Assembly: GCA_018830105.1 (NCBI GenBank)
Contig: JAHJTC010000022.1
Coordinates: 124,001 to 188,000, forward strand
DNA: 64,000 bases
DNA from: Bacteroidota bacterium
Lineage (GTDB): Bacteria; Bacteroidota; Bacteroidia; Bacteroidales; F082
Reading direction: 5' to 3'
A program made the position numbers and the translations under genes. Shown piece by piece: positions 1 through 64,000 of this stretch. The notes beneath the pieces are model-generated. The model was not told the DNA's origin. It saw nothing but the letters and a program-made list of their open reading frames with translations, and searched no databases. How positions within the stretch are numbered: position 1 is the first letter of the stretch; each line of letters starts with the position of its first letter.

Positions 1-1325
1 TCTTGCTTGTTGAGTGCAAGACCATAATCAGCCGACAAAATGAAGTTTTCATTCATGGCGAGCTTAAGCCCCAGGCCAACACTCCAATGCGGTTTTTCAG
101 CACCTTCATTATAATAGTTGGCCTTGTCATAGAACAACAGCTCGCCGTTTAGTTGATTAAAAGCATCGGCCACATCGATTTTTCCTGTCACTTGTCCCAC
201 ATCCGTGAAGCCATTAACTGCCAGGTAGAAATTTTGATTAAAGAGTTTGCGTTGAATAATTTTCCAGCGTAGTTCGATATTGGCATAGGCAATAGCATCA
301 CCAACCACGCGATTGCGCATAATGCCCCTGAGGGATCGCTGTCCGCCTAATCCTTCCGAATAGGCGCCACGCAAACGTGTTGTAATCATCAGCGGTTGAA
401 CATAAAACGGAACGTGTCCGTCAATACTGCTTTGCCAGCTCAATCTGCCGGCAAAAACCAGTTTGTTGGCGATAAGCGTAAAATACTGTCTGTGCGTAAT
501 GCTGAGCCTTGTAAAACCTTCGGGCAAATCCGACAGACCTTTAGGAGCTACATAGAGTAGCAATTCGGTCCAGATGCCTTCCGTTGGATTGGGTTCAAAA
601 TCGCGGGTGTCGTAAATCAGCCCGCCTTTCAAAGCAAAAAATCGCCCGCCAGCAGCTTCATCCGCAGCGATAATGTCCCATTGCTGATAGCGTTCGTACA
701 AGCCGGGAACGTCTTCCAGCGAAGGCAATTGATCATTTTCATCTTTTCCTTTGTTGAGCCGGTCGATATCCACAGAGCCTACGTTGATATCATAATATTC
801 AAAACCGCCGGCCCATTGCAAGGGCGAATTAAACAGCGGACTGCTAAAATCGGTATGCAACCGCAGCATATTTCGTTTGTGCTTATAAAACATGCGCGAA
901 CGGTAAGCCATTTTGCTGTCGTCGGCCCAGTCTGCATTATAAACGGCTTCATAGCCGTTAAAACCAAAAAAGTCGATGGCCTGTTCGGGCATATAGCTCA
1001 GGTCGAAACTGAGGCGTATATTATCGATGAGCTGATCGCTGTCGTAGGCAAATCGCAGCAATCCACTGCCTTTGGTGTAACGCGAGGCTTCCAGATAAAA
1101 CGAATGGTCGTAATTGGGATAGCGGCTGCCATCGCCATAATGGAACAGATTGACCAATCCCCCATATTGAAATCCCAAATCAGTGTTGTAAGAAACAGCC
1201 GGAAGCAAGCCGAAATTCCAGCCTTTTTTGATGAGCGCTTGCTGCGATTGGGTGCTGTCCTGGGCAAACAAGGTGCTGACCGACAGCGGGAACAATACAA
1301 GTAGGCATTTGAGTAAAGTTTGCAT
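1..1325 (-). CDS. Omp85/BamA-type outer-membrane beta-barrel protein (3' end missing)
   Basis: The reading frame starts at ATG 1325 and stays open for 441 codons to the left edge, so the C-terminus is missing. It begins with a signal peptide (MQTLLKCLLVLFPLSVSTLFAQ) and continues as an aromatic-rich, beta-strand-like sequence. Around 1000 bp into the gene is GGQRSLRG followed by GDAIAYANIELRW, which fits the conserved barrel motif of the Omp85/bacterial surface antigen family (R-L/V-R-G-F/Y, then GD and N-x-E-x-R). No POTRA domains precede the barrel, as in the short Bacteroidota BamA/TamA-like proteins. It probably sits in the outer membrane; its substrate is unknown. It is separated from ribF by about 55 bp on the same strand. 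Confidence 0.75.
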   Translation of the reverse strand, partial: MQTLLKCLLVLFPLSVSTLFAQDSTQSQQALIKKGWNFGLLPAVSYNTDLGFQYGGLVNLFHYGDGSRYPNYDHSFYLEASRYTKGSGLLRFAYDSDQLIDNIRLSFDLSYMPEQAIDFFGFNGYEAVYNADWADDSKMAYRSRMFYKHKRNMLRLHTDFSSPLFNSPLQWAGGFEYYDINVGSVDIDRLNKGKDENDQLPSLEDVPGLYERYQQWDIIAADEAAGGRFFALKGGLIYDTRDFEPNPTEGIWTELLLYVAPKGLSDLPEGFTRLSITHRQYFTLIANKLVFAGRLSWQSSIDGHVPFYVQPLMITTRLRGAYSEGLGGQRSLRGIMRNRVVGDAIAYANIELRWKIIQRKLFNQNFYLAVNGFTDVGQVTGKIDVADAFNQLNGELLFYDKANYYNEGAEKPHWSVGLGLKLAMNENFILSADYGLALNKQ

Positions 1326-1380
1326 TGGTTAGTTTTAAAGGCTAAAATACAATTTTTCTTCACGAAATAATGTGTCTGGC

Positions 1381-2316
1381 TTATTTGAATTCGGCCAGAC
1401 AGGCTTTGGCGGCAATGCGATCCTTTTCAAGCTGCTGGCGCAAGGTTTCCAGACTGTCATATTTGTGCTCATCGCGGATGCGGTCGATAAAGCTGATCGT
1501 GATTTCTTCGTCATAAATTTCCTTGTCGAAATCGAAAATATGAACCTCAATCGTGAGCTCGCTGTCCGAAACCGTTGGCCGATACCCGATATTACCCATG
1601 CCATCGTATAATTTACCCTCATAATCTACCTGACAGGCATAAACACCGCCGGCAGTAATCAGTTTATACTGATTCGGCGTTTCGATATTGGCAGTTGGGA
1701 AGCCGATGGTTCGTCCTATTTGATTGCCGCGCACTACTTTGCCGCAAATGGAGTAATTGTAGCCAAGCAGTCGATTGGCTTTAGACACATTGCCAAGTTC
1801 CAGGGCTTTCCTGATTTTGGTAGAACTTATTGCGATATTTTCCACGTCCTGCGCGGCAATGCGCTCTACTTTAAACTGGAACAGCTGTCCCAGATCGTAT
1901 AATAATTTGTAGTCACCAATGCGGTTTTTCCCAAAATGATGATCGTATCCAACAACCAATTTATAGGGTTTTATAGGCTCAACGATAAACTTTTTGATAA
2001 ATGTTTCTGAGCTTGTACGCGAAAAAGATTTGGTAAACTCGATGATGATCAGGTTGTCTATTCCAATTGCTTCCAGCCGCTCGATTTTGCGTTTTTGGGT
2101 GCTGATAAACTTCAGCGACGAGCTGTCGATTTGTAATACCAAACGCGGGTGTGGATAAAAGGTAATAACCACTGTTTCACCATTTACGGCACGCGCGTCT
2201 TCAATCATTTTTTTCAAAATGGCCTGATGTCCCAAATGAACACCATCAAAGGTTCCAATTGTAACAATGGCATTGTTTACCGGCACAAAATCCTCTATGT
2301 TATGGTATATTTTCAC
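1381..2316 (-). CDS. ribF: Bifunctional riboflavin kinase / FAD synthetase
   Basis: RibF converts riboflavin to FMN and then to FAD in the cytoplasm. The 311 residues match the usual family length. The N-terminal adenylyltransferase domain carries GTFDGVHLGH at residues 21-30 and ISSTKIRKAL near 163-172. The C-terminal kinase domain carries GRTIGFPTAN near 201-210. The start lies only 3 bp after the asd stop codon, so asd and ribF are probably co-transcribed from the promoter upstream of asd. Nothing unusual is seen. Confidence 0.97.
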   Translation of the reverse strand: MKIYHNIEDFVPVNNAIVTIGTFDGVHLGHQAILKKMIEDARAVNGETVVITFYPHPRLVLQIDSSSLKFISTQKRKIERLEAIGIDNLIIIEFTKSFSRTSSETFIKKFIVEPIKPYKLVVGYDHHFGKNRIGDYKLLYDLGQLFQFKVERIAAQDVENIAISSTKIRKALELGNVSKANRLLGYNYSICGKVVRGNQIGRTIGFPTANIETPNQYKLITAGGVYACQVDYEGKLYDGMGNIGYRPTVSDSELTIEVHIFDFDKEIYDEEITISFIDRIRDEHKYDSLETLRQQLEKDRIAAKACLAEFK

Positions 2317-2319
2317 AAT

Positions 2320-3312
2320 CTATACGAGCTTGTTTTCAATAAGAAACTTAGCAATCTGAACGGCATTGGTGGCGGCTCCCTTGCGCAGGTTATCAGCTAC
2401 AATCCACATGTTTAAACCTGATGCAATACTTTTGTCACGTCTTATTCTTCCAACAAAAACAGCATCCTTATCGGCCGCATCAATTGGCATGGGATAGATG
2501 TTTTGCTGTGGATCGTCTTGAAGTACAATGCCGGGCGCTTGTTTTAGAAGCTGCGAAATGGCATCAAGGCTAAAATCTTTTTCAAATTCAATATTTACAG
2601 CCATCGAATGTCCTCCTGTTACCGGAACGCGCACTACTGTTGAGGTGATTGCTATTGTGGGTGCCTCCAATATTTTTCGGGTTTCAAACAGCAGCTTTTC
2701 TTCCTCAGCAGTATCGCCCTCAGCATTAAAATCGCCGCCATGCGGGATTACATTTTTATGGATTGGATGCGGATAGGCTGGTGTTGCGGTGCTGAACCCG
2801 TTTTGCTCATTCTCAAGTTGCTGAAGGCCTTTGATACCGCTCCCGCTCACCGATTGGTAGGTGGCAATCACCAGTCGTTTGATGCCAAAGGCCCGATGCA
2901 GGCACGCCAAAGCTGTTACCAGTTGTATTGTGGAGCAATTGGGGTTGGCAATAATACCTTTATGCCGGCTGATCGTGTGTGCATTCACCTCGGGAACTAC
3001 CAGCGGAACGGCAGCGTCGTTGCGCCATGCCGAACTGTTGTCGATTACCACACTTCCTTGTGAAACAAAAAGTGGAGCAAGTTTCCTCGAAACATTGCCC
3101 CCGGCACTCATTAGCACAATATCCGGCCTCGCTTCAAGGGCTTCTGATGCTTGTATTATGCTTAATTCCTGATCAAAATAGTGTATGCTTTTGCCCAGCG
3201 AACGATCCGATGCCACAGCAAGCAGGGTGGTGGCACGAATGCTTTGCTCTTCCAGTACCCTAAGCATTTTCTCACCAACAAGACCTGTAGCTCCTATCAA
3301 GGCAATTTTCAT
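2320..3312 (-). CDS. asd: Aspartate-semialdehyde dehydrogenase
   Basis: The enzyme reduces aspartyl phosphate to aspartate semialdehyde with NADPH, on the path to lysine/diaminopimelate, threonine and methionine. Visible are the Rossmann motif GATGLVGEKML at residues 7-17, the catalytic cysteine in NPNCST (Cys126), and GGHS in the substrate half. At 330 residues it has the normal length. A Bacteroidota -7 box lies 50 bp upstream (3362-3369, minus strand). It heads a two-gene unit with ribF. Confidence 0.97.
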   Translation of the reverse strand: MKIALIGATGLVGEKMLRVLEEQSIRATTLLAVASDRSLGKSIHYFDQELSIIQASEALEARPDIVLMSAGGNVSRKLAPLFVSQGSVVIDNSSAWRNDAAVPLVVPEVNAHTISRHKGIIANPNCSTIQLVTALACLHRAFGIKRLVIATYQSVSGSGIKGLQQLENEQNGFSTATPAYPHPIHKNVIPHGGDFNAEGDTAEEEKLLFETRKILEAPTIAITSTVVRVPVTGGHSMAVNIEFEKDFSLDAISQLLKQAPGIVLQDDPQQNIYPMPIDAADKDAVFVGRIRRDKSIASGLNMWIVADNLRKGAATNAVQIAKFLIENKLV

Positions 3313-3361
3313 GCAGATAAATCAATTAATTATTTTAATTTTACACGACTTAAGCTGGCTG

Positions 3362-3369
3362 CAAAAGTA
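3362..3369 (-). promoter_or_regulatory. -7 promoter box (TACTTTTG) for asd-ribF
   Basis: This fits the Bacteroidota housekeeping -7 consensus TAnnTTTG, about 50 bp upstream of the asd start. It was recognised by sequence only. Confidence 0.55.
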
Positions 3370-3438
3370 TAAAATATTGAGTTGCAGAACAGGAATATCA
3401 ACCTAAAGCAATTTTTATATCCCTAATCATTTGTGTTT

Positions 3439-6057
3439 ATGATCAAAAAACTGACTCCCCTTCGCTTAGGTAATTTATTAAACATTCTGCTTCTGGCCAT
3501 TCCTTTTTTATTGAACGCACAATTAGCAGACGATTTCAGCGATGGCGATTTCTCTGCCAATCCTGAATGGAGTGGAACAACAAGCCTGTTTCGTGTTAAT
3601 GATGATTTTCAGCTGCAGCTTAATGCTACCGAAGCCGGCGAAGCCTGGCTAAGCACACCTTATACAGAGAGCGCGGCCAATATCGAGTGGCGATTTTATA
3701 TCCGCCTGGCCTTTAGTCCTTCCGGATCAAACTATGGCGAAGTGTATCTATCAGCAGATAATGAAAACCTGAATGAACCACTCAATGGATATTTTTTGCG
3801 GTTTGGCGAAGCTGGTAGCGAAGATGCCATAGAATTATTTCGCAAAGAAGGAACCGAAACAACAAGTATATTAAGAGGCACCTCGGGTTTATTGGCATCT
3901 TCATTTGCCATGTGGGTGCGTATTATTCGGTCGGCTGATGGCGATTGGGAGCTCTTCGTTGATCCTGATGGCAGCGGTATCTTTAGTCTTGAAGCATCCG
4001 GAAGCGATAATATGCTGCAACCGGGCGGGTTTTTTGGCTTTTATGTTGATTATACTGTCAGTAATTCCACCAAAGCTTATTTCGATGAGGTATATGCCGG
4101 ACCGGAAATTGTGGATACTGATGCACCACAACTGCTTTCAGCCAAGGCCGTTGATCCTTTTACAGTGGTGCTTGATTTTGATGAAGCCCTGGCAGAAGAA
4201 TCAGCCTTACAAGCGGCAAATTTTGTGGCGGATAATGGCCTCGGACAGCCCGAATCTGTTGAGTTTGGTGCCAATAGAAGCCAGCTCGAACTGCACTATT
4301 TACAACAATTTGAAAATGGCTATTTGTATTCGCTCAACATCACCAATATGGAGGATCTTGCCGAAAATGTGAGCCCGGATATAGCAACACATTTCAGCTA
4401 TTATGAAGCCGCTATTAATGATGTGGTTATCAACGAAATAATGGCTGATCCATCTCCCTATGTGGGTTTGCCCGAATGGGAATTCGTGGAGTTATTTAAT
4501 CGGACCGATTTTACCATCGACCTGGAAGGGTGGCAATTGCAGATTGGAAGCACGCCAAAAGAAATAGGACAGGTGCAGCTGTTACCCAACGGATATCTTA
4601 TCCTTTGCCATGAAGATGGTGCCCCCGCAATGGGAACTTATGGAGCGGTTTTTGGGTTTAGCAGTTTGCAGCTTACCAATTCCGGAACATCCTTAACATT
4701 GATTAGCCGTCAGGGTGCTAATATTTCGTCAGTGGCTTACACTGACAAGTGGTACAACGATCCCGCCAAGGCTGATGGTGGTTGGACAATAGAACAAATT
4801 GACCCCGATAATCCATGCGGAGGACAGAATAACTGGACGGCAAGTGTGAGTCCCGATGGTGGCACGCCCGGAGGACTTAATGCTGTGGATGCTCCTAATG
4901 TTTTTGCACCCAGAATAGAACGGTTTCAGCTACTGTCGGAAACGATAATTCAACTCTGGTTTGATCAGCAGATGGATTTGGCAAGTCTTGCCCAAACAAA
5001 TTTCTATACAGTCGAAAGCACAGGGGAGTATCCGGTATTGGCAGCAACCAATCCTGCTGATGGCAGTTTTGTAGAGCTGGTTTTTGATCGTCCTTTTGAG
5101 CAGGGAAATATTTATAAGTTATTGTTGTCGGAGAATTTGACAAATTGTGCCGGGCTTTCTGTTGAATCCGGCAGTTTTGTGCTTTTAGGCCTACCTGATG
5201 ATGGTACAGCAGGCGATGTGCTGATTAACGAAGTACTGTTTAATCCGCTGGGCGATGGCGTTGATTATGTTGAGCTGTATAATTTTTCTGATAAAGTATT
5301 GGATTTGAATCAGCTTTGGCTGGGAAATATCCGCCAGACAATTCCCAATCCGCCAGATACCACCCTGGTGAGTATTACCGACGACAGTTATTTGCTTTTA
5401 CCGGCATCCTATGCCTTACTTACCACCAATAAAAACCTTGTACTTGGTCAATTCCAGACTTCCGATGAAGCTGTTTTTGTTGAGACAGCGTCATTCCCGA
5501 CTTATTCCAATGGAGAGGGAGCCGTTTTGTTGAAAGCCAGAAGCGGCGAAATAGTAGATATTTTTTCTTACAATGAGGATATGCACTATCCTTTGCTTAC
5601 CACCAATAAAGGCGTTGCGCTGGAGCGGATTTCTTTTGACAGCCCTACCAACGACCGCACCAACTGGCATTCGGCAGCCGAATCAGTGGGTTTTGGCACG
5701 CCCGGACTTCAAAATTCCATGTTCAAAGCTTTTCCCGAAACGGATGGTGCGATTACTATTGAACCCGAGCTGTTTTCGCCCGATGGCGACGGAATAGATG
5801 ATGTTACTTCAATTGCTTACAACTTTGAAGAAGCAGGCTACACCCTGAATATCTACCTTTTTAATGCTGCCGGACAGCAAATCAGGCATTTGGTCAAGAG
5901 TCAGCTGGTTGCCCGTGAAGGCGTTTACAATTGGGATGGTGTTGACGATTCGGGCAATAAAACAGCCGTCGGGATTTATATTGTTTATGTGGAAGTATTT
6001 GATCTTGAAGGCAATGTGAAGGCTTATAAAAAACCTGTTGTGGTAGCTACAAGGTAG
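3439..6057 (+). CDS. Large exported protein with two lamin-tail domains and a FlgD-like C-terminus
   Basis: This is an 872-residue secreted protein. ATG 3439 is preferred over the GTG at 3433, and a signal peptide ends near LLNAQ. The first ~210 residues look like a LamG-type jelly-roll. Two lamin-tail (LTD) domains follow, each opening with an I/L-NE motif: VVINEIMADPS near 330 and VLINEVLFNP near 595. Between and before them are Ig-like segments (DTDAPQLLSAKAVDP). The last ~90 residues begin LFSPDGDGIDD and resemble a FlgD-type Ig domain, which in Bacteroidota often ends T9SS-exported or gliding-associated surface proteins. It is probably cell-surface or released; no catalytic residues are seen. 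It is divergent from asd. Confidence 0.8.
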   Translation: MIKKLTPLRLGNLLNILLLAIPFLLNAQLADDFSDGDFSANPEWSGTTSLFRVNDDFQLQLNATEAGEAWLSTPYTESAANIEWRFYIRLAFSPSGSNYGEVYLSADNENLNEPLNGYFLRFGEAGSEDAIELFRKEGTETTSILRGTSGLLASSFAMWVRIIRSADGDWELFVDPDGSGIFSLEASGSDNMLQPGGFFGFYVDYTVSNSTKAYFDEVYAGPEIVDTDAPQLLSAKAVDPFTVVLDFDEALAEESALQAANFVADNGLGQPESVEFGANRSQLELHYLQQFENGYLYSLNITNMEDLAENVSPDIATHFSYYEAAINDVVINEIMADPSPYVGLPEWEFVELFNRTDFTIDLEGWQLQIGSTPKEIGQVQLLPNGYLILCHEDGAPAMGTYGAVFGFSSLQLTNSGTSLTLISRQGANISSVAYTDKWYNDPAKADGGWTIEQIDPDNPCGGQNNWTASVSPDGGTPGGLNAVDAPNVFAPRIERFQLLSETIIQLWFDQQMDLASLAQTNFYTVESTGEYPVLAATNPADGSFVELVFDRPFEQGNIYKLLLSENLTNCAGLSVESGSFVLLGLPDDGTAGDVLINEVLFNPLGDGVDYVELYNFSDKVLDLNQLWLGNIRQTIPNPPDTTLVSITDDSYLLLPASYALLTTNKNLVLGQFQTSDEAVFVETASFPTYSNGEGAVLLKARSGEIVDIFSYNEDMHYPLLTTNKGVALERISFDSPTNDRTNWHSAAESVGFGTPGLQNSMFKAFPETDGAITIEPELFSPDGDGIDDVTSIAYNFEEAGYTLNIYLFNAAGQQIRHLVKSQLVAREGVYNWDGVDDSGNKTAVGIYIVYVEVFDLEGNVKAYKKPVVVATR

Positions 6058-6091
6058 CTGTTTATTGTTTTTGTGCCATCAACAGAAGGTT

Positions 6092-7351
6092 CTAGAGGAT
6101 GTTCAGCCTATTCGCATCTTGCTTCAAAAACACAAAAAACATCAGGGAAAATGCCCACAGGCTCGATCCGCCATAGCTTAAAAACGGCAAGGGAATGCCT
6201 ATAACTGGAACCAGGCCAATCGTCATGCCAATATTTATTGCGAAATGAAAAAACATAACCGCAGTAATACCATAGCCATAAATCCGGCTAAATGAGGATC
6301 GTTGGCGCTCAGCCAGTAAAATCATACGGATAAACAACATCAGGTAAAGCACTATCACTGCCGTTGAACCAACAAAACCGTATTCTTCACCTACTGTGCA
6401 GAAAATAAAATCAGTGCTTTGTTCCGGCACGAAGTTGTACTTGGTTTGGGTGCCCTGCAAAAAGCCTTTCCCGGTTAAGCCACCAGAACCTATGGCAATT
6501 TTGGATTGATTTACATTGTAGCCGGCACCCATCAAATCGGTTTCCAATCCCAATAGCACATTGATACGCGTTTTTTGGTGTGCTTCAAGCACGTTTTCAA
6601 AAACATAATCAACACTGAAAATAAAGGCAGAAACAATCAGCAATAAGCTAACAAGTTTTAAAATAGTGGATTTATTCCGTTTTATAAAGAACAGTAACAA
6701 GCCGAATAATACCACCAAACCAATGATAACATAGTATTTATCTGTGTATAAAGTAATCAGAAAGAGCGCAGCAGCAATCATTCCGATTACCAGAATAGCA
6801 CCCGACATGCCTTCACGGTAAAGTACCAGAATAAAAACCCCGAAAACAATGGCTGAACCTGTATCATATTGTGCTAAAATCAATAAGGCAGGTAAGCTGA
6901 TGATTAAAAATGCGATAGCCTGAGTTTGCCATTTCTGCATATCACGATTTAGCTTGCCAAGATAATTGGCGAGTGCCAGGGCCGTGGCAAACTTAGCAAA
7001 CTCAGCCGGCTGTATGGCAAAGCCTCCAATCTGAAACCAGGATTTTGATCCGGCAATGGTGCTGCCAAAAAGCAAAACTCCTACAAGCATCAGCATCACT
7101 AAAATATAAATGGGAATAGCAAGGGCGTTGAAGAATTTGGCATCAATCAGCAGTACAATAAAACCTAAAAGCAAAGCCAGTACGATCCAGAGCAGTTGTT
7201 TGCCATAGCGTTGTGAGAGGTCGAAAATATTGCTGTGGTCTTCGTCATACACCGCCGAATAAATCATTACCCAACCTATCAGCATGAGGCTGAGATAAAG
7301 CACCAGGCTAATCCAGTCAATTTTCGCGATGCGATTTGGTGCTCCTATCAT
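6092..7351 (-). CDS. rodA: Rod shape-determining SEDS glycosyltransferase RodA
   Basis: RodA polymerises lipid II glycan during cell elongation and works with the transpeptidase PBP2. The 419 residues are mostly hydrophobic, with about ten membrane segments. SEDS hallmarks are visible: QPAEFAKF, a late VPEQSTDFIF loop and PFLSYGGSS near the C-terminus. ATG 7351 was chosen because it gives a normal N-terminus and overlaps the mrdA stop by 4 bp (ATGA), a sign of translational coupling. A longer upstream start would run deep into mrdA. The gene is convergent with the 872-residue protein. Confidence 0.96.
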   Translation of the reverse strand: MIGAPNRIAKIDWISLVLYLSLMLIGWVMIYSAVYDEDHSNIFDLSQRYGKQLLWIVLALLLGFIVLLIDAKFFNALAIPIYILVMLMLVGVLLFGSTIAGSKSWFQIGGFAIQPAEFAKFATALALANYLGKLNRDMQKWQTQAIAFLIISLPALLILAQYDTGSAIVFGVFILVLYREGMSGAILVIGMIAAALFLITLYTDKYYVIIGLVVLFGLLLFFIKRNKSTILKLVSLLLIVSAFIFSVDYVFENVLEAHQKTRINVLLGLETDLMGAGYNVNQSKIAIGSGGLTGKGFLQGTQTKYNFVPEQSTDFIFCTVGEEYGFVGSTAVIVLYLMLFIRMILLAERQRSSFSRIYGYGITAVMFFHFAINIGMTIGLVPVIGIPLPFLSYGGSSLWAFSLMFFVFLKQDANRLNIL

Positions 7352-9174
7352 GGCTTTTTGGTTTTTTGGTGAAAATTTGCTTCCATCATTCTTTTTTCCA
7401 AAGCCTTGCGTGTGCTGCAGCCTTTCAGGTATTTTTCCATCATCAAACTGGCGATTGGTGCTGCCCATGTTGATCCATATCCGGCATTTTCAACAACCAC
7501 AGCAATAGCAATTTGTGGTTCGTCGTAAGGTGCAAAAGCAATAAACATGGAGTGATCCTCGCCATGCGGATTTTGAACTGTCCCTGTTTTTCCTGCCGCT
7601 CTGATGCTGTCGATTTTATAATAACGTGCTGTACCATGATCACCTTCAAACACATCCAGCATCGACTGCTTTACGATTTCGAAGTGCTTTGCATCAATTC
7701 CTGTCTCAATTTTTTCGGTGAAAGGAGAGTGATAAGAAGTGTCGTTTTTAATGGCCCTGATCAGGTGTGGAGGATAATAGAAACCCTGATTACTAAAAAT
7801 CGCTGCCAGGTTTGCCAGTTGAAGCGGAGTGAGTAAAATCTCGCCCTGACCAATGCTTAATGACCTAACGGTAAGCGCATTCCAGCTGCCTCGGTATAGC
7901 TTATCATAATAGTCACGTGAGGGAATATTGCCGCTCAACTCGAAAGGAATATCGGTATTGAATGGGTGGCCCAGCCCCATATTGCCCAAAAGCTTAAACC
8001 AAAAATCGTAAGCGTCTTTGTGATTTGGAAATTTTGGATTGTTGAGTGTACTACGAAAAGTATTCCAGAAGTACGGATTGCAGGAGTTTTCCATGGCTTC
8101 CAACAGGGCCAGCGGACTATTGTGATCATGTGTACACCTAATGGGACGGCTAAGCTTTCCCTGACAGGAAAATCGGGTGTTTTCGGTAATAGCTCCGGAT
8201 TGTAATGCTACCAGGGCATTCACCATTTTGAAAGTAGATCCGGGCGGATAACTTCCACTTATAGCCCTGTTGATCAAAGGTTTGAGGCTGTCGTGCTGAA
8301 GTTTGTTGTAATTCTCTCCACGAATTCGTCCTACCAATAAATTAGGATCAAAAGAAGGGCTTGTTATCAGCGAAAGTATTTCACCCGTGGCGGGCTCAAT
8401 AGCTACAACACTGCCTGTTTTGCCTTGCATCAGGGCTTCTCCATAGGCCTGAAGTTCAGCATCCAAACCCATGATTAAGTCGCTTCCTGAAACAGGCATG
8501 GTATCATAGCGGCCATCCTGAAAACTTCCTTTTTCGCGGTTATAAACATCAACCATAACAATTTTCAAACCCTTGTGCCCCCGCATATCTTTTTCATAGA
8601 AACGCTCAATTCCGGATTTGCCGATATAATCGCCGGTTTTATAATATGAATCCTTGTCGATATTGGCACGATTAACCTCCCCAACATCGCCCAGTACGTG
8701 CGCTGCAATGGGTTGCGGGTAATGTCGAAGTGTTCTGGCCTGAAAATAAAAGCCCGGAAACTGATACAGTTTTTCGGCTATATAACCGTAGTCTTCTTTT
8801 GTGATTTGCTCTAAAAAAACCGAGGGTCGGTAGCGCGAATAGCTTTTGGCTTTATGCAAGCGCTCACTAAATATTTCCTGATCAATGTCTAATAAGCGGC
8901 AAAAAGCGGAAGTGTCCATTTTTTTAACCTGTTGCGGAACAACCAATAGGTCAAAAGCTGCTTCGTTATAGACCATGAGTATTCCGTTGCGGTCATAAAT
9001 TTTTCCGCGGGCAGGATATTGAGTAATATAGCGTAATACATTGTTTTGGGAGGAGAGTTTGTAGGATTGATCAACGACTTGCAGAAAAAATAGTTTCACC
9101 ACAAAAACGATAGCTACAATACTAAATACGAGTATGATAACACGCTTTCTTCCCGACAAATTTTTGTTGATCAT
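7348..9174 (-). CDS. mrdA: Penicillin-binding protein 2 (elongasome transpeptidase)
   Basis: PBP2 cross-links peptidoglycan along the side wall with RodA. It has one N-terminal membrane anchor (residues ~10-33), a PBP dimerisation domain, and a transpeptidase domain with STFK at 313-316, SCN at 364-366 and KTG at 529-531. It is 608 residues long. The start at ATG 9174 is favoured because a -7 promoter box (9193-9200) lies inside the longer open frame, which excludes the start at 9210. The usual upstream neighbours mreB, mreC and mreD are not adjacent here. Confidence 0.96.
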   Translation of the reverse strand: MINKNLSGRKRVIILVFSIVAIVFVVKLFFLQVVDQSYKLSSQNNVLRYITQYPARGKIYDRNGILMVYNEAAFDLLVVPQQVKKMDTSAFCRLLDIDQEIFSERLHKAKSYSRYRPSVFLEQITKEDYGYIAEKLYQFPGFYFQARTLRHYPQPIAAHVLGDVGEVNRANIDKDSYYKTGDYIGKSGIERFYEKDMRGHKGLKIVMVDVYNREKGSFQDGRYDTMPVSGSDLIMGLDAELQAYGEALMQGKTGSVVAIEPATGEILSLITSPSFDPNLLVGRIRGENYNKLQHDSLKPLINRAISGSYPPGSTFKMVNALVALQSGAITENTRFSCQGKLSRPIRCTHDHNSPLALLEAMENSCNPYFWNTFRSTLNNPKFPNHKDAYDFWFKLLGNMGLGHPFNTDIPFELSGNIPSRDYYDKLYRGSWNALTVRSLSIGQGEILLTPLQLANLAAIFSNQGFYYPPHLIRAIKNDTSYHSPFTEKIETGIDAKHFEIVKQSMLDVFEGDHGTARYYKIDSIRAAGKTGTVQNPHGEDHSMFIAFAPYDEPQIAIAVVVENAGYGSTWAAPIASLMMEKYLKGCSTRKALEKRMMEANFHQKTKKP

Positions 9175-9192
9175 CTGTTTAGCTTTCCCCTG

Positions 9193-9200
9193 CAAAAATA
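9193..9200 (-). promoter_or_regulatory. -7 promoter box (TATTTTTG) for mrdA-rodA
   Basis: It matches TAnnTTTG, 19 bp upstream of ATG 9174, which leaves a very short leader. The rest of the 9175-9376 gap shows no other feature I can support. Confidence 0.5.
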
Positions 9201-9376
9201 AGCATTCCAATCAAGTAGTATGGCATTGCCCGGAAGATAAGCCTTGGAAAAAAAATCGTTCAAATAATTACAAAACAAATAATCCTGATAAATCACCGAA
9301 TTGAAAATGGTTTCAGGAAGTTCGTTTCTGCACAAAGAAGTGTTGATTAGCTTGCAAGTGATAGCGGGGCAGGCAA

Positions 9377-9838
9377 TTAGAAGATTTTTTCATCCATCAA
9401 TTTGCCATTTTCGTCCCACATAAACCAAGTGCCATCTTTTTGACCATTGTTATAAGTCATTTCATAACGCAGGGTTCCTTTTTCGTCCCAAATAAACCAC
9501 TTGCCATGCTTTTGATCATTCTGATAGTTTGCTTCACCGGTTTTGATTCCTGCTTTATTCATGGTGATCCAGGTGCCATGTTTTTTACCATCGCGCCATG
9601 CTCTTTTTTCTTTGATGCTGCCATCTTCGAAATAATAAACCGAAATACCCTCTTCGGCACCCATCACAAAATTGCGCTCAGATTCTTGCTGACCGCTAGC
9701 AAAATAGGTGCTGTGGGTTCCTGTAAAAACTTTGCCGTCTTTGTAGTAAATGTCCTGTTTTTTTTCAAGATTTTGTGAAAATCCGGTGACAGAAAAAAGG
9801 AACACGAATATCAGATTCAGGAAAATAGATTTGTTCAT
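9377..9838 (-). CDS. Exported MORN-repeat (YwqK-like) protein
   Basis: This 153-residue protein has a signal peptide (MNKSIFLNLIFVFLFSVTGFSQ). The rest is built of MORN_2-type repeats of about 22 residues with a G-x-x-x-G-x-W/F pattern: YYKDGKVFTGTH, YFEDGSIKEKRAW, DGKKHGTWITM, QNDQKHGKWFIWDEKG and NNGQKDGTWFMWDENG. Databases often label such proteins as YwqK antitoxins, but no toxin partner is visible and this copy is exported, so that label should not be read as function. It has its own -7 box (9905-9912). Confidence 0.8.
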   Translation of the reverse strand: MNKSIFLNLIFVFLFSVTGFSQNLEKKQDIYYKDGKVFTGTHSTYFASGQQESERNFVMGAEEGISVYYFEDGSIKEKRAWRDGKKHGTWITMNKAGIKTGEANYQNDQKHGKWFIWDEKGTLRYEMTYNNGQKDGTWFMWDENGKLMDEKIF

Positions 9839-9904
9839 TGTAAAACCTCCTGCGGTTAGACCATGGCGATTTGAAGCCCGGTTGTTGTATTGTTAATAAG
9901 TGAT

Positions 9905-9912
9905 CAAAGTTA
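9905..9912 (-). promoter_or_regulatory. -7 promoter box (TAACTTTG) for the MORN protein
   Basis: An exact TAnnTTTG match, 67 bp upstream of the start at 9838. Confidence 0.5.
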
Positions 9913-9980
9913 AGCAATTAAACAATCCGTGAATGAGCAGATTGTCTGTTTTATTTAAAATTAATATGAAATTTTATGTT

Positions 9981-10013
9981 AAAAAAAAAGACAAACCGCG
10001 AATCAGTCTGTCT
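9981..10013 (-). terminator. Rho-independent terminator after the small carboxypeptidase-regulatory-domain gene
   Basis: Read on the minus strand, AGACAGAC pairs with GTTTGTCT (one G-T pair) around a 9-base loop, followed by a run of T residues. It lies about 30 bp after the stop codon at 10044. Confidence 0.75.
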
Positions 10014-10043
10014 TTTAAAAGTCTTTTTACAACAGGGAAGCGC

Positions 10044-10403
10044 TTACTTGCCTTCGGGATTCAGCTTAATTTCAACACTGCTGGCAAGCTGATTGATAGT
10101 AAGTTTAGAAAGCAAAGCTTCTTTGTATGAGATATAGTTTACTTTAACATTGTAGTCGCCTTGAGTAAGGTTTTCGATGCTAAAACGACCTTCAAGGTCA
10201 GTGTAGGCTTTGGTGCCTGTATTTTCGAGCTCGATTACAGCGCCTACGAGTGCTTCACCGGTTGCGGCATCTAAAACGATTCCGGTCATATTGGTGGTGG
10301 CAATCGGTGCCTCTGCATTTTTTGTTCCATCATTGGTAGCAAAAGCAGATACAGTTATGCTCATTAAGACTACTAAGAGTGAACGGGAGATGAAATTTTT
10401 CAT
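10044..10403 (-). CDS. Small exported protein with a carboxypeptidase-regulatory-like (beta-sandwich) domain
   Basis: The 119-residue protein has a signal peptide (MKNFISRSLLVVLMSITVSAFA). A single CarboxypepD_reg-like domain starts at MTGIVLDAATGEALVGAVIE and continues DLEGRFSIENLTQGDYNVKV. In Bacteroidota this fold is common at the N-terminus of TonB-dependent receptors, but here it stands alone. The -7 box at 10429-10436 excludes the upstream start at 10424. A terminator follows the gene, so it is a single-gene unit. No enzyme residues are seen; a surface or periplasmic binding role is inference. Confidence 0.8.
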   Translation of the reverse strand: MKNFISRSLLVVLMSITVSAFATNDGTKNAEAPIATTNMTGIVLDAATGEALVGAVIELENTGTKAYTDLEGRFSIENLTQGDYNVKVNYISYKEALLSKLTINQLASSVEIKLNPEGK

Positions 10404-10428
10404 AAGAATTGTGTTTTTTATCACAGGG

Positions 10429-10436
10429 CAAAGATA
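10429..10436 (-). promoter_or_regulatory. -7 promoter box (TATCTTTG); rest of gap 10404-10722 featureless
   Basis: It matches TAnnTTTG, 26 bp upstream of ATG 10403. The remaining AT-rich gap up to 10722 holds only a 69-codon open frame (10514-10723) with no recognisable protein features, which I do not call. Confidence 0.5.
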
Positions 10437-10722
10437 GCTTCACATTGGGCAAGAGCATGTTAATTTAAAATTAACTTTGAATTAGCATTGCTTTAATTTA
10501 ATGTTAAGTGATTTTACTTTTGGTCGTTGCCATCCAAAAAGCAGGGAAGTATTTTGCTGTATTGAAAGTTTATTTCAGGAGGACTTCCGGCATTTTTCAG
10601 TTGTGCAACAGTTAAGATGAATTTTGTGAAAGACAGGGATAACAAGAACCGAGTGACAATGAACTTATGAATACCGCTTAAATTTATTATTAAATGAGTC
10701 AATCGGACATTATAGACAAACA

Positions 10723-11262
10723 CTAATTAATTGGCCGAATAATCGGAGAGCTGCTTATTTCATTGCTTTTTTGCAGGGCCCTGTCAATAAGTTGTACTTT
10801 GAACATGATGGTGTCAAAATCGGACAGCGGATTATTTATAAACAACTCATCCTCAATCACACCTTTAATGGCTTTTGTTTGGTCTTTTGGAATAAGCGGC
10901 GGAATACGTGCACTAAAAGTTGCTGTATCATACTCCTGCGTTAAGCTATTCCAGCTCAATAGGGGCACTTCAACAAAAGTGCCGTGCTGCTGTTCAAAAT
11001 AGCGGATAATTAAATTGTAATAAAAGTCGCCTTCGGGATGAAACGGATAGGTTGTATCTGCCTGATCCAAACCAATATCGCCATCTCCATCACGATAGCC
11101 TATGCGCAGTAATCCTTTTTCGATCTCGCCGGTCTCCTCATTTTGCAGAAAAACAAAGCCTTCGTAAGTAATTTCGGGTACCAGTGGATATTCCTCCAGC
11201 TTGCGACAGCCCGTTAGCAACAAAAAAACAATTAATATGTGTATAAAAACTAATTTTGCCAT
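10723..11262 (-). CDS. Hypothetical lipoprotein
   Basis: This is a 179-residue protein with a lipoprotein signal: MAKLVFIHILIVFLLLTGC, with the lipidated cysteine at residue 19. The mature part contains IGYRDGDGDIGLDQAD, an acidic calcium-loop-like stretch. Its beta-rich pattern resembles Bacteroidota lipoproteins of unknown function that end in a hydrophobic strand followed by SSPIIRPIN. I do not recognise a named family. It is divergent from the LuxE-like gene at 11319. Sorting to the outer membrane is likely but not shown. Confidence 0.7.
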   Translation of the reverse strand: MAKLVFIHILIVFLLLTGCRKLEEYPLVPEITYEGFVFLQNEETGEIEKGLLRIGYRDGDGDIGLDQADTTYPFHPEGDFYYNLIIRYFEQQHGTFVEVPLLSWNSLTQEYDTATFSARIPPLIPKDQTKAIKGVIEDELFINNPLSDFDTIMFKVQLIDRALQKSNEISSSPIIRPIN

Positions 11263-11318
11263 AAGTTATTAAAGGCTTAGAAGTGGTAAAAGTACAAATA
11301 TCCTGTTTTTAAGGGCAA

Positions 11319-12308
11319 ATGAATATAGAGGCTTTCAAAAAAGAAATTTTTCAGATACAGCAATCAAGTGATTTTGATCGGTTAGCCTTGGCATTGTTTC
11401 AGTATCAATACCAGAAACTGCGTGTTTACTGCGAATTTTGTATGCAACTTGCTATTGAACCTGCTTCGGTAAAAATGACGCATCAAATTCCTTTTCTTCC
11501 GGTTGACTTTTTCCGAACTCAGCGGGTTTGTTCAAGTGTGGAAAAGGCCGGGCTTGTTTTTAGCAGCTCGGGCACTAGCGGTACTTCAACCAGCCTGCAT
11601 GAAGTGCCCGATCCCGCCATTTACGAACAAAGTTTTGAAAAGGGATTTCAGTATTTTTATGGCGATATTCGAGAATATTGTGTGCTGGCCCTTTTACCCG
11701 CTTATTTGGAGCGTCAGGGTTCGTCGCTTGTTTATATGGCTGACAGGCTGATTAAAGCTTCGGGGCATAGCCACAGCGGGTTTTATCTGCACGACCTGGA
11801 ATCATTGCACCAAACCCTTTCCAATCTTAGAAAACGCGGACAGAAAACCCTTTTGTTGGGCGTAACCTATGCCTTGCTCGATCTGGCCGAAAAATATCCT
11901 GTCGATTTCCCTGAAATGATTGTTATGGAAACGGGAGGCATGAAAGGCCGGCGCAAAGAAATGATTCGGCAGGAAGTTCATAATCAGCTTATCAAAGCAT
12001 TTGGTGTTGATAAAATTCATTCTGAATATGGCATGACCGAGCTGCTTTCGCAGGCTTATTCACATGGAGACGGTTTATTCAGTTGTCCTCCCTGGATGCA
12101 AATTTCCATCCGCGAAATGAATGATCCGCTAACTTTGGCAAAGCCGGGCGACAGCGGTGGTATCAATATCATCGATTTGGCCAATGTACACAGCTGCGCC
12201 TTTATTGCTGTTCAGGATATTGGGCGCACACAGGCCGATGGCAGTTTCGAGGTGCTTGGCCGCTTTGATCAGGCACAGATCAGAGGTTGTAACTTGTTGG
12301 TTGTTTAA
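11319..12308 (+). CDS. LuxE-family acyl-protein synthetase-like protein
   Basis: The 329 residues resemble the LuxE/acyl-protein synthetase family, relatives of ANL adenylating enzymes. The phosphate-binding loop FSSSGTSGTSTS lies near residues 85-96. The pattern METGGMKGRR near 210 and the glutamate/tyrosine pair SEYGMTELLSQAY near 237 are typical of acyl-adenylate formation. No luxC reductase, luxD or luxAB is nearby, so luminescence is not implied. It probably activates a carboxylic acid of unknown identity. The convergent SRAP gene ends 4 bp downstream. Confidence 0.8.
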   Translation: MNIEAFKKEIFQIQQSSDFDRLALALFQYQYQKLRVYCEFCMQLAIEPASVKMTHQIPFLPVDFFRTQRVCSSVEKAGLVFSSSGTSGTSTSLHEVPDPAIYEQSFEKGFQYFYGDIREYCVLALLPAYLERQGSSLVYMADRLIKASGHSHSGFYLHDLESLHQTLSNLRKRGQKTLLLGVTYALLDLAEKYPVDFPEMIVMETGGMKGRRKEMIRQEVHNQLIKAFGVDKIHSEYGMTELLSQAYSHGDGLFSCPPWMQISIREMNDPLTLAKPGDSGGINIIDLANVHSCAFIAVQDIGRTQADGSFEVLGRFDQAQIRGCNLLVV

Positions 12309-12312
12309 CAAC

Positions 12313-12996
12313 TTACAGCTCGCTGAACAAATCTTTTTGCGGCACATCGGGCAAAATCAAACTGGCATCATCGTTTTTTACGGCATTGATACGTTTGGAA
12401 ATTGCCAGCTTCTGAAGCTGGTCAGCGGGGAAGGGATGGAGTAGTTTTTTTAACTTTTCAGTATCATTTTCAAAAAGCCACATTTGCTCTTCATCAGGCC
12501 TTAATATCACCGGCATGCGCGAATGTATGGGTTTCATCAATGCGTTTGCTTCTGTGGTAACAATACTGAAATGCTGGCGTATTGTGCTGTCAGATTGCGT
12601 AAAACTTGTCCAAATACCTGCCATGGCAAACAAATCTTCTGACTTCAAAAAAATACGGTATGCTTGTTTGCCGGCCGTCGTGGCCCACTCGTAAAATCCA
12701 TTGGCAGGAATAATACAGCGTTGCGTGCGGAAAGCATTTTTGAAAGCCGGTTTCTCGGCAATCGTTTCTGCTCTGCTGTTTATAAGGGGTTTAAACGGCT
12801 GTCCTGATTTGATCCATGGGGGAATAAAACCCCAGAAAAAGGATTGAAGCTTTTTGGGTTCACTATTTGCTATCACAGGCAGAAATTGCCCTGGTGCACA
12901 ATTGTAGGATGGTTTATAAAGTTCGTCAAAAACTTCGGTATTGAAGCGCTCGCTGATTTGTTTTCCTGTTACTGACAATTGAAATCTTCCACACAT
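12313..12996 (-). CDS. yedK: SRAP-domain protein (YedK/HMCES type), abasic-site protein crosslinker
   Basis: SRAP proteins form a covalent bond between their Cys2 and abasic sites in single-stranded DNA. ATG 12996 is chosen because removal of Met1 must expose the cysteine: the protein then begins MCGRFQLS. The other active-site elements are visible: the asparagine in NSRAET, the glutamate in GFYEWA and the histidine in HSRMP. The 227 residues fit the family. It lies 12 bp downstream of a Nudix gene on the same strand, and the two probably share a promoter. Confidence 0.94.
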   Translation of the reverse strand: MCGRFQLSVTGKQISERFNTEVFDELYKPSYNCAPGQFLPVIANSEPKKLQSFFWGFIPPWIKSGQPFKPLINSRAETIAEKPAFKNAFRTQRCIIPANGFYEWATTAGKQAYRIFLKSEDLFAMAGIWTSFTQSDSTIRQHFSIVTTEANALMKPIHSRMPVILRPDEEQMWLFENDTEKLKKLLHPFPADQLQKLAISKRINAVKNDDASLILPDVPQKDLFSEL

Positions 12997-13008
12997 AAGC
13001 TTCAAATG

Positions 13009-13437
13009 TTAAAGGTATTGATCAATTCCTTGCTGAATAATTTTGTCGTGATCAAAAGCCAGTTCCGGAAGGTTTTCGATTGAAAACCAACTGGCATTTG
13101 CAGCATCATCGCCTGCAAATATGGGTTCGGGAGCGGAGATCAGCCCAACAAAAGCAACAGAAATTGTGCGATGTCGCGGATCGCGTCCGGGGTCGCCAAA
13201 GGTGTGAAGCTGTTCGAGCTGATTCAACACCAATCCTGTTTCTTCTTTAAGCTCTCGCAATGCTGATTCTATTAGCGTTTCATTCATCTCAATAAAACCT
13301 CCGGGTAATGCCCAGCAGTTTTCAAAAGGCGGGTTTTTGCGTTGTATCAGCAATAGTTTTTGGGGCTTGATGCTGATGTCAAAAACCAGGATATCTACCG
13401 TAACGGCAGGGCGGGGATATGGATAAGTATAGGCCAT
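13009..13437 (-). CDS. Nudix hydrolase
   Basis: This 142-residue pyrophosphohydrolase has a complete Nudix box at residues 47-69 (G-x5-E-x7-RELKEETGL). Its N-terminus (YTYPYPRPAVTVDILVFD) resembles Bacteroidota ADP-ribose-pyrophosphatase/NrtR-like Nudix proteins, but no C-terminal winged helix is present, so it is a hydrolase and not a regulator. Substrate is unknown. It is paired with the SRAP gene, which suggests, without proving, a nucleotide-quality or repair context. Confidence 0.9.
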   Translation of the reverse strand: MAYTYPYPRPAVTVDILVFDISIKPQKLLLIQRKNPPFENCWALPGGFIEMNETLIESALRELKEETGLVLNQLEQLHTFGDPGRDPRHRTISVAFVGLISAPEPIFAGDDAANASWFSIENLPELAFDHDKIIQQGIDQYL

Positions 13438-13490
13438 AATTAAACAAGCGCTTTTTTGCTTTTGTGGCGAAGTTACGATCCTTTATAAAA

Positions 13491-13528
13491 AGATAAAAGC
13501 CCTGTACAAAATGCACAGGACTTTATCT
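13491..13528 (-). promoter_or_regulatory. Hairpin in the Nudix leader; possible attenuator or terminator
   Basis: AGATAAA pairs with TTTATCT and CCTGT with ACAGG, with a small internal mismatch and a 9-base loop. On the minus strand it is followed by TTTTT. It lies between a -7-like box (13543-13550) and the Nudix start (13437), so it would be transcribed in the Nudix leader. Alternatively it ends transcripts coming from rsmI. Confidence 0.5.
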
Positions 13529-13542
13529 GAGTTCAACCAACA

Positions 13543-13550
13543 CAAAATTA
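13543..13550 (-). promoter_or_regulatory. -7 promoter box (TAATTTTG) for the Nudix-SRAP unit; gap 13438-13765
   Basis: It matches TAnnTTTG, 106 bp upstream of the Nudix start. The 328-bp gap also holds the leader hairpin, a GAGAGC/GCTCTC hairpin (13577-13592) and a perfect inverted repeat (13725-13740). No convincing small gene is seen. Confidence 0.45.
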
Positions 13551-13724
13551 CATGTAGTATGAGAAAAAGAACGACGGAGAGCGGGAGCTCTCATTAAGGA
13601 TTACATTGTTGCATAGTGAAAAGCATGAAACATGCCAATAATTTTAAGTTATTGTATGCCAGCTAGTAATATTAAAAAAGTTGACTGATAAATTGAGGCT
13701 AAGTGTACGCTAATCAACAGCTTT

Positions 13725-13740
13725 TGTTCGCGGGCGAACA
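13725..13740. repeat. Perfect inverted repeat TGTTCGC-GG-GCGAACA
   Basis: Seven-base arms around GG lie 25 bp after the rsmI stop codon. It could be an operator or a hairpin that ends rsmI transcripts, but there is no strong T run on either side. Confidence 0.5.
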
Positions 13741-13765
13741 GTTTTACGTAGCCAAAAACAGGAAA

Positions 13766-14446
13766 TTATTTATCGGATTTTCCTTCGAGCACAATCACTA
13801 TTTCGCCTTTAACACCCTGCTGTTCGAAATGCAGGATAAGTTCGGATAAGGTACCCCGAATGGTTTCTTCGTAAATTTTTGTGAGTTCACGGGCAACTGC
13901 TGCTTTTCGATCGGAACCTGCCTCTTCGGCAAGTTGTTGAAGTGTTTTTAGCAAACGATGCGGAGATTCGTAAAGAATGCTGGTATAAGCTTGTTCAGCG
14001 ATGGCCTTAATCCGGCTTTGACGGCCTTTTTTGTGTGGCAAAAAACCCTCAAAAACAAAGCGGTCTGCCGGTAATCCGGAGTTTACCAAAGCCGGCACAA
14101 AAGCTGTTGCTCCCGGCAAACATTCCACTTCAATATCATGCTGAATACATGCCCTAACCAGCAAAAAGCCCGGATCGGAGATGGCCGGCGTTCCGGCATC
14201 CGTTACCAAAGCCATGCGTTCACTTGCCAGCAAGCGGTCGATCAAGCGATCAACCTGCTTATGCTCATTATGCTGATGAAATGCACTCATGGGTTTGCTG
14301 ATGTCGTAATGCTTGAGCAAAATGCCTGTTTTTCTGGTGTCTTCTGCTACTATCAAATCTACCTCCTCTTTCAAGATGCGCAAGGCCCGAAGCGTGATAT
14401 CCTCGAGATTGCCAATGGGCGTGGGAACCAGAACAAGTTTGGACAT
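13766..14446 (-). CDS. rsmI: 16S rRNA (cytidine1402-2'-O)-methyltransferase
   Basis: RsmI methylates C1402 of 16S rRNA using SAM. The tetrapyrrole-methylase fold is shown by LVLVPTPIGNLEDITLRAL at the N-terminus, VAEDTRKTGILLKHY near 33-47, and DAGTPAISDPG near 83-93. The 226 residues match the family. It is the last gene of a minus-strand unit that includes the 44-residue membrane protein and the M28 peptidase. Confidence 0.96.
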   Translation of the reverse strand: MSKLVLVPTPIGNLEDITLRALRILKEEVDLIVAEDTRKTGILLKHYDISKPMSAFHQHNEHKQVDRLIDRLLASERMALVTDAGTPAISDPGFLLVRACIQHDIEVECLPGATAFVPALVNSGLPADRFVFEGFLPHKKGRQSRIKAIAEQAYTSILYESPHRLLKTLQQLAEEAGSDRKAAVARELTKIYEETIRGTLSELILHFEQQGVKGEIVIVLEGKSDK

Positions 14447-14454
14447 AATCGTAA

Positions 14455-14589
14455 TTAAAAGTTGTTTTTACTTTTTCTTTTGAGCCATTTTTCAAATTTG
14501 TCAGCACCACTATTTACAGAGGTATAAAATGACAAAATGGTGAAAATGACCACTACAGCTATCGTAAATAGGATTAAAAATGTTTCCAT
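14455..14589 (-). CDS. 44-residue single-pass membrane protein
   Basis: This small gene fits exactly between the peptidase stop (14591) and rsmI start (14446), with gaps of 1 and 8 bp. The protein starts METFLILFTIAVVVIF, giving one membrane helix at about residues 3-22. A short segment with a basic tail follows (KFEKWLKRKSKN), so the C-terminus is probably cytoplasmic. Tight packing and clean start and stop codons suggest translational coupling with the peptidase. No family is recognised and function is unknown. Confidence 0.6.
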   Translation of the reverse strand: METFLILFTIAVVVIFTILSFYTSVNSGADKFEKWLKRKSKNNF

Positions 14590-14590
14590 C

Positions 14591-15868
14591 TTAGCGGTTA
14601 AAAATTGCTGATTCGCTGGCTTCAACAAAATCTGTTATCGTACTAAAAAGCGATTCATATTTTGTAAACGGAAGCTTCTCATAAGTATCTGTCAGGGTAT
14701 GATATTCTCTGTTTTCGGAGCCGCGTGTAAAAAGAAAAAAAGCAGGCACCCCTTGTTTATAAAAGGGACAATGATCGCTATTGCATGACTCTCCGCCCAA
14801 ACGTACATCACCGAAATATTGGTTTTCATTATTGATTGATATCAATATTTCTGACAGCTCGGGAAACATTTTTCCGTTTACTACCGAGAGGCCTTCACTG
14901 CCTGTTCCAACCATATCAAAGTTGATAACAAAACGAATATTTTCAAGCAAAAAAAGTGGGTTTTCGGCAAAATAATACGATCCTTTTAAACCTGCCTCTT
15001 CCCCTGAAACCAAAATAAATACCATGCTGTAATAGGCTTTTTCGGGATTGGCGCTATAATACCGTGCCAGATCGAGCACAGTAGCAGTTCCGCTGGCATT
15101 GTCGCTGGCGCCCGGATAAGTCGTGTTTTTACCCATTTTGCCCAGGTGATCGTAATGGGCAACGAACACAAAGAAACTATCCGGCACAGCACTTCCCGGA
15201 ACAAAACCAATTACATTGTTGGTCGTATGTTTTTCGATAAAATGGGCTTCAACAGTGATTTCGCAGCTTTTTGCATGGGCAGCCAGACTGCTTTTTTTTA
15301 CTTTCAGCATGAGCTTATTATCCGGTTTTTCTGAACCGGAAACATGCCACCACATGGCCTTTTCAACTGTTTGCATTAAAGCTGGAACACCCGGAATTCC
15401 ATGGCGATAAGCAGTTTTCAAACCTTCGGGAACCACCAGCATTTTGCCTTCAAGGGCTGTGGTATCTATCAACTGATAAACTGAATTCAGCTGTGTAATG
15501 GTGTCGGGAAGCCAAACGAGTTCAAAGCTTTGGTGCGTTGTTTTTGTACCCGGATGAACCACAAAATCACTGCCTGCTTTTAGCTTATTACCATCAACGG
15601 AAAATTCCATTTTCCCGGGAAAGCTGTTCACAGAAAAATGATAAGGCTGGAAATAGTCTTCTCCAAAAAAGTGAAGTCCTGCCTTTTTCATCTCTTTCGC
15701 GAGGAAATTAGCGGCACGCGCATCACCGTTTTTTACATAGCCGCGGCCGTGCATGCCGGGAGCTGCCAGTTTCTTGACAACCTTTTGCACATAGGCTTTA
15801 TCCTGACTTTGAACCGGCAGCGCCATCAGAAGCAGGCCGATAAGGGCGAAAAAAAGTTTACAGCGCAT
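14591..15868 (-). CDS. Exported M28-family zinc aminopeptidase
   Basis: The 425-residue precursor has a signal peptide ending near LPVQSQ. A PA-like insert occupies the first half and an M28 catalytic domain the second. Zinc ligands and catalytic residues are recognisable: FVAHYDHLG (His and Asp), GASDNASGT (bridging Asp), SGEEAGLKGS (Glu pair), INFDMVGTG and the late EYHTLTDT (His). It probably trims peptides in the periplasm or outside the cell. Its start overlaps the upstream 287-residue gene by 11 bp. Confidence 0.92.
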   Translation of the reverse strand: MRCKLFFALIGLLLMALPVQSQDKAYVQKVVKKLAAPGMHGRGYVKNGDARAANFLAKEMKKAGLHFFGEDYFQPYHFSVNSFPGKMEFSVDGNKLKAGSDFVVHPGTKTTHQSFELVWLPDTITQLNSVYQLIDTTALEGKMLVVPEGLKTAYRHGIPGVPALMQTVEKAMWWHVSGSEKPDNKLMLKVKKSSLAAHAKSCEITVEAHFIEKHTTNNVIGFVPGSAVPDSFFVFVAHYDHLGKMGKNTTYPGASDNASGTATVLDLARYYSANPEKAYYSMVFILVSGEEAGLKGSYYFAENPLFLLENIRFVINFDMVGTGSEGLSVVNGKMFPELSEILISINNENQYFGDVRLGGESCNSDHCPFYKQGVPAFFLFTRGSENREYHTLTDTYEKLPFTKYESLFSTITDFVEASESAIFNR

Positions 15869-16721
15869 GATCTTCGGGTTTCACGTTAAACTTGCGCTCA
15901 ATTAAACCTACCAGCTTTTTCCAGGCTGCTGCGCTGCCTTCCCATTGGTGTTGCACTTTGAGCTCAATCAAAAAAGTACTGGCACCATTAAAGCTCTTGA
16001 AATCGTTAAGTTCGTCGAGCATTTTATTATAAGCTTCGAGGCTTCCGGAAAATAACTCATTGATAAACAAAAATTTATCATTAATTCCGATGGCTGTTCT
16101 GATGTCTGTAATAGGTTGGCGCTCCATCATTGCTGCCACGCTTTTGTCCTCATTGGCAGTTAGCTGATCGGCCAGACTTGGTATAATTTCGGAGCCAAAT
16201 AAATCAAGTGTTGTCGCTTTGATATTTTCACTTTTTGGCGCTTCAGGTTTTTTCTCAGGCTCCGGACGGTATTGCGGTTCATTGCTTAAAGGTGCTTGCC
16301 GGGCGTTCGATGGCTGTTCAGCAGGCTTATCCTGCAAAGGAGGAGCGACCGGAACGTCTTCTTCAAACGTATTGGCAGCCGGCTGTTCAGGCGCAGATTC
16401 ATCTTCCCTGTGATGAGAAACTTCCGGCTCAACAGCCGAACTAACGGTTTCGTTTTCATCGTCAGCAAAAGCTTGATATGCTGTGGCAGCTGCTTCTGTT
16501 ACTGCTTCCGGAGTAGCTTCCGACATTGGCTTTTCTTCGACATCTATGCTGATGGCACATAGTTTTTCGTACAGCTCATGTGTGCGCTTCATCATCACAT
16601 CAAGGTCGAGCCTGCGTAATGGCAGCTTCTGCTGTTCCAGAAAAGTGGTTTGCTGCACAAGCTGCTGCAGCAACTGTTTGATTATTTTTATTTGGTTTTC
16701 CTGATCGTTATGCAAACTCAT
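15858..16721 (-). CDS. Hypothetical cytoplasmic protein with coiled-coil start and acidic linker
   Basis: The 287 residues fall in three parts. The first ~70 are helical and glutamine/leucine rich ([19 protein letters not shown]), probably a coiled coil. Residues ~75-170 are a low-complexity, Glu/Pro/Ala-rich linker. The C-terminal ~110 residues are ordered, with [34 protein letters not shown] and YNKMLDELN. No signal peptide is present. A similar layout is common in uncharacterised Bacteroidota proteins; I assign no function. It leads the unit with the M28 peptidase. Confidence 0.75.
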
Positions 16722-16746
16722 TGCTTTAAGCGTATTAATTTATTGG

Positions 16747-16754
16747 TATTTTTG
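16747..16754 (+). promoter_or_regulatory. -7 promoter box (TATTTTTG) for tdk
   Basis: It matches TAnnTTTG, 47 bp upstream of the tdk start in the divergent gap 16722-16800. Confidence 0.55.
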
Positions 16755-16800
16755 CAGGTTTAAAGGCATAAAATTACAAAGAACCCCAACAGTAGCCGGC

Positions 16801-17385
16801 ATGTTTCTCGAAAAAGATACCAACAGCAAATCACGCACGGGATGGATAGAAGTCATTTGTGGCTCCATGTTTTCGGGCAAAACGGAAGAATTAATCCGGC
16901 GTCTTAAGCGTGCAAGAATTGCTAATCAACGTGTTGAAATTTTTAAACCTCATATCGATAAACGCTATAGTATTGAAGATGTTGTATCGCACGACAGCAA
17001 TACCATTCAATCTATTCCGGTTGAAAGTGCCAATCAGATTTTGTTCTATGCAAGCGATATGGAAGTGGTGGGCATTGATGAAGCGCAGTTTTTTGATAAT
17101 GAATTGGCATCTGTATGTAATCAGTTGGCTAATAACGGGATACGTGTTGTGGTGGCCGGGCTTGATATGGATTTTCAGGGCAAGCCTTTCGGTCCCATTC
17201 CCGCGCTTATGGCACGGGCAGAGTATGTAACCAAAGTTCACGCTATTTGTATGCGATGCGGTAATCTGGCGCAATATTCGCACCGCACCATTGCCGGCGA
17301 CAAACTGGTAATGCTGGGCGAGACTGAAAGTTATGAGCCTCTTTGCCGAAAATGTTTTTCTGAAGCGCAAAATTCCAAAGCCTGA
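16801..17385 (+). CDS. tdk: Thymidine kinase (type II)
   Basis: It phosphorylates thymidine to dTMP for salvage. The P-loop [14 protein letters not shown] lies at residues 21-34, and the Walker-B-like [11 protein letters not shown] near 83-93. Two CxxC pairs (CMRCG and CRKCF) form the structural zinc site of type II kinases. At 194 residues it is normal in length. A cyclophilin gene follows about 100 bp downstream with its own promoter box. Confidence 0.97.
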
Positions 17386-17431
17386 AAAGTGGCTTTAATG
17401 GCAGCGCAGTCTATCAGTCGTATGCTTTTTG

Positions 17432-17439
17432 TATTTTTG
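17432..17439 (+). promoter_or_regulatory. -7 promoter box (TATTTTTG) for the cyclophilin-pheS unit
   Basis: It matches TAnnTTTG, 47 bp upstream of ATG 17486. Confidence 0.5.
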
Positions 17440-17485
17440 CTGCCACATTTAATCTGGTTAATTGTATCACCTAATCATTATGACA

Positions 17486-18112
17486 ATGAAAAACCTCTTT
17501 CTTATCCTGATTTTATTTTCTGTAATAGGCCTGCAGGCGCAACAGAAAACCGAAACTCTTGTCCTTATCAAGACCTCAAAAGGCGATATTACAGCCAAGT
17601 TATACAATGATACGCCCGGGCATCGGGATAATTTCATTAAGCTGATCAAACAGGGCTGGTACGCGGGCTCTCCTTTTCACCGGGTGATCAACAATTTTAT
17701 GATTCAGGGCGGTGGCAATGCCAATGGGAAACAAGATCCCGGTTACACGATTGATGCTGAGATACTGCCAAAATACATCCATAAAAAGGGCGCGCTGGCA
17801 GCTGCCCGTATGGGCGACAATGTGAACCCCGAGCGCAAATCGAGCGGCTCGCAGTTTTATATCGTGCAAGGGCAAAAATACGACGCAAATACACTAAACA
17901 TGATGAGTTCACGCAACGGATTAACATATACCGACGAGCAGAAGCAGCTGTATGCAACCCAGGGAGGAACGCCACATTTGGACGGTGCCTATACGGTTTT
18001 TGGTGAGGTTGTTTCAGGCTTTGAGGTGATTGATGCCATTGCCGCTGTGCAAACCGGCCGCGCTGACCGCCCGTTGGAAGAAATTACAATGCAGATTGAA
18101 GTATTAGAATAG
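17486..18112 (+). CDS. Exported cyclophilin-type peptidyl-prolyl isomerase
   Basis: The 208-residue precursor starts at ATG 17486 (MKNLFLILILFSVIGLQAQ), a signal peptide. ATG 17480 and TTG 17462 are less likely starts. The cyclophilin fold is clear: the active-site segment is FHRVINNFMIQGGG, followed by GSQFYIVQG, with FGEVVSGFEVIDAIA near the end. It probably assists folding of exported proteins in the periplasm. It lies 12 bp upstream of pheS and probably shares its transcript. Confidence 0.93.
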   Translation: MKNLFLILILFSVIGLQAQQKTETLVLIKTSKGDITAKLYNDTPGHRDNFIKLIKQGWYAGSPFHRVINNFMIQGGGNANGKQDPGYTIDAEILPKYIHKKGALAAARMGDNVNPERKSSGSQFYIVQGQKYDANTLNMMSSRNGLTYTDEQKQLYATQGGTPHLDGAYTVFGEVVSGFEVIDAIAAVQTGRADRPLEEITMQIEVLE

Positions 18113-18124
18113 GTCATAAAAACT

Positions 18125-19144
18125 ATGAAAGAAAAAATTGAACAACTGCTACAGCAAATTGAGCAGTTTAAGTTTACTGATAAAGAGGCCCTGGAAAATT
18201 TCAGGTTGAAATTCCTGAGTAAAAAAGGGCTTATTCCAGCACTTTTTGCTGATTTTAAGTCGGTAGCTCCTGAAGACCGCAAAGAAATGGGTTTGTTGCT
18301 CAATGAGCTTAAAAACAAGGCACAGGATTACCTTAAAACAAATCAGGAAGCATTGGAGCAGCAAACAACAACAGCGGCCTCCACGCTTGATGTTACCTTG
18401 CCTTCGGGTCATTTTAAAGGTGGTCGTCATCCCCTTTCTATTGTCAGAAAAGAGATCAACAGTATTTTTGAGCGACTGGGTTTTGTCATTAGTGAAGGGC
18501 CTGAAATAGAGGATGATTTTCATAATTTTTCTGCCCTCAATTTTCCGCCCGAGCATCCTGCCAGAGATATGCAGGATACCTTTTTTATTCATAAAAATCC
18601 AGATATTGCCTTGCGTACCCATACCAGCAGTGTGCAGGTGCGGGTGATGGAACAGGGAAAACTGCCCGTACGGATTATTGCTCCCGGGCGCGTGTTTCGC
18701 AACGAGGCCATTTCTGCACGCGCACATTGTATTTTTCATCAGATCGAAGGACTTTATATCGACAAGGAGGTTTCGTTCGCCGATCTGAAACAGACACTTT
18801 ACTATTTTGCCCAGGAGTTTTTTGGAAAAAAAACCCGCATTCGTTTCAGACCGTCCTACTTTCCTTTTACTGAGACTTCTGCCGAAATGGATGTTTCGTG
18901 CAACATCTGCGGAGGCAAAGGCTGTAATATTTGTAAGTACAGCGGTTGGGTCGAAATTCTGGGTTGTGGCATGGTGGATCCTAATGTACTGGAAGCCTGC
19001 GGAATAGATAGTAATGAATATACTGGATTTGCTTTTGGAATGGGCATCGAACGGATTACCATGATGAAATACCAAATCAACGATTTACGCTTGTTTTTCG
19101 AGAATGACATTCGCTTTCTACAGCAATTTGAGCAGATTCAATAA
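18125..19144 (+). CDS. pheS: Phenylalanyl-tRNA synthetase alpha subunit
   Basis: This is the catalytic subunit that charges tRNA-Phe. It has an N-terminal coiled-coil arm, then class II motifs: GPEIEDDFHNF, RNEAISARAH (motif 2) and GFAFGMGIERITM (motif 3). A cysteine-rich insert, CNICGGKGCNIC, resembles a zinc-knuckle found in many alpha subunits. The length of 339 residues is normal. pheT is not in the window, so the two subunits are encoded apart. The gene is convergent with the DAHP synthase gene. Confidence 0.97.
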   Translation: MKEKIEQLLQQIEQFKFTDKEALENFRLKFLSKKGLIPALFADFKSVAPEDRKEMGLLLNELKNKAQDYLKTNQEALEQQTTTAASTLDVTLPSGHFKGGRHPLSIVRKEINSIFERLGFVISEGPEIEDDFHNFSALNFPPEHPARDMQDTFFIHKNPDIALRTHTSSVQVRVMEQGKLPVRIIAPGRVFRNEAISARAHCIFHQIEGLYIDKEVSFADLKQTLYYFAQEFFGKKTRIRFRPSYFPFTETSAEMDVSCNICGGKGCNICKYSGWVEILGCGMVDPNVLEACGIDSNEYTGFAFGMGIERITMMKYQINDLRLFFENDIRFLQQFEQIQ

Positions 19145-19205
19145 CGTATTTCTGTTAAGTAAAGGCAGTTGCGCTGACTTTTTCTGCTGGTCTTAATAAT
19201 CGGAA

Positions 19206-20297
19206 TCAATCTTGCTGATTAAATATTTTGGTTTGTTGCTGAATGCTGGCTTCGTGCACCAGTTCGAGCAGCAGCAGCAAAAATTGCTTATCGAGACCCA
19301 TATTTGTTCCAATGGCCAGCCGGTCTTCGATAATATGTTTCCAGCGTTTGAGCTGGAGGATGGTGATATTATTTTCTTTTTTATAAGCCCCGATCTCGCT
19401 CACCACTTCCATTCTGCGGGCAAGCAGCTGTATCAGCTCGCCATCGAGTTTGTCAATTTCTGTTCGCAGTTCTTCCAGCTTATGCTGAAAGTCGATGCTT
19501 CCGGTGCGTTCGCGAACAATCAGCTGGGCAAGCAGTTTCTCCAGCTCTTTGGGCGCAATTTGCTGAGCTGCATCAGTTAGCGCCTGATCGGGATCAAAAT
19601 GACTTTCGATCATCAGGCCATTGGTTTCCAGGTCAAGGGCTTTTTGGGCGATGCTTTGCAACAGATCGCGCCGGCCACAAATATGGCTGATATCCGTAAT
19701 CACCGGCAAAGAGGGCAATAAGCGCCGCAACTCAATAGGTATTTCCCACATGGGGGCATTGCGGTAAGGCGATTGTTTGAAATAATGAAAGCCACGATGG
19801 ATGGCGCCCAACTGCATGATTCCGGACTTATGAAAACGCTCTAAAGCACCCATCCACAGCTTGATATCAGGCGTGATGGGGTTTTTTACCAGCACAGGAA
19901 TTGACACGCCTTTAACGGCTTCGGCCAGTTCCTGAACCGAAAACGGATTCACTACCGTTCGCGCACCAATCCATAAGATATCGATACCATGTTTTAAAGC
20001 CAGCTCAATATGACGTGGATTGGCGACCTCTGTGGTAAGCAACAAGCCTGTCTCCGATTTTACTTCCTGCATCCATTTCAAGCCTTCAGCACCAACACCT
20101 TCGAAGCCATCAGGCCTTGTGCGGGGTTTCCAAATTCCTGCCCTGAAGGCTTTTACCTGCGGCAATTTGGCCAGCTGCCGGGCTGTTAGCAAAAGCTGCT
20201 CGCGCGATTCGGCACTGCATGGACCGGCAATCACTAGTGGCTCATCTGATGAGGGCAACCAATTAATTATCTCTTTTATGCTGGGATCGGGACTCAT
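19206..20297 (-). CDS. Bifunctional DAHP synthase / chorismate mutase
   Basis: One polypeptide joins the first shikimate-pathway step (DAHP from PEP and erythrose 4-phosphate) to chorismate mutase. Residues 1-260 form a class I-beta type DAHP synthase with GPCSAESREQ near 21-30, KPRTRPDGFEG and the metal-binding ICGRRD. After a linker, residues ~270-355 form an AroQ-type mutase (LEELRTEIDKLDGELIQLLARR). In relatives the mutase domain also mediates feedback control. The usual Bacteroidota fusion order is seen. A -7 box lies at 20325-20332. Confidence 0.95.
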   Translation of the reverse strand: MSPDPSIKEIINWLPSSDEPLVIAGPCSAESREQLLLTARQLAKLPQVKAFRAGIWKPRTRPDGFEGVGAEGLKWMQEVKSETGLLLTTEVANPRHIELALKHGIDILWIGARTVVNPFSVQELAEAVKGVSIPVLVKNPITPDIKLWMGALERFHKSGIMQLGAIHRGFHYFKQSPYRNAPMWEIPIELRRLLPSLPVITDISHICGRRDLLQSIAQKALDLETNGLMIESHFDPDQALTDAAQQIAPKELEKLLAQLIVRERTGSIDFQHKLEELRTEIDKLDGELIQLLARRMEVVSEIGAYKKENNITILQLKRWKHIIEDRLAIGTNMGLDKQFLLLLLELVHEASIQQQTKIFNQQD

Positions 20298-20324
20298 TTT
20301 TTACTTGTCCTAAATATTAATGTG

Positions 20325-20332
20325 CAAAGTTA
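20325..20332 (-). promoter_or_regulatory. -7 promoter box (TAACTTTG) for the DAHP synthase gene
   Basis: It matches TAnnTTTG, 28 bp upstream of the start at 20297. Confidence 0.5.
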
Positions 20333-20460
20333 CAATTAAACAGTTCTTACAGGCTTTTGTTGAGTAGGACAAGGCCTGATTTCAAAATAATCCAGTTCAA
20401 TACGTTAAAGGAAGAGACAGTTTGCATTAATTTTCGTTTTTTTGCAGTCTGAATTACCCC

Positions 20461-21915
20461 ATGAAAACAAATACCGTGAAACGAACAGAGATCAAAGCGG
20501 TTCTGCAGATGCAGGATCTTGAAAATGAAATTAATGTAAAAGGTTGGGTGCGCACCAAGCGGGGCAGCAAAAACGTTGCTTTTATCGCCCTCAATGATGG
20601 TTCAACCATCCATAACCTGCAGCTGGTAGTTGATTTGGAGCAGATTTCGGAAGAAAAGCTTGCTCTGATGCATACCGGCGCTTCCGTTTCGGCTACAGGC
20701 AAACTGGTGCCTTCGGCAGGTGGCGGACAACAAGTTGAGATGGCCGTGCGTGAGATAGAACTGCTCGGCGAGGCCAATCCCGATCATTATCCGCTGCAAC
20801 CCAAAAAACACTCTCTGGAGTTTCTGCGCGAAAAAGCACATTTGCGTTTTCGCACCAATACCTTCAGCGCCATTACACGGCTGCGCCACGCTATGATTTT
20901 TGGCGTCCATAAGTTTTTCAACGACAGGGGTTTCTTCAATATCCATTCTCCTATCATCACCGGTTCGGATGCCGAAGGAGCAGGCGAGATGTTTCAGGTT
21001 ACAACACTCAATCTGACAAAACTCCCCAAAAATGAAGATGGTAGCATAGATCATTCCGAAGACTTTTTCGGGAAAGCGGCCAACCTCACTGTTTCGGGAC
21101 AGCTGGAAGCCGAGCTGGCTGCATTGGCCATGTCGAAGGTTTATACGTTTGGTCCTACCTTCAGGGCAGAAAATTCCAATACTTCGCGCCACCTGGCTGA
21201 GTTTTGGATGATAGAGCCCGAAGTGGCTTTCAACGATATCCACGACAATATGGATCTGGCCGAGGATATGCTGAAATACCTCATCCAATATGCACTCGAC
21301 AATTGCCCCGATGATTTGGCTTTCCTAAGCAAACGACAGCAGGATGAAGAAAAAAACAAAAAAGCCGATGAACGTGCTATGGAGCTGATTAGCAAATTAA
21401 ACTTTGTGCTCGAACAGCCTTTTGAACGCATCAGCTATACCGAAGCCATCGACATCCTCAAAAACTCAAATCATAACAAAAAAGGAAAGTTCCAGTATCC
21501 GATTGAGCAATGGGGCGCCGATTTGCAATCGGAACACGAACGTTATCTGGTCGAAAAACACTTTAAAAAGCCTGTCATCCTCACTGATTATCCCAACGAA
21601 ATAAAGGCTTTTTATATGAAGCAAAACGACGACGGCAAAACAGTTCGGGCAATGGATGTACTTTTCCCGGGAATTGGCGAGATCATTGGCGGCTCGCAGC
21701 GCGAAGAGGTTTACGACAAACTGCTGCAACGCATGAACGATATGCACATCCCCATGGAATCGATGTGGTGGTTCCTCGAAACACGCAAGTTTGGCACTGT
21801 TCCGCATGCCGGTTTCGGGCTTGGCTTTGAGCGCCTGATGCTGTTCGTAACGGGTATGGGCAACATCCGCGATGTAATTCCTTTCCCCAGAACACCTTAC
21901 AACCTGGAGTTTTAA
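20461..21915 (+). CDS. asnS: Asparaginyl-tRNA synthetase
   Basis: The enzyme charges tRNA-Asn directly. An OB-fold anticodon-binding domain comes first ([22 protein letters not shown]). The class II core follows, with motif 2 [21 protein letters not shown]-like residues near 236-256 and motif 3 [15 protein letters not shown] near 460. At 484 residues it is slightly longer than the E. coli enzyme, with the usual Bacteroidota insert ([17 protein letters not shown]). It is a single-gene unit, convergent with the polyprenyl synthase gene. Confidence 0.97.
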
Positions 21916-21984
21916 AAAGAGGATAATAATTTTTGATTTTCCCTTGTAAATCAGCTTTAGAGAAAATTGGTTGAAGCTAATACG

Positions 21985-22959
21985 CTATTTCTTTCTGGAA
22001 ACCGTAAATTCAACCATTTGTTTCAAGGCATCAAGGGCCTCGCTGTCGGGCAATCCTTCAAGCTGCTCCAGTGCCAGATTCACATAATGCTGCATCTGTT
22101 GTTCGGCATAGGCAATGCCTCCTGCTTCCTGCACTTTTTGTATCAGGCTGGCCACCTTTTCGGGATTATTGCCATGACGTTTTACGGTATGAATGATACG
22201 ACGTTTCTCGATAAGACCCGACTGATTCAACAAATAAATCAGCGGCAGGGTCATTTTTCGTTCCTTGATATCGATACCGCTGGGCTTGCCGGTTTGACTG
22301 TTGAGCTGGTAGTCGAAAATATCGTCTTTGATCTGAAAAGCAATCCCAACATTAATTCCAAATTGCCGCATCCTGTCGATGGCGGCTTTGTCGGCACCGG
22401 CCGAGGCTGCGCCCACAGCACAGCATGAAGCGATAAGCGAAGCCGTTTTTTTGGTGATGATCTCAAAATAAACCGGCTCTTCAATATCCATCCTTCTGGC
22501 TTTCTCAATTTGCAAAAGCTCACCTTCGCTCATGGCCTTCACAGCCTCTGAAACGATTTTGAGCAATTCGAAATCGCCATGATCCAGTGCCAGCAGCAAG
22601 CCACGTGAAAGCAGAAAATCGCCAACCAGCACCGAAATTTTGTTTTTCCACAACGCATTGATCGAGAAAAATCCCCGGCGTTCGTTGGAGTCGTCCACCA
22701 CATCGTCATGCACCAGCGTGGCCGTATGCAGTAATTCGATGAGCGTGGCAGCGCGATAACTTGAATCATTGATGCCTCCGTTGATTGTGGCCGAAAGCAG
22801 CACAAACATCGGGCGCATCTGCTTGCCTTTTGTCTTGACGATGTATCGGGTAATTTTATCGAGCAGGCCAATACGCGAACGCATACTTTCCTTAAAAAAC
22901 TGCTCAAAATGATCCAGTTCCCTGCTGATCGGTTTTTTGATCTGATCCAAATTCGACAT
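21985..22959 (-). CDS. Trans-polyprenyl diphosphate synthase
   Basis: This 324-residue prenyltransferase extends isoprenoid chains, probably for the menaquinone side chain. Both aspartate-rich motifs are present: LVHDDVVDDSNERRG near 85-99 and QIKDDIFDYQ near 215. ATG 22959 (MSNLDQIKKP) is chosen because a -7 promoter box (22999-23006) overlaps the longer open frame's start at 23001. Product chain length cannot be read from sequence by eye. Confidence 0.93.
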   Translation of the reverse strand: MSNLDQIKKPISRELDHFEQFFKESMRSRIGLLDKITRYIVKTKGKQMRPMFVLLSATINGGINDSSYRAATLIELLHTATLVHDDVVDDSNERRGFFSINALWKNKISVLVGDFLLSRGLLLALDHGDFELLKIVSEAVKAMSEGELLQIEKARRMDIEEPVYFEIITKKTASLIASCCAVGAASAGADKAAIDRMRQFGINVGIAFQIKDDIFDYQLNSQTGKPSGIDIKERKMTLPLIYLLNQSGLIEKRRIIHTVKRHGNNPEKVASLIQKVQEAGGIAYAEQQMQHYVNLALEQLEGLPDSEALDALKQMVEFTVSRKK

Positions 22960-22998
22960 GCTTTTTGCGCTTCTGTAGATTAACAAACGGCCTGATGG

Positions 22999-23006
22999 CA
23001 AATGTA
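22999..23006 (-). promoter_or_regulatory. -7 promoter box (TACATTTG) for the polyprenyl synthase gene
   Basis: It matches TAnnTTTG, 40 bp upstream of ATG 22959. Confidence 0.55.
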
Positions 23007-23116
23007 GAACAATTTAACGGAAAGCATGTTCGGAAGTTTTTCGGAATTCGTTGCTATTCCTGTTAATTTTTTCACAATAATTTATACCCTGCCCTGTGCT
23101 TTCAGGTTTTTTGTCG

Positions 23117-23124
23117 TAATTTTG
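23117..23124 (+). promoter_or_regulatory. -7 promoter box (TAATTTTG) for mutA-mutB
   Basis: It matches TAnnTTTG, about 100 bp upstream of mutA. The ~100-nt leader opens with a short CCCGT/ACGGG hairpin. I looked for a cobalamin riboswitch in the leader and did not see its conserved B12 box. Confidence 0.55.
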
Positions 23125-23224
23125 TCCCGTGAACGGGATTAAACACCTGTAAATGCGCAACAAAGGCCCAAGTGCCCTATTTCGTACAGCTCATTAATCC
23201 GATAATAATCAAACACAAAAAGCT

Positions 23225-25111
23225 ATGGAGAAGCAGGAAAAAAAGCTGTTTGCTGATTTTCAGCCGGTTTCTACACAACAGTGGGAAGAACAACTTTTGA
23301 AAGACCTTAAAGGAGCCGACTACGCTAAAAAACTAATCTGGAAAACTACCGAAGGCATCGATGTAAAGCCTTATTATCGCAGCGAAGACCTCGAACAGAT
23401 CGCCTGGATGAAGGCACTACCGGCTACCTTTCCTTTCGTGAGAGGAAATCAGGCCAACGGCAACGACTGGCTGGTGCGTCAGGATTTGAAGGTGGACGAT
23501 ATCAAAGCCACTAACGAAAAAGCCCTCGACATTTTGATGAAAGGTGTTGATTCGCTTGGCTTTGAACTGGGATGTGAAAAAGCATACACCATCGATGAAA
23601 TTGAGCTGCTGCTCAAAAATATTCGTACTGATATCGTTGAGATCAACTTTTTCAGCACGCATCAGCATCTGCAGTTGACTGGCATGATCGAAAGTCTGGT
23701 AAAAAAATACAACCGCCCGCTGGATGCCATACGTGCTTCCATCAATTATGACCCGCTGGCGCGATTTGCCCGCAGGGGAATCTGGTACGAAAACGAGAAA
23801 GCTGATTTTGAGAAGGCTGCTGAACTGATAAAAGCTGCATCTGCTTTGCCTCAAATGCGTGTAATTGGCGTAAACGGCCATATTTTCACCAACTCAGGCG
23901 CTAATATCGTGCAAGAAATGGCCTATACACTGGCTTTAGGTAGTGAGTACCTTACCCGCCTTACAGATCAGGGTTTGTTTATTGGTGAGATCAGCCCCAG
24001 GATTAAATTCAACCTGGCCGTTGGGTCAAACTACTTTATGGAGATCGCCAAGCTACGGGCTTACCGCTTGCTTTGGGCCAATATTACCAACGCCTATGGC
24101 CTTAATGACGCTAACAATGGACGCATGCATATGCATGTTACAAATAGCACCTACAACCTCAGTATTTACGATCCTTATGTAAATATGCTGCGCACTACCA
24201 CCTCAAGCATGTCGGCCATACTAGGAGGTGCCGAATCCTTAACTGTGCTGCCTTTCAACATACCTTTTGAAAAGCCTACAGCCTTTGCCGAACGCATTGC
24301 CCGTAATCAACAATTGATTCTAAAGGAAGAATCCTATTTCGACAAAGTAGCCGATCCGGCAGCAGGCTCCTACTATATTGAAAGTTTAACGGATTCGCTG
24401 GTGAAAGCAGCCTGGAAGTTGTTTTTGGAAATTCAGGAAAAAGGAGGATTTCTGGCAGCGCTGCGCAATGGGATGATTCAACAGCAAATCAAAGATTCAG
24501 TTCAGGCACGCGACAAGCAGATTGCTACCCGCCGCGAGATTATCCTCGGCACGAATCAGTATCCCAATGCTGGCGAGCAACTGAAGCAGGATTTGCCGGC
24601 TTCCGTTTTCGAATCGGATGATCGCCGAAGCCCGCAAGCAGAAATAGAAACTATCGTTACTTATCGTGGCGCACAAGCTTTTGAGCAGCTACGCTACCAA
24701 ACCGATTTATATAGCCGCAACAACAAACGCCCGACAGTTTGGATGCTGACTTATGGCAATCTGGCCATGCGCAAAGCCAGGGCAGGATTTGCAAGCAGTT
24801 TCTTTGCCTGTGCAGGCTACCAAATTGTAGATAATACGGGCTTCGACACCATTGAGCAAGGCATTGAAGCAGCCAAAGCATCTCAAACCGAAATCATCGT
24901 GTTATGCAGCACCGATGAAGCCTATGAAGGCACTGCCATCAAAGCTTTTGAAGCGCTTCGTGAAACTAAAATTGTGGTGTTGGCCGGTTATCCCACAGCC
25001 CTTGTAGATGAGCTGAAGGCAGCCGGAATGCAGCATTTTATCCATGTGAAAAGCAATCTGCTGCAAACTATACAGTCGTTTCAACAAGCGCTAGGTATCG
25101 TAAATCAATAA
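23225..25111 (+). CDS. mutA: Methylmalonyl-CoA mutase small (non-catalytic) subunit
   Basis: The mutase interconverts succinyl-CoA and methylmalonyl-CoA, as in propionate fermentation or propionate use. The 628-residue small subunit pairs with MutB. It keeps the TIM-barrel layout ([27 protein letters not shown]) and a C-terminal Rossmann-like domain, but has no DxHxxG cobalamin motif, as is usual for this subunit. It lies 16 bp upstream of mutB. Neither the epimerase nor the MeaB chaperone gene is adjacent. Confidence 0.96.
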
Positions 25112-25127
25112 AAGGAAAGGAGAAAGC

Positions 25128-27284
25128 ATGAAACCGAATTTCAAGCATATCAATATCAACACAAATCCGGGAGCAAAAACGGATCCCCGTCAATGGGAAG
25201 AGAAACAAGGCATTGCTGCTGAATGGGAAACACCCGAGCACATCATGGTGAAACCCGTTTATACCGCTGCCGAGCTCGAAAATATGGAACACCTGGAATA
25301 TGCTGCCGGCCTGGCGCCGTTTTTGCGCGGCCCTTATGCCAGCATGTATGTGATGCGTCCGTGGACTATCAGGCAATATGCCGGCTTTTCAACGGCTGAA
25401 GAATCCAACGCTTTTTACCGCCGCAACCTTGCAGCCGGGCAAAAAGGCCTTTCAGTAGCCTTCGACCTGGCAACACACCGCGGCTACGATTCTGATCACG
25501 AACGTGTGGTGGGCGATGTAGGAAAAGCAGGTGTGGCGATCGACTCGGTACTGGATATGAAAATCCTTTTCGACGAGATTCCGCTCAACAAAATGTCTGT
25601 TTCGATGACCATGAACGGTGCGGTATTGCCCGTGATGGCTTTTTATATCGTAACTGCACTGGAACAGGGTGCCAGCCTGGAAGAGCTTTCGGGTACCATC
25701 CAAAACGACATCCTGAAGGAATTTATGGTGCGCAACACCTACATCTATCCACCCGAGCCTTCGATGCGTATCATTGCCGATATCTTCGAGTTTACCTCAC
25801 AAAAGATGCCCAAGTTCAACTCCATTTCCATTTCGGGCTATCATATGCAGGAAGCCGGTGCCACGGCGGATCTCGAGCTGGCTTATACGCTTGCCGACGG
25901 CCTGGATTATATCCGTACCGGTCTAAAGGCCGGCCTGGATGTTGACGCCTTTGCTCCCCGGCTATCGTTTTTCTGGGCCTTGGGGATGAACCATTTTATG
26001 GAGATTGCCAAGATGCGCGCCGGACGGATGCTCTGGGCCAAGATCGTGAAGAAATTCAATCCCAAAAATGCCAAATCCATGGCCTTGCGTACCCATACGC
26101 AAACCTCTGGCTGGAGCCTCACCGAACAGGATCCGTTCAACAATGTTGCCCGCACCTGTATCGAAGCCATGGGCGCAGCTTTAGGCCACACCCAATCGTT
26201 GCACACCAATGCGCTGGACGAGGCAATTGCTTTGCCTACTGAGTTTTCGGCCCGCATTGCCCGCAACACCCAGATTTATCTTCAAGAGGAAACCCAGATT
26301 TGCAAAGTTGTTGATCCCTGGGCCGGTTCGTATTATGTGGAAAAACTTACACAAGAATTAGCCGACAAGGCCTGGGCGCTGATTGAAGAAGTTGAGGAGA
26401 TGGGCGGCATGGCCAAAGCCATCGAAACCGGGCTTCCAAAGATGCGTATCGAAGAGGCTGCTGCCCGCAAGCAGGCCCGTATTGATTCGCACAAGGATGT
26501 GATTGTTGGTATCAACAAATACAGGCTCGACAAAGAAGATCCGCTCGAAACGCTGGATATTGACAATACTGCAGTGCGGCTTTCACAGATCAAGAGGCTG
26601 GAGCTTTTGCGCAGCCAGCGCAACGAAGCCGAAGTGCAGCAGGCACTCGAAGCCATCACCCGTTCGTGCGAAACCGGCGAAGGCAACTTGCTTGAGCTGG
26701 CTGTTGATGCTGCCGCCAAAAGGGCTTCGCTGGGCGAAATATCCATGGCCTGCGAAAAAGTGTTTGGCCGATACAAAGCCGTGATACGTTCGATTTCGGG
26801 CGTTTATTCTGCCGAAACACGCGGCGACGAAAAGTATGCCAAAGCCACAGCCCTGGCTGATGAGTTTGCCCGTCTCGAAGGACGCCGGCCACGTATTATG
26901 ATTGCCAAAATGGGTCAGGATGGACACGACCGCGGTGCCAAAGTTGTAGCCACAGGCTATGCCGACATTGGCTTTGATGTGGATATCGGACCGCTGTTCC
27001 AAACACCGGCCGAAGCAGCCCGTCAGGCTACCGAAAATGATGTGCATGTGCTGGGTGTTTCCAGCTTGGCTGCCGGACATAAGACGCTAGTTCCACAAGT
27101 AATTGAAGAACTTGCCAAGCTCGGTCGCGACGACATCATGGTGATCGTGGGTGGCGTGATTCCGCATCAGGATTATCAGTACCTGTATGATGCCGGTGCC
27201 GTGGCCATCTTCGGCCCTGGAACCGTGATCACAGAGGCTGCCATAAAAATGCTCGATATTTTGATTGAGATGCGAAAAGACTGA
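25128..27284 (+). CDS. mutB: Methylmalonyl-CoA mutase large (catalytic) subunit
   Basis: The catalytic 718-residue subunit binds adenosylcobalamin. The substrate barrel contains [18 protein letters not shown] near 75-92 and [16 protein letters not shown] near 325. The C-terminal cobalamin domain has DGHDRGAKV near residue 598 (the lower axial His ligand motif D-x-H-x-x-G) and later GGVIPHQDY. The stop codon overlaps the next start by one base, so the downstream lipoprotein gene is probably translated from the same message. Confidence 0.98.
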
Positions 27285-28360
27285 TGATGAAAATCTTATC
27301 AAAATGGATAAACGCAACTGCCGGACTGATGTTTTTATTCAGTCCGGCTTGTTCTTTTCTTGATCAGCAGGCCGATGCCATCAGCGGGGCTACCGGAATG
27401 CCACAGGGAGGAAACAGCCTGTTTCACCGCACGGAAGAAACCGCTTTGTCAATAGGAGAAATACTGGTTAGCGGTGAAGTAAAAAATAATGAAACTGTTG
27501 ACTTTAGCAAGCTGTATAAGCGCGAAGTAATTGTAAAAGAATCGCTTTATGACAGTGCAGGGATAAATTTTATTGGAGCCTATCGCTACAAAGGCTATTC
27601 GCTTTTCGATATGCTCAATACTGTAGAACTGGCGAAAAAAAATCAGGAGGCTTTTCGTCCAATCATTGATTTGTATGTGATTGTGCGCAATGCAGCCGAA
27701 GAAACTGCTGTTTTTAGCTGGGCTGAAATCTTTCTGACAGCCGACCCGCATCAGATACTAATTGCCACCGAATCGGCACCCATCAAACCCTATCGCAAGG
27801 AAGTGGATTATCCGGTTGCCGACAGCTGGAAACTCGTATCAGCCCGTGATCTTTTTGCTTTTCGCAATATCGAAAATCCAACAAGTATTGAAATACGCTC
27901 TTTCGACCAAAAAGACTTCCCCATCACCAGGGATATGGAACCTTTGTATGCCGAAAACATTGCCGTTTGGAAACGAGACACCTTGCTAAAAACGATTTCA
28001 ACTCTTCCCGAAAATCTTCCAATACATGAATACATTACCAATTTTTACGGTATGGGAATGGGTTTTCACCCAAATGATGGATTTAAGGGCGTTGCATTAA
28101 GTAAAATGCTGGAAGATATAGTTGATGTTTTTGATCCCGAATTGAACCGCAGCGGGCTGGTTTGCTTTGCCGGCGCTGATGGTTATCGTGCTGTATACAG
28201 CTATAGTGAACTATTTAACAGGCCGGATGGTTTAAGCCCGATTTTGGATATTTCGCAACAAGACAGCTCGGGAGGCAGGTTCAGGCTTTTTCATCCGGAA
28301 GAGTTTTATGCTGATCGCTCGGTTAAGGCTTTGCGAACTATTTACTTTTTCTCAGAATAA
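27284..28360 (+). CDS. Probable lipoprotein with two molybdopterin-oxidoreductase-like domains
   Basis: The 358-residue protein follows mutB with a 1-bp overlap (a second ATG at 27287 is possible). A hydrophobic start ends in FSPACSF, so Cys23 is a likely lipid site. Two repeats resemble the SUOX-fold oxidoreductase domain. The first covers ~55-210 (LVSGEVKNNETVDFSKL, YRYKGYSLFDMLN, SWKLVSARD). The second covers ~240-355 (GFKGVALSKMLED, LVCFAGADGYRAVYS). The molybdenum-ligating cysteine of true enzymes is not evident. DAISGAT at 31-37 resembles the flavinylation motif of FMN-binding proteins. Function unknown; the link to MutAB is positional. Confidence 0.65.
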   Translation: MMKILSKWINATAGLMFLFSPACSFLDQQADAISGATGMPQGGNSLFHRTEETALSIGEILVSGEVKNNETVDFSKLYKREVIVKESLYDSAGINFIGAYRYKGYSLFDMLNTVELAKKNQEAFRPIIDLYVIVRNAAEETAVFSWAEIFLTADPHQILIATESAPIKPYRKEVDYPVADSWKLVSARDLFAFRNIENPTSIEIRSFDQKDFPITRDMEPLYAENIAVWKRDTLLKTISTLPENLPIHEYITNFYGMGMGFHPNDGFKGVALSKMLEDIVDVFDPELNRSGLVCFAGADGYRAVYSYSELFNRPDGLSPILDISQQDSSGGRFRLFHPEEFYADRSVKALRTIYFFSE

Positions 28361-28366
28361 GTGAAT

Positions 28367-28399
28367 TAAAAAAAAGAGGCAACCTAAAAGGATTGCCTC
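28367..28399 (-). terminator. Rho-independent terminator after the carbonic anhydrase gene
   Basis: GAGGCAA and TTGCCTC form a 7-bp stem with a 10-base loop. On the minus strand it ends in a run of eight T residues, and it lies 27 bp after the stop codon. It may also stop the converging lipoprotein transcript. Confidence 0.8.
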
Positions 28400-28425
28400 G
28401 AATGAATTTATTTTGAATTATAAAT

Positions 28426-29145
28426 TTAGTCTACCAAACTAACTGCTCCTGTATGGAGATCGTAGTAGGCACCAACAATTTTGATCTTTCCTTCTTTTTC
28501 CAGTCCGGCAATGATTGGTGAACGCTCTCTGATATCGTCAATAGTTTCCTGAACATTAACTTTTATTACTTCTTCTACATATTCTTTATTGGAAGAGTCG
28601 CGATCGCCTTTCACCTTATCAATTGCGGGTTCGATAGTACCCAACAAATGAGCCACATTGTCGCCTGCTTCAAACTCATCAATAGCTGATTTTACAGCAC
28701 CACAGGCTTCATGTCCCAAAACCATTACAAGTTTAGACCCCGCAACTGCAGTAGCATACTCCATACTTCCCAAAATGCTTTCATCCTCGGTATTTCCGGC
28801 AACACGTGCTACAAAAACATCGCCAATGCCCTGATCAAATAGCATTTCAACAGGTACGCGAGAATCGATACATGATAAAATCACCGCTTTGGGGTACTGC
28901 CCTTTTGAGGTAGCCTTCACCTGTGCAGGCATATCAATTTTATCGGGTCGGTTGGCTGTAAAGCGTTTGTTTCCTTCCATTAAATCTTCGAGCACTGCAT
29001 CAGGTGTAAGTTTGGCCTGTGAGTCCTTGGTCATCACGCCTGAGTCATTACCCTTGGAGGCCAGCATTTGAGCCTGCGAGAATGCCGGAAAAGCTGTAAA
29101 AGCTACAAACATTAACAAAACAATTACTGAGGTTTTCTTTTTCAT
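28426..29145 (-). CDS. Exported beta-class carbonic anhydrase
   Basis: It hydrates CO2 to bicarbonate. ATG 29145 gives a signal peptide (MKKKTSVIVLLMFVAFTAFPAFSQ), so this 239-residue enzyme is periplasmic or surface located, unlike most beta-class enzymes. Zinc ligands are clear: Cys92 and the Asp94/Arg96 dyad in CIDSR, then His145 and Cys148 in GHEACGAV. The upstream start at 29181 would hide the signal peptide and is less likely. It is a single-gene unit bordering the repeat-flanked islet. Confidence 0.94.
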   Translation of the reverse strand: MKKKTSVIVLLMFVAFTAFPAFSQAQMLASKGNDSGVMTKDSQAKLTPDAVLEDLMEGNKRFTANRPDKIDMPAQVKATSKGQYPKAVILSCIDSRVPVEMLFDQGIGDVFVARVAGNTEDESILGSMEYATAVAGSKLVMVLGHEACGAVKSAIDEFEAGDNVAHLLGTIEPAIDKVKGDRDSSNKEYVEEVIKVNVQETIDDIRERSPIIAGLEKEGKIKIVGAYYDLHTGAVSLVD

Positions 29146-29267
29146 AGTTTGGATATTTTTAAGTTTACCCGATTTAAACATCCATCTATGAATCTTTGTT
29201 AAATCGTTAACATATTTTAACTAATTTACAATCATTCAATGCGTTGAAGAATAAGCGGTGGGTAATG

Positions 29268-29375
29268 GAGGTTGAGGCAGAGGTTGAGATTAAGGTTGAG
29301 TAGATTATCCTTCTCAACCTCAACCTTAACCTTTTCTATTTTTAGTATAAGCTGTTTTACAAACGAGCAGTGGAG
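29268..29375. repeat. Hairpin repeat copy 1 (left border of accessory islet)
   Basis: The left arm has a 12-bp period (GAGGTTGAGGCA, GAGGTTGAGATT, AAGGTTGAG). After a short loop the right arm has three hexamers of the CTCAAC/CTTAAC type and folds back on the left. A 40-bp tail (29336-29375) is identical to the tail of copy 2 at 34420-34459, in the same orientation. It does not encode a protein. Confidence 0.85.
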
Positions 29376-29378
29376 TTT

Positions 29379-29475
29379 TTACATTTTCACCCACTTCCCG
29401 CTTTCCTGCAAACCCGTATCAGCACTCAGGCGGTAGATGTATGCTCCGGAGGGTAAATGATCTGCTGCTATGCAG
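29379..29475 (-). pseudogene. Remnant of a T9SS C-terminal sorting domain
   Basis: Read on the minus strand this encodes IAADHLPSGAYIYRLSADT and ends SGKWVKM plus a stop codon. It matches the last ~32 residues of the two paralogues at 30.3-33.3 kb (DHLPSGTYIY, LSADTGLLE, WVK). The rest of the gene is missing: homology ends where the nucleotidyltransferase gene's stop codon lies. This is a third, truncated copy of the family. Confidence 0.85.
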
Positions 29476-29787
29476 TTACATTAGTGATATCCCGACTTTG
29501 TTTATATGATCAATTAAGGCACTTTCTGTAATGCGGTCATATATTATTAAATCAAACTTATAGGGAAGCAATAATTCTTCTAAGGCATTTGACAGATCCA
29601 GCATATCATTGAGCAGCATATTGCCTCCTTTTAATGCAATATCTATATCTGAACCATTGGAATAAGTTCCTTTGGCTCGTGAGCCAAACAATACTGCATC
29701 TTCAATTTTAGGAAAGCTTTTGATAACCCTTCTAATGCTTTCTAAATCATTGATGTTCAATCCAACATTCAAATCGTTACGCATCAA
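29476..29787 (-). CDS. MNT-domain nucleotidyltransferase, antitoxin of a HEPN/MNT pair
   Basis: The 103-residue minimal nucleotidyltransferase has GSRAKGTYSNGSDIDIAL at residues 35-52, with the catalytic GS and Asp47/Asp49. In characterised HEPN/MNT systems the MNT protein neutralises the HEPN toxin, in some by adding AMP to it. It overlaps the upstream HEPN gene by 11 bp. Its stop codon abuts the T9SS remnant. The GSx10DxD motif looks intact, so enzymatic activity is plausible. Confidence 0.88.
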   Translation of the reverse strand: MMRNDLNVGLNINDLESIRRVIKSFPKIEDAVLFGSRAKGTYSNGSDIDIALKGGNMLLNDMLDLSNALEELLLPYKFDLIIYDRITESALIDHINKVGISLM

Positions 29788-30205
29788 ATAATGAATTATT
29801 GGAATTTGATTTTTCTTCCTCTAACCGATTGAATAAGTTTTGCAGAAGATAAAAATATTCATTTCTTATTCCTTCAATTAATGCAGCTGCTGTTTCTTCA
29901 TCGTAGGTATGACTGGCAAGATTCCTGCTTTGATGCATTCTCATCCAGCCTTTACCATCACTGATATAACCATCCTGAAAACTTTGCTCAATAACCGGTT
30001 TAGGGCCAGCTATCTGGCTATATCCCTTATCTCGTAATAAATCCTGAAGTGTTTTCCAACTCAATTCATAAGTGTATTCAAAAGCTTTGATCAGACCCTG
30101 CTGCTCCATTTCATTCAACTCTTTATGCTCAATAAACTTTGAGAATTGATTGAATGCCTTCTTAAAATTCATGAATCGTTGTTGCCAGCGTATATCTTTA
30201 TTCAT
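29777..30205 (-). CDS. HEPN-like (HI0074-family) nucleotidyltransferase partner, probable toxin
   Basis: The 142-residue, all-helical protein belongs to the HI0074 'nucleotidyltransferase substrate-binding' group of HEPN proteins. The R-x4-H motif associated with HEPN RNases is present as RNLASH (Arg94, His99). The conserved YELSWKTLQDLLRDKGY near 46-62 supports the family. It precedes its MNT partner, the order seen in type VII toxin-antitoxin pairs. Whether it is an active RNase cannot be read here. Confidence 0.85.
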   Translation of the reverse strand: MNKDIRWQQRFMNFKKAFNQFSKFIEHKELNEMEQQGLIKAFEYTYELSWKTLQDLLRDKGYSQIAGPKPVIEQSFQDGYISDGKGWMRMHQSRNLASHTYDEETAAALIEGIRNEYFYLLQNLFNRLEEEKSNSNNSLFDA

Positions 30206-30322
30206 CTTGGAGTTTTTGCTAAGATTTGAGTAGGTAAAGTTACTATTTTCCTGAGATTTACGCTTTATTTGCTAAGTAAAAAACAACTATTTTTTTGACT
30301 AAAAACTTCTGAAAAGCTTCAT

Positions 30323-31783
30323 TTACATTTTCACCCACCTCCCGTTTTCCAGCAAACCCGTGTCAGCGCTTAGCCTGTAGATGTAGGTGCCGGAAGGCAA
30401 ATGATCCACAGCTATGCGGCTTTCCTTTTGGTGGAGTTGTTGGCTGAGCAAGAGCCTGCCATTGGCATCAAAAAGCTCGAGCAGGGTTGTGGGGTGCTGC
30501 ACGGCCAGTCGTATCTGCAGGGCATCCGTGCCTGGGTTGGGATATACGATGGCTTCGTGCATGTGGGTTTCGGGCAGTTCGTGGTCTCCTACCAGCAGGC
30601 CTTCGCTGTTAAGTTTGAGCACGATAATATCGGTTTGTGGCACGGGATCGTTCATATAATCGTAGCGTGTGCCTGCTACCAGGCAGCCGCCATCGCGTGT
30701 GGCGATAAGTTTTTGCATCACATAATAGGCATCACCTCCATAGAAGCGTTCCCATCTCACATTTAGCAGGCTATCGGTCTGAAACAGCATAAACCAGGAG
30801 GGCTGGTTGGAATGGTAAATATTGTATTTGTCCAGATTGCGTGTACCGCCTACAAAAACAGAATCTTTGTTCTTAAAATCAAGCCCGTTTCGTAAGGAAG
30901 GATAATCAGTAGTATCCGATATTTTCAGGATGTTTGTCTGATATCCGCTTGTATCAATGGGATGAAAAAACCTAAGCAGGGATAAATTATAGTTTGGTGG
31001 AGGATAGAGATTATAACCCAAAAGATAAAAGCTGGTATCGGTGTCCCATTTTACGGAATAATTACCGAAAGTAAAATCTGGCACATTGATAGTTTCTACC
31101 TAACTAAGCAAACTATCAAGAATAGAGATTTCGGTAATAACCTCCTCAATCACCCAATAATTATTATTTGATAGGTTTCTAAAGTGAGAAATTACAACAT
31201 CCCCCTCAAATGAATTGAATTTGATGCTGTCAAGTGATTGATTCATTATCAATACAAAACTATGTCTTTCTTCAGCCATTGGGCCATGATAATATCCACC
31301 ACTAATAAGAAATTGGTTATTATTACCTAAAAACGAATGTAAATTGATCAAACGTTCTTCATCAGGCAAATCGATCGCGGCACTGTCAATAATTGTTAAA
31401 TTTTCATTCAATAAATTAAATATCAAAGTATTATTATCAGAATTATCAGGACTATTTTCAGTTCCAGCTAAAAGAATAGTACCTACATCAGTAAGATGAA
31501 TATTATAAAAGACTTTACTCTTACTTATGTGAGAATATGTCATAGTGTCCAAAATATCGCCCATTTGATTCAATTTACCAAGAATCGTATGTTTTTGATC
31601 ACTAGATACTTGATTGCTTGAAATTGTTAAATATACATTTCCAGAATTATCTTCGATCATGTCGGTAAGTGTCAAGTTATTACCATTTTCGAGAACAAAC
31701 TCAAAGGTCTTATTCTGGCAATAAATACCATAGTTCGCAAAAGATAATATGAACAAAGTAAAAATAAAGAATGGATTCTTCAT
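30323..31783 (-). pseudogene. T9SS-exported paralogue A, split by an in-frame TAG
   Basis: The gene starts at ATG 31783 with a signal peptide (MKNPFFIFTLFILSF) and would be 486 residues, the same as its neighbour. An amber codon at 31100-31102 interrupts the frame where the neighbour has lysine (LTK-I versus LS-stop-V). The frame continues without shift to a T9SS type A tail with YPNPGTDALQIRL and a final WVKM. The N-terminal product (227 residues) would lack the tail and so not be exported by T9SS. A GTG at 31084 could restart the second half but lacks a signal peptide. It lies 10 bp downstream of paralogue B. Confidence 0.88.
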
Positions 31784-31793
31784 GGTAAATTTC

Positions 31794-33254
31794 TTACAAT
31801 TTCACCCATTTCCCTTTTTCCAGCAAACCCGTATCAGCACTCAAACTGTAAATGTAGGTGCCAGAAGGTAAATGATCCACAGCTATGCGGCTTTCTTTTT
31901 GGTGGAGTTGTTGGCTGAGCACGAGCCTGCCGTTGGCATCAAACAACTCAAGCAGGGCCGTGGGGTGTTGCACGGCCAGTCGTATCTGCAGGGCATCCGT
32001 GCCGGGATTGGGATATACGATGGCTTCGTGCATACGGGTTTCGGGCAGTTCGTGGTCTCCTACCAGCAGGCCTTCGCTGTTGAGCTTGAGCACGATAATA
32101 TCGGTTTGTGGCTCTGGATTATTCATATAATCGAAGCGTGTGCCTGCTATCAGGCAGCCGCCATCGTGTGTGGCGATCAGGTTTCGCATTACATAATAGG
32201 CATCTCCTCCATAAAAGCGTTCCCATCTTACATTTAATTGGCTATCTGTTTGAAACAGCATAAACCAGGATGGCTGGTTAGAAAAATATGGGTTAGTAGG
32301 ATTTAAATTTCTTGTGCCTCCGGCAAATACGGTATCATTCGTAATAAAGTCAACACCTCCTCTTACACAAGGATGATCAGTTGTATCAGACACCTTAAGG
32401 AGATTTAACTGATATCCGGCAGTGTCAATGGGATGATAAAACCTAAGCAGGGCTATATTATCATTTGGATGAGGATACAGGTTGCCTCCCAACAGATAAA
32501 AGCTGGTATCAGTATCCCACTTCACAGAATAGTCTCCAAAAATGAAATCAGGGACATCTATTATTTTAATCTTTGTTAGTGTACTATCTAAAAGGCAAAT
32601 ATCCCTGGCAACTTCTTCAATCACCCAATATTGATTATCATCGAGTTGTTTGAAGAACGAAATCCCTATATAGCCTTCAAATTCATTGAATCCTATACTA
32701 TCCATTTCTTCATTGAGAATCATCACAAAGCTATGACGCTCAGAAAATAAACCTCCAGTATAATAACTACCACTTAACAGGAGTTGTCCATTCTTCTCGT
32801 AGTTTGAATATATGGTACGGTATTTTTCATTTGGTGGCAAATAATATTTAGCTGAATCAATGATTGCTAAATTGCTGTTGATAAAATATACAAGGATTGT
32901 TATATTATTTTCTGTATCAGGATCAAATTCCACACCGGTTAAGATAAATACACCAGGTTCTTTCTCATGAATATTGTATAATCTCCTGGTTTTATCAGGA
33001 CTAGCCAGCCTTAAAGTGTCTAATAATTCTCCCTGCGCATTCATCCGACCCACAAGAGCATCTTGTTTTGTTTTGTTTACCTTGTTGCTGATAACAGTAA
33101 AATACACTATGCCACTACTGTCTTCGACCATATCAGTAAACATTAAATTATCGCCATTACCTATGATAACCTCAAAAGCCTTGTCCTGCGAAAAAAGTTG
33201 ACCTGAGAAATACAACACAATAAAAAAAACAAAAAATGATTTAATCTTTTTCAT
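31794..33254 (-). CDS. T9SS-exported surface protein, paralogue B
   Basis: This intact 486-residue protein has a signal peptide (MKKIKSFFVFFIVLYFSGQLFSQ). A beta-propeller-like body contains repeated D-x-SG-x-V-Y and FVMILNEEMDS-like strands. The C-terminal ~80 residues form a T9SS type A sorting domain starting YPNPGTDALQIRLAVQ and ending in SADTGLLEKGKWVKL. The last ~100 residues differ from paralogue A at only seven positions by eye, while the N-terminal halves differ much more. No enzymatic motif is seen. Confidence 0.85.
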   Translation of the reverse strand: MKKIKSFFVFFIVLYFSGQLFSQDKAFEVIIGNGDNLMFTDMVEDSSGIVYFTVISNKVNKTKQDALVGRMNAQGELLDTLRLASPDKTRRLYNIHEKEPGVFILTGVEFDPDTENNITILVYFINSNLAIIDSAKYYLPPNEKYRTIYSNYEKNGQLLLSGSYYTGGLFSERHSFVMILNEEMDSIGFNEFEGYIGISFFKQLDDNQYWVIEEVARDICLLDSTLTKIKIIDVPDFIFGDYSVKWDTDTSFYLLGGNLYPHPNDNIALLRFYHPIDTAGYQLNLLKVSDTTDHPCVRGGVDFITNDTVFAGGTRNLNPTNPYFSNQPSWFMLFQTDSQLNVRWERFYGGDAYYVMRNLIATHDGGCLIAGTRFDYMNNPEPQTDIIVLKLNSEGLLVGDHELPETRMHEAIVYPNPGTDALQIRLAVQHPTALLELFDANGRLVLSQQLHQKESRIAVDHLPSGTYIYSLSADTGLLEKGKWVKL

Positions 33255-33273
33255 ATGGAGATGAAATTATAAT

Positions 33274-33357
33274 GGTTGGCTCAAAAACTCTTAATCCTTA
33301 CAATTGAATAACATTAGAAATCAATCACTTGAAAAAATTAACAATTTTGAGCCAGCC
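33274..33357. repeat. Inverted repeat with 13-bp arms
   Basis: GGTTGGCTCAAAA (33274-33286) and TTTTGAGCCAGCC (33345-33357) are inverted copies with one mismatch, 58 bp apart, in the gap between paralogue B and the lipoprotein gene. It could be a long hairpin ending the lipoprotein transcript or the ends of a small element. Confidence 0.6.
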
Positions 33358-33365
33358 ATGATTAA

Positions 33366-34235
33366 CTAGTCAATAGGCGCAATTAAAGTTACTTCACCGT
33401 AAGTAGCAAAATAATGATGAGATGAATAGCCACCATCTAAATAAGATCTATCATCTATACTGATATGATACAACTGTTTATTGTTTGGTACTATTCCTTC
33501 AGCGGGATCAGTAAAGATCAAGTGGGATTGCTCAAGGTAAATGGTCATAAAATTCTCATTAATACACCAATTAGGAGGAACACCGTAATCTCCAAACAAC
33601 CTGCAAGAAAACTCATGGTCATAAAAGGGATCCACCTCTACTGTTTCCAAGGTATTAAGTATAAAACGATAATTCCTGTCAGGCACAACCCAAGGATTAT
33701 TCATTCGCCTTTGAATTTCATTAGAGGCATCAGAAACGCCTGCCATCGTGCCATCGCATCTTCCTTGATCATAGCCCCATATCCAATCATCATCAGCATC
33801 AAAGGGTTCGTAAATGCCGGCAACCAGCCTTAGACCTAAAACGCGACTTGCACTCAAAAAGGCAGTATTGCCTTGCACACTGTCCAAAGCCACATCCGTA
33901 AGCTTCAAGTAGTTGTCACTGCCTTCCAGGTCGGCCATTTCATTTGCCAGGTCGGTCTGCATGTTGGCATACACCTCAGCAGCATCTGTAAGGCTCAGGT
34001 TGCCATTATCGTGGGTAACAGTATAAGTGGTTTTGTTTACCACAAAATTCTCATATGCTAAATCGGGGCGGGCATGGTTGTAGTTTTCCAGAGCCTCGGT
34101 GTACCAAACCAGCGAATCCACGCTAATGCTTTCGCCGGATTTAAGATTGCTATTTAGCTTGTTATCAAAACCTTCTATTAGCCGTATGATTTGTTGGCTT
34201 TTTTTGAGCTGGGCTTGATCCACAGGATTGGTCAT
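33366..34235 (-). CDS. Hypothetical lipoprotein, signal sequence apparently out of frame
   Basis: The open frame from ATG 34235 gives 289 residues with a helical N-terminus (IIRLIEGFDNKLNSNLK) and a C-terminal half with several Trp, Cys and Asp residues (DADDDWIWGYDQGRCDG). Upstream in the same frame are 18 codons reading IIIPLLALFVYSCKKDQEP, a good lipoprotein signal, but no start codon precedes them. An ATG at 34326 would fit if one base of the A7 run at 34307-34313 were absent. So this is either a recent frameshift, a sequencing error, or a truncated cytoplasmic protein. No family is recognised. Confidence 0.65.
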   Translation of the reverse strand: MTNPVDQAQLKKSQQIIRLIEGFDNKLNSNLKSGESISVDSLVWYTEALENYNHARPDLAYENFVVNKTTYTVTHDNGNLSLTDAAEVYANMQTDLANEMADLEGSDNYLKLTDVALDSVQGNTAFLSASRVLGLRLVAGIYEPFDADDDWIWGYDQGRCDGTMAGVSDASNEIQRRMNNPWVVPDRNYRFILNTLETVEVDPFYDHEFSCRLFGDYGVPPNWCINENFMTIYLEQSHLIFTDPAEGIVPNNKQLYHISIDDRSYLDGGYSSHHYFATYGEVTLIAPID

Positions 34236-34358
34236 GGGTTCTTGGTCTTTTTTACAACTGTATACAAACAGTGCAAGGAGTGGAATTATTATCCATAAAC
34301 GAGATATTTTTTTGGGGAAAACACATACGTATGTTCCTTAAGTAGATAATTAGGATTG

Positions 34359-34459
34359 AGGTTGAGATTAAGGTTGAGTAGATTATCCTTCTCAACCTTA
34401 ACCTCAACCTCAACCTTTCCTATTTTTAGTATAAGCTGTTTTACAAACGAGCAGTGGAG
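34359..34459. repeat. Hairpin repeat copy 2 (right border of accessory islet)
   Basis: It has the same orientation and 40-bp tail as copy 1. Its right arm has four CTCAAC/CTTAAC hexamers in a different order from the three of copy 1, as expected for tandem-repeat slippage. The arms pair as AGGTTGAG/CTCAACCT around a TAGATTATCCTT loop. Confidence 0.85.
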
Positions 34460-34511
34460 GCTTTAATAAGTTGCAGAATGATTCCGAATTAAATCTATCG
34501 CAGCAAAATCC

Positions 34512-35993
34512 TTACTTCCGCTCCCAACCCGTACCTTCTTTTCCGTCTTTCAGTACGATCTTTAGCGAAGCAAGCTTATCACGAATCAGGTCGCTGGTGG
34601 CATAGTCCTTGCGCTGTCGGGCATCCTGCCGCAGCTGGATAATGGTTTCCATCAGGCCGTCGAGCAAGTGGTCATCTTGTGCGCTGTCTTCGGACTGCAA
34701 ACCCAGAATTTCAAACACAAATACGTTTAAAAGTTCTTGCAGCAATTTCAGCTCAGCAGGATTGATATTGCTGTGACCTTCTTTTACGCTGTTCACGATG
34801 CGCACGGCATCGAATAGCCTGGCAATAGCCATCGGGCTGTTGAGGTCGTCGTTCATGGCTTGATAGGCATCAGCACGAATGGCATCAACATGTTGGTCAG
34901 CAGCCTGGGAGTCTGCTTTTAGCTGCATGGCATCTGCAGTGGCATTCATCAAGCGTTTCAGGCCTTTATCGGCTGCCTGAAGGGCTTCGTTCGAGAAGTC
35001 GAGGGTGCTGCGGTAATGGGCCTGAAGCATGAAAAATCGAATCGTCATCGGGCTGTAAGCCTGTGCGAGTAGTTCATGTTTTCCGCTGAAGAAATCATCC
35101 AGCGAAAGCGCATTGCCCAGCGACTTGCCCATCTTTTGCCCGTTGATGGTAATCATATTGTTATGCATCCAGTAACGCACGGGCGATTTGCCGTTGGCGA
35201 TGGTTGACTGTGCAATCTCCGATTCGTGATGCGGGAAAAGCAGGTCCATGCCACCGCCGTGAATATCGAACTGATCGCCCAGGTATTTGCAGCCCATGGC
35301 CGAGCATTCCATATGCCATCCCGGAAAACCATCGCTCCAGGGCGAAGGCCAACGCATGATATGGGCCGGCTCGGCTTTTTTCCAGATGGCAAAATCGGCG
35401 CTGTTGCGTTTTTCTGTTTGTCCGGCAAGCTCGCGGGTGTTGCTCATCAGCTCATCAAGTTTGCGCCCCGACAACACGCCATAATGATGGTTTTTGCTGT
35501 ATTTCTCCACATCAAAATATACCGAACCCTGCGATTCATAGGCAAAGCCTTTCTCCAAAATGCTTTTCACCATCTCGATCTGTTCGATGATATGCCCCGA
35601 AGCATGAGGCTCAATTGATGGCCTCAAAACATTGAGCTGATCCATATTGTGGTGGTACCGAACGGTATAGTATTGCACTATCTCCATAGGCTCCAGTTCT
35701 TCAACCCTGGCTTTTTTGGCGATCTTGTCTTCGCCTTCATCGGCATCATTTTCCAGGTGACCCACATCGGTAATATTGCGCACATAGCGCACTTTGTAAC
35801 CCAGGTGTTTCAGGTAACGAAACAACAGGTCGAAGGTGATGGCAGGGCGGGCATGCCCCAGGTGTGCATCGCCATAAACGGTTGGCCCGCAAACATACAT
35901 ACCCACATGCGGGGGTTTAAAGGGCTCGAATGATTCTTTTTTTCGACTTAAACTATTGTATACAAACAATTTACTTTCTGGGTCAGCATTCAT
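34512..35993 (-). CDS. cysS: Cysteinyl-tRNA synthetase
   Basis: This class I synthetase charges tRNA-Cys. The zinc cysteine and HIGH-like motif are [17 protein letters not shown] near residues 33-49, and the KMSKS-like motif is [10 protein letters not shown] near 275. The zinc ligand segment HMECSAMG is also seen. ATG 35993 (MNADPESKL) gives a normal N-terminus and 493 residues; the longer frame to 36065 has no family similarity at its start. It borders the repeat-flanked islet. Confidence 0.96.
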
Positions 35994-36077
35994 GTCAGTC
36001 CGGTATTTTTTGCAATGCAAAGAAACAAAATTTTGCGCTACAGGCCTTATTGCGTTTGCTATCAAACGGAAATCCCG

Positions 36078-36085
36078 TACTTTTG
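36078..36085 (+). promoter_or_regulatory. -7 promoter box (TACTTTTG) for the threonine dehydrogenase-like gene
   Basis: It matches TAnnTTTG, 32 bp upstream of the start at 36117. Confidence 0.55.
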
Positions 36086-36116
36086 CTTTAAATTGTTAAT
36101 TGTATAACACTACACT

Positions 36117-37061
36117 ATGGAAAAAATTCTGGTCATTGGTTGCTCCGGACAAATAGGCTCCGAACTTACGCTGGCACTGCGCAAATTATATGGCAACGAC
36201 AATGTGTTTGCCACAGATATCAAACAGGCTCCGGCCGATATTTTAGAATCCGGTCCCTTTCATATCCTCGATGTGTTGGATTACAATAACTTGCTGCATT
36301 TTGTGGTGCGCTATAACATCACGCAGGTGTATAACCTGGCTGCTGTTCTATCCGGCAATGCCGAAAAAATACCACAACAAGCCTGGGAAATCAATATGAA
36401 AGCCCTGATGAATACACTGGAACTGGGGCGCGATTCAGATGCCAAAAAATTGTTCTGGCCCAGCTCTATTGCGGTGTTTGGTCCTACCACTCCACGCCAC
36501 AATACCCCGCAAATGACGGTAATGGAACCCAATACGGTTTACGGCATCAGCAAATTGGCCGGCGAACGCTGGGGCGAATATTACCATAAACGCTATGGCG
36601 TTGATTTCAGAAGCCTGCGCTATCCCGGGCTCATCAGCCACAAAACCGAAGCCGGAGGTGGTACTACTGACTATGCTGTTGAAATCTATTTCGAAGCCAT
36701 CAAAAACAAGTCGTACGAGTGTTTCCTGAGCGAAGACACTGCCCTGCCGATGATGTTTATGGACGATGCCATCCATGCTACGATCAAGCTGATGCAAACC
36801 GATGGTGAAAAATTATCGCTGCGATCAAGCTATAATGTTGGTGGAATGAGCTTTACGCCCAAAGAAGTAGCTGCATCCATCAAAAAACACATCCCTGATT
36901 TTGAAATCTCTTACAATCCCGATTTCCGGCAAGCCATAGCCGACAGCTGGCCCGCCAGCATCGACGACAGTGTGGCGCGCAAAGACTGGGGGTTGAACGA
37001 CACCTTTAATCTCGACAGCATGACGGAGGTGATGCTGCGTGAAATTAAGAAAAAGCTGTAG
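36117..37061 (+). CDS. NAD-dependent epimerase-fold L-threonine 3-dehydrogenase (probable)
   Basis: The 314-residue short-chain dehydrogenase of the extended type has GCSGQIGSEL at residues 8-17 (NAD binding) and the catalytic Ser/Tyr/Lys: PSSIAVFGP and YGISK near 141-145. The pattern FRSLRYPGLIS and the length match the GalE-like L-threonine dehydrogenases of Bacteroidota, which make 2-amino-3-ketobutyrate. A threonine aldolase is encoded 5 kb away. A sugar-nucleotide epimerase is the alternative, but less likely. A terminator follows. Confidence 0.85.
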   Translation: MEKILVIGCSGQIGSELTLALRKLYGNDNVFATDIKQAPADILESGPFHILDVLDYNNLLHFVVRYNITQVYNLAAVLSGNAEKIPQQAWEINMKALMNTLELGRDSDAKKLFWPSSIAVFGPTTPRHNTPQMTVMEPNTVYGISKLAGERWGEYYHKRYGVDFRSLRYPGLISHKTEAGGGTTDYAVEIYFEAIKNKSYECFLSEDTALPMMFMDDAIHATIKLMQTDGEKLSLRSSYNVGGMSFTPKEVAASIKKHIPDFEISYNPDFRQAIADSWPASIDDSVARKDWGLNDTFNLDSMTEVMLREIKKKL

Positions 37062-37083
37062 TCAGTTTTTTATTAGAAATGGA

Positions 37084-37108
37084 ACCGGGGTCTTTCTCCG
37101 GTTTTTTT
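37084..37108 (+). terminator. Rho-independent terminator
   Basis: ACCGG and CCGGT form the stem around a 9-base loop, followed by seven T residues, 23 bp after the stop of the threonine dehydrogenase-like gene. Confidence 0.8.
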
Positions 37109-37216
37109 ATGGCTGATTATTTGGAGGCTTTTGCTAATTTCTTTTCTTACGTAAAGCATTGTAATACAGCAAACAATAAGATGCGCTTATCCCTAAATGT
37201 AGGTATTCTTTCTTAA

Positions 37217-37237
37217 TAAAGGACAAAAAGGTCTTTA
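37217..37237. promoter_or_regulatory. Candidate operator upstream of scdA (TAAAGGAC-N5-GGTCTTTA)
   Basis: An imperfect 21-bp inverted repeat that recurs, with one base changed, upstream of nirK at 38476-38496. It lies just upstream of a -7 box and overlaps the place where the -33 element would be, so a bound repressor would block the promoter. The Rrf2 regulator encoded at 38014 is the obvious candidate; this is inference. Confidence 0.7.
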
Positions 37238-37253
37238 TATATACTATTTAATG

Positions 37254-37261
37254 TATCTTTG
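37254..37261 (+). promoter_or_regulatory. -7 promoter box (TATCTTTG) for scdA
   Basis: It matches TAnnTTTG, 17 bp downstream of the candidate operator and 27 bp upstream of the gene. Confidence 0.6.
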
Positions 37262-37287
37262 CATCGTAAATCTAAAATAATACTAAG

Positions 37288-38004
37288 ATGCAAAACATAA
37301 AAGACTTAACAATAGCCGAGATTGTGGCCAAGGATTTTCGCACCTCGGATGTGTTTCGAAAACATCAGATAGATTTCTGCTGCGGTGGCAAAATCAGTTT
37401 GCTCGACGCAAAACAACAATATGGTATTGAGCCTGAAACACTCTTTAATGAAATCACTGAAGTTTTAAACTCAAGTGCAAGTACAGCTCATGCTTACAAT
37501 GATTGGGAACTGGATTTTCTGGCCGACTTTATCGAGCGCACCCATCATCAGTTCGTTCGCAAGGAAATACCTGTTTTGGAAGCTTATCTGAGCAAAATTG
37601 CAGATGTTCACGGAGACAACCATCCTGAACTTCATGAAGTAAAATCCTTGTTTCATGCGTCGGCCAACGCTTTGCTGGATCATCTTGAAGAAGAAGAAAA
37701 CCTGCTTTTCCCAAAAATACGTTTATTGGTAAAAGCCGGAAAGCCGGAAAATGGAGTAAAGCCAGAGCAGCTTGATCAGACTATAATTAAGCTTGTAGGT
37801 GAGCACGAAACAGAAGGCGATCGTTTCAAGGAAATTGCAAAGCTTACTGCACAATACAGCATTCCCGAAGATGCCTGCAACACTTATATGGTAGCCATTT
37901 CGAAGCTTGATGCTTTTGAAAAAGATTTGCACCAGCACATTCATCTCGAAAATAATATTCTGTTTCCCAAGGCTATTGCATTGGAATCACTAATTTTGCC
38001 ATAA
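37288..38004 (+). CDS. scdA: Iron-sulfur cluster repair di-iron protein (RIC / ScdA / YtfE)
   Basis: It repairs iron-sulfur clusters damaged by nitric oxide or oxidants, in the cytoplasm. The N-terminal DUF542 domain has the hallmark HQIDFCCGG (Cys31-Cys32). The rest is a hemerythrin-like four-helix bundle with iron ligands in ERTHHQF, HGDNHPE, LLDHLEEEENLLFP, GEHETEGD and HIHLENNILFP. It is 238 residues long. It lies 9 bp upstream of an Rrf2 regulator gene and shares an operator-like repeat with nirK. Confidence 0.95.
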   Translation: MQNIKDLTIAEIVAKDFRTSDVFRKHQIDFCCGGKISLLDAKQQYGIEPETLFNEITEVLNSSASTAHAYNDWELDFLADFIERTHHQFVRKEIPVLEAYLSKIADVHGDNHPELHEVKSLFHASANALLDHLEEEENLLFPKIRLLVKAGKPENGVKPEQLDQTIIKLVGEHETEGDRFKEIAKLTAQYSIPEDACNTYMVAISKLDAFEKDLHQHIHLENNILFPKAIALESLILP

Positions 38005-38013
38005 CACAATCAC

Positions 38014-38457
38014 ATGTTTTCAAAAGCTTGTAAATACGCCATCAGGTCATTAATTTATTTGGCCAGCCGCTCCGGAGAGCCTGAAAAAACAGGTCTTCGG
38101 GAGATTGCTGCTGAAATAGATTCGCCAGTGGCTTTTACGGCTAAAATCATGCAGATTCTGAGCAAGCAAAATCTGGTTAATTCTGCGAAAGGGCCGCATG
38201 GAGGGTTTTATATCGATACGCATGCTCCCGAAATAAAACTTATTGAGGTGGTAAAAGCCATTGATGGCACGCAAAGTATTTATGGCTGCGGGTTGGGTCT
38301 GAATTCCTGTTCCGAAAGTCAGCCTTGTCCCATACATCATGAGTTTTCGACTATTCGGGATGGACTTGCAAATTTGCTGAATGAACAAACGATTCAGCAG
38401 TTGGCCCGCGAACTCAAAGAAGGAAAATCAGTACTCAAACATCATCAGCTTTATTAA
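38014..38457 (+). CDS. Rrf2-family regulator with an Fe-S-type cysteine triad
   Basis: The 147-residue winged-helix regulator starts MFSKACKYAIRSLIYLA. The helix-turn-helix reads GLREIAAEIDSPVAFTAKIMQ, and the wing contains KGPHGGFYI. Three cysteines (92, 99 and 105; C-x6-C-x5-C) sit where NsrR and IscR bind an iron-sulfur cluster. Its place between an NO-damage repair gene and a nitrite reductase suggests a nitric-oxide sensor like NsrR. It probably controls the paired 21-bp repeats and its own operon. Confidence 0.9.
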   Translation: MFSKACKYAIRSLIYLASRSGEPEKTGLREIAAEIDSPVAFTAKIMQILSKQNLVNSAKGPHGGFYIDTHAPEIKLIEVVKAIDGTQSIYGCGLGLNSCSESQPCPIHHEFSTIRDGLANLLNEQTIQQLARELKEGKSVLKHHQLY

Positions 38458-38475
38458 TTTTTTTTTTGATCCATT

Positions 38476-38496
38476 TAAAGGATAAAAAGGTCTTTA
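38476..38496. promoter_or_regulatory. Candidate operator upstream of nirK (TAAAGGAT-N5-GGTCTTTA)
   Basis: It differs from the repeat upstream of scdA in one of 21 positions and lies 20 bp before the nirK start codon. No good TAnnTTTG box is seen between it and nirK, so the promoter may overlap the repeat itself. Confidence 0.7.
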
Positions 38497-38515
38497 ATAC
38501 TAAATTAGAAATCCT

Positions 38516-39967
38516 ATGAAAACCAAAAACTTTTTCTATATAATCATATTGTTGCTGGCCGTATCAGGCTATAGTTGCACGGAACAACAGCCTGAGCGCA
38601 CCATTGTGGATGCAGAACAGGAGGTAAAAGGACATGTAAGGGCAGTACTTACCGATGCTCCTCAGGTGCCTCCTCGAATTACCAATAAATCCAATACCAA
38701 AGTAATCGTAGAGCTGGAAGTCATTGAAAAACAGATGCGCCTGGCAGATGGTGTGGAATACACCTTTTGGACGTTTGGCGGTCAGGTGCCCGGAAAATTT
38801 ATCCGGGTGCGTCAGGGTGATCTTGTCGAATTCCATCTGCATAATCATCCCGATAATATGCTGCCGCATAATATCGACCTTCATGCCGTTACAGGCCCGG
38901 GCGGCGGGGCAGAAGCCTCTTTGATCGCACCAGGCAAAAGTGCGCAGTTTAGTTTCAGAGCACTCAATCAGGGATTGTATGTGTATCACTGCGCCACAGC
39001 ACCGGTTGGCATGCATATTGCCAATGGCATGTACGGTTTGATTTTGGTTGAACCTCTCGAAGGTCTGCCGCCTGTTGATCACGAATTTTATGTGATGCAG
39101 GGCGAGTTTTATACCAGCGGATCTTACGGCGAAAAAGGACATCAGGATTTTGACATGCAAAAAGCCATCGATGAACACCCTGACTATGTGGTGATGAATG
39201 GCGCCGTTGGAGCTTCGTCGGGTGAGAATGCCATGATGGTTCAGGTAGGCGAAACTGTCCGTCTGTTCATGGGCAATGGCGGACCAAATCTTGTTTCGTC
39301 CTTTCATGCTATTGGCGAAATCTTCGACAAGGTTTATGTCGAAGGCGGATCGCTGATCAATCATGATGTACAAACCACGCTGATTCCGGCAGGTGGATCG
39401 GCTATTGTGGAGTTTAAATGCGAAGTTCCGGGTACCCTGCATTTGGTTGATCACAGTATTTTCAGGGCATTCAATAAAGGTGCGCTGGCGCAGATCAAAG
39501 TAGTGGGCGACGAAAATCACAATGTATATACGGGCAAAGAAAAGGAAGAGGTTTATTTGCCTGAGGGTTCGGCTATTCAAACAATTAGCCAAAATAAAAC
39601 GCAAAAATCCACAAAACCGATTGCCGAAAAGAGCTTTGAAGAACGCATGGAAGCCGGGGAATCGCTCTACAAGCAAAACTGTATGGCCTGTCATATGGAT
39701 CATGGCAATGGCATTGCGGGTACCTTCCCGCCACTCGTAAATTCCGACTTTCTACAAGCCCGCGATGATAAGGGAATCGGAATTATTCTGAACGGATTAC
39801 AAGGTGAAATCACCGTAAAAGGCACGAATTATAATAACATCATGCCGGCTGTTTCCTTATCTGATGATCAGGTTGCCAGTATTTTAACCTATATCCACAA
39901 CAAGTTTGAAAATGACGGAGGCTTGGTAAAAGCCGCTGATGTTGATAGCTGGAGAAAACAACAATAA
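38516..39967 (+). CDS. nirK: Copper-containing nitrite reductase with C-terminal cytochrome c domain
   Basis: NirK reduces nitrite to nitric oxide in the periplasm. The 483-residue protein begins with a signal ending in VSGYSC, probably a lipoprotein. Two cupredoxin domains follow. Type 1 copper ligands are His118, Cys159, His167 and Met172; type 2 ligands are His123, His158 and His313. Catalytic Asp121 and His264 are present. Residues ~375-483 form a cytochrome c domain with CMACH at 389-393 and a likely axial Met443 (NIMPA). The fused heme domain can pass electrons straight to the type 1 copper. nirV starts 2 bp downstream. Confidence 0.96.
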   Translation: MKTKNFFYIIILLLAVSGYSCTEQQPERTIVDAEQEVKGHVRAVLTDAPQVPPRITNKSNTKVIVELEVIEKQMRLADGVEYTFWTFGGQVPGKFIRVRQGDLVEFHLHNHPDNMLPHNIDLHAVTGPGGGAEASLIAPGKSAQFSFRALNQGLYVYHCATAPVGMHIANGMYGLILVEPLEGLPPVDHEFYVMQGEFYTSGSYGEKGHQDFDMQKAIDEHPDYVVMNGAVGASSGENAMMVQVGETVRLFMGNGGPNLVSSFHAIGEIFDKVYVEGGSLINHDVQTTLIPAGGSAIVEFKCEVPGTLHLVDHSIFRAFNKGALAQIKVVGDENHNVYTGKEKEEVYLPEGSAIQTISQNKTQKSTKPIAEKSFEERMEAGESLYKQNCMACHMDHGNGIAGTFPPLVNSDFLQARDDKGIGIILNGLQGEITVKGTNYNNIMPAVSLSDDQVASILTYIHNKFENDGGLVKAADVDSWRKQQ

Positions 39968-39968
39968 G

Positions 39969-40736
39969 ATGATCCGTTATTTAGGCAGTTGGATATTGGC
40001 AGGTTTAATTTTGTCGGGGGTGGGGCTTTCGGCTCAGGAAGATATGAGTCTGATACCGGCCGGAAGCTACACTCCCTTCATCAAAGGGATAACTGAAGAG
40101 GTTGAAGTTGAAGGCTTTTTGCTGGACAAGTATGCCGTTACCAATGCCGACTTCCTGGAGTTTGTAAAAGCCAATCCCGATTGGTCGCCCGAAAACGTGA
40201 AATCACTTTTTGCCGATTCCGGATACCTGACGCATTGGCCGGTCAACTATCTTAACGACAAGGATTTGGAAAGTAATATGGAGCCTGTAGTAAATGTATC
40301 ATGGTTTGCCGCCAATGCTTACTGCAAGTGGAAAGGCAAACGCCTGCCCACGCTCCACGAATGGGAATATGCTGCATTGGCGCTTCCCAAAAATGACAGC
40401 GACAGTGCAGCACTTACACGAATCAACAGCGACTGGTACAGCCGTAAAACTGCTGTTCATGCAAAAGTTGGCAGCACTTATGAAAATCAATATGGCGTTT
40501 GGGATATGTACGGCCTGGTTTGGGAATGGGTTGATAATTTCAACACTGTTATTTCCAACGAGGATTCCCGGAACAACGAAGACGCACCCCAAGGCTTGTT
40601 TTGCGGCAGCGCCTCCCTAAATGCCAGCGACGCCAGCGATTATGTGGCGTTTATCAGATTTGCCTATCGTGGAAGCCTTAAAGCAAATTACACCACCCGT
40701 AAAATGGGCTTTCGCTGCGCAAAAACCATTAAATAA
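39969..40736 (+). CDS. nirV: NirV-like formylglycine-generating-enzyme-fold protein
   Basis: The 255-residue exported protein starts at ATG 39969 with a signal peptide (MIRYLGSWILAGLILSGVGLSAQ). The FGE-sulfatase fold is shown by SLIPAGSYTP, LDKYAVTNADFLEFV, PVVNVSWFAANAYCKWKGKRLPTLHEWEYAA-type segments, GLVWEWVDNFN and a final MGFRCAK. NirV proteins of this fold accompany nirK in several denitrifiers; their role is unclear. No catalytic Cys pair typical of true formylglycine enzymes is evident. It is 8 bp upstream of the SCO gene. Confidence 0.88.
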   Translation: MIRYLGSWILAGLILSGVGLSAQEDMSLIPAGSYTPFIKGITEEVEVEGFLLDKYAVTNADFLEFVKANPDWSPENVKSLFADSGYLTHWPVNYLNDKDLESNMEPVVNVSWFAANAYCKWKGKRLPTLHEWEYAALALPKNDSDSAALTRINSDWYSRKTAVHAKVGSTYENQYGVWDMYGLVWEWVDNFNTVISNEDSRNNEDAPQGLFCGSASLNASDASDYVAFIRFAYRGSLKANYTTRKMGFRCAKTIK

Positions 40737-40743
40737 ATGAATT

Positions 40744-41355
40744 ATGAAATCAATTACTTTTCTTCTTTTCGCATTGATACTTTCTTTTTCTGCCTGTAAA
40801 GAACAAGCCGCAGAAAAAAATTCCTGTTGCAGCACTAAACCGGCAATGGCACAAAAAACTTCAGGAGGAATGCCCGAAACATCGCTTTATCAGCTTAATC
40901 AACAATGGAAAAATCAAAACGGAGAGCCCGTTCAGCTCTCTGATTTTAAAGGAAGTCCTGTGGTGATGACCATGATTTTTACCCATTGTGAATATGCCTG
41001 TCCGATGATGGTGAACGATCTGAAAATGGTGGAAGATCAATTTACTGAAAAGCACCAAAATGTAAAATTTGTCCTGATCAGCTTTGATCACGAACGCGAT
41101 ACGCCTGACCGGCTGTTGGAATATGCAAAAACACAGCAGCTAGGCGAAAACTGGGTATTGCTGCATGGCCATGCTGGGAAGGTGAAAGAGCTTGCGATGG
41201 TACTGGATATCAGTTACGAACAACTTGAGAATGGCGCTTTTGCACATGCCAACAAAAAGTTTGTTCTCAATGCACAGGGTGAGCTTGTTTTTTCACAAGA
41301 AGGACTCCAAACCAAGGCTGAGCCTGTGCTGAAGGCACTTAACAAACTGCTGTAA
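40744..41355 (+). CDS. SCO1/SenC-type copper chaperone (lipoprotein)
   Basis: This 203-residue thioredoxin-fold protein delivers copper, usually to cytochrome oxidase; here the partner may be NirK. A lipoprotein signal ends in LSFSAC (Cys19), followed by a Cys-rich stretch (NSCCSTK). The metal motif is FTHCEYACPMM (C-x3-C), and the distal histidine is in GAFAHANKKFVLN. It is the last gene of the nirK-nirV unit, spaced 7 bp from nirV. Confidence 0.92.
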   Translation: MKSITFLLFALILSFSACKEQAAEKNSCCSTKPAMAQKTSGGMPETSLYQLNQQWKNQNGEPVQLSDFKGSPVVMTMIFTHCEYACPMMVNDLKMVEDQFTEKHQNVKFVLISFDHERDTPDRLLEYAKTQQLGENWVLLHGHAGKVKELAMVLDISYEQLENGAFAHANKKFVLNAQGELVFSQEGLQTKAEPVLKALNKLL

Positions 41356-41424
41356 AACCGCTGATTGAGAAATAGTTTTGAACCTAATTGCACGTTTAGT
41401 TGTTAGCACATAAACGTTTTTATT

Positions 41425-41661
41425 ATGTGGAAAGAAACTAACAACAGCCTGAAACGCAGTTTTACTTTTGACAATTTTATCGATGCTTTTGCCTTTATGA
41501 CAAAGGTAGCGCTGATCGCAGAAAAGATGGGTCACCATCCTTTGTGGACAAATGTTTACAACAAAGTAGAAATCACCCTTAGCACGCATGATGCCGGTGA
41601 TATCGTCACCGAAAAAGACCGGAAGCTGGCGGCAGAAATTGATAAGCTGCTTGGTGAATAA
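41425..41661 (+). CDS. Pterin-4a-carbinolamine dehydratase family protein
   Basis: The 78-residue protein carries the family signature [18 protein letters not shown] near 38-55, with the catalytic His pair, and ends in [11 protein letters not shown]. The family dehydrates 4a-hydroxytetrahydrobiopterin or recycles the pterin cofactor of aromatic amino-acid hydroxylases. No such hydroxylase is visible nearby. It may form its own transcript, 69 bp after the SCO gene. Confidence 0.92.
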
Positions 41662-41763
41662 AAGGGCTGTCAAGTAGCTTCAGGCAATAAAAAATCGGGG
41701 TAGTTTTCGGGCTTAATTTGAGCACGAATTTGATCAAACGAAAATTCTGAAGCTTAATTTTTG

Positions 41764-41824
41764 TAAAATTCCAGATTATAATCGCGAATTCTTATAAAAT
41801 TTCACGATTATAACCCGGAAATTT
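41764..41824. repeat. Two imperfect ~30-bp direct repeats
   Basis: Units at 41764-41792 and 41795-41824 share TAAAATT-CA-GATTATAA with a variable ending. They lie between the convergent pterin dehydratase and threonine aldolase genes. The remainder of the 171-bp gap shows nothing else. Confidence 0.5.
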
Positions 41825-41832
41825 AATGTTTT

Positions 41833-42879
41833 TTACCTCATAAGCCTTTTGGCGGCAGCCACAAAACCCTGCACATCTTCGGCTGTGGTATCGAAGGAGC
41901 ACATTAACCGCACCTCATTATTGCTTTCGTTCCATACGTGGAAAAAGTACTCCTTTTGCAGTTGGGCGATGAGCTTTTCGGGCATAACAGCAAATACCCC
42001 ATTGGCTTCCACGGCCCTGCTAAGGCTGATGCCATTGACCTGTTCCAGTTCATCAGCCAGCAAACGTGCCATGGCATTGGCTTGTGTAGCATTGCGTTTC
42101 CAGAGGTCATCCTCCAGATAAGCTAGAAACTGTGCGGTGATAAAACGCAATTTGCTGGCCAGCTGCATGCCTTGTTTGCGGTTGTATTGAAAGCCTTCGG
42201 CCAGCTCTGGTTTCAGAAATACCACAGCTTCGCCAAACATCAATCCGTTTTTGGTGCCGCCAAAGGATAACACATCCACACCGGTTTGGGTCACCATTTC
42301 GCTGAAGGAAACACCCAAAGCCACAGCAGCATTGGCGATGCGGGCACCATCCATATGCAGGTACATCCCATGTTGATGGGCAAAATCAGCCAGCGCTTTG
42401 ATTGCTGAAAGACTGTATAAGCTTCCCATTTCGGTAACCTGTGAAATGCTAATCAGCTTGGGCTGCACATGATGCTGGAAACCAATGCTACTCAAAAATG
42501 GCTCAAGCTGTTCCGGGCGAATTTTCCCATCAGGGCAGTCCACAGTAAGGATTTTACCGCCGGTAAATTTTTCCGGGGCACCACCTTCATCTTCATTGAG
42601 ATGTGCCGAGTGAGGCGCCACAACAGCCTGCCACGATTTAAGCAGATGCTGCACAGCAAGCACGTTAGCACCTGTGCCGTTATAAACGAAGAACACCTTA
42701 CAATCTGTTTCAAAAACCTGTTGAAAACGTTTTTCGGCCTGCTCCATCAAGGGATCATTTTCGCCATAAGCGGGATGATGCAGCTGATTGGCCTGCTGCA
42801 AGGCTTCCATCACTTCGGGTGAAACGCCCGACCAGTTATCACTGGCAAAGCCTTTGGTGTGTGCGAGTTTCAATTTCAT
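41833..42879 (-). CDS. ltaE: Low-specificity threonine aldolase
   Basis: This PLP enzyme splits threonine or allo-threonine to glycine and acetaldehyde. The PLP lysine lies in SFGGTKNGLMFGEAVVF near residues 197-213, and the cofactor-binding histidine and aspartate in HLNEDEGGAPE and YLHMDGARIANA. The 348 residues match the family. It is 10 bp downstream of rlmN on the same strand, so probably co-transcribed. With the threonine dehydrogenase-like gene at 36.1 kb, two routes from threonine to glycine are encoded close together. Confidence 0.94.
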   Translation of the reverse strand: MKLKLAHTKGFASDNWSGVSPEVMEALQQANQLHHPAYGENDPLMEQAEKRFQQVFETDCKVFFVYNGTGANVLAVQHLLKSWQAVVAPHSAHLNEDEGGAPEKFTGGKILTVDCPDGKIRPEQLEPFLSSIGFQHHVQPKLISISQVTEMGSLYSLSAIKALADFAHQHGMYLHMDGARIANAAVALGVSFSEMVTQTGVDVLSFGGTKNGLMFGEAVVFLKPELAEGFQYNRKQGMQLASKLRFITAQFLAYLEDDLWKRNATQANAMARLLADELEQVNGISLSRAVEANGVFAVMPEKLIAQLQKEYFFHVWNESNNEVRLMCSFDTTAEDVQGFVAAAKRLMR

Positions 42880-42889
42880 AGTTTTGGTT

Positions 42890-43948
42890 TTAAAAATCAG
42901 GAGTCTGTTGTTTCACCAACTCTTTGGTCGAGAGCAAACCACAGGCAGCAAAAATATCTTGTCCGCGCGAGGCCCGCACGGTTGTGCGAATACCTTTTTT
43001 TACGAGCGCTTCTTTAAATTCTTGTATGGTGGCTTCATCCGAGCTTTGCAATGGCGTATCGGGTATTGGATGAAACCGAATCAGATTTATCCTACAGCGC
43101 AAGCCGTTAAGCAATCTGGCAATTTCCTTCACATGACGAGGAGTGTCGTTGATGCCTTTAAACATGATGTATTCAAACGAAATACGCCTTTGTTTCCCAA
43201 AATCATAATCGCGCAACAGCTCAATGAGCTGCGCTAATGGATACACATTTTCGATGGGCATCAGTTTTTTGCGTTCGTCATGAAAAGGCGTATGCATACT
43301 CACCGCCAGGTGACAATCGGAGTTTTCGATATAGTGTTTCATGGCCGGAATCATCCCGATGGTAGAAACGGTAATGCGGCGCGGGCTCATGCCTAAACCC
43401 CAGTCGGAGGTGAGAATTTCAACACTTTTCATCACCCCTTCCAGGTTGTCGAAAGGCTCTCCCATGCCCATATACACGATATTGGTGAGTTTTTCGCGTT
43501 CGGGCAGGCTAATGATCTGATTCACGATTTCGCCGGCAGTGAGCTGCGACTGAAATCCCTGTTTGCCCGTCATGCAAAACAAACAACCCATTTTGCATCC
43601 CACCTGTGATGAAACACAAAGGGTAGCACGATCGGCATCGGGAATATAGGCGGTTTCGATAAAGCGGTTGTTACTGGTCGGGAAGAGGTATTTTTTAGTG
43701 CCATCGAGCGAGGTTTGCACATTGGTATGAGAAATCAGGCCTACCTCATAGTCTTGGGCAATTTTTTCGCGGTTTTGTTTGGAGATATTGGTCATCTCTT
43801 CTATCGAGCCGACCTGTTTTTTATAGAGCCATTCGCTGATCTGACGTGCTGTGAAAGCGGGCAAACCCAGCGATTCGGTTATCGCCTTTAATTCTGTCGG
43901 CGTTTTCCCGAAAAGTGGTGCTTTTGTATGTGCCAGGTGTAAATCCAT
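42890..43948 (-). CDS. rlmN: 23S rRNA (adenine2503-C2)- / tRNA A37 methyltransferase RlmN
   Basis: A radical-SAM enzyme that methylates A2503 of 23S rRNA and A37 of some tRNAs. The cluster motif is GCKMGCLFCMTG (C-x3-C-x2-C) near 115-126. The C-terminal half carries the accessory cysteine region ASRGQDIFAACGLL. ATG 43948 (MDLHLAHTK) is chosen: a -7 box at 44011-44018 lies inside the longer open frame, which excludes the start at 44068. Length is 352 residues. Confidence 0.95.
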   Translation of the reverse strand: MDLHLAHTKAPLFGKTPTELKAITESLGLPAFTARQISEWLYKKQVGSIEEMTNISKQNREKIAQDYEVGLISHTNVQTSLDGTKKYLFPTSNNRFIETAYIPDADRATLCVSSQVGCKMGCLFCMTGKQGFQSQLTAGEIVNQIISLPEREKLTNIVYMGMGEPFDNLEGVMKSVEILTSDWGLGMSPRRITVSTIGMIPAMKHYIENSDCHLAVSMHTPFHDERKKLMPIENVYPLAQLIELLRDYDFGKQRRISFEYIMFKGINDTPRHVKEIARLLNGLRCRINLIRFHPIPDTPLQSSDEATIQEFKEALVKKGIRTTVRASRGQDIFAACGLLSTKELVKQQTPDF

Positions 43949-44010
43949 TTTTTTATGAGTTAAAAGGGGATTTAACTTTTCAAGCCCGATACCCTTTTGG
44001 TGTTTGTGTA

Positions 44011-44018
44011 CAAAGTTA
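44011..44018 (-). promoter_or_regulatory. -7 promoter box (TAACTTTG) for rlmN-ltaE
   Basis: It matches TAnnTTTG, 63 bp upstream of ATG 43948. Confidence 0.5.
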
Positions 44019-44087
44019 TCTTTTCTGCCTGACATATCAAGCACCACAGCCTGCTTTGTGAGCAGCATGTTTATGGTTTAGATTTAA

Positions 44088-44768
44088 TTAAAAATAGATT
44101 TCCGACATTAGTTTTTCAATGGCAACCCCTTTGCTAATCAGGATATCCCTGACTTCCACCACCATTTCGGCGCTGCCACAGAGGTAAAAGTTCTGATCTG
44201 TCGGGATGTTTTTTTGTTCGCGCAACCAATTGGTGAGGCGGCCATTATAAAAATCATCGCTGCTTTCCTGAGAACAGCAACGAATGTATGCTGCCCCAAA
44301 TGCAGCTTTCATTTCGTCATGAAAGTAGAAGCTGTCTGCGGTTCGTCCGCCATGGATCAGCTTTTTATTCTGGCCCAATCCCGAGCGCAGCATAGAGCGA
44401 TAGGGTGCTACTCCTGTTCCGGCAGCGATCCACCAGGCCGGCTGATCATCGCCCAAAAAGGAGCCAAAAGGTTTGGAAACCGATACCAGGTCTCCTTCCT
44501 GAAGTTGGGCTAAAATGGGGGTTAAAATCCCTTCTGTTTTGATGTTGAAAAGAATTTCCAAGAAGGCATCCTCTTTCCCGCTGCAAATGCTGTACAAACG
44601 TGGCGGAATTGATTGTTCCGTTGTAATTCCTACCACTTGTCCGGGCAGAAAGCTGTGATCGCGATCAAAGCGCAACACAAAAACGCCGGGTGAAATTTCG
44701 CGTTTATTCAGTAAAGGTTTGGGCTTGAGTGGCAGCCTGCTGATAAAGCTGCTAAGTCCGTTGTCCAT
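44088..44768 (-). CDS. Ferredoxin-NADP reductase-type flavin oxidoreductase
   Basis: The 226 residues have an FAD-binding barrel with RLYSICSG near 57-64 (the R-x-Y-S motif). The NAD(P)-binding domain has AAGTGVAPYRSML near 115-127 and FYLCGSAEMV near 193. The fold matches plant-type ferredoxin/flavodoxin-NADP reductases. The C-terminus (MSEIYF) is short and ends with an aromatic residue, as in FAD-stacking reductases. Its partner is not known; the ferredoxin at 62.4 kb is a possible one. Confidence 0.9.
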   Translation of the reverse strand: MDNGLSSFISRLPLKPKPLLNKREISPGVFVLRFDRDHSFLPGQVVGITTEQSIPPRLYSICSGKEDAFLEILFNIKTEGILTPILAQLQEGDLVSVSKPFGSFLGDDQPAWWIAAGTGVAPYRSMLRSGLGQNKKLIHGGRTADSFYFHDEMKAAFGAAYIRCCSQESSDDFYNGRLTNWLREQKNIPTDQNFYLCGSAEMVVEVRDILISKGVAIEKLMSEIYF

Positions 44769-44784
44769 GGTTAAAAGATTTGTG

Positions 44785-44792
44785 CAAAATTA
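44785..44792 (-). promoter_or_regulatory. -7 promoter box (TAATTTTG) for the flavin reductase gene
   Basis: It matches TAnnTTTG, 17 bp upstream of the start at 44768. Confidence 0.5.
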
Positions 44793-44910
44793 CGCTTTTT
44801 GCTTCAACAACTTAATCCTATTGTAATCCGAGCAACTTTTCCTGCAACGGCAAAAGCTTGTTGTACAGGTCATTTTTTTGAGGTTGAAATAACCGGCGAT
44901 TATTTGCACA

Positions 44911-44944
44911 AAAAAAGCCGACAATAGAAAACTGCCGGCTTTTT
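44911..44944 (-). terminator. Terminator after ppiD
   Basis: AAAAGCCG and CGGCTTTT form an 8-bp stem around a long loop, 19 bp after the ppiD stop, with T runs on both sides. Confidence 0.7.
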
Positions 44945-44962
44945 ATAAAATAGCTTTAGATT

Positions 44963-47074
44963 TTAGTAAAACAGCAAGCGATTATCTTCGATTGTTGTTT
45001 CTTTTTCAATTGCTCTGAACGCAGCATTGTTACGAATACTGTTTGCGAAAGCAACGCTATAATCTCTTCGTACCCTATCGTATGAATTTGTTTCAGGGGC
45101 TTTTTTCAAGGCGGTTAATTTTACGATAAAGGCGGCGGCATTCCCAATGATGGGTTCCGAAACTTCACCTTCTTCCATGGTAAAAATGGTTCCAACCACC
45201 CTGCTTTCCTGGCCAAAGCCTTGCAGCGAACGGCTTTCGAAGCTCAGATCAGTAACTTCCTGTTTTTCGGCTTGCATTTCGGCCATTATTTTGTCCCAGT
45301 CATTACCCAGTGAGTTCATTTTTTCAACCAGAATTGCTCCTTTTTTCTCATTCATGATTTGTGGTTTTATCATGTCTTTGATTTCGTCAAGTGGAGCAAT
45401 GCCATCTTGTGTAGCTTTGGTAAGAACGGCAATCACATACATATCATCCAGATCGAAAATAGTTGAAACATCGTTTACTTCAGTTTCTTCATCAAATGCC
45501 CATCGTACGATCTGACGTGGGTTTTCGATGCCGGTGATACGGTTTGAAGAGGCACGTAAATTGGGTGCAAGCCGTTTGTTGAGACCTTGATCTGCAATGG
45601 TATTGTCGAACTGTTCGCGGGTTTTATTTTCACTAGCAAAGCGACTTGCTTCGGCAAAAACACTTTGATAGGTATCGGTACTTGGAACGACTTCATGAAC
45701 GATTTGGGCAATACGTACCTTTTTTACATCTTCCTGCTTTCCGGTAACTTCAATGATGTGGTATCCAAAATCAGTTTCTATCAATCCGATACTTCCAACT
45801 TTATTGTTAAGTACAAACTGGTTGAACTGTGGGACCATCTGTCCGTCTTTGAACCAGCCCAAATCGCCGTTATTCTGCTGAGCACTTGGGTCATCAGAAT
45901 AATTCATTGCTAATTCCATCAGGCGTGCCGGACGGCTTTGAACAAGGTTTAGCAGGCTGTCGGCAAGTTGTTGCGCTTCATCTTTTGTACGTTCCTGCTG
46001 GCTACGCATGGCACCCGAATAGGAAATCAAAATATGACTGGCTTTGAGCGAATCGGGACGCATGGTAACGTCAACCAAACGGGTGAGCCTGTAGGCATTT
46101 TGTTCGAAATATGGGCCATAAACAAAGCCAGGTTCATTGTTGAACATCACAGCTTCGATATTCGCTGGCACTTCCGAGCTGCTTTTCCAACTGCTGTCGT
46201 AACGTGTGTCCGAATTGGCATTTACAAAAGTGGCCACATTATCGGTGCGTGTAAATTCTTCTTTGAGGCTGCTCACATAATTTTTAGCTGCTTCATTGTC
46301 TTTTGCTGAAGGCTTAACCTGAAATGAAACATATTCGATATCACGCATGGCAGGGCGATCATAAGAATTTTTCTTTTTTTCGTAATAGCTTTCGTAATCA
46401 GCATCAGTAAGCTCAACCAACGAATCGGCGATTGAGGTATAACGAACGCTCAGCAGTTCTACATCTGCCTTATCATTTTTGCTTTCGTAAGTTTGCTTTG
46501 CTAGTGCCGTTGGCAGATAATGAGCTTTGGTAATCAAATTTTGGTACTTGGTACGCAAGCGATCTTCTTTGATATAACGCTCAAAAACAAGCCACTGGTC
46601 ACGTGAAGCCTGCGGCATTTGATCTAGGTTTTGAAGGTAGTTGAGTACCATCTCGCGGTCGAACTGACCTGTTTCGGGATTTGTAAAATTCTGGATAACT
46701 GCGGGGTGAGGGTTAAATCCCTGAATTTGGTCGAAGAGCTCTTCGGGCGTAACTTTTAGGCCAAGTTCCTCGTATTCATTTCCCATGATTATTTCTTCCA
46801 ACATCTGATTCCAGGTATTGTCTCGAAGTCTGAAAAGCTCATCCTGACTCAGCCTCTCGTTCTGGGATTGCTGTTTTGTAGCTTCAACATTTTGATCAAA
46901 CTTGCGGTTGAAATCCTGAATGCTGATGTCTTCACTTTCTACCGTACCGACATTCATCGTTTGACGACCACCGCCTCCTGTTGCAAAATCACCCAGTACA
47001 AAAGCTGCCAATGCAACGCCTATCACTACTACCAAAAGCCCTGAACGCTTTCTTATTTTTCCTATTACAGCCAT
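44963..47074 (-). CDS. ppiD: PpiD/SurA-type periplasmic folding factor (parvulin domain)
   Basis: The 703-residue protein has one N-terminal membrane helix (RSGLLVVVIGVALAAFVLG, residues ~11-29), a long SurA-N-like helical chaperone region, and a parvulin isomerase domain near 340-450 (SHILISYSG, LGWFKDGQMVPQF, ETDFGYHIIEV). A second, degenerate parvulin-like region follows. It probably helps newly exported proteins fold at the outer face of the inner membrane. It is the last gene of a conserved-looking minus-strand block with lptC and coaX, with its own -7 box. Confidence 0.93.
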   Translation of the reverse strand: MAVIGKIRKRSGLLVVVIGVALAAFVLGDFATGGGGRQTMNVGTVESEDISIQDFNRKFDQNVEATKQQSQNERLSQDELFRLRDNTWNQMLEEIIMGNEYEELGLKVTPEELFDQIQGFNPHPAVIQNFTNPETGQFDREMVLNYLQNLDQMPQASRDQWLVFERYIKEDRLRTKYQNLITKAHYLPTALAKQTYESKNDKADVELLSVRYTSIADSLVELTDADYESYYEKKKNSYDRPAMRDIEYVSFQVKPSAKDNEAAKNYVSSLKEEFTRTDNVATFVNANSDTRYDSSWKSSSEVPANIEAVMFNNEPGFVYGPYFEQNAYRLTRLVDVTMRPDSLKASHILISYSGAMRSQQERTKDEAQQLADSLLNLVQSRPARLMELAMNYSDDPSAQQNNGDLGWFKDGQMVPQFNQFVLNNKVGSIGLIETDFGYHIIEVTGKQEDVKKVRIAQIVHEVVPSTDTYQSVFAEASRFASENKTREQFDNTIADQGLNKRLAPNLRASSNRITGIENPRQIVRWAFDEETEVNDVSTIFDLDDMYVIAVLTKATQDGIAPLDEIKDMIKPQIMNEKKGAILVEKMNSLGNDWDKIMAEMQAEKQEVTDLSFESRSLQGFGQESRVVGTIFTMEEGEVSEPIIGNAAAFIVKLTALKKAPETNSYDRVRRDYSVAFANSIRNNAAFRAIEKETTIEDNRLLFY

Positions 47075-47103
47075 AATCTGTGTCTCTTTTTTAAAATAGG
47101 GTG

Positions 47104-47111
47104 CAAATGTA
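47104..47111 (-). promoter_or_regulatory. -7 promoter box (TACATTTG) for ppiD
   Basis: It matches TAnnTTTG, 30 bp upstream of the ppiD start. The rest of gap 47075-47259 shows nothing else. Confidence 0.5.
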
Positions 47112-47259
47112 CAACAACAACTCTAAGTATGAAAATAAATATGAAACAAAATATAGCCACCCTTAAAGTTGTTAATAAGCAGTAGAACAGTAAACTATAT
47201 GTTGATAACTATTTTCTGGAAGGAAAGTGCCTCAAGCTTGATACCAAAAAGACCTTATT

Positions 47260-48525
47260 TTAATGCATTACTTTCATCCAAACTTCTTCGAGTTTGTTAT
47301 CGCTGGCTTTCAACACTTTAATACGAAAATCTTCGATACTGATTTCCTCGTCTAAATCGGGAATACTTTCGTGGTAATGCAAGATGTAACCCGCCAACGT
47401 TTCGTATTCATCCGAATCGGGGATGTTCAAATTATAGGTTTCGTTGAGGTAATCGGTTTCCAGACGCGTTGAAAAAATAAACTCATCTTCCGAAAGTTGT
47501 TCTTCCCGGTCGAGTTCTTCATCGTACTCATCCTCAATTTCTCCAAAGATTTCCTCGATGATGTCTTCCATTGAAACGATTCCTGCTGTACCGCCAAATT
47601 CATCCACCACAACAGCTATGCCCTGACGGGCCTGAATGAAATGACGTAAAAGCAAGTTGGCAGGGTAGGTTTCCGGAAAAACTTCAATCTTACGCAGCAC
47701 TTCGTCGATAGCTGCCGGGCGTTTAAATACATCGTAGGAATGGATATAGCCGATAATGTTGTCGATATTGTTTTCGTAAACCAATATTTTGGAATGTTTG
47801 GTTTCTTCAAAAACATGCAACACATTTTCGATGGATTCCGTGTTCTTTATGGCTTCGATCTCTGTTCGAGGCACCATACATTCACGCAATTTTACATGCC
47901 TGAATTCTATGGCATTCTGAAACAGCTGGATGTCGTGACTGATATTTTCCTTGTCCTTTTCCTGACTGGAGTATTCGCGCAGGTAGTCGTTTAAATCTAC
48001 ATTACTAAAGCGGTAATCATCCTGTGATAGCTCCATGCGAAAAATATATTTTAAAACAAATTCTGCCAGGCCAATGTATAGTCTGATAAAGGGGTAGAGC
48101 AGAAAATAGAAAAGCCAGACAGGAAAGGCAAAGGTGTTGATGATGCCATTTGGATTGATGCGAAATAATATTTTTGGCAAAAACTCTGCCACTATAAGGA
48201 TCAACAGTGTTGATAGCAAAGTTTGAGTGAGCAACACACTAAAATCGCTTAGCAGGGCCTGGGGCATCAGCTCAATGATGGCAGGCTCGAGCAATTGTGC
48301 CATCATGATGCCATAAATAACCAAGGCAATATTGTTTCCCAGCAAAAGTGCGCCAATAAAGCGTGATGGGTTTTTATAAAAGGGGTTCAGCAGCTTTGAT
48401 GAAAAGGTGTTCTTTTTAAGGTCTAACTCAATCTTTAAACGGTTGGAACTCACGAAAGCTATTTCCATTCCGGAAAAAAAACCTGAAAAAATAAGTGAAA
48501 GTGAAATCAATTGAAGATCAGACAC
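47260..48525 (-). CDS. CorC/HlyC-type membrane protein with DUF21 and CBS domains
   Basis: The 421 residues comprise a DUF21 (CNNM) membrane domain with about four helices in residues 1-180, a pair of CBS domains (RECMVPRTEIEAIKNTE and GIAVVVDEFGGTAGIVSMEDI), and a C-terminal CorC/HlyC domain. Relatives include magnesium/cobalt efflux proteins and GldE of gliding bacteria. The 'hemolysin' label in databases is historical. The ion is not readable from sequence. It has its own -7 box (48550-48557). Confidence 0.9.
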   Translation of the reverse strand: MSDLQLISLSLIFSGFFSGMEIAFVSSNRLKIELDLKKNTFSSKLLNPFYKNPSRFIGALLLGNNIALVIYGIMMAQLLEPAIIELMPQALLSDFSVLLTQTLLSTLLILIVAEFLPKILFRINPNGIINTFAFPVWLFYFLLYPFIRLYIGLAEFVLKYIFRMELSQDDYRFSNVDLNDYLREYSSQEKDKENISHDIQLFQNAIEFRHVKLRECMVPRTEIEAIKNTESIENVLHVFEETKHSKILVYENNIDNIIGYIHSYDVFKRPAAIDEVLRKIEVFPETYPANLLLRHFIQARQGIAVVVDEFGGTAGIVSMEDIIEEIFGEIEDEYDEELDREEQLSEDEFIFSTRLETDYLNETYNLNIPDSDEYETLAGYILHYHESIPDLDEEISIEDFRIKVLKASDNKLEEVWMKVMH

Positions 48526-48549
48526 CTTAGGCGAGTTTGATTTGGATTA

Positions 48550-48557
48550 CAAATGTA
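48550..48557 (-). promoter_or_regulatory. -7 promoter box (TACATTTG) for the CorC-like gene
   Basis: It matches TAnnTTTG, 25 bp upstream of the start at 48525. Confidence 0.5.
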
Positions 48558-48639
48558 CATGATTTTTTTATTCCTTGGATTCATTGAAAAATGAACGAAG
48601 TAATTCAGTTTTATTAAGCTTTAGCATTTCGATGCTGGT

Positions 48640-49236
48640 TTAGTTTTCGTTGTTTTTCGACACATCTTCCTCTTCTTCAATTTCCAGTGTTCCTTTCATG
48701 TTATGGATGGTTCGTTGTTCAAAACCTTCGGTGGCGGTAAGGCTATCGCCAAAAATGACCTTATCGGGTGAGGTAATTTTAACAAAAGCTTTGGTAAAAA
48801 TAAATCTGTTTTTCTGATCCCAGTAGAGCGATTCGGTATTAAGCTTTTCTTTGGTGTTGTAATTTTCCACCTCCACATCGTTGCGGGCTTCCATCAGTTT
48901 TGTGTTTTCATGGCTTATGCCATAATCGGCTTTAATACGTGAGCTGGGTTGCATAAGCGAATCGAAAAATACGGCTTCAAACCCTTCCGGGAACTCAATT
49001 TTCGGGTCTTTTCCTTCAAAATGATTCATCACAGGTGCATTAAGCTGCATTTGCACTTTGCCCGAGTCGCTGCGAATATAGGTTACAACGCGGGCAGACA
49101 TCGCCGCAAGGGTATCCACTTTGGTTATCTCCCGAATTACACTGATGGGGTTTTCACAAGATAAAAACATCATAACAGCAAATGCTGCTATGATGTTTAT
49201 ATTTATTAACTTAAGGATGAGAGATCGTGTTTTCAC
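48640..49236 (-). CDS. lptC: LPS export periplasmic component LptC
   Basis: LptC links the inner-membrane ABC transporter to the periplasmic bridge that carries LPS to the outer membrane. The 198-residue protein starts with a hydrophobic segment ending in MMFLSCENP, so it may be lipid-anchored (Cys27). The beta-jellyroll strands are seen in MSARVVTYIRSDSGKVQMQL, RIKADYGISHENTKLMEAR and NTESLYWDQKNRFIFT. It is 8 bp downstream of the TPR gene and probably co-transcribed. Confidence 0.88.
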   Translation of the reverse strand: MKTRSLILKLININIIAAFAVMMFLSCENPISVIREITKVDTLAAMSARVVTYIRSDSGKVQMQLNAPVMNHFEGKDPKIEFPEGFEAVFFDSLMQPSSRIKADYGISHENTKLMEARNDVEVENYNTKEKLNTESLYWDQKNRFIFTKAFVKITSPDKVIFGDSLTATEGFEQRTIHNMKGTLEIEEEEDVSKNNEN

Positions 49237-49244
49237 TGCCTGTT

Positions 49245-50666
49245 TTATCTGGCTGCTCTGATGGTTGTTCTTTCAGTAAACCAGCATTCAACGGTGTAGG
49301 TATCGCCTTCTTTGTAGTCGTAAAAAAAGATGGTCTCAAGCGAAGGGAAATACACGCGGTAATCAGCAATACGTTTATTGGCAGTTTCTGCGACTGATGG
49401 ATCAACGCGTTTTGCCTGCTCATACTTATCGATAGCAGCCCAGTAGGCCACACGGCTCGTAAATTCATTGTCGCCACACTGTTTGGCACTCGAAGCATAT
49501 AAGTCGCCGATAGTAATATAAGGAGAGCCATCATTGGGATTAAGTTCGATGGCTTTTAAAGCCATTTGGCGCGAGCGTGGATAATTCTTGGTAGCTCTGA
49601 GCACTTCGGCCAGCAGTTTGTAGGCACTATGGGCACGCTCTAAATCTTCTGATTTCGTTGACTCTTCCAAATAAGGGATTGCCTTATTGTATTCCTCTTC
49701 CTTGAGCAGCAAACGACCAATCAAATAGGCTGATTCAGGACTTGGCTGCAGTTTGTGCAGTTTTTCGCTGGCATTCAGGTATAGCGGGTCATCGGTGCAG
49801 TTTCTTTTATCAAGATTGGAGGTGATTTTCGACAAAAGATTAATGTCATTGGGATTGGCCTTATACTTTTTACTGAAAAGTTTTACCAGATCTTCGCAGG
49901 TGGCAAATGGCTCAAAAGTGGCATCAATGTTTCCTTTGAAGTTTTTGTATATCTCGGCCCAACGATCATCACCGCTGGCTTCCAGTCCTTTGATATTAAA
50001 ATCGAGGATGTCAATAACCCTATCATAAGCATCAACAATTTCTGTGCTGTCGATTTTTGCTTTTTTGGCCATTTTTATCACCGAGCGGAAGTAATAGATC
50101 AATACGCTGCCATCGGTACTATTGCCATCGAGCTCCAGGGATTTTTTGAGCGTGTTGTATGTTTCTTCGTAACGATTGGGGGCATAAGTGTATAGATCAA
50201 TTCCTTTGCGACCTAAAATCGTACCAACCTGCGATTGACCCGTTCTGTAATGGTCTGGGAAATATTCAATGCGCTGGTCATAAATCATCATCAGCGTATC
50301 AATGAGTTTCTCCTTTTTGGAGGCGTCTTTTTCTTTTTCAATACGATACTGCATGACATTTACACCATCAACATAAATATTTTCGCTGCCCATCGGACAG
50401 TTATTAAAAACCCATCGCCAGGGTTTATGCACTTCATTGATTGACTGACTGGTATAGTCACTAGCCTTCCATTGCTTGTAAAATTCGCGATACAACGAAA
50501 TATTAATTACACAGGTTACACTGTCTTCGCCATATTTCGGCAAATCCTTTTTTTCCTGAAATATAAATTCGTTGTCGTTATTGGGACTGAAAGCTGCTGC
50601 TTGCATGCTGGCAGTTAAAATTAGTACAGCAAGAATCAGCATTTTGTTTATCACTTTCGTTTTCAT
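49245..50666 (-). CDS. Exported tetratricopeptide-repeat protein
   Basis: The 473-residue protein has a signal peptide (MKTKVINKMLILAVLILTASMQAAA). The mature part is helical with TPR-like repeats: PESAYLIGRLLLKEEEYNKAIPYLEEST, AHSAYKLLAEVLRATKNYPRSRQ and GSPYITIGDLYASSAKQ (quoted in part). It ends with a short beta segment (TYTVECWFTERTTIRAAR). It lies between an outer-membrane protein gene and lptC, so a role in cell-envelope assembly is suggested by position only. Confidence 0.85.
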   Translation of the reverse strand: MKTKVINKMLILAVLILTASMQAAAFSPNNDNEFIFQEKKDLPKYGEDSVTCVINISLYREFYKQWKASDYTSQSINEVHKPWRWVFNNCPMGSENIYVDGVNVMQYRIEKEKDASKKEKLIDTLMMIYDQRIEYFPDHYRTGQSQVGTILGRKGIDLYTYAPNRYEETYNTLKKSLELDGNSTDGSVLIYYFRSVIKMAKKAKIDSTEIVDAYDRVIDILDFNIKGLEASGDDRWAEIYKNFKGNIDATFEPFATCEDLVKLFSKKYKANPNDINLLSKITSNLDKRNCTDDPLYLNASEKLHKLQPSPESAYLIGRLLLKEEEYNKAIPYLEESTKSEDLERAHSAYKLLAEVLRATKNYPRSRQMALKAIELNPNDGSPYITIGDLYASSAKQCGDNEFTSRVAYWAAIDKYEQAKRVDPSVAETANKRIADYRVYFPSLETIFFYDYKEGDTYTVECWFTERTTIRAAR

Positions 50667-50689
50667 AGGATTAGAGTATTAATTATCAT

Positions 50690-51982
50690 CTAGTTATAGC
50701 GTCGTTTAACAAACCAGCGTTCGTAAATGGAAACACCAAGGGTAAAATTAACAAAAGTTTCCTGAATCAGGTTTTTTGCGGTGGTGCCTCCTCTACCAAT
50801 TTCTACACTTAGGTCGATGGTGGTTAAAGAACGTGGTAATGGTAATCCTAGACCAAAACTTATGCCAAACTCATTTATCGACTCGTTGTAAATGTTTAAA
50901 TAGGTTTGATTATAGCGTGCACCAAGTCTGTAAGTAACACGACTCCAGTATTTTGATATTGATGTATAGGGTGGTGTAAACTCTCCCCCGATGGCAATGT
51001 TCCATGAGTTTTGTAAGGAATCAGGCTGATTTCCAATTTTAAAATCTTTCCAATTTTGCCAATTTGCATCCAAACCCACAAGCCATTGATCGTTGCGTTC
51101 AAAAGCAAGACCAAATCCAAGGGTATGTGGCAACGTAATGGTGTTTTTGCGTTCGGGGGTATAGGAAATGGTATCCAGAATGTATTCCACGCCACCATTA
51201 ACGCCTCCGAATAGCGATCGGGTGAGCGATTCTTCGGTAATACTTAATTTTATTTTTTGTCCGTAGGTAAGACCTGCGTTGAGTGTATAGTCTTTTCCGA
51301 TCGGGTGAGCATAAATAATGCCGTAATCCAACATAAAGTCGTTTGCGAGCAGTCTGTTTTCGGTTTTGGTATTGGCGTAGAGTGTCGAATCCGGGAAGTA
51401 GAGCAGGGTGCTGCTGGTATTGCGGCCAAAAACATAAGTTAAATTGATTCCTACCGAAAGTCTGTCACTAATTTTAAAGGCATTTCCCAAAAAAAGCTGA
51501 TTCAAGCCACCATCGCCGCTATAAGCATAGTTATATCTGCCTGTTTCATCAGTTACACCCGAAACAATTGTACTGTATCCTACATCTGAATAAGGCAGCA
51601 GGCCAAGTGCAGTTTTCCAGCGATGTGTAACGGGGAATCCGAGTGAGAAATAGGATAGACTTGCATTGGAGCCTTTTTCTGTTAATGCAGCAGTGCGGTA
51701 GGTGGTGGAGTTCATTTCGAGCCCTGCGTTAAACAAAAACGAAAGCGAATCAAAACCCGCATAAGAAGCCGGATTTGATGGGTTTACAAATCTGTTGCTG
51801 CTGATGGCGTTGGATAAACCTCCCATACCATGCAAGCGGCTGTTCACACTCTTACTCTTAAGCTGTCCGATACCAAATCTGGAATAGGGAGAATTGGTGC
51901 CGGTTTGTGCATAAATGCTTTGTCCTGTAAACACCAATACGATAACAATCAGGAATAATTTTCTCAACTTATTGACTTTCAT
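50690..51982 (-). CDS. Outer-membrane beta-barrel protein (FadL/PorV-like layout)
   Basis: The 430-residue protein has a signal peptide (MKVNKLRKLFLIVIVLVFTGQSIYAQ). Then come SPYSRFGIGQLKS and GMGGLSNAI, an opening seen in Bacteroidota barrels of the FadL-like group. Alternating hydrophobic strands follow, with ATLGLPYS-like turns, and it ends in ISIYERWFVKRRYN, which is not a classical terminal Phe. Its start overlaps coaX by 14 bp, so the two are translationally linked. Cargo is unknown. Confidence 0.82.
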   Translation of the reverse strand: MKVNKLRKLFLIVIVLVFTGQSIYAQTGTNSPYSRFGIGQLKSKSVNSRLHGMGGLSNAISSNRFVNPSNPASYAGFDSLSFLFNAGLEMNSTTYRTAALTEKGSNASLSYFSLGFPVTHRWKTALGLLPYSDVGYSTIVSGVTDETGRYNYAYSGDGGLNQLFLGNAFKISDRLSVGINLTYVFGRNTSSTLLYFPDSTLYANTKTENRLLANDFMLDYGIIYAHPIGKDYTLNAGLTYGQKIKLSITEESLTRSLFGGVNGGVEYILDTISYTPERKNTITLPHTLGFGLAFERNDQWLVGLDANWQNWKDFKIGNQPDSLQNSWNIAIGGEFTPPYTSISKYWSRVTYRLGARYNQTYLNIYNESINEFGISFGLGLPLPRSLTTIDLSVEIGRGGTTAKNLIQETFVNFTLGVSIYERWFVKRRYN

Positions 51983-52700
51983 TAAAATCTACTATAACAT
52001 TCAGTCCTTCTATAACCAGATTTGCGTCTGCAAAGATGTTAACTTTAAACCTTTTATCAAAATATTTATTGTCTCCTCCTCCTATTAATACTGTTAATTC
52101 TTCGTAAATCGATTCATATTCTCGGATTATACCTGCTATTTCGGCCTGCACGCCGTGCATTACACCTGATTGGAGGGAGCTGATGGTGTCGCTGGCTGTT
52201 AGCGGTGCAGAATCTATCGGAGCTGCCAGTGGTAGTTTTGAAGTAAACTGATTCATAGCTTTGAAGCGCATAAAAATACCAGGGCTTATAGCACCTCCTA
52301 TATACACGCCATCTGCGCGCAGAAAATCATAGGTGATGCATGTTCCCATATCAACCACAAGCACATTTTTGCCCGGGAAACGACTGAAAGCTGTTGCAGC
52401 CAGGGCAATACGATCAGGACCAAGGCTTTTTGGGCTATTGTATGCCAGCCTAAAAGGAAGTGGTGTTTCGTGATTAAGGACAAGAAAACCTGCTTTATTG
52501 TTGAATAATTCCAGCAGCTGATCCGGAATTTCTCTTACCGAGCTGATGATGCCGCTCTGCAATGGCTCATGGGCTGTAATCCATTTTATCAGTGCGGGAT
52601 CAGTGGCTTCAAACTGCTGTAGTTCATGCATTTTTCCCTCCTGAAAAATGGCCGCCTTTGCCAGGGTATTGCCCAGATCAATCACCACTTTTTTATTCAT
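51969..52700 (-). CDS. coaX: Type III pantothenate kinase
   Basis: CoaX phosphorylates pantothenate in CoA synthesis and, unlike type I, is not feedback-inhibited by CoA. ATG 52700 (MNKKVVIDLGNTLAKAA) puts the phosphate-1 motif DLGNT at residues 8-12. Other ASKHA motifs are GPDRIALAATA, VDMGTCITYDFL near 120-131 and GGAISPG. Length is 243 residues. It heads the coaX-omp-TPR-lptC run, and a -7 box lies at 52725-52732. Confidence 0.94.
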   Translation of the reverse strand: MNKKVVIDLGNTLAKAAIFQEGKMHELQQFEATDPALIKWITAHEPLQSGIISSVREIPDQLLELFNNKAGFLVLNHETPLPFRLAYNSPKSLGPDRIALAATAFSRFPGKNVLVVDMGTCITYDFLRADGVYIGGAISPGIFMRFKAMNQFTSKLPLAAPIDSAPLTASDTISSLQSGVMHGVQAEIAGIIREYESIYEELTVLIGGGDNKYFDKRFKVNIFADANLVIEGLNVIVDFNESQ

Positions 52701-52724
52701 GCATCTTAATTTCGTATGATCATG

Positions 52725-52732
52725 CAAAAATA
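52725..52732 (-). promoter_or_regulatory. -7 promoter box (TATTTTTG) for coaX and followers
   Basis: It matches TAnnTTTG, 25 bp upstream of ATG 52700, and supports that start over 52727, which lies inside the box. Confidence 0.55.
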
Positions 52733-52840
52733 GGGTTTTCTATTGTTGAAATCATTTTTTTTGTAGCACATAGCAATGCGTTTGCCAGGAACTTTCATTC
52801 AGTTTTTTTTAAATTTCTTTTTACGTTTCAATTTTTGTCC

Positions 52841-52848
52841 TACCTTTG
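52841..52848 (+). promoter_or_regulatory. -7 promoter box (TACCTTTG) for tRNA-Phe
   Basis: It matches TAnnTTTG, 17 bp upstream of the tRNA. The same TACCTTTGC-GC form lies upstream of acpP. Confidence 0.6.
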
Positions 52849-52864
52849 CCGCTCCAAAAACGCT

Positions 52865-52937
<73 letters not shown>

Positions 52938-52941
52938 CATC

Positions 52942-52970
52942 AATAAAGCCCTCATTTTGAGGGCTTTATT
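52942..52970 (+). terminator. Terminator after tRNA-Phe
   Basis: A perfect 12-bp stem (AATAAAGCCCTC with GAGGGCTTTATT) around a 5-base loop, starting 5 bp after the tRNA, followed by GCTTTT. Confidence 0.85.
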
Positions 52971-53075
52971 GCTTTTAAGCCCTTGCCATTTTTGCTTATT
53001 TGGCCATATCAACCGTTTGCAGGCTCAGTTTCAAAGAACATGGACACCAAATAGACTACAACGAATACATCTGAT

Positions 53076-53083
53076 TATCTTTG
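53076..53083 (+). promoter_or_regulatory. -7 promoter box (TATCTTTG) for pfkA-comB
   Basis: It matches TAnnTTTG, about 90 bp upstream of ATG 53176. Confidence 0.55.
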
Positions 53084-53175
53084 CATGAGTTTTGCTATTG
53101 AATAGTTCAATTGCTAAACAACAGATCAAATTGAGAATTAGTAAATCGGGAGATTTTCCGACAAAAAGAATAATT

Positions 53176-54294
53176 ATGAAAAGAGTATTGATTGTTACTG
53201 GAGGAGGCGATTGTCCGGGCCTAAACGCGGTAATCAGGGCTGTGGTTAAAAGAGCCTCACAGGAAAAAGACTGGGAAGTTTTAGGAAGTATTCAAGCCTT
53301 TAATGGTGTATTGTGGGAGCCTTCTGAGCTTAAAGTGCTTACCCCGGAAGTTGTTAAAGGGATTCACTTTCAGGGGGGTACAATTATTGAAACGACAAAT
53401 AAGGGCGGCCCGTTTGCCTGGCCCGTAAAAAATAAGGATGGTTCCTGGTCAGCTGTTGATCGCTCTGATGAGATGATCCGAAAAATACAATACCTGGGCA
53501 TCGATGCAGTTATTAATATAGGTGGCGATGGCTCACAGCGAATTTCACAGGCACTTTACGAAAAAGGACTCAATATAATTGGTGTTCCTAAAACAATTGA
53601 TAATGACCTTTCTTCTACCGACTCCACTTTTGGTTTTCAAACCGCTGTTGAGGTAGCAACAGAGGCTGTTGACAAGTTGGTAACAACCGCTGCCAGCCAC
53701 AACCGTGTTTTTGTTGTGGAGGTAATGGGGCGTTTTGCCGGCTGGATTGCCCTCAACGCTGCTGTTGCAGGAGGTGCAGAGGTGTGCCTGATTCCCGAAT
53801 TTCCTTATGACATCGACATTGTGAAGCAAAAACTCGAAGCCCGTTTCAAACGTGGGCGTGGTTTTGCCGTAGTCGTTGTTGCTGAAGGTGCCCAGCCACA
53901 AGGAGGCGAAATGGTTTATGAGCAAAGCACAGAAGTGGGCTACGAAAATGTGAAGCTTGGCGGCATAGCCAGTGCGCTGATTAAGCAGTTGAAGAAGGCC
54001 GGTTTTGAACCTGATATGCGCGAAACTGTTCTTGGTCACCTGTTGCGTGGTGGAGTGCCGATTGCATACGACCGTGTGCTGGCTGCTCAACTGGGGATAA
54101 AAGCCTTTGAAATGGTGCTGAAGGAAGATTATGGTAAAATGGTGGCGTATCGTCATCCTTACTTTGTAGCGGTGCCGCTCAAGGAGGCTGTAGCACAACC
54201 TAATTTGGTAACTCTGGATAATGCACTCGTGAAAACAGCCAATGGATTGGGTATTTCGCTGGGTATTGATATAACCGCCGCCAAAAAGAAATAA
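53176..54294 (+). CDS. pfkA: 6-phosphofructokinase
   Basis: The enzyme phosphorylates fructose 6-phosphate in glycolysis. ATG 53176 (MKRVLIVTGG) is chosen over 53092, because the N-terminal strand of the family starts here. Motifs are GGGDCPGLNAVIRA near 9-22, GGDGS at 116-120 and PKTIDND at 138-144. Glycine in GGDGS fits ATP use, whereas lysine in PKTIDND is the form seen in pyrophosphate-type and some ATP-type actinobacterial enzymes. So the phosphate donor is probably ATP but not certain. Length is 372 residues. comB starts 3 bp downstream. Confidence 0.94.
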   Translation: MKRVLIVTGGGDCPGLNAVIRAVVKRASQEKDWEVLGSIQAFNGVLWEPSELKVLTPEVVKGIHFQGGTIIETTNKGGPFAWPVKNKDGSWSAVDRSDEMIRKIQYLGIDAVINIGGDGSQRISQALYEKGLNIIGVPKTIDNDLSSTDSTFGFQTAVEVATEAVDKLVTTAASHNRVFVVEVMGRFAGWIALNAAVAGGAEVCLIPEFPYDIDIVKQKLEARFKRGRGFAVVVVAEGAQPQGGEMVYEQSTEVGYENVKLGGIASALIKQLKKAGFEPDMRETVLGHLLRGGVPIAYDRVLAAQLGIKAFEMVLKEDYGKMVAYRHPYFVAVPLKEAVAQPNLVTLDNALVKTANGLGISLGIDITAAKKK

Positions 54295-54297
54295 GAC

Positions 54298-55014
54298 ATG
54301 TATATTGAAGTTGTTGGAACAGCACAGCAATGTGCAGCTGTGGATTTTAAAGGAAAGACAGCTGTAGTGATCGACGTTTTGCGTGCCACTTCGGTCATTT
54401 GTACCGCAATCTATAACGGTGCCAAAGCTGTTATTCCCACGGCTTCCATTGAGGAGGCAAAAGCCTGTTTTGCAAAGCTTCAACCCAATACAGCCTTGTT
54501 ATGCGGAGAACGGAATGCCACTAAAATTCCCGGTTTTCATCTTGGAAATTCGCCCCTGGAGTTTGGTTCAGAGGTCGTGAACAATAAAACGCTGGTCATG
54601 GCTACTAGCAATGGCACTTTAGCACTCCGCCAAACTTCAGAGGCTGTGGAAACCCTTGCAGGAAGCTTTTTAAATATTGGAGCCTTAGCTGATTATGTGA
54701 GTAAACAACTGAACGACCTGGTGATTGTGTGCTCAGGTACGGCAGGGAATTTTTCACTTGATGATGCCTTGTGTGCAGGTATGCTTATCAGCATGATCAC
54801 CGATCGCAGGAAAATTGAAACAGATGACCTGGCCAAATTGGTGTTGCAGTTTTATGGCGCCGATACCGGAAATGCAGCAGATAAACTAAAGGAATGCAAG
54901 CATTTGAAATATTTACAGGACAAATCACTTCAGCAGGATATAAATTATTGCCTGCAAACTGCTCTGCTGCCGGTGGTGCCAAGGATGGTGGATCGGCAAC
55001 TAATCAAAACTTAA
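54298..55014 (+). CDS. comB: 2-phosphosulfolactate phosphatase family protein
   Basis: ComB removes phosphate from 2-phosphosulfolactate, a step first known from methanogen coenzyme M synthesis; many bacteria carry the family without coenzyme M. The 238 residues show AVVIDVLRATSVICTA near 21-36, LLCGERNATKIPGF near 81-94, and ATSNGTLAL. It lies 3 bp after pfkA, and its stop overlaps the convergent polA stop by 4 bp. ComA and ComC are not visible here. The true substrate in this organism is unknown. Confidence 0.88.
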   Translation: MYIEVVGTAQQCAAVDFKGKTAVVIDVLRATSVICTAIYNGAKAVIPTASIEEAKACFAKLQPNTALLCGERNATKIPGFHLGNSPLEFGSEVVNNKTLVMATSNGTLALRQTSEAVETLAGSFLNIGALADYVSKQLNDLVIVCSGTAGNFSLDDALCAGMLISMITDRRKIETDDLAKLVLQFYGADTGNAADKLKECKHLKYLQDKSLQQDINYCLQTALLPVVPRMVDRQLIKT

Positions 55015-57791
55015 TGTGCTTCAAGCCAATTGTCGCCGGTGTTAATCTCTACTTCCAGGGGCACATCAAGTGGCATAGCCTCTATCATTGCTTTTTTAAT
55101 CAAGGGTTTAAGTGTTTCCACCTCCTCAAGGTGTGCATCAAACACCAACTCATCGTGCACCTGTAAAATCATTTTGGAACGTAGCTTTTTCGAAAGCAGC
55201 TGCTCTTGAATATTAATCATTGCCAGTTTGATCATATCCGCCGAACTGCCTTGAATAGGCGCATTGATGGCGTTGCGTTCGGCAAATCCGCGCACCACGC
55301 TGTTGGAAACATTGATGTCGCGAAGATAACGCCGCCTGCCCAGCATGGTTTCTACATAACCATGTGCACGGGCAAAGGCAATTTGCTCATTCATATAGGT
55401 TTTAACGCCTTGATATTGTGCGAAATAGTTGTTGATGATATCGGCAGCTTCGCCACGCGGAATGCCCAAACGTTCGGATAGACCAAAGGCGGAGATGCCA
55501 TAGATTATCCCGAAGTTCACGGTTTTGGCATTGCGGCGCATTTCTTTTGTCACCTTATCAATTGCCACGCCATAAACTTTTGCTGCTGTTGCTGTATGGA
55601 TGTCGAATCCTTGTTTAAAGGCCTCCATCATGCCTTTGTCCTTGCTCAGATGAGCGATAATACGAAGTTCAATTTGTGAATAATCTGCTGCAAGCAGTGT
55701 ATAATCCTTGTTTCGGGGCACAAATGCTTTTCTGATTTCACGGCCTCGTTCTGTACGGATCGGAATATTTTGCAGGTTGGGATTATTGGAGCTGAGTCTT
55801 CCGGTAGCTGCCACAGCCTGGTTGTAACTGGTGTGAATGCGGCCATCGCGCGGATTGATCAGGTTTGGTAAGCTGTCGATATAGGTAGATTTCAACTTGG
55901 TAAGCGAACGGTAATCCAAAATGAGTGGGATAATGGGATGGGCATGCTGCATTTTTGCAAGTACATCTTCGGAGGTTGAATACTGGCCTGTTTTGGTTTT
56001 TTTAGCTTTAACAGCAAGTCCAAGATCGTCGAAAAGAATATTGCCCAATTGCTTTGGCGAGGCGATGTTGAACTGTTTTTGTGCATATTCGTAGATTTCC
56101 TTTTCCAGCTGAAGAATTTCGTTAGCCATTTTTTTACTGATGTCCTGAAGGTTTTCCCCGTCAAGTTTCACGCCTTCAGCCTCCATAGTCGCCAACACCT
56201 TTACAAGTGGCATTTCAATCTCGTCAAAAATTTTTCGCACACCCTGGCTTTCCAGCTCCGGCTCCAGTTTGTGGCGCAGCTGTAGGGTGATATCTGCATC
56301 TTCGACAGCATATTCTTTTGCCTTTTCCACTTCCACATCACGCATTGAACCTTGGTTTTTGCCTTTTTTCCCAATCAGGGTTTCGATGGAAACAGGTCGG
56401 TAGTTAAGGTAAGTTTCTGCCAGAAAATCCATATTGTGCCGCTGATCGGGTTGTATCAGGTAATGCGCAATCATGGTATCGAACAGCTTACCATTTACTT
56501 CAATATCGTACCACTTTAGTACGGCGATATCGTATTTGAGATTTTGTCCGGTTTTTTCAATTTTCTCATTTTCAAAAAGGGCCTTAAAGTGGCTGAGTTT
56601 TTTCTGGCAGGCATGATAATTTTCCGGCATGGGGACATACCAGCCGTGATTGGGCTTTAGCGCAAAAGAAAGGCCAACCAGTTCAGCGGTATGCGCATCC
56701 ACAGCAGTGGTTTCCGTGTCGAAACAAATTGATTTTTCTTTGCTTAGCTGCTCAACCAGCTTGATGATCGAGGATTCATCATCTACTAACAAATAGTTGT
56801 GATCTGTAGTTGCGATCGTGTTTTTTTCGGCAGGCTGCAAAGCGTCAAGGTCTTTGCTGTCGAGCTCGCTAAACAAATCTTTCTGATCTGCAGCCTGCGC
56901 TTGTTTTTGGGCATCCTGCATCATTCTTTTGGCGAAGGTTCTGAATTCGAGTTCGTCAAACAGTTCCTGAAGTTTTTCCATATCAGGGCTTTGAACTTTT
57001 AGTGCTTCGGCATCAAAATCAAGGGGCACTTCGGTGATAATGGTAGCCAGTTGCTTCGATTGTAGGGCCTGGGCAGCAAAGTTTTCCAGATTTTCTTTTT
57101 GTTTGCCTTTCAGCTCGCTGGTGCTTGCGAGCAGTTTTTCGACAGAGCCGTATGTGCTGATCAGTTTGGCAGCGGTTTTTTCGCCAATACCGGGCACTCC
57201 CGGAATATTATCGGAAGCATCGCCCCATAATCCCAAAATATCGATCATTTGTTCGGGAGTTGCAATACCATAGCGTTCGCAAACTTCCTGCGGCCCCCAA
57301 ATCTGGGCTTTTTCGCCGAATTTGGCAGGCTTATACATCTTAATATTTTCCGAAACCAGCTGTCCGAAATCCTTGTCGGGTGTCATCATATAAGTGAACA
57401 ACCCATGCTGTTCTGCTTTTTTGGCCAGCGTGCCAATGATATCGTCGGCTTCATAGCCATCCAGAATTAAAATCGGAATCCGGAAGGCTTCGATCAAGGT
57501 CTTGATATAAGGCAAAGAAGCAGCTAAGTCGTCGGGCATCTTTTCGCGATTTGCCTTGTAGGCTGCAAAATCGATATGCCGCTGGGTAGGCGCGAAACTA
57601 TCAAAAGCCACCCCAATATAATCCGGTTGTTCATTTTTTAGCACCTCATATAAGGTGTTGGCAAAGCCCAGAATGGCAGAGGTGTTTAATCCTTTGGAGT
57701 TGATGCGTGGATTTTTATTGAGCGCAAAAAATGCCCTGTATATCAATGCCATAGCATCGAGCAGAAATAATTTCGGACGTGTTTCAGCCAT
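55011..57791 (-). CDS. polA: DNA polymerase I
   Basis: The 926-residue repair and Okazaki-fragment polymerase carries all three domains. The 5' nuclease spans ~1-290 (LDAMALIYRAFFAL, DGYEADDIIGTLA, GIGEKTAAKLI). The 3'-5' exonuclease starts near 335 with the catalytic FDTETTAVDAHTA, so proofreading looks intact. The polymerase domain has DYSQIELRIIAHLS (motif A), RRNAKTVNFGIIYG (motif B) and QVHDELVFD (motif C). It is convergent with comB. Confidence 0.98.
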   Translation of the reverse strand: MAETRPKLFLLDAMALIYRAFFALNKNPRINSKGLNTSAILGFANTLYEVLKNEQPDYIGVAFDSFAPTQRHIDFAAYKANREKMPDDLAASLPYIKTLIEAFRIPILILDGYEADDIIGTLAKKAEQHGLFTYMMTPDKDFGQLVSENIKMYKPAKFGEKAQIWGPQEVCERYGIATPEQMIDILGLWGDASDNIPGVPGIGEKTAAKLISTYGSVEKLLASTSELKGKQKENLENFAAQALQSKQLATIITEVPLDFDAEALKVQSPDMEKLQELFDELEFRTFAKRMMQDAQKQAQAADQKDLFSELDSKDLDALQPAEKNTIATTDHNYLLVDDESSIIKLVEQLSKEKSICFDTETTAVDAHTAELVGLSFALKPNHGWYVPMPENYHACQKKLSHFKALFENEKIEKTGQNLKYDIAVLKWYDIEVNGKLFDTMIAHYLIQPDQRHNMDFLAETYLNYRPVSIETLIGKKGKNQGSMRDVEVEKAKEYAVEDADITLQLRHKLEPELESQGVRKIFDEIEMPLVKVLATMEAEGVKLDGENLQDISKKMANEILQLEKEIYEYAQKQFNIASPKQLGNILFDDLGLAVKAKKTKTGQYSTSEDVLAKMQHAHPIIPLILDYRSLTKLKSTYIDSLPNLINPRDGRIHTSYNQAVAATGRLSSNNPNLQNIPIRTERGREIRKAFVPRNKDYTLLAADYSQIELRIIAHLSKDKGMMEAFKQGFDIHTATAAKVYGVAIDKVTKEMRRNAKTVNFGIIYGISAFGLSERLGIPRGEAADIINNYFAQYQGVKTYMNEQIAFARAHGYVETMLGRRRYLRDINVSNSVVRGFAERNAINAPIQGSSADMIKLAMINIQEQLLSKKLRSKMILQVHDELVFDAHLEEVETLKPLIKKAMIEAMPLDVPLEVEINTGDNWLEAH

Positions 57792-58061
57792 AATTAGAAT
57801 GGTTTTTTTAGGTATTTAGATTTTATCCGATAAACTCAAGTTTGAGTCGTTGCAGACGTATCGGCAGCAGGTAAAAGTACAATAATTTGAAAGGTTGCAA
57901 ACGCTTCTCCTTTTAAATGAAGCTGAGCTAATTGAAAAACAGCACGATACAATGATCAGGTATTTTTTATTTTTGTTTTACAGAAAAGCAGCCTAAAAAT
58001 GTTTAATTACTGTAAATCAATTTTTTAAAGAATTTTGTTGTTTTTTTTTCTTTTTATCACT

Positions 58062-58069
58062 TACCTTTG
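58062..58069 (+). promoter_or_regulatory. -7 promoter box (TACCTTTG) for acpP-fabF-rnc; gap 57792-58098
   Basis: It matches TAnnTTTG, 30 bp upstream of acpP. The rest of this 307-bp divergent gap is AT-rich; I see no small gene or clear polA promoter in it. Confidence 0.6.
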
Positions 58070-58098
58070 CAGCCTGTTTAACTAAAAACATTAGAGTT

Positions 58099-58335
58099 AT
58101 GTCAGAGATTAAAGACAAAATTGTATCAATTATCGTTGATAAGCTTGGTGTTGAGCCAGCAGAAGTTACTAATGAAGCCAGCTTCACAAACGATCTGGGA
58201 GCAGATTCGCTCGACACAGTAGAGTTGATCATGGAATTCGAGAAAGAATTCAATCTTGCTATTCCGGATGATCAGGCGGAGAAAATTGGTACAGTGGGCG
58301 ATGCCGTCAAATACATTGAAGAAAACAAAGCCTAA
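58099..58335 (+). CDS. acpP: Acyl carrier protein
   Basis: The 78-residue acidic helical protein carries growing fatty acids on a phosphopantetheine arm. The attachment serine is in [17 protein letters not shown] near residues 33-49. It stands 12 bp upstream of fabF, the standard order. Nothing unusual is seen. Confidence 0.98.
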
Positions 58336-58347
58336 AACCACATTTTT

Positions 58348-59601
58348 ATGGAGCTAAAACGAGTAGTAGTTACAGGTTTAGGTGCCATCACACCTATTGG
58401 CAATAGTGTTCCGGATTATTGGGACAGTTTGCTAAAGGGTGTTAGTGGTGCTGCCGATATTACCCGCTTTGATCACTCCAGGTTTAAGACCCACTTTGCC
58501 TGCGAAGTAAAAGGCTACGACTGGAAAGACTATTTTGACCGCAAAGACGTGCGCAAATATGATTTATTTGCGCAGTTTGGTTTAATAGCTGCCGAAGAAG
58601 CCATTGCTGATTCAGGGATGAACGCAGAAAATACAGACCTCAATGAGGTTGGTGTTATTTGGTCGTCGGGTATTGGTGGGCTTGCCACTTTTTTTGATGA
58701 AGTGGCAGCTTTTACCAAAGGAGATGGAACACCCCGGTTCAATCCGTTTTTTATTCCGAAAATGATTGCCGATATCACAGCAGGTCATATTTCAATAAAA
58801 CACGGCTATCGCGGACCAAATTTTGCCACAGTTTCTGCTTGTGCATCCTCAGCCAATGCGCTAATTGATGCTTATAACTACATCAGGCTGGGCAAAGCAG
58901 TTGCTATTGTCACTGGTGGGAGCGAAGCTGCAGTAAATGAGTCAGGCGTGGGAGGTTTTAATGCCATGCATGCTATCTCTACGCGAAATGATGATCCCTT
59001 AACTGGCTCCAGACCTTTTGATAAAGATCGTGATGGCTTTGTTATTGGTGAAGGAGGAGGTGGCCTCGTGCTTGAAGAGCTGGAAAATGCCAGAAAACGC
59101 GGCGCACATATTTATGCCGAGTTTGTTGGCGGAGGGCTCTCGGGTGATGCCAATCATATGACTTCACCACATCCCGAAGGACTTGGTGCATTTCTGAGTA
59201 TGAAACGTGCCATTCAAGATGCCGGCCTCCAATTGCAAGATATTGATCACATCAATACGCATGGTACTTCTACGCCCTTAGGGGATATTGTTGAACCTAA
59301 AGCAATAGTAAGCCTGTTTGGTGAGCATGCCTACAACATAAGCATCAATTCCACAAAATCAATGACAGGTCATTTATTGGGCGGTGCAGGAGTAGTTGAA
59401 GCCATTGCCACAGTATTGGCGGTGCATAATGATGTTGTGCCACCAACAATAAATCATTTTACGGATGATCCGGAAATCGACAACAAACTTGATTTCACTT
59501 TCGGAAAAGCCCGTAAAAGAACGATCAATGCTGCTTTAAGCAATACTTTCGGCTTTGGCGGTCATAATGCCTCAATGATTTTAAAGAAATTTGTTCCGTA
59601 A
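58348..59601 (+). CDS. fabF: Beta-ketoacyl-ACP synthase II
   Basis: FabF elongates acyl-ACP chains. The thiolase fold holds the catalytic Cys in VSACASSANAL near 162-172, and the two histidines in NTHGTSTPLGD and KSMTGHLLGGAG. Length is 417 residues. Its stop codon overlaps the longest rnc open frame by 11 bp, so rnc is probably translated by coupling. Confidence 0.98.
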   Translation: MELKRVVVTGLGAITPIGNSVPDYWDSLLKGVSGAADITRFDHSRFKTHFACEVKGYDWKDYFDRKDVRKYDLFAQFGLIAAEEAIADSGMNAENTDLNEVGVIWSSGIGGLATFFDEVAAFTKGDGTPRFNPFFIPKMIADITAGHISIKHGYRGPNFATVSACASSANALIDAYNYIRLGKAVAIVTGGSEAAVNESGVGGFNAMHAISTRNDDPLTGSRPFDKDRDGFVIGEGGGGLVLEELENARKRGAHIYAEFVGGGLSGDANHMTSPHPEGLGAFLSMKRAIQDAGLQLQDIDHINTHGTSTPLGDIVEPKAIVSLFGEHAYNISINSTKSMTGHLLGGAGVVEAIATVLAVHNDVVPPTINHFTDDPEIDNKLDFTFGKARKRTINAALSNTFGFGGHNASMILKKFVP

Positions 59602-59611
59602 TTGTTGCGTT

Positions 59612-60355
59612 TTGTCACTTACAGATACTGTTAAGGCACTTTTTTCTTCGGATAAAGAATTATCGCAATCCCTTAAAAATATTTTCGGGTTTTATCCCGG
59701 AAATATTTTTTTATATCAGCTGGCTTTCAAGCATAAATCGGCAGCTGATCAAACCATCAATGGCTACAAAGTTAGCAATGAAAGGCTCGAATACCTTGGC
59801 GATGCCATACTCGGAGCAGCTGTTGCTGATTTCCTTTTCAAAAAGTTTCCCTACAAAAACGAAGGCTTCCTCACCGAGATGCGATCCAAAATCGTGAGCA
59901 GGGCCTCCCTCAATAAATTATCCCAGAAGCTGGGTCTCGATAAGCTCGTTAATTTTTCGAGCGATGGCCGCTCAAAGTTTCGCTCAGTAAATGGGGATGC
60001 TTTTGAGGCCTTTATCGGAGCCCTATACCTTGATAAAGGCTTTAGGTTTACCCGCAAGATTATTATCACCCGAATAATAGAGCTTCATATTGATATGGAG
60101 AACCTCGAAAGAGTTGATGTAAACTTTAAGAGTAAGTTGATCGAATGGGTACAAAAAGAGAGACGTCAGATCGACTTTAGCTTAAAGGGAGAAGTTGGAG
60201 AAGGCTACGATAAGATGTATGAGGTAGAAATAATTATCGATGAGGAAGTCCATTCTTCAGCAAAGGATTTTTCCATCAAGGGTGCCGAGCAGTTAGCTGC
60301 CGAAAGAACCTGGAAAAAATTGGAAGGTAATGGACTCGTCAATCAGATTGCCTGA
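59612..60355 (+). CDS. rnc: Ribonuclease III
   Basis: RNase III cuts double-stranded RNA in rRNA maturation and mRNA turnover. The signature NERLEYLGDAILGAAVADFLF lies near 53-73 and the second acidic site in DAFEAFIGALYLDKGF. A dsRNA-binding domain ends the 247-residue protein (IKGAEQLAAERTWKKLE). No ATG lies at the N-terminus. TTG 59612 (MSLTDTVKAL) gives the usual N-terminal length; TTG 59591, overlapping fabF, is the alternative. Start certainty is low, function certainty high. Confidence 0.93.
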   Translation: MSLTDTVKALFSSDKELSQSLKNIFGFYPGNIFLYQLAFKHKSAADQTINGYKVSNERLEYLGDAILGAAVADFLFKKFPYKNEGFLTEMRSKIVSRASLNKLSQKLGLDKLVNFSSDGRSKFRSVNGDAFEAFIGALYLDKGFRFTRKIIITRIIELHIDMENLERVDVNFKSKLIEWVQKERRQIDFSLKGEVGEGYDKMYEVEIIIDEEVHSSAKDFSIKGAEQLAAERTWKKLEGNGLVNQIA

Positions 60356-60443
60356 TTTTGAGTACGGGGCATTTCAGTAGTTTTATGTGCCTTTTCGCGA
60401 TTTAGTTTTAGAAGCTTTTGTAGGCATCAATAAACAAAACCAC

Positions 60444-60451
60444 TAACTTTG
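60444..60451 (+). promoter_or_regulatory. -7 promoter box (TAACTTTG) for the IPExxxVDY-type gene and pyk
   Basis: It matches TAnnTTTG, 16 bp upstream of ATG 60468. Transcription would start at or after the first ATG (60462), which favours the second. Confidence 0.5.
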
Positions 60452-60467
60452 TTGAAAATACATGCCT

Positions 60468-60947
60468 ATGTCAGCACGTAAAAAATTGCTTGATACTTCT
60501 CCTTTTGACGATATCCATATACTGGGAATCACCACCACACTGCCTGATTACAAACTTGCTTGGCATATCAACAACAAGCTTCAAATCAACCTGGTAAAGC
60601 ATGACGACATCGTCCCCAACGAGCTTGATGGAGAATATGCTTATGCTTTCTATCTATTCGATCAGGGTGAGAACAGCAATATTTTTAACCTTGTATCAAT
60701 CAACGATAAAGGAGCCAGATGGCTTAAACTTCCAGTAACCACTGATTTTCTATTCTTAATCAGGAATAGTATTGAAGCCGAAAGGCTAAGCCATATCTTA
60801 AAAACAATACGAAAAATAGAGCAGCTTGTTCACGCCTTTGTAATCGAACAGGCACGCATTAAAGGAATGGATCCTTTGCTGGAACAGATTGAGCTTCATG
60901 AAATGGAAATGATGAAAAATGTCAACAAGCGTCTTTCTCGAAAATAA
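60468..60947 (+). CDS. IPExxxVDY-type conserved Bacteroidota protein
   Basis: The 159-residue cytoplasmic protein belongs, by pattern and by its place between rnc and pyk, to an uncharacterised Bacteroidota family. It begins MSARKKLLD and carries GITTTLPDYKLAWHINNKL near 22-40, a mid-region strand AFYLFDQGENSNIFNLVS, and a C-terminal pair of long helices. No catalytic motif is seen. It is 12 bp upstream of pyk, so probably expressed with it. Confidence 0.8.
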   Translation: MSARKKLLDTSPFDDIHILGITTTLPDYKLAWHINNKLQINLVKHDDIVPNELDGEYAYAFYLFDQGENSNIFNLVSINDKGARWLKLPVTTDFLFLIRNSIEAERLSHILKTIRKIEQLVHAFVIEQARIKGMDPLLEQIELHEMEMMKNVNKRLSRK

Positions 60948-60959
60948 TACAACGCCACT

Positions 60960-62408
60960 ATGAGCAGCCAAAGTTTAAAGCCCTTGAAAACCAAAATTAT
61001 TGCCACCATAGGCCCTGCCTCGGCTTCCTACGAAACTTTAAAGCAGATGGCCAACTCGGGCATGGATGTGTGCCGGCTTAATTTTTCGCACGGCAACTAT
61101 GCAGATCACCAGAAGGTAATAGATGCTATAAATCGGCTTAATCGGGAAACGGGCAGCCATATCGCTTTGCTGGCAGATTTGCAGGGACCCAAAATAAGAT
61201 TAGGCGATTTTGAGCCAAACGCAATAACGCTGAATATTGGCGATAGAATTTATTTCGTATGCGATGAAGTGTTGGGCAATCGCGAGAGGGTTTCAATTCG
61301 TTATGAATCGTTTGCGCGCGATGTATATCCGGGCGATCAGGTGTTGGTCGATGATGGGAAAATAGCGCTGAAAGTGATAGAGACGGATGGCGTGAATAAG
61401 GTGTTGCTTGAAGCACAGACCAATGCACAGCTTCTGCCGCGCAAAGGGGTAAATTTACCCGACACGAAAATTAGCCTGCCTTCGCTCACCGAAAAGGACA
61501 AGAATGATCTGAACTTTATGCTGGATCAGGCAGTGCAATGGATTGCGCTGTCCTTTGTGCGTTCGGCCGACGATATTAACCGTTTACGCGAATTGATAGA
61601 AGCGCACCCGCTAAAAGCAAAGCCAGGCATTATTGCAAAAATAGAGAAACCGCAGGCACTCAATGATATTGAAGCTATAGTTGATGTCGCCGATGGTATA
61701 ATGATTGCGCGTGGCGATCTTGGCGTTGAAATCCCAATGGAGCAGGTGCCGATGATCCAGAAGAAGATTATCCGCATCTGCCAGCGCAAGGGCAAAGCTG
61801 TTATCGTGGCCACACAAATGATGGAAGCTATGATTAGCTCGATAAGGCCAACCCGCGCTGAGGTGAGCGATGTGGCTAATTCCGTTCTGGATGGCGCTGA
61901 TGCGCTGATGCTTAGCGGCGAAACCTCTGTGGGAAGTTTTCCGGTAGAAACCGTTCATACAATGCAGCAAATCATCAGTCAGATAGAGGACTATGATGAA
62001 ATCTATTACCGGCACGAGCAACCGAAAAGTGCTGATAACCCGCGTTACATAACTGATAGTGTGCTTTTTGCAGCAAGTAATCTGGCGCATAGAACCGCGG
62101 CCAAAGCAATTATTGTGGTAACCCATTCGGGTTATTCGGCCAAACAGCTTGCCAGCCATAGACCGAAGTCTGCGCTGTATGTTTTTTCGGGTAGCGAGTT
62201 TATCCTCAAGCAAATAAATTTGCTTTGGGGAGTGCATGGATTTTACGACAGCAGTCTGGAAGATGCTGACCGCATGATGGAGCACCTCAATAGCGGCTTA
62301 AAAAAAGCAGGTTTTCTAAAGACAGGCGATGAGGTTATCCATGTGCTGAGTACCCCGGTATGGAGCAAAGGTCATAGCAATACCATCAGGCTGGGTTATA
62401 TTGAGTAG
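60960..62408 (+). CDS. pyk: Pyruvate kinase
   Basis: It makes pyruvate and ATP from phosphoenolpyruvate. The barrel contains TKIIATIGPASASYE near 11-25 and CRLNFSHGNYADH near 38-50. The active-site lysine lies in GIIAKIEKPQAL, followed by GIMIARGDLGVEIP near 245-258. The C-terminal regulatory domain is present (TAAKAIIVVTHSGYSAKQLASHRP-type). At 482 residues it has the usual length. The convergent ferredoxin gene ends 2 bp away. Confidence 0.98.
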   Translation: MSSQSLKPLKTKIIATIGPASASYETLKQMANSGMDVCRLNFSHGNYADHQKVIDAINRLNRETGSHIALLADLQGPKIRLGDFEPNAITLNIGDRIYFVCDEVLGNRERVSIRYESFARDVYPGDQVLVDDGKIALKVIETDGVNKVLLEAQTNAQLLPRKGVNLPDTKISLPSLTEKDKNDLNFMLDQAVQWIALSFVRSADDINRLRELIEAHPLKAKPGIIAKIEKPQALNDIEAIVDVADGIMIARGDLGVEIPMEQVPMIQKKIIRICQRKGKAVIVATQMMEAMISSIRPTRAEVSDVANSVLDGADALMLSGETSVGSFPVETVHTMQQIISQIEDYDEIYYRHEQPKSADNPRYITDSVLFAASNLAHRTAAKAIIVVTHSGYSAKQLASHRPKSALYVFSGSEFILKQINLLWGVHGFYDSSLEDADRMMEHLNSGLKKAGFLKTGDEVIHVLSTPVWSKGHSNTIRLGYIE

Positions 62409-62410
62409 TA

Positions 62411-62752
62411 CTATTCGGGAGTAAGCTGACCCCAAAAGCCTTCTCCTTTTGAAACAGTCAGGTTGCTATTAACAACTACCTGACATGCAAGCCTTAAACC
62501 CTTTTGCGATCGGTGTGGTGGCATACTTAGCCTGAATTTTTCCTGTGAGCCGGGTGCGGCTAATTTCCCTTCAATTATTACCGCGCATGTGCCACATGTT
62601 CCTATTCCACAGCAGTTTAAATACCTTGAACTGCCATTGTGCGGATAAATATTGTGCCTGACTAATACCTCCCTTAAATTAGCTCCTGGCTCACAACTTA
62701 TCGTCTTCCCGTTAAATTTTATTTCCGGCATTTGTTGTTGATTGATAGCCAT
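62411..62752 (-). CDS. Plant-type [2Fe-2S] ferredoxin
   Basis: The 113-residue electron carrier starts at ATG 62752 (MAINQQQMPEIKF); an upstream GTG (62761) is possible. Cluster ligands follow the C-x4-C-x2-C pattern in NCCGIGTCGTC near 47-57, with the fourth in LRLACQV near 90. The segment EPGANLREVLVRHN before it is typical of adaptor or chloroplast-like ferredoxins. Its partner reductase may be the enzyme at 44.1 kb; that is inference. The gap 62753-63020 shows nothing else. Confidence 0.9.
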   Translation of the reverse strand: MAINQQQMPEIKFNGKTISCEPGANLREVLVRHNIYPHNGSSRYLNCCGIGTCGTCAVIIEGKLAAPGSQEKFRLSMPPHRSQKGLRLACQVVVNSNLTVSKGEGFWGQLTPE

Positions 62753-63020
62753 CTTAAACACAAAGCCGAATAAAAAGTTTTAGTTTTAGTGCTTGGTAAG
62801 CCAAAAAAATGCAGCCAATTTATAGAGACAACAGTTAGTTTGTTGTGTAAAGAAATGCTTTATGGAAGCCTTTGGCGTGCATTTGCATAAAATACGTGCA
62901 CGGAAAACCTGAACACAAGTCATTTATGCTTTAGTAGGTAGATCAATAGCTTTTTTGATCGTATGCTTATAAGTAATCAGGAAATCTTAGGGCAGTTTAA
63001 CTGATATTGTCTGCCTTACC

Positions 63021-64000
63021 TTATTTGAGCATGCGCAGCATAGCCACTTCTTTTTCCTCGAGGTGACGCCAGCGGCCACGCGGAAGATTCACCTTGGTCA
63101 GGCTGGCAAAGATAACGCGATCAAGCTTAACAATGGAATAACCCAGGCTTTCAAAAATACGCCTTACAATCCTGTTTCTGCCTGAATGCAGCTCAACGCC
63201 AACTTCATTTCTGGATTCAGCATCAGCCACCCACGAAATTCCGTCAACTTTAATTATCCCATCTTCCAGCTCAATACCTTCAGATATTTTTAGCATATCG
63301 TTTTTCGTCAGGGCTTTGTCCAGTGTGACATGATACAGTTTTTTTACACCATAGCGGGGATGGGTAAGCTTCTTGGCCAAATCACCATCATTGGTTAAAA
63401 GCAACAATCCCAGCGTATTGCGGTCGAGACGGCCAACAGGATAAATACGTTCATCGCAGGCACTCGCAACAAGTTCCATCACTGTACGCCTGTCCTGCGG
63501 ATCATCGGAAGTAGTAATAAAACCTTTTGGTTTATTGAGCAGCACGTAGCGTAGTGTTTCGCGCTTCAACGTTTGACCGCCATAGGCTATTTTGTCGTGG
63601 CGGTTTACCTTGGAGCCCAGTTTGTCGACCACAACACCATTTACTGTAACAGCGCCAGCTTCGATTAGTTTGTCGGCTTCACGGCGCGAGCACACGCCCG
63701 AGTCGGCCAGGTATTTATTCAGCCGGATTAAGCCATCGCTGGTTCTTTCAGCGGCTTTTTGAAGTTCTGTTTTTCCGCGGTAGTTTCTGTGTTTTTGCTC
63801 TTTTTCAGGATAGCGCAAAGCTGCTGCATAAGGTTTTTTGCGTGCGCCTGATTTGTAGCCCGAAGCTGAATCTTCGCGCCGATCTGTAGATTTAAAAAGG
63901 CGCTTGGGGCGATTTGGGGCTGAGTCGCTGCCTGCGCCTTCACCTTTTTCGCGATAAGGTGTAGGCTTCCTGTTGTCGTCAGAGGCATTGTCGCGACGGC
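63021..64000 (-). CDS. rluB: RluB/RsuA-type pseudouridine synthase with basic N-terminal extension (5' end missing)
   Basis: It converts uridine to pseudouridine in rRNA, probably in 23S. An S4 RNA-binding domain (IRLNKYLADSGVCSRREADKLI) comes before the catalytic domain, where the nucleophile Asp is in VGRLDRNTLGLLLLTNDGDLA. The frame stays open to the right edge, beyond the TTG at 63818, giving a charged, low-complexity extension (RRDNASDDNRKPTPYREKG, NRPKRLFKS). Such extensions are common in Bacteroidota homologues. The true start is outside the window. Confidence 0.92.
   Translation of the reverse strand, partial: RRDNASDDNRKPTPYREKGEGAGSDSAPNRPKRLFKSTDRREDSASGYKSGARKKPYAAALRYPEKEQKHRNYRGKTELQKAAERTSDGLIRLNKYLADSGVCSRREADKLIEAGAVTVNGVVVDKLGSKVNRHDKIAYGGQTLKRETLRYVLLNKPKGFITTSDDPQDRRTVMELVASACDERIYPVGRLDRNTLGLLLLTNDGDLAKKLTHPRYGVKKLYHVTLDKALTKNDMLKISEGIELEDGIIKVDGISWVADAESRNEVGVELHSGRNRIVRRIFESLGYSIVKLDRVIFASLTKVNLPRGRWRHLEEKEVAMLRMLK

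Follow-up and report, generated by a model that had tools for sequence, protein, structure and literature searches.

Do two nearly identical inverted repeats, one before scdA and one before nirK with an rrf2 gene between them, serve as operators of a nitric oxide (NO) regulon, and is the Rrf2 protein its regulator? The window, the whole stretch of 64,000 nucleotides that was analysed, belongs to a genome of 3.89 Mb that is 94% complete. Five genes of the locus lie on one strand (+) and were named by family models: scdA (ytfE/RIC; 37288-38004), encoding a di-iron Fe-S cluster repair protein (TIGR03652, 230.8 bits at a cut-off of 204.7; PF04405, PF01814); rrf2 (38014-38457), encoding a predicted Fe-S repressor (PF02082, together with orthologue alignments and a structure model); nirK (38516-39967), encoding a copper nitrite reductase with a C-terminal cytochrome c domain (TIGR02376, 364.4 bits at a cut-off of 296.3; PF00034); a nirV-like gene (39969-40736) for a protein of the FGE/sulfatase-modifying-factor fold (PF03781); and a gene (40744-41355; PF02630) for a SCO1/SenC copper protein with a likely role in copper delivery. 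Synteny suggests that the last two are likely members of the nirK operon.

The original prediction described 21-bp repeats at 37217-37237 and 38476-38496 that differ at one of 21 positions and precede scdA and nirK, and this holds. The predicted operator O1, TAAAGGACAAAAAGGTCTTTA, is located 50 bp upstream of the scdA start (37288), ahead of the scdA-rrf2 operon, and its position is kept in relatives; the predicted operator O2, TAAAGGATAAAAAGGTCTTTA, is located 19 bp upstream of the nirK start (38516) and is likewise conserved. The sequences of the relatives revealed a better dyad register than the 21-mer, a 20-mer AAARGAY-N6-RTCYTTW at 37218-37237 and 38477-38496, which is common to the phylum. 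Genome-wide, O1 and O2 are the only perfect matches to the 21-mer. Five further matches have two mismatches, and those with three are at background level; with up to three mismatches allowed, 90 matches compare with 145 for the reversed control, so the loose matches are noise. The symmetric 20-mer with one mismatch allowed is also at background level genome-wide (180 matches, control 230). The core AARGAY-N6-RTCYTT occurs in 12 copies in the whole genome, ten of them intragenic, and the sole intergenic copies are O1 (scdA-rrf2) and O2 (nirK-nirV-sco).

The surroundings of the box were compared in 80 fetched orthologue loci, where genes outside the window were named by BLAST to the window proteins or by reading their translations, without family models. 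Bacteroidales relatives keep the order scdA-rrf2-nirK-nirV-sco. In Flavobacterium rrf2 is followed by an azurin-like gene, norB (in many loci; some lack it) and scdA, with nirK-nirV-sco further along on the opposite strand; here the palindrome is found upstream of norB, scdA and nirK and, as in Cyclobacteriaceae, upstream of rrf2 itself. Algoriphagus and related genera have rrf2-scdA followed by a nosZ cluster, and the gene after rrf2 in Echinicola is hmp, which has the palindrome upstream. The box precedes rrf2 itself and recurs with rrf2 across the phylum, and is in this way linked to the rrf2 gene.

A genome-wide search in relatives added intergenic palindromes before an apparent anaerobic ribonucleotide reductase gene (L170), a DUF438/hemerythrin-like gene (L172) and a cupin gene (L173, also L108), and in L174 one lies before an NrfH-like cytochrome gene divergent from scdA. 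In single genomes the 22-mer also stands in intergenic positions before haemolysin III-like and fasciclin-like genes; the extra 22-mer sites in L170, L172, L171 and L161, which include these, are candidates for added targets or for chance matches. Across 15 relatives' genomes the raw count of the 22-mer was not clearly above that of the reversed control, and several other matches were intragenic. The signal in the relatives resides in position, i.e. in the promoters of NO genes.

When Rrf2 proteins were dereplicated at an identity of 80%, 18 loci with 44 upstream regions were left. The exact palindrome is present in 15 of these 44, compared with a mean of 0.005 in shuffled sequences and of 0.66 when places within these loci were drawn at random, while 300 palindromes with permuted half-sites gave a mean of 0.11 and a maximum of 5. 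When the spacer was scanned from 0 to 12 in the 44 regions, spacer 6 yielded 15 palindromes, spacer 5 yielded one and all others none. A second sample, collected independently of the motif, comprised 24 regions upstream of scdA in further genomes of the order. It contains 11 exact boxes (0.005 expected) and four boxes with one mismatch (0.25 expected); rrf2 usually adjoins scdA in this sample, in several cases with norB too.

Two genomes of this sample that have no normal rrf2 next to scdA also lack a good box. In G118 only a different type of Rrf2 is encoded nearby, and the best box has three mismatches. In G132 (L218/L245) the rrf2 gene beside scdA carries four in-frame stops and the palindrome is degraded, with two mismatches, as though regulator and operator were decaying in parallel. 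Exceptions were observed in both directions. The loci L199-L202 have rrf2 upstream of scdA, yet boxes with two to three mismatches, and L214 has an adjacent rrf2 and no box; since rrf2 is there and a clean box is absent, the motif or the regulator may have diverged in these loci. Conversely, G087 has a box with one mismatch without an adjacent rrf2. With few cases and exceptions both ways, the association of box presence with the regulator is suggestive.

A Bacteroidota-type -7 box of scdA, TATCTTTG, is found at 37254-37261 (+), 16 bp downstream of O1, and this geometry is conserved; the upstream repeat therefore does not abut the -7 box, against which the original prediction had placed it. 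Of 180 operator-gene pairs, mostly from Flavobacterium and not dereplicated, 79 have a TAnnTTTG -7 box that starts 12-16 bp past the operator, while the background for TAnnTTTG anywhere within 45 bp is 3%. As the operator ends 12-16 bp ahead of the -7 box, it would usually, where a -7 box is found, cover the -33 position, the layout expected of a repressor. No TAnnTTTG box was found downstream of O2, and the architecture of the nirK promoter is thus unclear. Taken together, the scarcity of the box in the genome, its conservation throughout the phylum and the repressor-like promoter geometry strongly support the earlier proposal of a shared operator that marks an NO/nitrite regulon tied to rrf2; the palindrome is a real operator, and it very probably defines an NO/nitrite regulon under an Rrf2 repressor that is widespread in Bacteroidota.

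Membership of the regulator in the Rrf2 superfamily is clear from PF02082 (95.3 bits) and TIGR00738 (90.2 bits at a cut-off of 73.3). The monomer model (pLDDT 85.8) matches CymR, NsrR, IscR and RsrR about equally, at Z scores of about 13-15, so fold comparison does not tell the subfamilies apart. In 19 orthologues Cys92, Cys99, Cys105 and His108 are invariant and Cys6 is nearly so, giving the predicted ligand pattern Cys92-x6-Cys99-x5-Cys105-x2-His108. Reference sequences of E. coli NsrR and IscR were taken from an annotated genome. The original prediction had the three cysteines placed as in NsrR; they do align with the cysteines of NsrR, and equally with those of IscR, but the first spacing is longer (C-x6-C-x5-C, compared with C-x4-C-x5-C in NsrR and C-x5-C-x5-C in IscR) and the ligand pattern is closer to the Cys3-His pattern of IscR, as His108 aligns only with the IscR histidine (His107 position). 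In Streptomyces NsrR, Asp8 is the fourth cluster ligand; the corresponding residue is Lys7 in Bacteroidales and a glutamate in Flavobacterium. The family models NF008240 (NsrR; 39.1 bits, cut-off 182) and TIGR02010 (IscR; 55.2 bits, cut-off 207.55) gave scores far too low, and the SUF-regulator model, at 58.8 bits, scored above these two and also remained under its cut-off. Among solved structures, RsrR and IscR are the top sequence matches.

In its Rrf2 fold, its three aligned cysteines and its types of target (hmp, norB, nirK, ytfE/scdA) the protein resembles NsrR, the NO-sensing Fe-S Rrf2 repressor of E. coli, Neisseria and Streptomyces, and the predicted sites before scdA, nirK, norB and hmp correspond to the NO/nitrite genes that an NsrR regulates. 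It differs in sharing only about 24% identity with the E. coli protein, in the invariant His108 and in its operator, AAARGAY-N6-RTCYTTT here and gATGyAT-N5-ATrCATc for NsrR (PMC1274295). Judged by the low family scores, the different operator, the lysine at the Asp8 position and the more IscR-like ligand pattern, it is not a recognised NsrR. It is NsrR-like in its targets, as far as predicted sites tell, and it could respond to NO itself or, more broadly, to cluster damage.

We assign a probability of about 0.7 to the reading that the Rrf2 protein, bound to both repeats as operators, keeps the two operons and its own gene repressed until NO attacks an Fe-S cluster and frees it from the DNA. 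Cys92, Cys99 and Cys105 would bind the cluster, the fourth ligand being His108 (or Cys6), and a dimer on AAARGAY-N6-RTCYTTT would block the -33 region. In NsrR, the [4Fe-4S] cluster reacts with NO and DNA binding is lost. Here, NO made by NirK or coming from outside would nitrosylate the cluster and release the protein, leading to derepression of scdA-rrf2, with cluster repair and autoregulation as the outcome, and of nirK-nirV-sco.

The residues around the presumed cluster, the order of the family scores and the sequence matches among solved structures would also suit a different signal, in which the same Rrf2 protein occupies the same operators and reports Fe-S cluster status, redox or oxygen in the manner of IscR or RsrR, the response to NO being indirect. 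The protein described here shares the Rrf2 fold and the Cys-Cys-Cys-x2-His pattern with IscR and is about 24% identical to E. coli IscR; it differs in failing the IscR model and in its targets. Across the phylum these predicted targets are nitrite and NO genes (nirK, norB, hmp, scdA and the nrfH side), with none of the isc or suf type at the sites examined, which makes an IscR- or RsrR-like signal improbable. The palindrome might instead be bound by another regulator, either a second Rrf2 protein or a Crp/Fnr protein such as HcpR or NnrR, with rrf2 as a mere target. HcpR2 of Bacteroides is a known Crp/Fnr regulator of an NO-related regulon in Bacteroidota, with hcp as its sole target (PMC1274295). 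However, the half-sites of known Crp/Fnr boxes are four bases apart (TTGAC-N4-GTCAA; GTAAC-N4-GTTAC) and not six as found here, box and rrf2 travel together across the phylum, and the only other Rrf2 protein of the genome is a distant paralogue near hcp in a region without an intergenic box. Binding by another regulator is accordingly regarded as distinctly unlikely.

That the repeats are a terminator, an RNA hairpin or a chance repeat and not operators could be argued from the location of O2 between two genes of the same strand and from the frequent loose matches in the genome. In Flavobacterium, however, the box also precedes rrf2 at a place where the neighbouring gene upstream points the other way, and the frequencies of 15/44 and 11/24 against 0.005 each leave this explanation with hardly any credibility. 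Folding as an RNA hairpin or terminator was considered separately and discarded, the fold being no better than that of shuffled sequences (z = 0.52).

If both repeats are operators of the Rrf2 repressor, the extent of the circuit in this genome can be outlined. It had been proposed to be self-contained, and indeed the only two intergenic sites are both at the scdA-rrf2-nirK locus; the additional sites expected at nor, hcp and nos are absent here. NorB was not found in the 94% complete genome by a PF00115 search with positive controls, which returned only two matches of oxidase strength for the haem-copper oxidase family, neither of them scoring like the NorB genes of control genomes; a qNor query alone was uninformative. 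At this completeness the absence is not proof. A match in the NorB range is missing from four of six Bacteroidales relatives too (G001, G002, G004 and G006, which have nirK at the rrf2 locus). If the absence is real, NO made by NirK would derepress nirK plus the repair gene, and its removal would be left to Hcp or another route. nosZ is present and no intergenic box was observed in its region as read; a second NosZ-like neighbour on contig C29 (L132:10230-14896) is below the family cut-off (464 vs 625 bits). Two Rrf2 genes were found in the genome. The second, distant paralogue (C14:84277; L135:2730-6667) has a porin-like gene, hcp and a cupin gene as neighbours, and it possibly belongs to a further NO module that uses an operator of its own. 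In other Bacteroidota, genes of the porin-like and cupin kinds have the palindrome (L174, L108, L173).

Descriptions of NsrR operators and regulons exist for Proteobacteria and Gram-positive bacteria, whereas only HcpR2 with hcp was described for Bacteroides (PMC1274295). Rrf2 genes close to nos clusters of clade II, the type of Bacteroidota, were mentioned in a 2018 survey, which called their role difficult to predict (PMC6264515), and in Bacteroidetes NirV is frequent with nirK, and nirK without nor has been seen before (PMC4770552). A parallel in arrangement is NsrR-Th from the nsrRST cluster of Thermus thermophilus (PMC5748679), whose Rrf2 gene has a ScdA-domain gene and a cupin gene as neighbours; it controls Nir and Nor, lacks the usual fourth ligand of NsrR and binds a palindrome, as is predicted here. 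It differs in its operator, CTTGACC-N2-GGTCATGG, in acting as activator and repressor, and in belonging to a nirS-type denitrifier. Our literature search, which covered mostly papers outside subscription journals, so that an earlier description is possible, returned no Bacteroidota operator of an Rrf2 protein resembling this one. We tentatively consider, with more doubt than confidence, that a separate Bacteroidota subfamily of Rrf2 proteins serves NO/nitrite genes, with an origin independent of NsrR, an operator of its own and an IscR-like Cys3-His (or Cys6-assisted) cluster that senses NO; here and in the nearest relatives it would form a loop of NirK and repair without NorB, in which NO derepresses its own producer. 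Nitrite and NO regulation in Bacteroidota is poorly described, and a defined operator and regulator with stated ligands make the question directly testable. Regulons would become predictable across a phylum rich in carriers of nirK and nosZ, with a bearing on N2O emission.

Elsewhere in the window, on the - strand at 30323-33254, the open reading frames 30323-31084 and 31100-31783 look like the halves of the adjacent 486-residue frame (31794-33254), and the arrangement is, to judge from the reading frames, a broken tandem duplicate.
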